The position numbers and the translations under genes were made by a program. Positions 1 to 38,943 of a DNA stretch of 38,943 bases are shown in pieces (positions within the stretch are counted from its first letter, which is position 1; each line of letters begins with the position of its first letter). This stretch comes from Treponema sp. (lineage in GTDB: Bacteria > Spirochaetota > Spirochaetia > Treponematales > Breznakiellaceae): NCBI GenBank assembly GCA_031263265.1, contig JAISGE010000143.1, positions 1-38,943 of the forward strand, in the 5' to 3' direction. Below the pieces are notes generated by a model. It did not search any database and was not told the DNA's origin. It was given only the letters and a program-made list of their open reading frames with translations.

Positions 1-118
1 AAAGTATGATAAGGAAGAAACGCTAAAAAACAAGTAAGCATAACTCTTTGTGATACAACGAATTAGCTCTTATCAACTTAACATCGGAATTTGTCATCAT
101 ACTTTGTAGATCACCTCC
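1..118. repeat. Two copies, facing opposite ways, of a dispersed intergenic repeat
   Basis: 55-118 contains GAATTAGCT...CATCATACTTTGTAGAtCACCtCC; 1-54 begins AAAGTATGATaaGGAAGAA, the reverse complement of the same core. Confidence 0.55.
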
Positions 119-146
119 AAAAATCGTACTGCGCATAACAGGACTG

Positions 147-192
147 TTTACGCTTCGCCGCCGGTAGGCGGATCGGTAAATGCTACGCATTT
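147..192. other. Two adjacent hairpins upstream of nifS
   Basis: TTTAC..CCGCC-GGTA-GGCGG..GTAAA (147-180) and AAATGC-TAC-GCATTT (178-192). Confidence 0.4.
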
Positions 193-349
193 GCTTATTC
201 GGGCGGCCAAAACGTCGTAAACGGCCGGAACGCTATACGCCATTTTTTTTGAAACTACCCCTTTTCTCGTTAAATCTAATGCTTGTTCTTTTAAAACTTC
301 AGTTTTGAAGAGCCTCTCAAGTCAAGGTAATACAGGTCGATAAGAATGT

Positions 350-1513
350 ATGAACCAAAGAATTTATGTGGATAATTCAGCGACAACCGCGGTTTCTGAA
401 AAAGCGTTGTCGGCAATGCTGCCCTATTTTCGTGAGCATTTCGGTAATCCCTCGGCTCTTTATAGTTATGGACAGGAAGCGAAAAAGGCATTGGAAGACA
501 GCCGCGGTATGGTCGCCAAGGCCATTGGAGCGTTAAACAATGAAATCTACTTCACCTCAGGCGGAACAGAAAGCGATAATTGGGCAATCCGCAGTGTTTG
601 CGAGTCAAAAAACAAGATGGGCAAACATGTCATTTCAACGGCAATAGAACATAATGCGATTTTGCGGACGCTTGAAAAAATGCAGGGAGAAGGGTATGAG
701 ATAACCTTACTTAAACCTGATAAAAACGGGCAAATAGCAGCCGAACAACTGGAAAACGCGATACGCAAAGATACTATTTTAATAAGCATTATGATGGCAA
801 ATAATGTTGTTGGAACCGTACTGCCAATTAAAGCATTGTGTGAAACTGCTCATAAGCATCACATTATCTTTCATACAGACGCGGTTCAAGCAGCCGCACA
901 TGTACCCATTAATGTACGCAGCCTTGGCGTTGATTTACTGTCAATGTCAGCGCATAAGTTTCATGGACCAAAAGGTGTTGGCGCACTGTTCGTAAAAGTA
1001 GCGGTTAAGCCGGCAGCCTATATCACTAGCGGTGGACAAGAAAAAGGGTATCGTTCCGGTACTGAAAATGTGCCAGGTATAGTCGGTATGGCAGCAGCCA
1101 TAAAAGAAGGTACAGAAAATTTGCAAAATAACACGCGGCAGCTTACGGCACTGAGAGATAAACTCATTGAAAATACGCTTAAAATCCCTGGAACCTATTT
1201 AACCGGCGACTCCGCTAACCGTCTGCCCGGCCATGCTTCTTTTGTTTTTGAGGGTGGTAAAGAAGGCGCTTATTTAATAAATATGCTCAATGAAGAAGGG
1301 ATTTGCGCAAGTTCCGGTTCTGCTTGTTCCGCTTCATCAATAGAAGCACCTCATGTACTCATCGCCATGGATTATGATAAAGAAATTGCACAGAGCGCAG
1401 TAAGAATATCCCTTTCTTATTATAATACTGAAAAAGAGATTGATACCATTAATGAAAGATTACCCCTGCTTATAGCGGAATTACGGCGGCGAAAAGAAAA
1501 GACGATCCGGTAA
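350..1513 (+). CDS. nifS: Cysteine desulfurase, NifS/IscS family (class V aminotransferase)
   Basis: MNQRIYVDNSATTAVSEKALSAM N-terminus, PLP-lysine region SMSAHKFHGPKGVGAL, active-site cysteine region CASSGSACSA. Confidence 0.93.
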   Translation: MNQRIYVDNSATTAVSEKALSAMLPYFREHFGNPSALYSYGQEAKKALEDSRGMVAKAIGALNNEIYFTSGGTESDNWAIRSVCESKNKMGKHVISTAIEHNAILRTLEKMQGEGYEITLLKPDKNGQIAAEQLENAIRKDTILISIMMANNVVGTVLPIKALCETAHKHHIIFHTDAVQAAAHVPINVRSLGVDLLSMSAHKFHGPKGVGALFVKVAVKPAAYITSGGQEKGYRSGTENVPGIVGMAAAIKEGTENLQNNTRQLTALRDKLIENTLKIPGTYLTGDSANRLPGHASFVFEGGKEGAYLINMLNEEGICASSGSACSASSIEAPHVLIAMDYDKEIAQSAVRISLSYYNTEKEIDTINERLPLLIAELRRRKEKTIR

Positions 1514-1580
1514 ATGAGCCTGTTTCGGATACGGACAAGGAAAGTTTGGGTATCCCCTTGTCCATGATACAATCCGTACC

Positions 1581-3398
1581 TTACTGGGGCGTAGATGCAG
1601 GCTTGATGGCAGGATTATCCGGAGTCTTTCGGGAAAACGTACATGCCCGACGGGCCGCATCTTCCGGGAGCGTAGCAAACGCACAATAGTCTTTCATTTC
1701 AATGGCGTCCACCAAACGTCCCGGTACTCCTCCGGCCTGCATGAGGAGTTTCGCCACATCCCGGGCAGAAGCCCCATGACGGCGTCCAAGCCCCACATAG
1801 ACCCGGGCAAAACCACTGTCTGGAACCAGGGCAAGGTTTCCCTTAGATGACCAACCCCTGGTAACATGCCGATCTTTGCGATGGTCTGAACGATCTTGTC
1901 CGTCGAAATCATGCCGGGAGGAAAACCGCCGCGTTCCCAGGCGTCCCCGTCCCTCATCCCGGGGCGTAGTTTCTTGAAATTCCGTAATGGAACCGTACCG
2001 GGAAGGATCAAGCATATCCCCAAAGGTAAGGGCAATGAGGGCCTCTACCGCGCCTTCGCTGCCCAACTTTTCTATGAGTTCCCGGCTCACCTGGGCATGG
2101 AGCGGCGGAACTGGGGAGCAGGCATCTCCTATGTCTTCTGAATCCGGCATAAGGGGTATGTCCGTTTCCGCATTGATCGGGAGGGGACTCCAGTTTGCAG
2201 GAAGTGCGGCACTCACGGACAAAAGAATCCGTTTTTTGATGGCCTTCATAACCGATTTTATCTTAGGCACCTTCATCCATTCGATTTTAGTGCCCAAGGT
2301 TCGTTCCATATTACGAGACAAATGGTTGATTTTCCCTCGTTCTGCGGGCAGGGCAAGACTGATGGCTTTGCCCCGCCTCCCGGCTCGTCCGGTTCTACCG
2401 ATACGGTGTACATAGGTTTCCCGGTCATTGGGAAGGTCCCAGTTTATCACATGGCTAAGCCGTTCAATATCAAGGCCCCGGGCAGCCACATCAGTGGCTA
2501 CCAAGATGGTGGTGATTCGGGAACGGAAGCGCCGGAGGGTTCGCTCCCGGGCCTCCTGGGACAGATCCCCGTGGATAGCCTCGGCTGCATAAGCCCCTTC
2601 AACAAGCCTTCGGGCGAGTTCGTCGGTTCCCGCTTTAGTAGCACAGAAAATAAGGCCGTAGAAATCATCTGCCCCGTCAATGATCCGCCGTAGTGCCTCA
2701 AGCCGGTCTTCCTTCTTGACTACCAGGTAATACTGATCCACCGCAGGCTTTTCATCTTCTGGGGCGCTGTCTTCCAGGATTTCCACGTCGCCGATATAGT
2801 CTCGGACGATCCTCAGGATACCTTCGGGCATGGTCGCGGAAAAGAGGGCTACCCGGCGCTCACTTTTAACGGCTTTGAGGATCGTCTCCACATCCTCAAA
2901 AAAACCCATATCCAACATTTCATCGGCTTCATCCAGGATGCACCAGTCCACTGCGGAAAGGTCCAGCACCTTCCGTTCCATAAGATCCATGATACGGCCT
3001 GGGGTTCCTACCACAATTTCAGTACCCCGTTTGAGATCCAGGATTTGATTTCTGATGGAAGAGCCGCCGTAAACCGCCGTGATCCGGGGAAAAGGCCCCG
3101 TGGTGAGGGATGCAATTTCTTTAGCAATCTGCAGGGCCAATTCCCTTGTAGGAGTGAGAATAAGCGCCCGGGGCGCGTGTCCCCCTTGGGTGAGTTGCTC
3201 AACCAAGGGTATGCCAAAGGCAGCGGTCTTACCCGTACCGGTCCTGGCCTTTACAATAAGATGCCCCTTATCTGCAAGTAGCCGGGGCAGGGCAATCGTT
3301 TGAATAGAACTGGGCGCCGTAAAACCCTTTTGGGTTAAGGCATCAAGTATCGTATCGGATAAACCGAAAGAAGCAAAAGGATGACAGTCTGTAGTCAT
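1581..3398 (-). CDS. DEAD-box ATP-dependent RNA helicase with C-terminal DbpA-like RNA-binding domain
   Basis: Motifs ARTGTGKTAAFGIP, PTRELALQ, DEAD, SATMP, HRIGRTGRAGR; C-terminal FARVYVGLGRRHGASARDV...LPEDAARRA resembles DbpA RBD. The ATG at 3398 (MTTDCHPFASFGL) is more likely than the track start at 3434. Confidence 0.92.
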   Translation of the reverse strand: MTTDCHPFASFGLSDTILDALTQKGFTAPSSIQTIALPRLLADKGHLIVKARTGTGKTAAFGIPLVEQLTQGGHAPRALILTPTRELALQIAKEIASLTTGPFPRITAVYGGSSIRNQILDLKRGTEIVVGTPGRIMDLMERKVLDLSAVDWCILDEADEMLDMGFFEDVETILKAVKSERRVALFSATMPEGILRIVRDYIGDVEILEDSAPEDEKPAVDQYYLVVKKEDRLEALRRIIDGADDFYGLIFCATKAGTDELARRLVEGAYAAEAIHGDLSQEARERTLRRFRSRITTILVATDVAARGLDIERLSHVINWDLPNDRETYVHRIGRTGRAGRRGKAISLALPAERGKINHLSRNMERTLGTKIEWMKVPKIKSVMKAIKKRILLSVSAALPANWSPLPINAETDIPLMPDSEDIGDACSPVPPLHAQVSRELIEKLGSEGAVEALIALTFGDMLDPSRYGSITEFQETTPRDEGRGRLGTRRFSSRHDFDGQDRSDHRKDRHVTRGWSSKGNLALVPDSGFARVYVGLGRRHGASARDVAKLLMQAGGVPGRLVDAIEMKDYCAFATLPEDAARRACTFSRKTPDNPAIKPASTPQ

Positions 3399-3478
3399 AG
3401 GAGTAGTATAAAGAGGATTGCCAGGTAAATACAAGCAGGGATCCCAGGCATCCCATGGCTGCTCAAGGGGGTACTGGT

Positions 3479-3853
3479 ATGCAGATTACAGAAGTGCTCA
3501 AGACCGGGAGCGCTTATTCCCGGGTAAGGTTTGACGATGGAACCGAAGCCCAGGTTCCTACGCCCTATGCCCTAGCCGGTAAAGACTATATTTCGGTTAA
3601 GCTTTTGAAAAAAGACCGCCGGTATACCCAGTATGAGGGAATTCACCTCTCCGCCCGGCTTGAAGGGCGGCATGGGCTTATCATCAGGAACAAAGATACG
3701 ATATGCCGGGCCATGATTGCCCAGACTCAGTGGGCATGGAAAGCCGCTCAGGTGTGGTGTTTGTTTATGATGGATGTTACTCCTGGGGATACCTTTGAGA
3801 CGGCGGTGGATTATTTTGAGCGGAAGGGGATCAAGATGCGGGTTTCTGGTTAA
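3479..3853 (+). CDS. Small hypothetical protein
   Basis: ORF MQITEVLKTGSAYSRVRFDDGTEAQVPTPY...; G-rich SD-like sequence before the ATG at 3479 (track start 3455). No family recognised. Confidence 0.6.
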   Translation: MQITEVLKTGSAYSRVRFDDGTEAQVPTPYALAGKDYISVKLLKKDRRYTQYEGIHLSARLEGRHGLIIRNKDTICRAMIAQTQWAWKAAQVWCLFMMDVTPGDTFETAVDYFERKGIKMRVSG

Positions 3854-3942
3854 GCCTGCTCAAGCGATAACACTCAAGTTTTGAAACAGGAGTAATTGAA
3901 AACATACTGGTATTGGGATATAGTCTGCTTGTTGGGGGTCTT

Positions 3943-4974
3943 ATGAAAATCAGCAAAAAAACCTTTGGAATGCTTTCATCAGGAAAGAAAGTATACTTGT
4001 ATACCCTGCATGCCGGGGATCTATCCCTGTCCCTCTCGTCTTTTGGGGCAAGCCTCACGTCCCTGCTCGTGCCTTCCCGCATAACTCGGAAGGATGATGT
4101 ACTTTTGGGTTATTCCACCCTAGAAGCCTATACCCATAACACGCCGTATTTTGGCGTTACCATTGGCCGTTTTGGCAACCGGATAGGGGGAGGGCGCTTT
4201 TCCCTACAGGGTACCGATTATACGTTGTATCAGAATGATGGTTCCCATACTCTGCATGGGGGCAGGCGGGGTTTTGACAAGGTCCTCTGGAAGGCCAATG
4301 CCTATGAAGAGCGGGATGGGATCTTTGTCCGCTTTGAACTGACCAGCCCAGATGGGGATGAGGGGTTTCCAGGAACCTGTAAGGTTGCGGTGAGTTACGG
4401 CCTTACCAAGTCCAATGAGGTGATTGCGGACTACCAGGCCAGGGTAGATGCCCCTTGTCCCGTGAATCTGACCAACCATGCGTATTTCAACCTCGCCGGG
4501 GAAGGGAAGGGGGACATCCTGTCCCATGAAGTAGCCATTTATGCAGAGGCTTATGTGGAGGTTGACGGCTCTCTGATTCCCACCGGGAGATTAGTGCCGG
4601 TTGCGAATGGCCCCTTTGATTTCAGGAGCCGCAAGCCTATTAAACAGGATTTTGATGGGGTGCCTGGGGGCTACGATCATTGTTTTGTGCTCAATAGCGA
4701 TCCGGGGAAACTGCGTCCCTGTGCTGAAGTATATGAAGGAAGTTCCGGCAGGCGCCTGCGGGTGTTTACTACCCAGCCGGGGGTTCAGTTTTATACGGGG
4801 AATCAGATCGGGGTAGTCCAGGGAAAAGCCGGTTCGGTGTACACCAAACAGAGCGGCTTCTGCCTTGAAACCCAGCACTTTCCCGATGCTCCCAATAAGC
4901 CCCAGTTTCCGTCGTCCATCTATGGTCCTAAGCAGGATTACCATGAAAAAGCCCTGTTCGCCTTTGATTGGTAA
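3943..4974 (+). CDS. galM: Aldose 1-epimerase (galactose mutarotase)
   Basis: GVTIGRFGNRIGGGRF, LHGGRRGFDKVLW, NLTNHAYFNLAG, YDHCFVL, GVQFYTGN, FCLETQHFPDAPN. ATG 3943 preceded by GGGGG. Confidence 0.93.
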   Translation: MKISKKTFGMLSSGKKVYLYTLHAGDLSLSLSSFGASLTSLLVPSRITRKDDVLLGYSTLEAYTHNTPYFGVTIGRFGNRIGGGRFSLQGTDYTLYQNDGSHTLHGGRRGFDKVLWKANAYEERDGIFVRFELTSPDGDEGFPGTCKVAVSYGLTKSNEVIADYQARVDAPCPVNLTNHAYFNLAGEGKGDILSHEVAIYAEAYVEVDGSLIPTGRLVPVANGPFDFRSRKPIKQDFDGVPGGYDHCFVLNSDPGKLRPCAEVYEGSSGRRLRVFTTQPGVQFYTGNQIGVVQGKAGSVYTKQSGFCLETQHFPDAPNKPQFPSSIYGPKQDYHEKALFAFDW

Positions 4975-5160
4975 GGTACGTAAAGTAAAACAGAGCAAAA
5001 GTAAAAGTAAAAGTTATTTTTTTACTTGTAAAAATCTTAATATGTTATTACAATGATAATAAATCTAGCGTTTAGTGAAGTCGGTCTGGAATGAATAGGA
5101 TGCAGGGTACGACCTACTAAATGGAACAGCCGGAATGATTAGGGAAATAAAGAGGAGATT

Positions 5161-5775
5161 ATGGACATCCAACTTCAGGAACTTATTGATAAGATAAAAA
5201 AGGATGGAATCGAATCCGCCGCGGAAGAGGCAGCGCGGTTGAAATCTCAGGCCGAGGAACAAGCCAAGCGTATCGTCGAAGTGGCGCAACGAGATGCGGA
5301 CGCTATCATTGCTAAAGGGAAAGCAGATGCTGAACGGCTGGAAAAGGCGGGTATCGTAGCCCTTGAACAGGCTTCCCGGAATCTTGTCTTGGCCTTTAAG
5401 GGTGAAATTCAGGCGCTTTTGGATACCATTATTGCCCAACGCTTGAGGGAATCTTATACCGAGGATACCCTCAAGGCAGTACTTCCTGAATTGTTAAAGA
5501 CCTGGGCTGCCAAGGGTAGTGATGAACTGGATCTCATCCTCAGTGAAAAGGCACTTAAAAATCTTCAGGCTTATTTTAACAATATCTTGGCCGATACATT
5601 GGCGCGAGGGCTAGAACTCAAATCGGATCGGAATCTTGCCGCAGGTTTTCGTATTGCCCATAAGGATGGATCTGCGTATTACGATTTTTCCGCTGAATCT
5701 GTTGGGACCCTGTTATCAGCGTATCTTAACCCTCGTTTGGGGGAGATTCTAAAACAAGCAGTAAAAGGAAGCTAG
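5161..5775 (+). CDS. atpE: V-type ATP synthase subunit E
   Basis: Coiled-coil N-terminus MDIQLQELIDKIKKDGIESAAEEAARLKSQAEEQAKRI; first gene of V-ATPase operon; SD AGAGGAG upstream. Confidence 0.88.
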   Translation: MDIQLQELIDKIKKDGIESAAEEAARLKSQAEEQAKRIVEVAQRDADAIIAKGKADAERLEKAGIVALEQASRNLVLAFKGEIQALLDTIIAQRLRESYTEDTLKAVLPELLKTWAAKGSDELDLILSEKALKNLQAYFNNILADTLARGLELKSDRNLAAGFRIAHKDGSAYYDFSAESVGTLLSAYLNPRLGEILKQAVKGS

Positions 5776-6417
5776 GTGGTGGCTTATTATTATCTTATAG
5801 CCCAACTTCCTTATCTTATATACGGCCAAGATGCACCTATGTCTTCGGTTCAGTTTAAATCCCTCTGTGAATCTGAACTAAGTCCTCGGGATGCGGCATT
5901 ATTGGAGCTGTGTACTTTGGATCCGGAACCGGAAGCTGTACGGACTGAGGGAGGAGAAGGTGTTTCGTACCGGGATGTGCCTATTACTACGGTTTCACCG
6001 TTTATTAATGGGTGGCGAATCTGGGAACGGGCATTGCGTTTGAATCTTGCCCGGTACCGGGCGCAGCATTTAGGCCAAGAAGGGTCAGTGGATCCGCCGG
6101 AAGAGCCTATGGAAGCAGGGGCCTTGGCAAAGACGGCCCTGGGTTTAGATTCTCCTTTGGAAGCGGAACTTTTCCTTGACCAGGCCCGGTGGAACGCTAT
6201 CGAAGCCTTGCAGGGGTTTGATTATTTTGGTGTTACGACTATTTATGCCTATCTTCTGAGGCTGCTCCTTATGGAGCGCCGGTCTTTATTCAGGCCAGAG
6301 GAAGGGTTTACCGCGTATAAAGGGCTTTATACCGCTATCATGGCGGCTGCTAGTGGACTTGAGTCCGGGGGGGGCTCCAAGTCTGAAATCAGTATTGAAT
6401 CGGGAGAACCGAAATGA
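5776..6417 (+). CDS. V-ATPase operon protein of unknown function (DUF2764-like), candidate C/d-subunit analogue
   Basis: GTG start directly after the subunit E stop; MVAYYYLIAQLPYLIYGQDAPMSSVQF; position between E and A as in spirochaete V-ATPase operons. Confidence 0.7.
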   Translation: MVAYYYLIAQLPYLIYGQDAPMSSVQFKSLCESELSPRDAALLELCTLDPEPEAVRTEGGEGVSYRDVPITTVSPFINGWRIWERALRLNLARYRAQHLGQEGSVDPPEEPMEAGALAKTALGLDSPLEAELFLDQARWNAIEALQGFDYFGVTTIYAYLLRLLLMERRSLFRPEEGFTAYKGLYTAIMAAASGLESGGGSKSEISIESGEPK

Positions 6418-8174
6418 CCGGAACAAAAGGAACAGTGGTCGCCGTTAACGGCAATATGGTGAGCGTCCGTTTTGAAGGCGCTGTTTCCATGAACGAAGTC
6501 GGCTATGTCAAAGTGGGAGATAAACGGCTCAAGAGTGAGGTTATCCGAATCCGGGGAGATATATCCCAGCTTCAGGTTTTTGAGATCACCAAAGGGATCG
6601 CCGTAGGAGATACGGTAGAATATTCCGGGGATATGTTGGCCGTAGAAGTGGGACCCGGTCTTTTAGGACAGGTTTTTGATGGCCTCCAAAATCCCCTTCC
6701 CAAGCTGGCTCAAGAGGCGGGTTATTTTCTTGAACGAGGGGTATACTTGGATCCCCTGCCTTTGGATGTAGCTTGGACCTTTACTCCTGCGGTCAAAGTT
6801 GGGGATCAGGTGGAACGGGCAGATACCCTGGGAACGGTGCCGGAAGGGTCCTTTACCCATCGTATCATGGTTCCTTTTAACCTGTATGGTTCCTATACGG
6901 TGGCGTCCATCAAGGAAGCCGGGTCGTACACCATCCGGGAGACCATTGCGGAACTAAAGGATGAGAAGGGAAATCGCTTTCCCGTGGCTATGTCCTTCCG
7001 GTGGCCGGTAAAACGGCCGGTGGATTGCTATGAGGAACGGCTCAAGCCGGAAGAGTCGATGGTTACCAAGGTTAGGCTGATTGACACCTTCTTCCCGGTG
7101 GCTCGTGGGGGAACCTATTGTATCCCTGGTCCTTTTGGGGCAGGTAAAACCGTACTCCAGCAGATCACGAGCCGTAATGCGGATGTGGATATTGTGGTCT
7201 TGGCAGCCTGCGGGGAGCGGGCTGGAGAAGTGGTGGAAACCCTCAAAGAATTTCCAGAACTCACCGATCCGAAGACAGGTCGTTCTTTAATGGAACGGAC
7301 GGTGATTATCTGTAATACTTCTTCCATGCCCGTAGCGGCCCGGGAGGCTTCAGTGTACACCGCGGTAACTCTTGCGGAATACTACCGGCAGATGGGGCTT
7401 AATATTCTGCTCTTGGCGGATTCTACGAGCCGGTGGGCCCAAGCCATGCGTGAAATGTCGGGTCGCTTGGAGGAAATCCCCGGAGAAGAGGCGTTTCCAG
7501 CATATCTGGAATCTACCATTGCCAGTTTCTATGAACGGGCAGGGTTAGTACGGCTTCGGGATGGGTCCATAGGTTCTGTTACTATAGGAGGGACGGTAAG
7601 TCCTGCTGGGGGTAACTTTGAAGAGCCGGTAACCCAAGCAACCCTTAAAGTGGTGGGGGCTTTTCATGGACTTTCTCGGGAACGTTCAGATGCCCGCAAG
7701 TACCCTGCCATTCATCCTCTGGAGTCTTGGTCTAAATACAAAGGTATTATTGAGGAAGATAAGGTGGCATACGCCCATGGTTTTATGTTCCGGGGTAGTG
7801 AAGTAGAACAGATGATGAAGGTGGTGGGTGAAGAAGGAACCAGTCTGGATGACTATGTAGTTTACCTTAAGGGGGATTTCCTGGATGCGGTGTATTTCCA
7901 GCAGGATTCCTTTAATCCTGTAGACTGTGCGGCAATTCCCAACCGGCAAAAACATACCTTTGCCATCATTCTCAAGATATTGGCCTCCCAGTTTACCTTT
8001 CCAGATAAAAATGAGGCTCGAAGTTGGTTCAATCGGCTCCGACAGCGATTCCTGGATTACAATGGGACGGAGTGGGAAAGTGAGCAGTTCAAGGCCCTGC
8101 AAAAGGAGCTTGAAGTTGCGGTGGCTGAACGATCCCAGGGACTTGATAAGGCGGCGGAGCAATTCCTGGCGTAG
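6414..8174 (+). CDS. atpA: V-type ATP synthase catalytic subunit A
   Basis: Walker A GPFGAGKTVLQQ, GERAGEVVETLKEFPEL, ADSTSRWAQAMREMSGRLEEIPGEEAFPAYL. ATGA overlap with upstream ORF. Confidence 0.97.
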   Translation: MTGTKGTVVAVNGNMVSVRFEGAVSMNEVGYVKVGDKRLKSEVIRIRGDISQLQVFEITKGIAVGDTVEYSGDMLAVEVGPGLLGQVFDGLQNPLPKLAQEAGYFLERGVYLDPLPLDVAWTFTPAVKVGDQVERADTLGTVPEGSFTHRIMVPFNLYGSYTVASIKEAGSYTIRETIAELKDEKGNRFPVAMSFRWPVKRPVDCYEERLKPEESMVTKVRLIDTFFPVARGGTYCIPGPFGAGKTVLQQITSRNADVDIVVLAACGERAGEVVETLKEFPELTDPKTGRSLMERTVIICNTSSMPVAAREASVYTAVTLAEYYRQMGLNILLLADSTSRWAQAMREMSGRLEEIPGEEAFPAYLESTIASFYERAGLVRLRDGSIGSVTIGGTVSPAGGNFEEPVTQATLKVVGAFHGLSRERSDARKYPAIHPLESWSKYKGIIEEDKVAYAHGFMFRGSEVEQMMKVVGEEGTSLDDYVVYLKGDFLDAVYFQQDSFNPVDCAAIPNRQKHTFAIILKILASQFTFPDKNEARSWFNRLRQRFLDYNGTEWESEQFKALQKELEVAVAERSQGLDKAAEQFLA

Positions 8175-8195
8175 GATACAGAGGGAGGATCAGCA

Positions 8196-9494
8196 ATGAA
8201 CAAGGTATATAGTAAGATTGAATCCATTACAGGGAGTGTTATCACCGTCAGGGCTGATGATATCCGGTATGGAGATCTGGCAGAGGTGGATACCGTATTC
8301 GGTACCTCTTTGGCGGAGGTAAACCGTCTGGAAGGCAACTTGGTTTCCCTCCAGGTATTTGCTGGAGGCCGGGGTATTTCCACAGGTGATACGGTGCGGT
8401 TTTTGGGACGTTCGATGCAGGTGTCTTTTTCTGAAAATCTCATGGGTCGGGTTTTTTCCGGCTCTGGAGAACCGAGGGATCGAGGTCCAGCGCTCCATGA
8501 AAACCTCATCTCCATTGGTGGGCCATCGGTAAATCCTGCGCAACGGATCATTCCTCGAAGGATGATCCGAACGGGCATTCCCATGATCGATCTGTTTAAT
8601 ACCCTGGTGGTTTCTCAAAAGCTGCCTATTTTTTCGGTTTCCGGGGAACCCTACAACGATCTTTTGGCCAGGATTGCGATGCAGGCCGAGGTTGATGTAA
8701 TTGTTTTGGGGGGCATGGGCCTTAAATACGATGACTACCTGTTTTTCAAAGATACCTTGGAACAGGGGGGCGCCCTTTCCCGGACCGTGATGTTCGTGCA
8801 TACCGCCTCAGATCCTACGGTAGAGTGCCTCATGATTCCTGATATGTCCCTGGCAGTGGCGGAACAGTTTGCTTTGCAAGGTAAGGATGTACTGGTATTG
8901 CTTACGGACATGACCAATTTTGCCGATGCCATGAAGGAAATCTCTATTATTCAGGAGCAGGTACCCTCTAACCGTGGGTATCCGGGAGACCTGTACAGTC
9001 AGCTTGCGAGTCGCTATGAAAAGGCGGTAGATTTCGACACCGCCGGATCCATTACTATTCTAGGGGTTACGACCATGCCGGGGGATGACGTGACCCATCC
9101 GGTGCCGGATAATACCGGGTACATCACCGAAGGGCAGTATTACCTCAAGAACGGTCGTATTGAGCCGTTTGGCTCCCTTTCCCGGCTTAAACAGATGGTC
9201 AACGGCAAGACCCGCTCGGATCACCGGGCATTGATGGATGGGATGATCAAGCTTTATTCGGCCTACAAGGATACCTTGGAAAAAAAGGCTATGGGTTTCA
9301 TTATGACCTCCTGGGATGATAAGCTCCTTAAGTACGGGGATCGTTTTGAAAAAGGGATGATGGATCTGTCGGTCAACATTCCCCTGGAGCGGGCGCTTGA
9401 TTTGGGTTGGGAGATCTTGGCGGACTGTTTCAGTCCTGAAGAGACGGGGCTTCGCTCCGAACTGATTGCGAAGTTCTGGCCCAAGAAGGATTAA
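8196..9494 (+). CDS. atpB: V-type ATP synthase subunit B
   Basis: [68 protein letters not shown]. Confidence 0.97.
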
Positions 9495-9500
9495 CAGGAC

Positions 9501-10103
9501 ATGGCAAAGATCAAGCTGACCAAAAACGAACTTAAGAAGCAAAAAGATGCCCTTAAGATGTATCAGCGGTATCTTCCAACGTTAATGCTGAAAAAACAGC
9601 AGCTTCAGGCGGAAATTAGAACCACTGAACTGCGTATTAAAGCATTGTTGGCGACCAAGGATCAGGTAGATGAATCCTTTAAGCCTTGGATAGGGGTGTT
9701 TTGTGAGACCGGGTTCTTTAGCCCGGATCTGGTACAGATCCAGAGCATCACTACAAGTCGGGGAAACATTGCCGGGGTATCTATTCCTCTCTTTCATGGG
9801 GCGGAATTTTATACTAAGCCTTATGATGTGGCCCGGAATCCCCTGTGGCTTGATAAGGCAGTAGAGAAAATGAAACAAGTCTTATTGTTGGATCTGGAAG
9901 CCCAGGTTTTGGAAGAGCAGCGGAAACGGTTAGACCATGAATTGCGGGTAACTACCCAGCGGGTGAACCTGTTTGAGAAGATCATGATCCCTGAGACCAA
10001 GGGTAACATCAAGAAGATTCGGGTTTATTTAGGGGATCAGCAGACCTCCGCAGTGGTTCGGGGCAAGATCGCTAAACGAGGAATGGAGAGGGCTGTGCAA
10101 TGA
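9501..10103 (+). CDS. atpD: V-type ATP synthase subunit D
   Basis: MAKIKLTKNELKKQKDALKMYQRYLPTLMLKKQQLQAEI; C-terminal RVNLFEKIMIPETKGNIKKIRVYLGDQQ. Confidence 0.95.
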   Translation: MAKIKLTKNELKKQKDALKMYQRYLPTLMLKKQQLQAEIRTTELRIKALLATKDQVDESFKPWIGVFCETGFFSPDLVQIQSITTSRGNIAGVSIPLFHGAEFYTKPYDVARNPLWLDKAVEKMKQVLLLDLEAQVLEEQRKRLDHELRVTTQRVNLFEKIMIPETKGNIKKIRVYLGDQQTSAVVRGKIAKRGMERAVQ

Positions 10104-11911
10104 TTGTACCGATGAAGAAAGTATCCCTCGTGGTCATGGATAAGACCAGGGAAGCATCCTTGGAAAAGCTTCGGGAAGTGGGCTTGGTGCATCTGGAGAA
10201 ACGTTCCGTTACTTCTGATGCTCTTTCGGCATTATTGGATCGGAAGGCCAAGGTTGAAAGCGCTTTGGGTTTATTGCGGCCCTATCAGGGGCAGACTCAG
10301 GTTGTGGCAAAGCAGGAACTGGATGGGGCGGAACTGGTGAACCAAATTTTGGCTCTGGGAGATGAGCGCAAAGTCCTCCAGGAACGGTTGCTTGTTACGA
10401 TTAAAGAACAAAGCCGTATTACGAGCTGGGGTAATTTCAATCCGGCATCTTTTAAAGAGTTGGCAGCCCAGGGGATCGTGCTTATCCCTTATAAACTCCC
10501 TCCCAAGGTATATGCATCCCTGGGGAAAGATGATTCCTTTATCCGGCTTGGGGCGGATAAAGCGACGGTGTATGGGCTTAGTGTGGGTAAAGAAATTGCA
10601 GGGGAAATGCCGTTTGTCCTGCCGGAACATTCTCTTAACGAGCTTGGGGAGATCATACAGGAGATCCAGAGAAAGCTGCAGGATATAGAGGCCAGATTTG
10701 TAGCGTTTGCCCGTCAAGAGGATGGAGTTCATGCTGAACTTGAAGAGCTTGTCCAGCATATTGCCTTTGAGACCGCTCGCGCGGGTATGGATCGAGTGGA
10801 ATCGGTTCCTGTGGAGTTTACGGTTTCATGGCTTACCGGGTATGTACCCAATGATTCGGTGGGAACCTTGAAGCGGGCGGCTGCGGAAAACGGCTGGGCC
10901 TTGGCCTTGAGGGACCCGGAGGAAACGGATAATCCGCCGACCCTGGTGCGAAGCAACGCCTTTACCAGGCTGATTCAGCCCTTGTTTAAGCTCTTGGGAA
11001 CTACTCCGGGGTATCGGGAATACGATATTAGCCTATCCTATTTGCTCTTTTTCAGTTTTTTCTTTGCCATGATCTTCGGAGATGCAGGATACGGTTCAAT
11101 CTTGTTTGTAACTGCCCTTATTTTAGGGATAAAATCCATGAAGCAAACCGGGAAAGTTCCTGATGGGATACTACTTTTGGGCTTGCTTTCCCTGTCGACT
11201 ATCTTGTGGGGAACCCTTACCGGTGCATGGTTTGCCATGCAGAACATTCCTAGGTTCTTGGCGGGCCTCAAGGTTCCTTTCCTCGCTTCGGAGCAGAACA
11301 TTAAGCATCTTTGTTTTGTGGTTGGGGCAGGACAGATCGTGCTGGCCCATCTCAAGAACATCAAAAAGGAACTGCCTTCCCTGACTGCCTTAGCCCAACT
11401 GGGTTGGCTCTGTATGGTGGTTGGACTGTATTTTCTGGTACTGAATCTGGTATTGTCCAAAACCGAATTTCCGGTTCCTTCCTTTGCCTTGTACCTTATT
11501 GGGGGCGGCCTTGTGACTTTTTTCATCTTTGTCGAACAAAAGGGAGGGAACTTTCTTAAAAATGTAGGAAAGGGTTTTGCCAACTTCCTGCCTACATTCT
11601 TGAACGCGGTATCGAGTTTCTCGGATATTATTAGTTACATTCGTCTCTTTGCGGTAGGTCTTGCAGGAGCTGCTATAGCGAGTAGTTTTAACGGCATGGC
11701 GGGGGGGCTACCCGCTGGTCCGGTTCGCATCATTGCAGGGGCGTTCATCCTCCTGTTCGGTCATGGGCTTAACCTTGCCATGAATGCCCTTTCAGTGGTG
11801 GTTCATGGGGTACGGCTCAATTTATTGGAATATGCCGGTCATCTGGGAATGGAATGGTCTGGTTATGCATATTCACCCTTTGCGCTGAAACATAAAGCGC
11901 GGCCGGAGTAA
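10100..11911 (+). CDS. atpI: V-type ATP synthase subunit I
   Basis: MIVPMKKVSLVVMDKTREASLEKLREVGLVHLE; FFAMIFGDAGYG; SFSDIISYIRLFAVGLAGAAIA; ATGA overlap with atpD. Confidence 0.95.
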   Translation: MIVPMKKVSLVVMDKTREASLEKLREVGLVHLEKRSVTSDALSALLDRKAKVESALGLLRPYQGQTQVVAKQELDGAELVNQILALGDERKVLQERLLVTIKEQSRITSWGNFNPASFKELAAQGIVLIPYKLPPKVYASLGKDDSFIRLGADKATVYGLSVGKEIAGEMPFVLPEHSLNELGEIIQEIQRKLQDIEARFVAFARQEDGVHAELEELVQHIAFETARAGMDRVESVPVEFTVSWLTGYVPNDSVGTLKRAAAENGWALALRDPEETDNPPTLVRSNAFTRLIQPLFKLLGTTPGYREYDISLSYLLFFSFFFAMIFGDAGYGSILFVTALILGIKSMKQTGKVPDGILLLGLLSLSTILWGTLTGAWFAMQNIPRFLAGLKVPFLASEQNIKHLCFVVGAGQIVLAHLKNIKKELPSLTALAQLGWLCMVVGLYFLVLNLVLSKTEFPVPSFALYLIGGGLVTFFIFVEQKGGNFLKNVGKGFANFLPTFLNAVSSFSDIISYIRLFAVGLAGAAIASSFNGMAGGLPAGPVRIIAGAFILLFGHGLNLAMNALSVVVHGVRLNLLEYAGHLGMEWSGYAYSPFALKHKARPE

Positions 11912-12064
11912 CGTTTAAGGGAGACGGTGAGCGCTTGAAGCGGCTCGCTCGGTATCTTCTTAACCGGTTTCGGAAATTTATACAGTCCAAAGGAGACGTG
12001 GTCTGGAAATTTTAAACAAATGACTAAAATGTTTAGAAAATCCGGATGTTCCGATGGTTAATTT

Positions 12065-12094
12065 TTTGTTAAATAAATGAGTTTATTTAGCAAA
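12065..12094 (+). promoter_or_regulatory. 13-bp stem-loop immediately upstream of the subunit K ribosome-binding site
   Basis: TTTGTTAAATAAA (12065-12077), TGAG loop, TTTATTTAGCAAA (12082-12094); all positions pair, one as U-G wobble. Confidence 0.75.
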
Positions 12095-12112
12095 CCAAAT
12101 TAAGGAGTATAT

Positions 12113-12541
12113 ATGAATATTGGATTGATTGGAGTTGCCGCCTGTCTTGGTCTTGCTGCCTTGGGTTCTGCTTTAGGTGCGGGGGTTGCGGGTATGTCTG
12201 CCATCGGAGCATGGAAGAAATGTTTTATCCAGAATAAACCGGTGCCTTTCATCCTGGTAGCCTTTGCGGGTGCGCCTTTGACGCAGACCATCTATGGGTT
12301 CATTCTGATGAATAGCTTAGTGGGTTTGAATAACCCGGGTGCGCAATTAGGGATTGGGGTATTTTCAGGACTTGCCATGGGCGCTTCGGCCTTATATCAA
12401 GGTAAATGCAGCGCCTGCGCTTCGGATGCCTTCGGAGAAACCGGTCAGGGTTTTGGTAACTACATTCTCGTGATTGGTCTTATTGAAACGGTAGCCCTGT
12501 TCGTGATGGTATTCTCCTTGGGTCTTGCAGGCTCCTTGTAA
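12113..12541 (+). CDS. atpK: V-type ATP synthase subunit K (proteolipid rotor subunit)
   Basis: Gly/Ala-rich hairpins, LTQTIYGFILM, and LIETVALFVMVFSL with the expected ion-binding Glu; SD AAGGAG. Confidence 0.95.
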   Translation: MNIGLIGVAACLGLAALGSALGAGVAGMSAIGAWKKCFIQNKPVPFILVAFAGAPLTQTIYGFILMNSLVGLNNPGAQLGIGVFSGLAMGASALYQGKCSACASDAFGETGQGFGNYILVIGLIETVALFVMVFSLGLAGSL

Positions 12542-12583
12542 AGGTGTATCGAAGTATACCCTTTACCGGACTTTAGGGTGCTT

Positions 12584-13715
12584 GATGGGTCATACTACAC
12601 GGGTAATCAAGATTGGCGGGTTTGGTGCTGTTGAACCGGTCATGCTGGGCGGTACTTTTCCAGTGGTTATACAGACCATGTGGAAAGACCGCCTTTCTTT
12701 TTCTGATCTTACCGGAGTTGCAGGAGAGGAGATCCTTTCCCGTATTAAGACCTTGGCGGCTATAGGTTGCGGCTTACTCCGGTTTGCGGTGCCTGATAGG
12801 GAATCTGCGGATGTGGTGGGAAACTTGGCATCCATGGTTTCCATGCCCTTAGTGGCGGATATTCATTTTGATTATACCCTTGCGCTTCGTTGTCTTGATT
12901 TTCCTATTGCTAAAATTCGTATTAATCCGGGCAACATCGGCAACCGGGAAAAGGTTGAACAGGTGATTGCTAAAGCCGCTTCAAAAGGGGTACCCATACG
13001 GATAGGGGTGAATGGGGGGAGTCTTCCTCAGGATCTGCGGCGTTCTGTGGCAGAAGGCCGCCTTGATCAGGCAGAGGCTTTAGTGCAAGCCGCACAGCGG
13101 GAATTGGATATCTTTCAGGAATTGGATTTTCCCCATGTCTTGGTCTCAATGAAAGCCTCTTCTGTGGCCGATACTATAAAGGCGAACCGGCTCTTGGCGG
13201 ACCGTACTGATGTGCCCCTGCATATTGGGGTTACCGAAGCAGGGCCCCTTATCCCCGGGGTGGTCCGGAATACCCTGGCTATTCATGCCTTACTGTTGGA
13301 GGGGATTGGGGATACGATTCGGGTGTCTCTTTCGGATACTATGGAGCGGGAACTCATTGCCGGGAGGGAGATCCTGAGGAGTGTGGGAACAGGTACTGGA
13401 AAAAAAGCGGTACGTCAGGGGGTGACCCTTGTTTCTTGTCCTCGGTGTGGGAGAAACAGTTTCGATACCCATGGTTTTACCGAGGCTTGGCAGAACCGGT
13501 TGTATGCTCTGGATCGGGATCTTACTATTGCCGTTATGGGTTGTGCGGTCAATGGGCCACAGGAAGCGCGGCACGCGGATCTGGGTATCACTGGCCTGGG
13601 AAACAAGGTGTTTTTATTCCGGCAAGGGAAGGTAGTGAGAACCATTAACGTGGAGGAGGCGGACGCTGCCTTTGGGGAAGAACTGGAGTGGTTGTACCAT
13701 GCAGCGCAGAAGTAA
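12584..13715 (+). CDS. ispG: 4-hydroxy-3-methylbut-2-en-1-yl diphosphate synthase (flavodoxin)
   Basis: VMLGGTFPVVIQTMWKDR, LVADIHFDYTLA, KIRINPGNIG, CPRCGRNSFDT, GCAVNGPQEARHADLGI. Start likely ATG 12584 (MGHTTRVIKIGGFG). Confidence 0.95.
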
Positions 13716-13719
13716 AAAA

Positions 13720-14841
13720 ATGAAAAAAGCGCGAATTTTAGGGTTTCTCGTATTTTTTCTCTGTGGGTCCCTAGTAGGGGCTCAAAGGCAAACTGAGCGT
13801 CCTTATTGGTTTAGTCTTGAACAGGGAAAGTCCTTGTTTAGAAAGGGAGACTATGGAAACGCTCTTTTGGCGTTTGAGGATGCCCGCCGGGATCGCCGGG
13901 AACTCTATACCCGGATGGAACAGGATCTCATTGATTTGTTATCGATTCCTGAGGTGCGTTTGTTAGGGGATTCGCTGGATCAAATAGAGCCTTATATTAC
14001 CGAACGGTATCAGATAAATGCAGCGGCTGCTCTCCGGGAGTTGTATTTTCGGGTACCCCGGGCATCCCTGGAAGGATCAGCTACCAGGGCCTTGGAAGCT
14101 CTGGGGCATCTTAAGTATTATCCTGAGGCGGAATATTGGATAGGAGAAAGTTACCGGGTTGAGGGAGAATTGGGGGTGGCTTTGGGCCAGTATCAGAAGG
14201 CCCATGAACAGCGAGTCTTTTTGGAAAATCCTGGGTTTGATATAGAAATTCTATATAAGATCATTGATATTCTTAAAATCAGGCAAAATTATACTGAGAT
14301 GGAAAAGCGGCTTCTGGAGACCCTTGAGGGAGATACCCTATGGTCTGGGGGGAGAATGAATCTAAATACCAAAAGCGCCATGCTCAAGGTCTTGGAGAAC
14401 GATGGAATTAACCGGTTTTTAACGGTTTACCGGTATAACAATGCCCTGGTAGAACGGGCACATCGACTTTTGGGTTACTATTACTACACCTCAGGACGAT
14501 ACAACCGGGCCGTGGAACACCTGATGTTCTCATGTTTGATTCAGAATACCATTGTGATTGAGGAGGTAATCCGTACTCAGTATGATTTTACCTTTACTTC
14601 CCTGGAGAACCTGCTCACGCAAGCCCTTAAACGGCGGACGTTGGTGGAGTATATTGAAGGAGCTGAATACTATAAGACCCTCTATTATATGGGAGCAGCT
14701 TTGTATGGTGATGGCAAGTTGGTTTCTGCAAGGCGGTTCTGGACATTCTTAAGCGGACATTCTGATGCAGGTGAATGGGGCGGGAGGGCGCGTAGTCAGT
14801 TACGGAGTCCTTTTGTGGAGCAAGTGGTAGAAATGCCTTGA
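13720..14841 (+). CDS. Exported TPR-repeat-like protein
   Basis: N-terminal signal-like MKKARILGFLVFFLCGSLVGA followed by helical repeat segments (GKSLFRKGDYGNALLAFEDA; LLGYYYYTSGRYNRAVEHL). Confidence 0.7.
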   Translation: MKKARILGFLVFFLCGSLVGAQRQTERPYWFSLEQGKSLFRKGDYGNALLAFEDARRDRRELYTRMEQDLIDLLSIPEVRLLGDSLDQIEPYITERYQINAAAALRELYFRVPRASLEGSATRALEALGHLKYYPEAEYWIGESYRVEGELGVALGQYQKAHEQRVFLENPGFDIEILYKIIDILKIRQNYTEMEKRLLETLEGDTLWSGGRMNLNTKSAMLKVLENDGINRFLTVYRYNNALVERAHRLLGYYYYTSGRYNRAVEHLMFSCLIQNTIVIEEVIRTQYDFTFTSLENLLTQALKRRTLVEYIEGAEYYKTLYYMGAALYGDGKLVSARRFWTFLSGHSDAGEWGGRARSQLRSPFVEQVVEMP

Positions 14842-14923
14842 TACATGGGTACTGATTAGGGGTATGGTTGGGAGAAGCGGACAGGGCATTCAAAAAAGAA
14901 TAGTTGCCATTGAGGAGTAATTA

Positions 14924-15274
14924 ATGCAGACGATTATGCATGTGGATAATAGCCTATTCTTCAGAAAGGTAATGAAGACGTTTCTGGCGGAACATGGATT
15001 TTTGGGTGAAAGTTTTTCCCAAGGAACCGAAGCGCTTGAGGTTATTGCCCAAGGGCATGTAGCTTTGGTCATTACTGGGATGGTCCTTTCCGATATGAAT
15101 GGCTGGAAATTTATTAAAAGAATCATAACTTCTTCTAATGTTCCCATTATTGTGCTTACCTCAAATACGTCAAAAGCAGAACAGTACGGTTTGAAGGCTT
15201 TAGGAATTAAAGACCATATCCTCAAGTCAGGAGCATGGAAAGAAAAACTCCTGTCCCATTTATACCGGTTGTAA
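14924..15274 (+). CDS. Single-domain receiver protein with altered phospho-acceptor site
   Basis: MQTIMHVDNSLFFRKVMKTFLAEHGF...LVITGMVLSDMNGWKFIKRI...PIIVLTSN; receiver fold lacking the canonical Asp. Confidence 0.8.
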   Translation: MQTIMHVDNSLFFRKVMKTFLAEHGFLGESFSQGTEALEVIAQGHVALVITGMVLSDMNGWKFIKRIITSSNVPIIVLTSNTSKAEQYGLKALGIKDHILKSGAWKEKLLSHLYRL

Positions 15275-15387
15275 GCCTGGGGTTCTTGGGGGATATTACC
15301 AAGAAAAGTCTGCGAATTATACGAAATAATCCGTGAAATCTGTCGCCTTGTTTTAAATTGTTGCCTTGATTGTAAGTTCAGAGCCGA

Positions 15388-15417
15388 TTGACAATCAGTG
15401 TACCTTTATGGTATTTT
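15388..15417 (+). promoter_or_regulatory. Candidate sigma70-type promoter upstream of the 55-aa zinc-ribbon gene
   Basis: TTGACA at 15388-15393, 18-bp spacer, TATTTT at 15412-15417. Confidence 0.4.
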
Positions 15418-15469
15418 TTATAGATACATTATTAAAGCAAAGGCCTTATAATGGCGAGGAGATGTTTCT

Positions 15470-15637
15470 ATGGCTCAGAGTAAAAATTCCCGTACGTCCA
15501 GCGCTACTCAAAAATTCTTTTGTTCTTGTGGCGGAGAAGTTAAAATGAAGACCCTCTTTGAAAAAGGTAAAGTTAAGAATGTTGCCGAATGTGAAAAATG
15601 TAAGCGTTTGGAACGGCGGCCTTCGGATTTTAAATGA
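15470..15637 (+). CDS. 55-aa zinc-ribbon-like protein (not in supplied ORF track)
   Basis: Manual translation MAQSKNSRTSSATQKFFCSCGGEVKMKTLFEKGKVKNVAECEKCKRLERRPSDFK*; SD GAGGAG; CxCGG and CxxC motifs. Confidence 0.8.
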   Translation: MAQSKNSRTSSATQKFFCSCGGEVKMKTLFEKGKVKNVAECEKCKRLERRPSDFK

Positions 15638-15656
15638 AGCGTCAGGGGTTTCTTAT

Positions 15657-15670
15657 AACCAACGTTGGTT
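15657..15670. repeat. 14-bp perfect palindrome AACCAACGTTGGTT between the zinc-ribbon gene and rpsT
   Basis: Read directly; followed by further Ts. Confidence 0.6.
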
Positions 15671-15728
15671 TTTGAGTAAACAGGGTATGAGGAAAGGAGT
15701 AAACAATTGATAGGAGGAGGATTTTCCT

Positions 15729-16013
15729 TTGGCAGGTAAAAACAGTTCTGCGTTCAAACGGCACCGGCAGAGTGAAGAACGGCGTATCAGAAATAAGGCG
15801 GTAAAAAGTTCCGTCAGGACAATCACCAAGAAATTTGTGGTGTTAGCTCAAAAAAAAGAGCTTGATGCAGCGGGAGCAGCGCTCAAAGAGATGATAAAGA
15901 AAATTGATACCGCTGCACAGAAAGGGATTATCAAAAAAAACACCGCAGCTCGCAAAAAATCAAGGATGCAGCGGTTCTTTAATACGATTAATCAAACTGT
16001 AGCTGCTCAGTAA
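15729..16013 (+). CDS. rpsT: 30S ribosomal protein S20 (TTG start)
   Basis: AGKNSSAFKRHRQSEERRIRNKAVKSSVRTITKKF...GIIKKNTAARKKSRMQRFFN. Confidence 0.95.
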   Translation: MAGKNSSAFKRHRQSEERRIRNKAVKSSVRTITKKFVVLAQKKELDAAGAALKEMIKKIDTAAQKGIIKKNTAARKKSRMQRFFNTINQTVAAQ

Positions 16014-16125
16014 GTACGGGGTACACAAAACGGTTTCAACGGTATTTTAGTATTACCTCGTATATAGCCCAAGCGGTATGATCGGGTAGAGGGATATGAG
16101 ATAAGGAAAGGGGAATGAGGGTATA

Positions 16126-16482
16126 ATGATAGAGAAAAAGTATACCAAAGCTGATCTGATTGATTCGGTGTATCGTAAGACCCGTATTGATCGAAAAGAG
16201 GTACAGACAATTATTGAGTGTTTCTTAGATACGATACAGTCTGGTCTCTTGGAAGAGGCGACCCTTGAATTACGGGGATTTGGGACTTTTGAGTTCAAAA
16301 TAAGAAAGGGTAGGGAAAAGGCAAGAAATCCAAAAACCGGAGCAACCTTGTCGGTTCAGGCTCATGGGGCAGTTACCTTTAGGCCGGGAAGAAAATTAAA
16401 ACAGGATCTATGGGGCTTGGGCAAGGAGAAAGGGTCTGCTGATTTCAAAGATAGGGAAGTCTATGGGCAGGAGCCTCAGTAA
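16126..16482 (+). CDS. HU/IHF-family DNA-binding protein
   Basis: YTKADLIDSVYRKTRIDRKEVQTIIECFLDTIQSGLLEEATLELRGFGTFEFKIRKGREKARNPKTG. Confidence 0.94.
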   Translation: MIEKKYTKADLIDSVYRKTRIDRKEVQTIIECFLDTIQSGLLEEATLELRGFGTFEFKIRKGREKARNPKTGATLSVQAHGAVTFRPGRKLKQDLWGLGKEKGSADFKDREVYGQEPQ

Positions 16483-16488
16483 GGGTAC

Positions 16489-18141
16489 ATGACTGGGGTT
16501 CAAGGCGGGAACCAGATACTACCCAAGGGGCTTATTCCTATGGGAGCAGTATTGCTGGGGGCAGTATTGTTTGCCGGCGGGTTTCCCAATCTTGTATGGG
16601 AAGAGGGTTTACCTTTTTTAGCATGGATTGCCTATGTGCCGGTGTTTTGGCTTACTTATCAAGTGGGCTTTGCGAGTTCTTGCCTATGGGGGGCTCTTTA
16701 TGGGTATGGGGCATATAGTCTTTTTAATTACTGGTTAAGCGCTTTTCATCCGCTGGCAGGTTTAATCGTAGGGCTCATTTACCTTGTGTTTTTTATGCTC
16801 CTTTTTCCTCTCTTGAAATTGGCGGTGGTTCTTTTTCCGCGGCGGGGATATCTGGTCCAAGGGCTTTTGTGGATAAGTTTTGAATACCTGCGTACCCAAG
16901 GTTTTTTGGGGTATTCTTATGGTATCACCGGATATTCCCAGTGGCGGTTTATTCCCCTTATCCAGATCGCCGATACATTCGGGGTCTGGGGGGTTTCTGT
17001 GTTGGTGGTGTTTCCCTCGGCGTGGTTGGCCGCAGCTATAGCTCGTATTGCAAGACCTGAAAAACGAGAAAAAGAGGGAAAACAGGATCGGATTAAGGTA
17101 TTTTTAGTGCAGGAAGGGGTACCGGGGATGATGTGGCTTGGGGCCTTAATCGGGGCTTTGGTTTATGGCTATACCGCTCAGGTAGATTATGCTCACGCTC
17201 CTTCCGCACGGATAGCCTTGATTCAGCATAATACCGATCCATGGTTAGGGGGTATTAGGGAATACCGGAAAAATTACGAGGTCTTGAAACGGCTCTCTGA
17301 TGAGGCCCTCAAAGCAGATCCCAAACCGGATCTGGTGGTATGGTCTGAGACTGCCTTTGTTCCCCGGATTTACTGGCATATCACGTATCGAGATGATCAG
17401 CTCTCGTATACCTTAGTGAAGGAACTTATGGATTACTTATCCCTTCAGGAAGTTCCCTTTATTATAGGAAACGATGATGCCCGCAAAGACCCGGCGAAGA
17501 ATCCTGGAGCAGATCACCGGGTTGATTACAATGCAGCCATGCTCTTTGATCGGGGGCTTATTACCGGGGTGTATCGCAAGCTTCATCTGGTACCTTTTAC
17601 TGAGCATTTCCCCTATGAAAAACAGTTGCCGTTGATCTATGAGGCCCTCCGTAATGCGGATACCCATTTCTGGGAGCAAGGGAACGAGGCTACGGTGTTT
17701 ACCGTTAACGGCCTTACTTTTTCAAGTCCTATCTGTTTTGAGGATACCTTTGGTTATCTATCCCGGGATTTTGTGCGGAATGGGGCTGAACTTATTGTCA
17801 ACCTTACCAATGACGCGTGGTCGAACAGTCTCCCCGCCCAGATGCAGCATCTGTCTATGGCTGTGTTTCGAGCAGTGGAAAACCGGCGGGCTATGGTGCG
17901 TTCCACTGCTTCGGGCCAAACATGCGCGATAGATCCCAACGGCGCCATTATAGCTATGGCTGAGCCTTTTATTGAAACCCAGTTGACTGTCCAGGTTCCG
18001 GTGATTACTCTGGATTCAGGGTATACCAAATACGGGGATTTTTTGCCTCAATGCTGCGTGGTTGCCACGGTTATCCTATTGATCCTCGGTATCGGAGGGA
18101 GTATACTAAAACAAAGTAAAAAAGAGGGCTTTGCGGATTGA
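16489..18141 (+). CDS. lnt: Apolipoprotein N-acyltransferase
   Basis: N-terminal multi-TM region, then nitrilase domain: LVVWSETAFVP, YRKLHLVPFTEHFPYE, SPICFEDTFG, NLTNDAWSN, MVRSTASGQTCAIDPNG. Confidence 0.94.
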   Translation: MTGVQGGNQILPKGLIPMGAVLLGAVLFAGGFPNLVWEEGLPFLAWIAYVPVFWLTYQVGFASSCLWGALYGYGAYSLFNYWLSAFHPLAGLIVGLIYLVFFMLLFPLLKLAVVLFPRRGYLVQGLLWISFEYLRTQGFLGYSYGITGYSQWRFIPLIQIADTFGVWGVSVLVVFPSAWLAAAIARIARPEKREKEGKQDRIKVFLVQEGVPGMMWLGALIGALVYGYTAQVDYAHAPSARIALIQHNTDPWLGGIREYRKNYEVLKRLSDEALKADPKPDLVVWSETAFVPRIYWHITYRDDQLSYTLVKELMDYLSLQEVPFIIGNDDARKDPAKNPGADHRVDYNAAMLFDRGLITGVYRKLHLVPFTEHFPYEKQLPLIYEALRNADTHFWEQGNEATVFTVNGLTFSSPICFEDTFGYLSRDFVRNGAELIVNLTNDAWSNSLPAQMQHLSMAVFRAVENRRAMVRSTASGQTCAIDPNGAIIAMAEPFIETQLTVQVPVITLDSGYTKYGDFLPQCCVVATVILLILGIGGSILKQSKKEGFAD

Positions 18142-18239
18142 CAATGTCATGTACCTCATAGGAAAATGAATAAAATGAGTTTTTGTATAACTGCAAAGGC
18201 TCATGAGATGTGTTTAATGTTTAAAAAAGGAAGGAAGAT

Positions 18240-18965
18240 ATGAACTCTCATAAGAAGATACTCATGGTGGATGATGAGCTTATCAATCTTGAGTTCTTTG
18301 AAGTCATGCTTACCAAACTTGGGTTTATCGTAGAAAAGGCCAGTGACGGAGTGGAGGCGCTAGAAAAAGTACGGCGTTTTTATCCGGATCTTATCATATT
18401 GGATAATATCATGCCTCGGATGTCCGGCTGGGAATGTACCAAAGCCTTAAAGGCAGATCCCCAATTTCGGGAAATTCCTATTATTATGCTTTCTGCCTTG
18501 GATGATGTTAAGGATAAGGTCGAGGGCTTTGAGCTGGGGGTGGATGATTATATCACCAAACCTTTTAATTTTTCTGAGGTTCTGGCACGGATCCGGGCAC
18601 TGCTTCGTAATCGGGATCTGTTTACTCAGATTCGGGTACGGGAGACCTGTTTGGGCCTTGCAGAAGAATTAAACACCGATATAAAAACTAATTTAGTGAA
18701 TTTTGTGCACAGTATTGATGCCTTGGACAACGCCATTGCCCAGATTGCCCCCGCTGGACTTATTGCTCAGGAACATACAGAGCAGCAGGATACTTTGGCT
18801 CAGGTCTTGGCGTTGGTGCAGGACAAAAGTCGAGCGGTAAGAAAACAGATTGCCGAATTAGATGCCTGTATTGAGAAGACGATTCTGGACTGGGAGGATA
18901 TAAAAAAAGATAGTAATGGGTTTATGGTTGGTGAAAATCATAGCCGAAGTCCCAGGGATCAGTAG
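18240..18965 (+). CDS. Response regulator with canonical receiver domain and uncharacterised helical C-terminus
   Basis: ILMVDDELINLEFF, PDLIILDNIMPRMSGWE, DDYITKPF; SD GGAAGG. Confidence 0.9.
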   Translation: MNSHKKILMVDDELINLEFFEVMLTKLGFIVEKASDGVEALEKVRRFYPDLIILDNIMPRMSGWECTKALKADPQFREIPIIMLSALDDVKDKVEGFELGVDDYITKPFNFSEVLARIRALLRNRDLFTQIRVRETCLGLAEELNTDIKTNLVNFVHSIDALDNAIAQIAPAGLIAQEHTEQQDTLAQVLALVQDKSRAVRKQIAELDACIEKTILDWEDIKKDSNGFMVGENHSRSPRDQ

Positions 18966-19058
18966 GTTCTTAAGAGCGGGGGTATAGAGTAAGCTGTTGT
19001 CCTATGCTGCGTTTGTAGTACTTTAAAAAAGTAAAAAGATGAGAAATTAAGGTAATAC

Positions 19059-19481
19059 ATGGCTAATCAAGAAGGAAAAAGAAAAGAGGGTTCCCGCTTA
19101 GTCACTTTTGGGGTTGGTACGCGCTTTGATGGGTACTTGAAATTTACCGAGACCCTTTGCATCCGCGGACAATTTAAGGGTACCATAGAAGCTCAGGGTA
19201 CCCTGATTGTGGATAAGGGAGCGGTGGTTGAGGCGGATCATATCTCGGTAAGTTCCCTCGCGGTATATGGAACCGTGGTGGCTCCGGTATATGCAGTGGA
19301 TAAGATTGATATGTTTCCTGGAGCCAAAGTTCGAGGAGACCTTATTGCTGCCCGTTTACGGATTGCCGATGGGGTGCTGTTTGAAGGCCAATGTACCATG
19401 ACCCAGGTAGAGCAGGAGGTAGAAATATTCTCAAGGCCGACTCAAGAGATCAAAGCGGAATTGCAGAGAACCAATGAGTGA
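19059..19481 (+). CDS. Bactofilin family protein
   Basis: FGVGTRFDGYLKFTETLCIRGQFKGTIEAQGTLIVDKGAVVEADHISVSSLAVYGTVVAPVYAVDKIDMFPGAKVRGDLIA. Confidence 0.92.
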   Translation: MANQEGKRKEGSRLVTFGVGTRFDGYLKFTETLCIRGQFKGTIEAQGTLIVDKGAVVEADHISVSSLAVYGTVVAPVYAVDKIDMFPGAKVRGDLIAARLRIADGVLFEGQCTMTQVEQEVEIFSRPTQEIKAELQRTNE

Positions 19482-19941
19482 TGCAGAAAAGGTGATTAGC
19501 CGTTTGGCTGCAGCTTCCCAGACCCTCGTGGTGGCAGAGTCTTGTACCGCGGGACTGGTGGCAGACCTCTTGGCTCAGGTTCCGGGAGCTTCCCGGGTAT
19601 TCTGGGGCGCTTATATTTCCTATACGGTAGCAGCCAAGATCGCTATGCTCGGTTTGGATGCTGCGGTGATCCGACGATACGGGGCGGTGAGCCGGGAAAC
19701 TGCCTGTGCCATGGCCCAGAGTGCACTGCAACGGAGCGGCACTGATATGGCTGCTGCGGTAACCGGTTTGGCAGGGCCTGAAGGGGATGGTACAAACGTG
19801 CCTGTAGGAACCGTATGGATAGCTACCGCGGTACGGGGGGATGAAGTGCAGGCTCAGGTATTTCACTATACCGGTTCCCGGCAGGACTTGCGTTGTGCTG
19901 CGGCGAGAGCGGTTATAGGAGAACTCATACGCCGGCTTTAG
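19474..19941 (+). CDS. pncC: CinA C-terminal domain protein (nicotinamide-nucleotide amidase)
   Basis: TLVVAESCTAGLVADLLAQVPGASRVFWGAYISYTVAAK; AAAVTGLAGPEGDGTNVPVGTVWIA. Confidence 0.92.
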   Translation: MSDAEKVISRLAAASQTLVVAESCTAGLVADLLAQVPGASRVFWGAYISYTVAAKIAMLGLDAAVIRRYGAVSRETACAMAQSALQRSGTDMAAAVTGLAGPEGDGTNVPVGTVWIATAVRGDEVQAQVFHYTGSRQDLRCAAARAVIGELIRRL

Positions 19942-20210
19942 TTAAACTGAAGAGTACATAAACGATTTTGTTCAAGTGGGTGGCTTGACAGAGAAAATGC
20001 TCAAAACTATATTAAGGAAAGAGGATAATGAAACCGCGAATGGGCTTGTATTATCCTTATAATAGCTGTAATTGAAAGCTATAATCCTTCAAATGAAACA
20101 TACTAATCTTAACAGGAAACGACCGGCTTGGGGTATAAGAGGGTAGATGCTTCTCATTTTGTTCTTCCAGGAACGAAATAACGAGAAATAGAACAATAGA
20201 TGATATGTTG

Positions 20211-20329
20211 AGGTTGTTTCAAAACTTCAGGTTTGAAACAGCAACCTTTAAAAAACGCAGGCTCTCGAAGCTAAAGTCTTGAGAACCTGCAAGAGCCAAC
20301 TAAACCCTTGCCCGAGTTTTGAATGGCTC
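20211..20329 (+). promoter_or_regulatory. Structured leader of rho: three consecutive stem-loops
   Basis: TGTTTCAAA/TTTGAAACA (20215-20240), GCAGG/CCTGC (20257-20290), GAGCCA/TGGCTC (20293-20329). Confidence 0.55.
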
Positions 20330-20377
20330 AGTTAATCGAATAATACAACAAAATAATTGAATAGGTGGTTTACATCA

Positions 20378-22204
20378 ATGGCAGTAGTACGGAAAAGTCG
20401 AAAAGTTGAAACAACGGAACATGAAGAAGCCATGGCTTTTGATCGGGAAAACCTGCTCAAGGAGAACAGTATAGACAAGGCTGAATCCACGATCCGGTCT
20501 TTCGAGGGTACCCTTGAACCAGGAGTTCCAGAAGCCAGGGATTGGGAAGCGCCGATGGTTTCGGAAGAATTACGGGACGATGAGGCTTTGGATGAAGAGA
20601 ATGGGGAACGGCCAAACGGCCGGGTGGTGGTGCGGACAAAACTTCGACGAACCTACCGGACTCGTTGGGAATCGGGAACGCCTCCTGAAGGGGCAAGCCC
20701 CGAAGAAGTTCCTGCAGTAGATACGTCTTATCCAGCTCCCGCCAAAAACCGAAGTCGGGGCGCATATAACCGTAGCGTGGCTAATGCTGCAGGAGGATCC
20801 GGGGTATCCGCTCCTTCTGGTGAAGGGGCTCCGGTACTGCCCCTACCGACTTTACCCAAGAACCTTCCTTCTATGCCGGACATTTACGGTAAACCTGAAC
20901 CCAGGATGGATCAGGATAATGGCAAGTCCCGGCTCTGTATCAATGAACTCATCCGGCTTAACATGATAGATCTACGGGAATTGGCAGGGTGTTACAGTAT
21001 TTCCCATGAAGATATGATGTCCTTAAAAAAGCAGGAGATTGTCTTTGCCATCCTCAAGGCCCATACAGAACGAGGAGGCATCATCTATGCCTATGGGTCC
21101 CTGGAAATACTCCCGGATAGCTATGGTTTTTTGCGGAGTCCCCAGAATTCCTACCTGCCTGGGCCAGATGATATTTATATCAGTCCCAGCCAAATCAGAC
21201 TTTTTGCCCTTAAAACCGGGGATACGGTCTATGGCCAAATCCGCAGTCCCAAAGAACAGGAGCGTTTCTTTGCCATGCTCCGGGTGGAGACGGTGAACTA
21301 TGATGATCCCACCGTAGCCCAGAACCGGATTCCCTTTGATAACCTCACCCCCTTGTATCCCAATCAAAAACTCGATCTGGAAACCATTACCGAAGATTTT
21401 TCCACCCGGATTATCAATCTTTTTTGCCCCATTGGAAAAGGGCAGCGGGCTATCATTGTGGCGCCTCCCCGAACTGGAAAGACCATTATGATGCAGAAGA
21501 TCGCCAATGCCATTACTAAGAACCATCCTGAAGTATACCTTATTGTGCTACTCATTGATGAGCGGCCTGAAGAAGTTACCGATATGGAGCGAACGGTCCG
21601 GGCAGAGGTTGTTTCCTCTACTTTTGATGAGCAGGCTTCCCGGCATGTACAAGTTACCGAAATGGTCTTGGAAAAGGCCAAACGGTTGGTGGAACACAAG
21701 AAGGACGTGGTGATTCTCTTGGATTCTATTACCCGGCTTGCCCGGGCCTATAACCAGACCATCCCTACATCGGGGAAGATCCTCTCAGGGGGTGTTGATT
21801 CCAATGCCCTGCATAAGCCCAAGCGTTTTTTTGGAGCAGCCCGGAACATTGAGGAGGGGGGGAGTCTCACCATCATTTCTACTGCCTTGGTTGAAACCGG
21901 AAGCCGCATGGATGAAGTTATCTTTGAGGAGTTTAAGGGTACTGGTAACTTGGAAATTAACCTTGATAGACGGCTCTCTGATAGGCGGCTCTTTCCAGCT
22001 ATCAACATCAAGAAGTCTGGCACAAGGAAAGAAGAACTCTTGCTTTCCGAAGAAGAACTCCAGAAAATATGGATCCTTCGAAAAGTTATCAACCCTATGG
22101 AAGATATCGAGATCATCGAACTGCTAGTTGACAGGATGAAGAAAACCAAGAATAATGAAGCGTTCCTCAAATCTATGAATACCGGAACTGCTGGTATGGA
22201 TTGA
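20378..22204 (+). CDS. rho: Transcription termination factor Rho with long N-terminal extension
   Basis: [20 protein letters not shown]-like region; [95 protein letters not shown]. Start ATG 20378 (MAVVRKSRK). Confidence 0.96.
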
Positions 22205-22255
22205 GGACTTTATCTTTTTACATTTTGCTATTTAAGGATATCAAAGGATTACGAT

Positions 22256-22459
22256 ATGAAAGAGAAAATTCATCCTAAATATGTACCGGCTAAGATTACC
22301 TGTGCCTGCGGGAATGTGATCGAAACTCGTTCTACGGCTCGAGACATCAAGATCGAAATTTGTTCTGCCTGTCATCCCTTCTTTACGGGTAAGCAGAAAC
22401 TGGTGGATACTGCAGGCCGTATCGAACGATTCCGCAGAAAGTACAATATCAAGGACTAA
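22256..22459 (+). CDS. rpmE: 50S ribosomal protein L31 (zinc-binding C+ type)
   Basis: [63 protein letters not shown]. Confidence 0.96.
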
Positions 22460-22503
22460 CAAACCAAGGCGGTGGGATCTGATTGATCAAGGGAACGTGA
22501 ATC

Positions 22504-24102
22504 GTGCAGCACGAAGAAACCATCGAGGTTGAATTATTAGACACCACCCTCAGAGACGGCGCTCAGGGACAGGGGATTAGTTTCTCTATACAGGATAAAC
22601 TCTCCTTGGTTCAGGTCTTGGATGAACTGGGGATTACCTGGATTGAGGCAGGGAATCCTGGGAGCAACCCCAAGGATATGGAATTCTTTCACCGTGCTAA
22701 GCATCTCAAACTGGAACATGCCCGGCTCTGTGCGTTTGGTTCAACCCGGAAAAAGCATATCCCTCCAAAGGCGGATCCGCACCTTCAGAGTCTTTTGGAC
22801 GCTGCTACTGAAACTGTCGTGATCTTTGGGAAAAGCTGGAACCTCCAGGTAACCGATGTATTGGGGGTGAGCCTTGAGGAGAATTGTACCATGATCGCCG
22901 AGACCGTGGCTTTTCTCAAGGAAAAAGGCCGTACCGTAATCTACGATGCAGAACACTTCTTTGACGGCTGGCGCGCTCATCCTGAATATGCCCTTAAAAC
23001 GCTGTATGCAGCCCTGGAAGCAGGGGCGGATCGGCTTGTGCTCTGTGATACGAATGGAGGCAACTTTCCCGATTGTATCGCCCAAGGAACCGTCGCCGCG
23101 CTAAAGCTGATACCTCCTACCCAAAACCCGCCTCTGGTAGGTATCCATGCCCATAATGATGCGGATATGGCCAGTGCCTGTTCCCTCACCGCAGTGCAAG
23201 CCGGATGCCGCCATGTCCAGGGAACCCTTTTGGGATTTGGGGAGCGGTGTGGCAATACAAGCCTGGCAGCGGTAATCCCCAGCATCGTGCTGAAATTGGG
23301 GCTTCGCTGTCTTCCCAGGGGAAAATTAGAACAGCTTTTTCAGTTGAGTCATCGGGTTGCGGAGATTGCCAATGTAGCGATTCCCGACAATATGCCTTAC
23401 GTGGGAGCCCATGCCTTTTCCCATAAAGGGGGGATGCATGCCGACGGAATCCTCAAAGTACGCCGTTCTTTTGAGCATATTGATCCTAGCTTAGTGGGGA
23501 ATGACCGGCATTTTCTTATGAGCGAGGTAGGGGGCAGATCCGTTATTGCCGAACGGGTCAAGAAACTAGATCCAACTATTTCCAAGGATCATCCGGTTAC
23601 GGCAGCTTTAGCCTTACGGCTCAAGGCCCTGGAAGCTGTGGGCTGGCAGTTTGAAGGGGCTGATGCTAGTTTTGAACTTTTAATCCGTCAGGAACTAGGT
23701 ACCTATAAGCCCCTGTTCAAGATCGATGCCTATCGGGTAGTGAGTGAGCATCCCAGCGGAGGGTCCATTGCCTGCGCTCATGCCTGGGCTAAGGTATGGG
23801 TGGACGGCCAGCATGAAATAGCCGCGGCCGAAGGAGACGGACCGGTGAACGCCCTAGACGGCGCACTCCGCCGGGCACTGCAACGGTTTTATCCTGAACT
23901 GGAACAGGTGCGGCTTTTGGATTACAAGGTCCGGGTCATTGATGGTAAAGACGCCACTGCTGCCAAAGTCCGGGTGCTTATCGAATCCACTGACGGGGTC
24001 AGCACATGGAATACCGTAGGGGTTTCTGAAGACATCATCAATGCCAGCCGTGCTGCCCTCGTAGATTCTATCGAATACAAACTTTTGGCTGTCCATCTTT
24101 AG
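22504..24102 (+). CDS. cimA: Citramalate synthase / alpha-isopropylmalate synthase family (GTG start)
   Basis: ELLDTTLRDGAQGQGISFSIQDKL, VILYDAEHFFDGW-like segment VIYDAEHFFDGWRAHPEYAL, LCDTNGGNFP, GIHAHNDADMA, C-terminal LeuA allosteric-like domain. Confidence 0.9.
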   Translation: MQHEETIEVELLDTTLRDGAQGQGISFSIQDKLSLVQVLDELGITWIEAGNPGSNPKDMEFFHRAKHLKLEHARLCAFGSTRKKHIPPKADPHLQSLLDAATETVVIFGKSWNLQVTDVLGVSLEENCTMIAETVAFLKEKGRTVIYDAEHFFDGWRAHPEYALKTLYAALEAGADRLVLCDTNGGNFPDCIAQGTVAALKLIPPTQNPPLVGIHAHNDADMASACSLTAVQAGCRHVQGTLLGFGERCGNTSLAAVIPSIVLKLGLRCLPRGKLEQLFQLSHRVAEIANVAIPDNMPYVGAHAFSHKGGMHADGILKVRRSFEHIDPSLVGNDRHFLMSEVGGRSVIAERVKKLDPTISKDHPVTAALALRLKALEAVGWQFEGADASFELLIRQELGTYKPLFKIDAYRVVSEHPSGGSIACAHAWAKVWVDGQHEIAAAEGDGPVNALDGALRRALQRFYPELEQVRLLDYKVRVIDGKDATAAKVRVLIESTDGVSTWNTVGVSEDIINASRAALVDSIEYKLLAVHL

Positions 24103-24127
24103 TCGTGTCATTTCAAGCTGCGAGAGC

Positions 24128-24157
24128 TTGAGGCAATTAAGGTATTCCCATTATAAT
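24128..24157 (+). promoter_or_regulatory. Candidate promoter producing a leaderless pgsA transcript
   Basis: TTGAGG (24128-24133), 18-bp spacer, consensus TATAAT (24152-24157), ATG at 24164. Confidence 0.5.
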
Positions 24158-24163
24158 AAAGCC

Positions 24164-24763
24164 ATGAAACTTGCCAATAAAATTACGTTGTTGCGGATCG
24201 TTCTTGCGCCGATTCTTTTTCTCATTTTTTTTATCCCCCTGATAAGCAGCCGCTGGGCCGTGGTGTCGGTTTTTATCATGGTTCCCCTGCTCATTATTGC
24301 GGAACTGACCGATTTTTTCGATGGTTATTACGCCCGTAAACGCGGTGAAGTGAGCAGTTTTGGTAAGTTATTTGATCCGTTTGGGGATGTGATCCTGCAT
24401 TTTACCCTATTTATCTGCCTGACCCTTACGGGAGCGGTGCATCCTTTGGTCCTCGCGTTGATCTTTTACCGTGAATTTTCCATGAATTTCGTCCGACTCC
24501 TGGCTATAGAAAAAGGGGTCGCCATTGGAGCCGGGAAAGGCGGAAAATTTAAAACCCTGTTTTATATCGTTACCATTTTTTATTTTCTGCTTTTTGAAAG
24601 CCTCCGCCGCTTAGGTATCGCCATACCAGAGGTGCCGGTTTTACCGATAATCGCCGCGCTCCTCAACATCGGATGTGTTATTACCGCATATAGTTCCTTC
24701 ATCTCATATCTTGTTCATTTTAGGACCCTGATAACCGGTAAGCATAGCGAACGGTCCCCGTAA
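24164..24763 (+). CDS. pgsA: CDP-diacylglycerol--glycerol-3-phosphate 3-phosphatidyltransferase
   Basis: MKLANKITLLRIVLAPILF; CDP-alcohol phosphatidyltransferase motif variant ELTDFFDGYYARKRGEVSSFGKLFDPFGDVI. Confidence 0.9.
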   Translation: MKLANKITLLRIVLAPILFLIFFIPLISSRWAVVSVFIMVPLLIIAELTDFFDGYYARKRGEVSSFGKLFDPFGDVILHFTLFICLTLTGAVHPLVLALIFYREFSMNFVRLLAIEKGVAIGAGKGGKFKTLFYIVTIFYFLLFESLRRLGIAIPEVPVLPIIAALLNIGCVITAYSSFISYLVHFRTLITGKHSERSP

Positions 24764-24861
24764 CAGTACCGATCTGTTGAGACCATAAACCGGATTGATT
24801 GCGAGAAATTGACATAACCATGGAGATCGCTTAGTGTATAAAGGGACGTGCAGGAGATACC

Positions 24862-24960
24862 ATAAGCCTCACCGACATCATAGGCAAGAAAATCAGGGGT
24901 TTCGGTTCGCTCCAGAGGATCGATTGGCTAAAAAAGGCGAGTATAGAACAGATTATATGA
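24862..24960 (+). other. Possible 32-codon mini-ORF (AUA or non-standard start) coupled by ATGA to the next CDS
   Basis: AGGAG at 24852-24856, five nt before ATA; ISLTDIIGKKIRGFGSLQRIDWLKKASIEQII*; its TGA overlaps the ATG at 24957. Confidence 0.35.
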
Positions 24961-25187
24961 AAAGATACGAGATGGTACGGGAAATATTCAACTCTTGTAG
25001 TAATAACCAGATGCGGGATGTGTTTATTAAAGAGATCGAGACCGATAGCGTAGATCATTCGGTACAGGAATTCCTTATCGGCGCCCAGGTACAGTACGAA
25101 AAACAGGAGAATCCCGATGGCTCGGTCATCTTCGACATAGACACCGACGGGATAAAGCAACGGATCACCTTCACCGAACTTGCATGA
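24957..25187 (+). CDS. Small conserved-looking protein of unknown function
   Basis: MKRYEMVREIFNSCSNNQMRDVFIKEIETDSVDHSVQEFLIGAQVQYEKQENPDGSVIFDIDTDGIKQRITFTELA. The track ORF from 24834 has an implausible basic/His-rich N-terminus. Confidence 0.65.
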   Translation: MKRYEMVREIFNSCSNNQMRDVFIKEIETDSVDHSVQEFLIGAQVQYEKQENPDGSVIFDIDTDGIKQRITFTELA

Positions 25188-25339
25188 TGCATCTGGTTCA
25201 GGCGGATGGATTGGGGTAACGCACGGTGTAATAGGCACCCGCTTCTTTTATCTCTTCTTATTTTATAGTATATTTAAGCTAGTTTCAAAACACGTACTGA
25301 AATAGGGTTAATATAAAAAATGTTAAGAGAGGAGAGCCA

Positions 25340-26581
25340 ATGAAACTATACAGCCGTGGACAGGTAATACGGTTTTGTGGGTTGAGCAGTCTCATCGTTG
25401 TCATGGGTGCGGTGTTTTTTGGATTGCTGACCCATAAAAGGGATGCTGCTCAAATTAGTGCTGGGGCAGGTTCCAGGGTATCGGAGCAGCACCAGGCAGA
25501 TCTGCCGGACTTGGGCTATCCTCAATCCGTCCAGCTCAATACCGCGGATCTCCTGCCTTATACCGAGGATGAACGGGAAAATATCACGATCTATGAACGG
25601 CTTAATGAGGCGGTGGTAAACATCACCACTGAAACCGTAGCCATCAACTGGTTTCTTGAGCCGGTACCCCAAGAGGGAGGTTCTGGATCGGGGTCCATCA
25701 TTGATACCCGGGGCTATGTATTAACCAATAACCACGTAATAGACAACGCCTACAAGGTGTTTATCAATCTTGCCGATGGGAGTCAGTTTGAGGGAACCGT
25801 GGTTGGAACTGATTCGGAAAATGACATCGCGGTTCTTAAATTCAATCCTCCCCGAGGCGTTGAACTGCGAACCGTACCTTTCGGGTCTTCCGGGAATCTC
25901 AAGGTAGGTCAGAAGGTATTGGCTATTGGGAATCCTTTTGCACTGGAACGAACCTTGACGGTGGGTATTGTTTCTGGTCTAGGTCGTCCCATCCAGACTT
26001 CCAAGCAGCATATCATCCGGGATATGATCCAGACCGATGCATCTATCAACCCGGGGAATTCCGGAGGTCCTCTGCTTGATACCCAGGGCCGTATGATCGG
26101 CATCAATACCATGATCTATTCTCCTTCCGGGGGATCCGTGGGTATTGGGTTTGCAGTACCGGTGAATACCGCCAAGCGGGTAGTAGCCGAACTCATCGAA
26201 TATGGAAAAGTCAGGCGGGGCTGGATTGACGCATCAGTGGTACAGCTTTTTCCTGCCCTGGTCCGGTATGCAAAATTGCCGGTGTCTACCGGGCTCTTAG
26301 TTTCCCGGACCAAGCGGAGCGGTTTCGCAGACCGGGCAGGTATCCGTCAAGGCAGCGAACCAGTACGGTACGGTTCTAGTGTGATTTATCTGGGGGGAGA
26401 CATCATCACCGCGGTTGACGGTATGAAGACCGATACTCTGGCGGATCTCTACTCGGCCTTGGAAGATAACAAGCCTGGAGAAAAGGTGGCCGTAGAAATC
26501 CGGCGCGGGGGAGAAACCATAAAAGTGGAGATGACTTTGGCAGACCGGGAAGAAGTGTTAAACCCTGAAGGGGTACGCTAA
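25340..26581 (+). CDS. htrA: HtrA/DegP-family serine protease with one PDZ domain
   Basis: GSGSIIDTRGYVLTNNHVIDNA, SENDIAVLKF, DASINPGNSGGPLLDTQGRMIGINTMI, C-terminal PDZ. Confidence 0.95.
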   Translation: MKLYSRGQVIRFCGLSSLIVVMGAVFFGLLTHKRDAAQISAGAGSRVSEQHQADLPDLGYPQSVQLNTADLLPYTEDERENITIYERLNEAVVNITTETVAINWFLEPVPQEGGSGSGSIIDTRGYVLTNNHVIDNAYKVFINLADGSQFEGTVVGTDSENDIAVLKFNPPRGVELRTVPFGSSGNLKVGQKVLAIGNPFALERTLTVGIVSGLGRPIQTSKQHIIRDMIQTDASINPGNSGGPLLDTQGRMIGINTMIYSPSGGSVGIGFAVPVNTAKRVVAELIEYGKVRRGWIDASVVQLFPALVRYAKLPVSTGLLVSRTKRSGFADRAGIRQGSEPVRYGSSVIYLGGDIITAVDGMKTDTLADLYSALEDNKPGEKVAVEIRRGGETIKVEMTLADREEVLNPEGVR

Positions 26582-27298
26582 CTAGAGTCTTCCGGTTTGA
26601 CGGTAACTGAGATAGGCGGTTTCAGAAAATATCAGATGATCGAGAAAATGTAATCCGAGGAGTTCTGCAGCAGCTTTGAGCCTGAGTGTGATGTCATCGT
26701 CTTCGGTAGAGGGGGTAAGCTGGCCGGAAGGGTGGTTGTGAGCCACAATCACCGCACTGGCCCGATCCAGGAGCGGATCGGCAAATACTTCCCGGGGATG
26801 TACGATGGTCCGGTTAACCAGACCAATAGTAACGATCCGTACTGCCAAGACCTCATGGGCTCCATTCAATGAAAGACAGATAAAACGTTCCTGTCTGCGA
26901 TCCGCATGGTGGCGGATCAGATCATAAATATCCTGGGGATGATGGATCCTAGTTCCTGCCACGCCCCATCGCCGTCTGCTGAATTCCAGCATGGCCACGA
27001 TGGAACAGGCCTTGCTCTTCCCCATTCCTTGGAAAAGGGACAGTTCCTTTACCGGAGGAATCCCTTTTTCTTGATCTAAGCGTTCCAGTAATGCCTTTGC
27101 CAAGGTGTGGGTATGTTTGCTCCGCATACCCACATTGAGGAAGATGGCAAGTAATTCCTGATCGGACATCGCATCAGGCCCGGCGCTGATGAGTTTTTCC
27201 CGGGGATCTTGCTCCTGAGAGAACATACCGGATTCGACCCCCTGACCAGGATCCCGGACTTCAATGGTGTTACCACAATCTAAATAGATACAATCCAT
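26582..27298 (-). CDS. radC: RadC-family JAB domain protein
   Basis: PREKLISAGPDAMSDQELLAIFLNVG; LSLNGAHEVLAVRIVTIGLVNRTIVHPREVFADPLLDRASAVIVAHNHPSGQLTPSTEDDDIT. Confidence 0.95.
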   Translation of the reverse strand: MDCIYLDCGNTIEVRDPGQGVESGMFSQEQDPREKLISAGPDAMSDQELLAIFLNVGMRSKHTHTLAKALLERLDQEKGIPPVKELSLFQGMGKSKACSIVAMLEFSRRRWGVAGTRIHHPQDIYDLIRHHADRRQERFICLSLNGAHEVLAVRIVTIGLVNRTIVHPREVFADPLLDRASAVIVAHNHPSGQLTPSTEDDDITLRLKAAAELLGLHFLDHLIFSETAYLSYRQTGRL

Positions 27299-27350
27299 AC
27301 CCTAATAACGATACGGTTATGGGTTATGCTTTAAGACCGCCCCAAAAATG

Positions 27351-28433
27351 TTAGTGTTGTTCCAGAGCTGCTGCCAGTGCCTGGCGGGGATCGCCCTTAG
27401 CCGTCAAGGTTTTCGCAGCAGCGATAAACAGGGGTAGATCCTCACCGGAACGTTCATAGAGGGCCTTGAAATAATCCCCCTCATCGTAATAGAGGCGGAA
27501 GAGTTCCAGATATCCATTATTCACCGGTAAACGGGAAAAGCCCCGGTACGCATCGCTGTTGAATCGGGTTTCATATTCTGCAGCAAACCGGTTTTGTGCG
27601 GCCTGGATCAGGGTTTCCTTCTGCTGCAACTTTTCTGCTCGATCCAAGGAACTGGTATACAAGGCATCTAACTCGGCTATCATGCCCTGTATGAACGCCA
27701 GGTAAGCCGCCTGATCTCTTTCAGCATCTATCATGCGCTGGTATTCCTCAGCATCAGGACCAAAACGCTTTTCCATGTAAAGCCGGGCTCCCTCACTGCC
27801 CACAAATTCTGCCAATTCCTCGTTGAACTGGGATTGCCCTTTCAGATAGACCGTGGCATGTAAGGTTTCATGGATAATCAGATCCGCCAGATGATAGATA
27901 GGATAGTCCCGCATATAGGAATAGAGGGGATCTGAAAACCAACCCAAGGTGCTAAAGGCATCAACCTGCCGGATCCATACATCAAGCCCCTGTTTCTTGA
28001 GCTTTTCCGCTTCCTTACGGGCATCCTCTGGATTGAAAAAACCCTTATAGGGAACCTTACCCACCACAGGAAACCACCACTCATGCCGGGCAAAGGAATC
28101 CGCTGCAGATGCAGAAACTACTGCGGCTAAGTAGTCCCGATTAAGCGCAACGTATCGGGTATAATTGGTGCTTTCCTTGAGTCCCAGTTCTTCGACGGCA
28201 AAGCGACGAATATCCTGAATGGCTTCCACGAAGCGGCGGTTTTCCTCAAACTCCTCGGGAGTAGCCGTATCCAGGAGGGATTCCAGAGGAATCCCCCGGT
28301 GCAGATACCCCAGCATGGTGAAGCCCTGTTTCAGGGTATAGCAGCCGGAAAAAAACACCATACCGCCAAGAAGGAGAAAGGTCCCTCCTGCTACCGGCAG
28401 GAAGGACCATAGAACGGAAGGTATTGGTTTCAT
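27351..28433 (-). CDS. Putative zinc aminopeptidase, lipoprotein (COG4324-like)
   Basis: Lipobox-like MVFFSGC; HEXXH motif HETLH in LIIHETLHATVYLKGQSQFNEELAEFVGSEGA. Confidence 0.82.
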   Translation of the reverse strand: MKPIPSVLWSFLPVAGGTFLLLGGMVFFSGCYTLKQGFTMLGYLHRGIPLESLLDTATPEEFEENRRFVEAIQDIRRFAVEELGLKESTNYTRYVALNRDYLAAVVSASAADSFARHEWWFPVVGKVPYKGFFNPEDARKEAEKLKKQGLDVWIRQVDAFSTLGWFSDPLYSYMRDYPIYHLADLIIHETLHATVYLKGQSQFNEELAEFVGSEGARLYMEKRFGPDAEEYQRMIDAERDQAAYLAFIQGMIAELDALYTSSLDRAEKLQQKETLIQAAQNRFAAEYETRFNSDAYRGFSRLPVNNGYLELFRLYYDEGDYFKALYERSGEDLPLFIAAAKTLTAKGDPRQALAAALEQH

Positions 28434-28504
28434 TAAAGGTAAGTATAATGAAGAAAAGGAAGAGTGAGTAGATCAGATGAGTGGATATAAGACCGCATAC
28501 CACC

Positions 28505-30703
28505 TTAGGATGCACCAACCTTAAACTTGGAGACTTCTTGCACCAACACCATAATGCTGTCTTTGTTCTGTACAGTCAACTCGTTTATCTTATTTACCGC
28601 TACATTCACATTATCCGCCCCTACGGCCATCTCGGTCATACCCTCGTGTATTTCATGGGTTACTGATGCAAGGTTCTGGCTCTCCTTAATCACCTCTTTG
28701 CTCCCTTGCTGCATCTCCTTTGAACTCCCCTTCACCAAAAGCGTTACGTCATTCACCGATCCCACCGCTTCAAGTACCTGTTTACTCCCGGCATTCTGTT
28801 CTTCCATTGCCTGCCGGATGTATTCTTCCTGGTCGGAAACCGTCCGTACCCCCTTGTCTATGGCTTCAAATTTGTTCAACACCGAATCAGTTGATTTGCT
28901 TATCTTGTCTATAGAATCTTTGATCTTCTTTACCACTAAGCCAATGGTCTTTGATTGTTCCCCGGAAGATTCCGCCAGCTTCCTGATCTCATCCGCCACT
29001 ACCGCAAAACCCTTCCCCACTTCTCCTGCATGTGCCGCTTCAATCGCCGCATTCATCGACAAGAGATTCGTTTGACTTGCGATGTTTTCCATCACCGCAT
29101 TGATCTCCAGCAAGCCTTCGGATTGCCGGGCTATTTCCTGTATATCTTCGGCTACTTCCTGAAGTCCGCTGCGCCCCACTTCAGAAGCAGAAGCCAGGGA
29201 TTTTACATTAGTCGTGTTTTTTACCAGCACTTGGGTTACCGATTGGATATTGGTAAGCATCTGTTCAATAGCCGCTGAGGAGCGGGATATGCTATCGCTT
29301 TGCGTATCAATATGGCCGTTAAGTTTATGAATCTCCTGGGTGATCTGTTCCATGGTTACACCGGCTTGTCTCACTCCGGTGGACTGATAGGTTACTCTGC
29401 CTTTAATGTTCTGGATATTGGCGGTAATCTCGTTCATGGCCGCAGCACTTTCCGTCATATTACTGGCAAGATCGCTTCCAATATTCAATAGACCGTTAGC
29501 TTGATCTTTTATGACGATGACTAAGCCTTTGATCCGTTCCATGGTAGCGTTGAAATACTTTGCCAAGTCTCCTATTTCGTCCTTTTGATATACATTCACG
29601 GTTTTCGTCAAGTCTCCCTCTCCTTCGGATATATCCTTGAGGGTATTCGCCACGATCACGATGGGTTTGGCAATCCTATGAGCAACCATAAAGGTGATAA
29701 CCGCACCGATAAGGATCACGGCAATGGCCAGGACAATCATAAACTTGGTAAGCGTATGGATATCATGCAGAATAACATCTTCAGGGCTCTCTACCATAAT
29801 CGACCAAAAGTTATTATGCCCTTCCCCTATGATAAATGGGTACTGTACCGTATAGACTGAAGCTTTCAGAAGCTCTGAATAGGAGGTCAACTCAAAGGTC
29901 TGTCCGTTACGTATGGCTTGTTCGAGCTGGGTCTCATATCCGAAATAGAAGGTGTCCACTTCCCGGTAGTTCTTACCAACTCGGTCGGGGATAAAACTGC
30001 CAATGATGGTTCCGTTGGTTGAATACACCGAGACTGCATAAATATCGTCATTGGTATTGATGATATTTTCAATAACCCCTTGGATGGCCTGGGCATTCAC
30101 GATAACTCCTGACGAGGCGATGACTTGCTTGGTCTGGGGATGGATAACCGGCACCTCTATAGTGATGGTCAAGATTTCCTTTCCTTGAGAGATCAACGGC
30201 CGGGGATCTCCTATGATCACTTCTCCCCTTGCCATATCTCGCTCTATTGATGCAACATCGGGGTAGGAAGTATATTCGGTCATTCCCTGTTCTTGATGAT
30301 AATAAGGGGCAAACTGACCGCTTGTGGTTGACCCAGGGGTTCCCGCATAGTCACTGTCCTGGCCGTCTAAGACATTTGACTTCCACACCCCAAAGATACC
30401 AATGAGGTCTTGCTCGTCTACCAATACGGCCCGCATATTTTCCCTAAACCAGAACCGTCTTATAGAGGGGTCAATGGTCTCGAAGTCCGCCATGATACCT
30501 CCCAGTACCTTGGCAACCCGGAGGTAGCCTTCATACTGGCCTTGAATAAACAACGCCTGTTGAGCAGCCAGACGATTCAAACTTTCTTTGGCACTTGCAA
30601 GCTGCACCTCAGAACTCCGATAAAGGCTTATAATGACAAGGGAACTTACCCCGATGATGAGGATACTCATAACCACCATAGTTAGCCTATATTTCAAACG
30701 CAT
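28505..30703 (-). CDS. Methyl-accepting chemotaxis protein (Cache-like sensor, HAMP, MA domain)
   Basis: N-terminal TM, periplasmic Cache-like region, HAMP, hairpin tip [39 protein letters not shown]. Confidence 0.95.
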
Positions 30704-30812
30704 ATAAAGCTCCTTAAACAGTACCTTCCTAGATTACATCTTGGCGAATTAAAAATACTACACTACTCCTTCAAAAAAGGAAATAAAACAAGAGAACACA
30801 AAGGACCTATAT

Positions 30813-30842
30813 ATTTTATAGGGGGGGGGGGGGGGGTGTAAA
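30813..30842 (-). promoter_or_regulatory. Candidate phase-variable promoter of the MCP gene with a poly-C(16) spacer
   Basis: Minus strand: TTTACA (30842-30837), C16 (30836-30821), TATAAA (30820-30815); alternative -10 TAAAAT (30818-30813) with 18-bp spacer. Confidence 0.7.
30821..30836. repeat. Homopolymer G16/C16 tract
   Basis: 16 consecutive G on the plus strand, intergenic. Confidence 0.95.
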
Positions 30843-31070
30843 CAAATAGAGAAATGAGACGGCATTTACAAATTCCTCCTTTGCGCTGGATGCCTAAAAT
30901 TATTTTGTTCAATATAAGCATAGATCACCATCACATGTCAAGTAAGAATTACTAGCAATCTAAAAAAATTACCTTGACTTAACATGAGTTCGATGAAAAG
31001 CTAAACGAGGAGAGGCAAGCGTCTTGCATCGTGGAAGCCCCGGATAGACGGCTTATCGGTCTCCTCATCT

Positions 31071-31090
31071 AGGCGGCTGTGCCGCCGCCA
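31071..31090. other. GC-rich hairpin after the aldo/keto reductase gene
   Basis: GGCGGC-TGT-GCCGCC; no clear T-tract, so not called a terminator. Confidence 0.35.
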
Positions 31091-31102
31091 TACAATCAGG
31101 TT

Positions 31103-32251
31103 TTATTGCCCTTTCAAACCGTGTTCGTAAAGTTCCCCAATGGTTTTCATCCAGTGGGGAATGTCGATGTGCTGAGGACAGAGGGTCTTACATGCGCCAC
31201 ATGCAATGCAATTTGATGCACGTTCCGCATCCTTGAAAAACCCGTATTCCATTTCAAAGTGCATCTTTGCCATAGGGTTCGACTGGGCGGTTGCCCGTTT
31301 GTAATTGTTGTATACCCCCAGGTTCTTGGGGATTTCAACGCCTTGCGGACAGTCCATACAGTAACGGCAACTGGTACAGGGAACTGCTCCTGCCTTACGG
31401 TAGGCTGTCAGGGCTTTTTCAATCACCCCGCGCTCTTCATCGGTAAGCGGCTTGAGGGGACTCATGGTTTGTACGTTGTCTTGTACTTGTTCCAGCGTGC
31501 TCATACCGCTTAAAACCACCTGTACACCGGGAAGGGAGGCGGCGTAACGCAGCGCCCATGCTGCAAGACTCGCCTGGGGGTCCGCGGCTTTGAGAATCCC
31601 GGCCGCTTCCTCAGGCAGGTTTGCCAGGGATCCGCCCCGGATAGGTTCCATGATGCATACCGGTATGTTTTTTTGCTCCAGGATCCCGTACAATTTCCCT
31701 GCTTGCTGCAATTCCCAATCCACATAGTTAAGCTGAATCTGCGCAAAGTCCCAGTCGTATTGTTCTACGACTCGTTGCAGCAGTTCAGGCCGGTCGTGAA
31801 AGGAAAACCCAAGATAGTTGATAAGCCCCTGCTCCTGTTTTTGCTTGAGCTTTTCATAGACCTTGAGGGAAGTTACGGTCTGTATATGGGCCTGATTGAT
31901 ATTATGGAGAAGGTAAAAATCAAAGTAGTCGGTTCGGCATTTTTTAAGCTGCTCGTTAAAAATACGTTCTACATCCTCCTCCGCTTTAAGCGCCATGAGC
32001 GGCATTTTGTCGGCCAGGTAAAAACGGTTTCGCGGGTAGCGGGAAAGCGCCTCCCCTGCAAAGTATTCTGAATTGCCGTTATGGTACATCCATGCGGTAT
32101 CAAAATAGTTTACGCCCTGTGCAAGAGCAAAATCCACCATTTCAATACCTTTAGCCGTGTCTACATCCCCATAGTCCCCGGTACAGGGCAGCCGCATCAG
32201 CCCAAACCCCAACAACCCTATGTTTCCATTCTTCAGATTTCTTATTTCCAT
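31103..32251 (-). CDS. Aldo/keto reductase with C-terminal 4Fe-4S ferredoxin domain
   Basis: NYFDTAWMYHNGNSEYFAGEAL, YFDFYLLHNI, CTSCRYCMDCPQGVEIP and CIACGACKTLCPQHIDIPHWM. Confidence 0.94.
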   Translation of the reverse strand: MEIRNLKNGNIGLLGFGLMRLPCTGDYGDVDTAKGIEMVDFALAQGVNYFDTAWMYHNGNSEYFAGEALSRYPRNRFYLADKMPLMALKAEEDVERIFNEQLKKCRTDYFDFYLLHNINQAHIQTVTSLKVYEKLKQKQEQGLINYLGFSFHDRPELLQRVVEQYDWDFAQIQLNYVDWELQQAGKLYGILEQKNIPVCIMEPIRGGSLANLPEEAAGILKAADPQASLAAWALRYAASLPGVQVVLSGMSTLEQVQDNVQTMSPLKPLTDEERGVIEKALTAYRKAGAVPCTSCRYCMDCPQGVEIPKNLGVYNNYKRATAQSNPMAKMHFEMEYGFFKDAERASNCIACGACKTLCPQHIDIPHWMKTIGELYEHGLKGQ

Positions 32252-32288
32252 TTAGGTACACTCCTATCATGCTTACCGCAATGAGCTT

Positions 32289-32327
32289 ATGCTACTCGTT
32301 AGCGTTAACGTTAAGTCAAGTACTTGA
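32289..32327 (-). promoter_or_regulatory. MerR-type promoter/operator for the aldo/keto reductase
   Basis: Minus strand TTGACT - 19 bp - TAGCAT; spacer contains imperfect dyad CTTAACGTTAACGCTAAC (32298-32315); adjacent perfect palindrome TCAAGTACTTGA (32316-32327). Confidence 0.55.
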
Positions 32328-32349
32328 AACGGTTTTTGAAGGGAAAAAT

Positions 32350-33126
32350 TTAGGTTTGCCGTTTCCTAAACCGGGCCACGTAAAGGGGGCCCATGCCGCC
32401 GGACACATCCGGGAGGATGAGCCTTCCTAGCGCGGTTTTTTCACCTTCCGGGAAATCCGGTTCATCCTGCAGCACCTCATTACGGTACTTTTTCAAAAGC
32501 CGGGAAACCACCCCGTCGTTTTCTTCCTCAGAGATGGCGCAGGTAACATATACCAAAGAGGCACCGGGTTGTAATAGGAGAAATGCAGCGGAGAGGAGGG
32601 CCCACTGCCGCCGGGCAAGAAACCGGGGTCGGCCAGGCTTCCACTGGGCCAGGGCCGTTTCATGGCCCAAGACATGCCGTTCACTGGAACAGGGGGCATC
32701 TAGGAGGATACCCCCAAAACGGTTCAGTTCCCGTTTGCTACTCCCAAGGCTCGCCGCATCAAATCCGGAAACCGCTACCCGGCTCCGCGTCTCTGGATCC
32801 AGATGCTCCTCCAGCACCTTGAGGAGCCGTCGCCGCCGCTCCCGGGAAGGCTCATTGGCCAGGAGCCTCAGTTCTGAGCCTAATGCTGCAGCCAAGACCA
32901 GGCTCTTTCCCCCTGGAGCAGCGCAGGCATCCAGGATGAGTCCTACCTTGGGAAGCCTGAGGGATTCCGCGGCTAACACCGAACTCCTGTCCAGGGTATA
33001 AGGAACCCGTAAGCCCTGGGTAAAGGCTATGCTTACCCGTTCTTCAAGCAGACTTTTCCGTAAGGATTCCCAACGAGCACGGTAGATCGCCCGATAGTAT
33101 GCTTCAAAGTCCGGGTTACAGAACAA
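32350..33126 (-). CDS. RsmB/NOL1/NOP2/Sun-family RNA (cytosine-5-)methyltransferase
   Basis: LILDACAAPGGKSLVLAAALG, GGILLDAPCSSERHVL, LVYVTCAISEEENDGVV. Confidence 0.92.
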   Translation of the reverse strand: MFCNPDFEAYYRAIYRARWESLRKSLLEERVSIAFTQGLRVPYTLDRSSVLAAESLRLPKVGLILDACAAPGGKSLVLAAALGSELRLLANEPSRERRRRLLKVLEEHLDPETRSRVAVSGFDAASLGSSKRELNRFGGILLDAPCSSERHVLGHETALAQWKPGRPRFLARRQWALLSAAFLLLQPGASLVYVTCAISEEENDGVVSRLLKKYRNEVLQDEPDFPEGEKTALGRLILPDVSGGMGPLYVARFRKRQT

Positions 33127-33141
33127 ACCGCCCCTACTTTC

Positions 33142-33507
33142 TTAGCGTTTTTTTTTCTGAGCAAAGGTTTTCATTTTTTGCAAGGTTTCTTCTGAAAGGA
33201 GATGTTCCATCTTACAGGCATCTTTTTCTGCGGTATCTGGGTTAACCCCAATAATATCCCGTAAAAATAAGGTGAGAAAGCTATGGCGATTCCGAATTTC
33301 TGCTGCCTGAATTACCCCTTGGGGAGTCAAGGAGACTCTGCGGTATCGTTCGTGTTCTATCAGTCCCTGTTCTTCCAAGACCTTAAGGGCAGTCAACACC
33401 GAAGGCTTTGAAACACCCAGCCGTGCTGCAATATCCGTTACCCGCACCTCACCATCATCCGCAAGGAAACTCACCATTTCAAGATAATCTTCTAACGACT
33501 GAGTCAT
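33142..33507 (-). CDS. DtxR/MntR-family metal-dependent transcriptional regulator
   Basis: MTQSLEDYLEMVSFL, winged helix VTDIAARLGVSKPSVLTALKVLEEQGLIEHERY, metal-ligand-like RHSFL and DACKMEHLLSEE. Confidence 0.9.
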   Translation of the reverse strand: MTQSLEDYLEMVSFLADDGEVRVTDIAARLGVSKPSVLTALKVLEEQGLIEHERYRRVSLTPQGVIQAAEIRNRHSFLTLFLRDIIGVNPDTAEKDACKMEHLLSEETLQKMKTFAQKKKR

Positions 33508-33553
33508 ATCTTTTTATTTTGGAGGATGCACCCTGATTTGTCCAGTAAAATGT

Positions 33554-34462
33554 TTAAAAACAGGGCATCATATCCCCAAATCGCTGGGGCAGGGCTGTCT
33601 CGAAGGTTCGCGGTTCCTGAGTTCCCGGCAAGATCAGGCGTAAACTCTTGGCATGGAGCATGAGGCTTGCCCCCGGAAAACAGGGATCCGGTATGCCGTA
33701 GAGGGGATCTCCTAGAATAGGATGCCCAATATACCGCAGATGTACCCTAAGCTGGTGGGTACGGCCGGTGTAAGGCCGCAGGAGCAGCAGGGAATGGGTG
33801 CCCCACGACCGGATTACCCGGTAACGGGTGAGCGCGCGTTTACCCTGCTCCCGCGAAACCGTGAACCGTTTCCGGTCCCGGGGATCCCGGATGATACGGG
33901 TCTCGATAAGACCAAAGGGGACTGCTAAGGAACCCCGCACCAAGGCCCCGTAGCATTTCCGTACCTTCCGGTTTTTGAATTGGTCTGACAAAAAGGTCAG
34001 GGCCTGGTCATTATACGCGGCGATGATCACCCCAGAGGTGTCTTTATCCAAGCGGTGTACAATACCAGGCCGAAAGGCTTCCCCGGCTGCCAAGCCGCCT
34101 TGGTGGAGCCGCCTGAACAAGAGGGCATTTGCCAAGGTTCCCCGGTGGTTCCCCGCGCCCGGGTGCACCACCATGCCTTGAGCCTTGTTAAGTACCACTA
34201 CCTGCTCATCTTCATAGATAAGTTCCAAAGGCAGGTCTTCGGGAAGTAGGTCCACCGGTTCAGGAGCCGCCCAGGTAAGCTCCAGTTGATCCCCGCTTTT
34301 CACCAACCGGGAACGTTTTACCTCTTTCCCATTGAGCCGGGCGCGTAAAGCCCGGGATTTTGTCTGTGAACGGGTCAGGACCCCCAGATACTCCGCCACA
34401 TACCGGTCAAGGCGCAGCGGTCCGGGAAGCCCGTCTGCTACGATACCCCTGTACGAAGGCAC
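33554..34462 (-). CDS. rluD: RluD-family pseudouridine synthase (possible GTG start at 34462)
   Basis: S4-like LRLDRYVAEYLGVLTRSQTKSRALRARLNGKEV; HPGAGNHRGTLANALL; GIVHRLDKDTSGVIIAAYND; GRTHQLRVHLRYIGHPILGDPLYG. Confidence 0.9.
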   Translation of the reverse strand: MPSYRGIVADGLPGPLRLDRYVAEYLGVLTRSQTKSRALRARLNGKEVKRSRLVKSGDQLELTWAAPEPVDLLPEDLPLELIYEDEQVVVLNKAQGMVVHPGAGNHRGTLANALLFRRLHQGGLAAGEAFRPGIVHRLDKDTSGVIIAAYNDQALTFLSDQFKNRKVRKCYGALVRGSLAVPFGLIETRIIRDPRDRKRFTVSREQGKRALTRYRVIRSWGTHSLLLLRPYTGRTHQLRVHLRYIGHPILGDPLYGIPDPCFPGASLMLHAKSLRLILPGTQEPRTFETALPQRFGDMMPCF

Positions 34463-34463
34463 G

Positions 34464-34949
34464 TCAAGGAGCCTCGGCTTCGGTGGATGTTCCCTGGTTT
34501 TCCGGGACCACGGGCTTTCTGATGATAATCGGTACCCCTTCAGGGAGCTGTTTGAGTTCCCGGGCCTGTTTGTTTCGCTTATGCTGCACGATAAAAAAGT
34601 CAACTAGGGCTATGAGCACCGAGCTTGCCGCGGCTATGGCAATGGTCTGTTTTTGCTCATCCTTGGTCATATCCACTGCCCCGGCAGCTTTCGCGGGCCA
34701 GGGGGCATAACGGGTATCCCAATCATGGGTGGCGCAGCGATAGAGATCCACCACCGTGAGGGTGAATAACATGGTAAGCGGAAAAGAACCAAACGCCACG
34801 ATCTCCCCCCGCCTGAGATCCTTCACCCACTGGGGGAAACCCGTGGTATCAAACGCTCCGGTGGTAGTTTGGGCATGGACAGGCACGAGGACCCCTAAGC
34901 ACAAGCCAAGCCCTAAGGCTTGTACCATCCTTCTATTTATAAGCTTCAT
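34464..34949 (-). CDS. Hypothetical exported/membrane protein
   Basis: Signal-like MVQALGLGLCLGVLVPVHAQTTT; TM IAIAAASSVLIALVDFFIV; ATGA junction with 34946..35641. Confidence 0.65.
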   Translation of the reverse strand: MKLINRRMVQALGLGLCLGVLVPVHAQTTTGAFDTTGFPQWVKDLRRGEIVAFGSFPLTMLFTLTVVDLYRCATHDWDTRYAPWPAKAAGAVDMTKDEQKQTIAIAAASSVLIALVDFFIVQHKRNKQARELKQLPEGVPIIIRKPVVPENQGTSTEAEAP

Positions 34950-35641
34950 GGATACCGTTCCCCAAACAGGGCGGTTCCTATCCTTATCAAGGTTGAGCCT
35001 TCTTCGATAGCAATTTCAAAGTCCTGGGACATCCCCATGGAAAGACACGACCAATCGCAGGAGGGAAACCGGGAGGCTAGTTTATCCCGCATAAGAACCA
35101 GAGACTTGAAGGCTGCGCGAACCTGGGCCGTATCATCAGTATAGGGCGCCAGGGTCATGAGTCCCCGCAGGACCAGCCCTGGATAGGATAAAACCTTGTC
35201 CGTTGCCCGGTAGAGCTGTTCTTCATCGAGAAAACCGCTTTTCGTTTCCTCCCCGGTATGGAACTCCAAGAGTATCCCCAAGGGTCTATCCCGTTGCGCG
35301 GTCAAGGTTCCCAGTTCGCTGATGATCCCCTCCCGATCCACCGACTGAATACCGTCAAAGAGGGATACTGCGGCCTTTGCCTTATTACGCTGGAGAGAAC
35401 CGATGAGGTGCAGTTCTAGTTCAGGGTGCTGCTGTTTTAAGGGGGTGAATTTTTCCACTGCCTCTTGCACCCTGCTTTCCCCAAAAAGCCTGATCCCTCC
35501 TTGCCAGGCTTCCTCGATTTCTGCAGCACTATGAAACTTCGATACTCCCATGAGCTGAATTGCAGCCGGATTCCTGCCGGAACGGATGCAGGCTTCTTGG
35601 ATCCGTTCCTGTATACGCCTGAGCGCGTCCCTGATTGGCAT
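34946..35641 (-). CDS. YggS/PROSC-family PLP homeostasis protein
   Basis: AIQLMGVSKFHSAAEIEEAWQGGIRLFGESRVQEAVEKF; LHLIGSLQRNKAKAAV; LSMGMSQDFEIAIEEGSTLIRIGTALFGER. Confidence 0.94.
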   Translation of the reverse strand: MPIRDALRRIQERIQEACIRSGRNPAAIQLMGVSKFHSAAEIEEAWQGGIRLFGESRVQEAVEKFTPLKQQHPELELHLIGSLQRNKAKAAVSLFDGIQSVDREGIISELGTLTAQRDRPLGILLEFHTGEETKSGFLDEEQLYRATDKVLSYPGLVLRGLMTLAPYTDDTAQVRAAFKSLVLMRDKLASRFPSCDWSCLSMGMSQDFEIAIEEGSTLIRIGTALFGERYP

Positions 35642-35659
35642 GAGCTTGTTCTCCTTACC

Positions 35660-36601
35660 TTATAGTTCTGTTTTCTTGATATGGTCTAATACTGCGGCTA
35701 AAGCAGCAAAGTCTTCAAGCCCCAATACCTCGGCCCGTTTATCCCCGGATATACCGCAGCGCTCCAAGACCTCCCTGGTGATAGGCGCCGGGTCCTTGAG
35801 TATTCCTGGTTTAGTATGTATATACGAAGCCACGAAAGCGTATAAGTTATGGTTAAGGGTTTTGCGCCGGGATGCAAACAAGCCCCTGACCAAGGCTCTA
35901 AAACAAGCCGGATACAAGCGGGGGTCCACATCGGTGCGCAGCTCAAGCCTAAGCCCCTGGGACTCCACATGGGGAACCGGATAAAAGGAAGCGCCTTTCA
36001 GGATGCTCAGGGGCTTAATGGTGTAGGCCGACGTACAAAGCACGGAAAAAGAGGAGTAGTCCTTGGAACCAGGCGTTGCCCGCATACGCTGGGCGAGTTC
36101 CCGCTGCACCGTTACCACCATACGGGTGAAGAGGCGGTTTTCTTCGATGAAAGTCCCTAAGACCCGGGAGCCAATGGTATAGGGCAGGTTCCCCAGTAGG
36201 TACGTTTCCTCTCCGGCCTGGGCCCAGGTTTTAAGCACATCCCCGGGGATGAGGCAAAACCGGGGATGGGTTCCAAAAAAAGTACGTAATACCTGGATAA
36301 ACCCAGGATCTATCTCAAATGCCTTCACCCACGCCCCTCGTTCCAAAAGTTCCCAGGTCATGGCCCCCAGGCCAGGCCCAATCTCCCACACCCCATCCCC
36401 CGGCTCTAGTTCAAGGGCATCCAGCAGGGTCTTCCTGGCGCCGGGGTTAATCAAAAAATTCTGTCCGAATTTTTTCCGCATCCCTAAACCGTAAGTGTCG
36501 AGAAAGGCTTTAAGCGCTAAAGGGGAGTCATAGTTAAGTGGACGTTGGGTTGAGGCGGTAGGTAAGACCGCGTCATGCAGCATATCATGCAAAGGGGACA
36601 A
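35660..36601 (-). CDS. rsmA: 16S rRNA (adenine1518/1519-N6)-dimethyltransferase
   Basis: KKFGQNFLINPGARKTLLDALELEPGDGVWEIGPGLGAMTWELLERGAWVKAFEID; LLGNLPYTIGSRVL. Confidence 0.95.
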   Translation of the reverse strand: MSPLHDMLHDAVLPTASTQRPLNYDSPLALKAFLDTYGLGMRKKFGQNFLINPGARKTLLDALELEPGDGVWEIGPGLGAMTWELLERGAWVKAFEIDPGFIQVLRTFFGTHPRFCLIPGDVLKTWAQAGEETYLLGNLPYTIGSRVLGTFIEENRLFTRMVVTVQRELAQRMRATPGSKDYSSFSVLCTSAYTIKPLSILKGASFYPVPHVESQGLRLELRTDVDPRLYPACFRALVRGLFASRRKTLNHNLYAFVASYIHTKPGILKDPAPITREVLERCGISGDKRAEVLGLEDFAALAAVLDHIKKTEL

Positions 36602-38087
36602 GGGTGCTCCTCATGAGGGTTTGTCTATGGCTCAACACCATGAGCGCTCCCGACAGCCCCAGGGACAACGCGGCTGTGGCCAGGGTATCTGAAACCGGTA
36701 TTCCGGGAACCTGGGCTGCCAAGGAGGCTAACCTCATGAGTACATCATACAGGAAGCTCAAGATAAGCCCAAGATAGTTCCCCGGCAGGATCAGTGCGGC
36801 CAAGGCTCCCACCATGAACAGGGTGGTTAGGGGTACGATAATCAGGCCGGCTAGGATCCCTATGGGCCGTAAGACCCCAAAGAAACAGACCGTGCTTGCC
36901 GCGGTAGCGATGAAGGCGCCCAAGGATACCGCCAGAGGCTGAGCCAGGACTTCGGGGATCCTACCCTGGATAAGTGCATGGATGGCCTTACCCACCGAAA
37001 GGATGCCTGCCAAGGCCAGATACGACAGGATGAAGGAAATACTCTGTCCTGATTCCGGGCGCAGGAGGATCTGAAGCAAAAAAGCCGAACTGAGCAAGGC
37101 AGTTCCTTGTCTTGGGAGGGAACCCAGGACTGCCAGGGTTCCCAGCAGGTACATGATGGCGGCTCGTTCCAAAGAGGGGAGGTTTCCCACCAGGTATACA
37201 TACCCCAGGATACAGCACCCTCCCACAAGGGCTGCGGCCTTGAGTCCCAAGGCTCTTCTGAGGAACAAGGCCAGCACCGCGGTAAGAATGGCCAGATGCA
37301 TCCCGGAAAGGGCCAATACATGGGAACACCCTGCGTACAGATATGCTTGGGAGAGTTCAGTATCAAGCTGGTCTTTTACCCCTAAAAGGAGCGCCCCTGC
37401 CAGCCCACCCCAGGGATCTGGGGAGAATCGTTTCATAAGCGCACTATGCCCCCGAGTCCTCACCTGTTCCAGCGCAGGTGCAGGGAGCAGCAGGTGTACT
37501 GATTGCGCCTGGAAGTATTTCCCCTGGGTGCCTGCTGCCGTGGTCCTTGAGGAGCGGAGCGTCCCTTCCAGGTATACGGTGCTCCCCCGGCCAAATTCCT
37601 GTAAGCGGGGGATAGTCCCCTCTGGGAAAAATACCAGCAGGGTTCCTGCTGCCGATGCCCTGAGTTCCCTGTTCCCGGATACCTTCTGCAATGTCAGGTA
37701 TCCCATACCCCGGCTATCCTGAAAGGCCCTAGGATCTTCTTTGAGGGTTCCGTAGATACCCTTGATCTGGTCTTCGGGGATGCCGAACCAGAGCGGTTTT
37801 ACCTGGTTTCCCACCCCAAGCCCCAGACTGAAGCCCAGGCTTAGGGTAATGCTGTATACCCTATACCGGCGTACATGGCGGTACGTGCTCAGGGCCTTAC
37901 CAAACAGCGTTGGATGTTGGGTCAGTACCTGCATAAGGCTTCCCAAGACGCCCATGACTAGCAGTATCCCCAGCAGCCAGGGAAGCCCTTCCTTCCTCGA
38001 TAAGAACCAAAGCCCATAATAACTTACCGCAGCTCCCAAGGCTCCGTACAGGAGGGGAGGTACTTGTAAGGTTTCTGCCATAGCCAC
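36585..38087 (-). CDS. comEC: ComEC/Rec2-family competence membrane protein
   Basis: LLLGVKDQLDTELSQAYLYAGCSHVLALSGMHLAILTAVLALFLRR; multi-TM; DUF4131-like N-terminal region. Confidence 0.88.
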   Translation of the reverse strand: MAMAETLQVPPLLYGALGAAVSYYGLWFLSRKEGLPWLLGILLVMGVLGSLMQVLTQHPTLFGKALSTYRHVRRYRVYSITLSLGFSLGLGVGNQVKPLWFGIPEDQIKGIYGTLKEDPRAFQDSRGMGYLTLQKVSGNRELRASAAGTLLVFFPEGTIPRLQEFGRGSTVYLEGTLRSSRTTAAGTQGKYFQAQSVHLLLPAPALEQVRTRGHSALMKRFSPDPWGGLAGALLLGVKDQLDTELSQAYLYAGCSHVLALSGMHLAILTAVLALFLRRALGLKAAALVGGCCILGYVYLVGNLPSLERAAIMYLLGTLAVLGSLPRQGTALLSSAFLLQILLRPESGQSISFILSYLALAGILSVGKAIHALIQGRIPEVLAQPLAVSLGAFIATAASTVCFFGVLRPIGILAGLIIVPLTTLFMVGALAALILPGNYLGLILSFLYDVLMRLASLAAQVPGIPVSDTLATAALSLGLSGALMVLSHRQTLMRSTLVPFA

Positions 38088-38123
38088 CTCTCTAAGAATA
38101 TGACCTTAACCTGGGATTTGCTT

Positions 38124-38176
38124 TAGACAAAACACCCTATTCTGTCCTCAAAATGGGTTATTTTGTAGACAAAACA
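38124..38176. promoter_or_regulatory. Two direct TAGACAAAACA repeats 42 bp apart upstream of comEC
   Basis: TAGACAAAACA at 38124-38134 and 38166-38176; the second lies in the dyad TTTTGT-AG-ACAAAA (38161-38174). Confidence 0.5.
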
Positions 38177-38186
38177 TCATAATATT

Positions 38187-38251
38187 ACAATGAATTAGCT
38201 TTCCTTAGATTAGTACAAGGATTCTTCCATCATACTTTGTAGAACACCACC
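38187..38251. repeat. Further copy of the intergenic repeat seen at 55-118
   Basis: ACAAtGAATTAGCT...CATCATACTTTGTAGAaCACCaCC; 16-bp identical core and similar internal spacing (26 vs 27 bp). Confidence 0.6.
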
Positions 38252-38326
38252 TACATACTTAATTGAGGCTGATTTTCTCTTCAACGCTTTTTTCCGAATA
38301 CTATCACCACTACTATGCGATGTTTA

Positions 38327-38943
38327 TCATGGACGCCTTGCGGTAAGCGCCGCCTTTTTTCTGCAATCTGGGCAAAGTTTTCCAAACGGGTACGCGGCGG
38401 GGAGCACCCTTTCCCGCGCCAGTTCCAGCGCTTCTTTGGTCGCAAAGGGAACGCCACAGCGCTCGCAGGGGACAAGCGTAAAGGTCTTGTTCCAAATTGT
38501 TCGGGTGTCCCCGGTTTCGGTACATTCGATGGCGGCCACCGGACAGACTTTGGCACAGGCGCCGCAGCCGACGCAGTCCGCGGAAGGGGCGTCGTAGGGG
38601 GTGGAGACTTTTTTGGCGGTCCCCATCCCCACGGTGGAGATGGCGCCGTTCCCCAGAACGGCGCAGGCGGCGGCGCAGCGTCCGCATAACACGCAGTTTA
38701 GCTCAGGCGGCACAAATGCCCGCTTGGCTTCGGGAACAGCGTATTCGGCGCAAAGCTGTAGCAAGTACGGGTCATGGGGAGCGCGGTCGCGGAGCATCGA
38801 GATGATCATGCGGCGCAGGCGCTTTATTTTTTCACTTTTGGTAAAGATTTCGCACTTGCGTTTCAGCGGGTAGACGCAGGATGCGACTACCTTAGGTCCG
38901 CCGCCCTCGTCCACTTCGACCATGCAGAGGCGGCAAGTCCCCA
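38327..38943 (-). CDS. Iron-sulfur protein (2Fe-2S plus two 4Fe-4S motifs; NuoG/hydrogenase-type electron-transfer subunit), 5' end beyond the window
   Basis: Frame stays open to the edge (GTCRLCMVEVDEGGGPKVVASC), then CVLCGRCAAAC, CVGCGACAKVCP and C-terminal CERC...CPDC. Confidence 0.85.
   Translation of the reverse strand, partial: GTCRLCMVEVDEGGGPKVVASCVYPLKRKCEIFTKSEKIKRLRRMIISMLRDRAPHDPYLLQLCAEYAVPEAKRAFVPPELNCVLCGRCAAACAVLGNGAISTVGMGTAKKVSTPYDAPSADCVGCGACAKVCPVAAIECTETGDTRTIWNKTFTLVPCERCGVPFATKEALELARERVLPAAYPFGKLCPDCRKKAALTARRP

Follow-up and report, generated by a model that had tools for sequence, protein, structure and literature searches.

The locus raises the question of what a run of 16 cytosines does in front of a chemoreceptor gene, and whether a change in its length could alter the output of that gene. 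The window (the whole stretch of 38,943 nucleotides that was analysed) comes from a Treponema MAG (G000; 2.45 Mb, 76% complete, 216 contigs). Of its named relatives, Treponema MAGs from termite guts stand nearest, and the closest of these, isolate Gx481_bin203 (G007), has an MCP that is 97% identical. On the minus strand, the sequence around the tract reads CTATTTGTTTACA-C16-TATAAAATATATAGG. The tract (30821..30836, minus strand) is the sole run of C or G longer than 8 within the window and is not attributable to chance; 117 nt separate it from the ATG (30703) of an ORF of 732 aa (28505..30703, minus strand), which is preceded by the Shine-Dalgarno sequence AAGGAG (30710..30715, minus strand). 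Matches to HAMP (E=6e-11) and MCPsignal (E=2e-30) in this ORF bear out the first-pass annotation, which had called the product a chemotaxis receptor (methyl-accepting chemotaxis protein, MCP), and since CheA is present in the genome, this receptor has a partner. The rho gene, for transcription termination factor Rho, also lies inside the window (20939-22180, plus strand; TIGR00767, 711 bits). The intergenic region before the MCP gene gave no credible match to a riboswitch or another known RNA, and no terminator was found between the upstream gene and the MCP gene.

Candidate promoter hexamers around the tract

The first-pass annotation had described TTTACA-C16-TATAAA (30842-30815) as a phase-variable promoter, with TTTACA (30837..30842, minus strand) as the -35, TATAAA (30815..30820, minus strand) as the -10 and the tract as the spacer, so that slippage would tune the spacing as in Neisseria porA. 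The sequence is exactly as described, and our re-count of the matches gave the same values, i.e., 5/6 for each hexamer at 16 nt, or 10/12 with the alternative TAAAAT at 18 nt. Moreover, the sister species keeps TATAAA together with its 18-nt distance to TTTA, and tp0126 operates in this manner in another treponeme (PMC7864442). However, the supposed -35 is TTTACC in the sister species (4/6), and in a set of 89 non-redundant tracts located mid-contig in genomes of the genus, the window's tract is the only one flanked by a -35 and a -10 that both match at 5/6 and are 15-19 nt apart. At least one such match arose in 18.5% of the trials in which flanks were re-paired between loci (4% with shuffled flanks), and 1.2 promoter matches are expected in a shuffled region of the same size. 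Since the hexamer matches are thus at chance level, the hexamers alone are weak evidence, though the tract itself is real.

What is probably a better promoter for the MCP gene than the hexamers flanking the tract is predicted further upstream, at TTGACA-N19-TATATT (30941-30911), which ends 74 nt 5' of the tract. Its -35, TTGACA (30936..30941, minus strand), matches at 6/6 and lies past the end of the sister contig, so that it is not comparable there. Its -10, TATATT (30911..30916, minus strand), matches at 5/6 and follows the -35 at 19 nt; the sister species reads TATAAT at the aligned position. Throughout the genus, promoters of at least 10/12 were found upstream of the tract at 36/87 loci, as against 4.6 (maximum 12) in shuffles, with the -10 mostly 75-150 nt 5' of the tract. 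Neither this upstream promoter nor the leader ORF described below was mentioned in the first-pass annotation. Given the single match among 89 tracts, the 4/6 hexamer of the sister species, the better -35 with its conserved -10 upstream, and a leader start that also lies upstream of the supposed -35, we rejected the spacer promoter as the main reading and consider it unlikely that the tract serves as the spacer between a -35 and a -10. Another candidate, a -10 directly before the tract with the tract over the transcription start, was suggested by an excess of TATAAT at -7; it was dropped because the second A is not enriched and because leader starts are seen.

A leader ORF running through the tract

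Upstream of the tract, the Shine-Dalgarno sequence AAAGGAGGAA (30873..30882, minus strand) is followed by a properly spaced ATG (together 30882-30863), from which a frame is open through the tract. The resulting leader ORF (30758..30865, minus strand) has 35 codons, MPSHFSICLHPPPPPYKIYRSFVFSCFISFFEGVV, and would encode M-P-S-H-F-S-I-C-L-H-P5-Y-K-I-Y..., with the tract as codons 10-15 and the stop at 30758; TATAAA is read here as the leader codons TAT AAA. In the sister species, the leader Shine-Dalgarno sequence, the start and the first six codons are identical, and the tract and the next 27 nt are kept as well, the tract being C18 with the same leader frame as C16, whereas an 8-nt deletion separates the two species between tract and MCP gene and the 3' part of the leader is not conserved. 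This conservation rests on a thin comparison of two closely related species of one genus, and the differences between leader codons are too few for judging synonymous bias. A Shine-Dalgarno sequence and ATG that lie 5' of the tract and are kept in the sister species would be meaningful only if transcription started upstream of them. Folding additionally predicts a hairpin across the tract, also in the sister species, between the leader Shine-Dalgarno sequence and UCCUUUGUG just 3' of the tract (z = -2.6), the predicted partner being TCCTTTGTG (30797..30805, minus strand).

The length of the tract decides where the leader stops: 60 nt past the tract with C16, 55 nt with C18 and 2 nt with C17 or C20. 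All three frames end before the MCP start (57, 62 and 115 nt short), and none of them overlaps or abuts it at the window locus; hence, translational coupling does not explain this locus. A single-frame fusion of the leader with the MCP is likewise excluded, since the MCP frame is closed by a stop 33 nt before its ATG, the first stop after the tract lying 57 nt before the ATG. The locus is also no translational contingency gene with the tract in the main ORF, as the MCP ORF is not open from the tract.

Poly-C tracts and leader frames across the genus

The window's genome contains 63 runs of at least nine C, part of them contig-end junk, and all 11 genus members searched carry between 8 and 47 runs of at least 13 C, a count that again includes junk. 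Clean runs in the genus are mostly C16-C21, and at least one long run after TA is present in 96 of 121 genomes of the family. Where a tract could be assigned to one strand only, by a Shine-Dalgarno-started gene within 250 nt, the coding strand carries C in 34 loci and G in 2. All genus genomes used are consensus MAGs whose contig ends, as judged by eye, often coincide with tracts; an assembled tract length may therefore deviate by one or two bases, and tracts near contig ends were excluded from the tests. Many contigs of G000 (e.g., C13, C27, C36, C51, C60, C93, C108, C127, C158, C167, C173 and C207) break off no more than about 150 nt away from a poly-C tract, in some cases in junk made up of G and C only, which could reflect either short reads failing there or mixed tract lengths in the population.

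In the window's genome, 6 of 23 MCP genes have a tract (p about 1e-6, assuming ~2200 genes). Genes behind tracts further include those for outer-membrane efflux, beta-barrel and SLBB export proteins, proteins with Ig-like and InlB-like repeats, FlgO/CsgG-like proteins, a glycosyltransferase, an epimerase and an HD-domain protein. No MCP just behind a tract was found in G008 among the MCPs and tracts listed; hence, the link between MCPs and tracts differs between species. The window tract shares several features of contingency loci, being long enough to slip, located at a sensing or surface gene and repeated at similar genes (tracts are enriched at MCP and surface genes), and the dozens of runs per genome look built for random switching of surface and sensing genes. 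It is plausible that the window tract is a phase-variable element. The proposal of the first-pass annotation survives in this part (a homopolymer of the hypermutable type before a chemoreceptor, with tracts common and enriched at MCP genes), but not in the spacer role. It had also suggested checking related genomes for tracts in the same place: the sister species carries C18 there. MCPs at 50-63% identity mostly lack an upstream tract, which indicates that the tract is young at the window's MCP gene.

Some tracts are accompanied by repeated sequences. In G020, which has 135 long tracts, the palindrome GGGAGGCCTnGGCCTCCCAGACCCACCAAAAGTT is common to several of them on the 3' side (L280, L288, L289), a repeated module that is perhaps mobile. 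Further repeated modules are gttgaacctcgaaatttagctgttt, 3' of the tract in G113 (L296, L297, L301, L302), and gtaagtctttatattacaattaattata|C|gataattttcctgtcagg in G000 and G007 (L141, L152, L178, L267). One MCP of G000 (L168, C106:6574-6590, class I) has the tract in its own first codons and is, judged by this layout, an ordinary translational contingency gene.

Leader starts, defined as a Shine-Dalgarno match of at least 5 and an ATG with an open frame 12-50 nt before the tract, were found at 16 of 66 tracts versus 4% of other anchor points, and at 8 of 21 held-out tracts from further loci versus 7% elsewhere. Coupling was assessed at loci that have a main Shine-Dalgarno start within 190 nt and whose main gene is not itself open to the tract. 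At 12 of the 17 discovery loci (null 5.3), one other frame is open from the tract to an overlap with the main start, typically ATGA; because this pattern had caught attention in these loci before it was tested, their P value is too favourable. In a small held-out set, 4 of 5 loci showed the overlap (0.75 expected); the distance limit of 190 nt, the permitted overlap and the Shine-Dalgarno threshold had been fixed on the discovery loci. Pooled, 16 of 22 loci are coupled, compared with 3.8-5.2 in matched controls, for which tract-free real gene starts were taken at equal distances (no more than 12 in any of 5000 draws). Ten coupled loci have a visible leader start, which lies in the coupling frame as assembled in five and outside it in the other five. 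The main Shine-Dalgarno sequence is predicted to be less often unpaired at coupled loci (0.36 versus 0.51; p = 0.009). In other genera of the family, coupling did not exceed chance in a small set (3/6, P 0.33), and leader starts showed no clear excess. At three MCP loci in two species (L346, G002 C63:21400-27887; L175 and L150, G000 C121 and C43), the leader peptides that precede the tract are related to one another (VNKSLNVRTKIAI..., MNKSLGLGKNITT... and MSKSFCLGKNITY...), and those of L346 and L175 terminate on the MCP start in an ATGA.

The frame overlap across the genus suggests a phase-variable switch of leader translation and translational coupling. More broadly, we propose, at about an even chance of being right, that the genus possesses a genome-wide stochastic switchboard of poly-C leader ORFs, in which the frame would decide whether a ribosome reaches the start of a chemoreceptor or surface gene; the window locus, one of the six uncoupled loci among the 22, would be an uncoupled variant. 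Our literature search found no paper on poly-C phase variation in termite treponemes, nor on leader-ORF phase variation or phase-variable translational coupling.

Candidate mechanisms and known systems

For the window locus itself, we favour a mechanism acting through the leader ORF, which has good statistical support in the genus and indirect support at this locus, over one acting through a promoter spacer, and regard it as an evenly balanced proposition, drawn from sequence, that C16 is a slippage (contingency) element in the transcribed 5' leader of the MCP gene and not in its promoter. RNA polymerase would start at TTGACA-N19-TATATT, some 70 nt 5' of the tract. Ribosomes loading at AAAGGAGGAA and its ATG would translate the short leader ORF and read the tract as a run of prolines. 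The gain or loss of one C would then change the distance travelled by the leader ribosomes and, through the folding of the leader, the access of Rho to C-rich RNA or a weak reinitiation, the output of MCP. At many sister loci, one of the three frames would bring the leader ribosome into the main start codon, often as ATGA, and slippage would there turn translational coupling on or off, while the effect at the window locus would have to act via leader length, RNA folding or Rho. The DNA directly shows the leader ORF, how far it is conserved and where each of its three frames stops; from this we infer translation of the leader, slippage of the tract in vivo and a resulting change in MCP output.

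Possibly, the tract is inert, a decayed relic of a leader that formerly reached the MCP start and lost this reach through indels, its length now being without effect. The place of the window locus among the uncoupled loci and the 8-nt indel between the sister species in the stretch from tract to MCP are consistent with such decay; however, the Shine-Dalgarno sequence, the leader start, the tract and the following 27 nt are kept in the sister species (weak evidence between close relatives), and C16 and C18 share one frame, which leaves us doubtful of it. Least probable, and in our view very unlikely, is that the tract acts independently of frame as C-rich, G-poor leader RNA for Rho loading, its length tuning termination before the MCP gene: the RNA carries C in 34 of the 36 assignable loci, rho is present within the window itself and poly-C RNA is a classical activator and substrate of Rho, but the overlap of frame and start at 16 of 22 loci is not predicted by it.

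Most work on phase variation concerns pathogens and takes immune evasion as the explanation. The lineage described here, a gut symbiont, seemingly carries dozens of poly-C contingency elements per genome, enriched at chemoreceptor genes in the window's species, and hence taxis itself may be randomly diversified within a clone. The leader-ORF layout we favour would be a distinct mode of homopolymer gene control, and predicts an effect of tract length that recurs with a period of three and requires the leader start codon.

Among known systems, T. pallidum tp0126 and N. meningitidis porA have a G tract between the mapped -35 and -10 (PMC7864442). Like the window locus, they combine a surface or sensing gene with a long homopolymer in its 5' region, and tp0126 is treponemal as well, but their spacer is G, whereas here the tract is C and both a leader start and a better promoter lie upstream of it. 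In N. meningitidis opc, a poly-C tract upstream of the gene, as here, covers the -35 region of the promoter (PMC7864442), while the window tract lies about 70 nt downstream of the likely promoter. The T. pallidum tpr genes, a related gene family in a treponeme, also have a tract upstream of the gene, namely poly-G, 7-11 long, just upstream of the transcription start, which in tprL lies 4 nt after the tract (PMC7864442). It thus differs in having G on the coding strand at a length of 7-11, where the tracts described here have C at 16-21. In the translational contingency genes of Neisseria, Campylobacter and Helicobacter, a homopolymer lies near the start codon and slippage shifts the frame. The tract a few codons after a start is a shared feature, and the class I loci of the genus, where the main ORF is open to the tract as in the MCP on C106, match this type, but the window locus and most near loci have the tract in a separate leader ORF. 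Proline-codon leader peptides of the Salmonella mgtL type respond to metabolites, Mg or EF-P; they share with the window locus a short proline-codon leader ORF before the main gene and Rho as a possible reader, whereas the window leader would be set randomly by the length of its tract.
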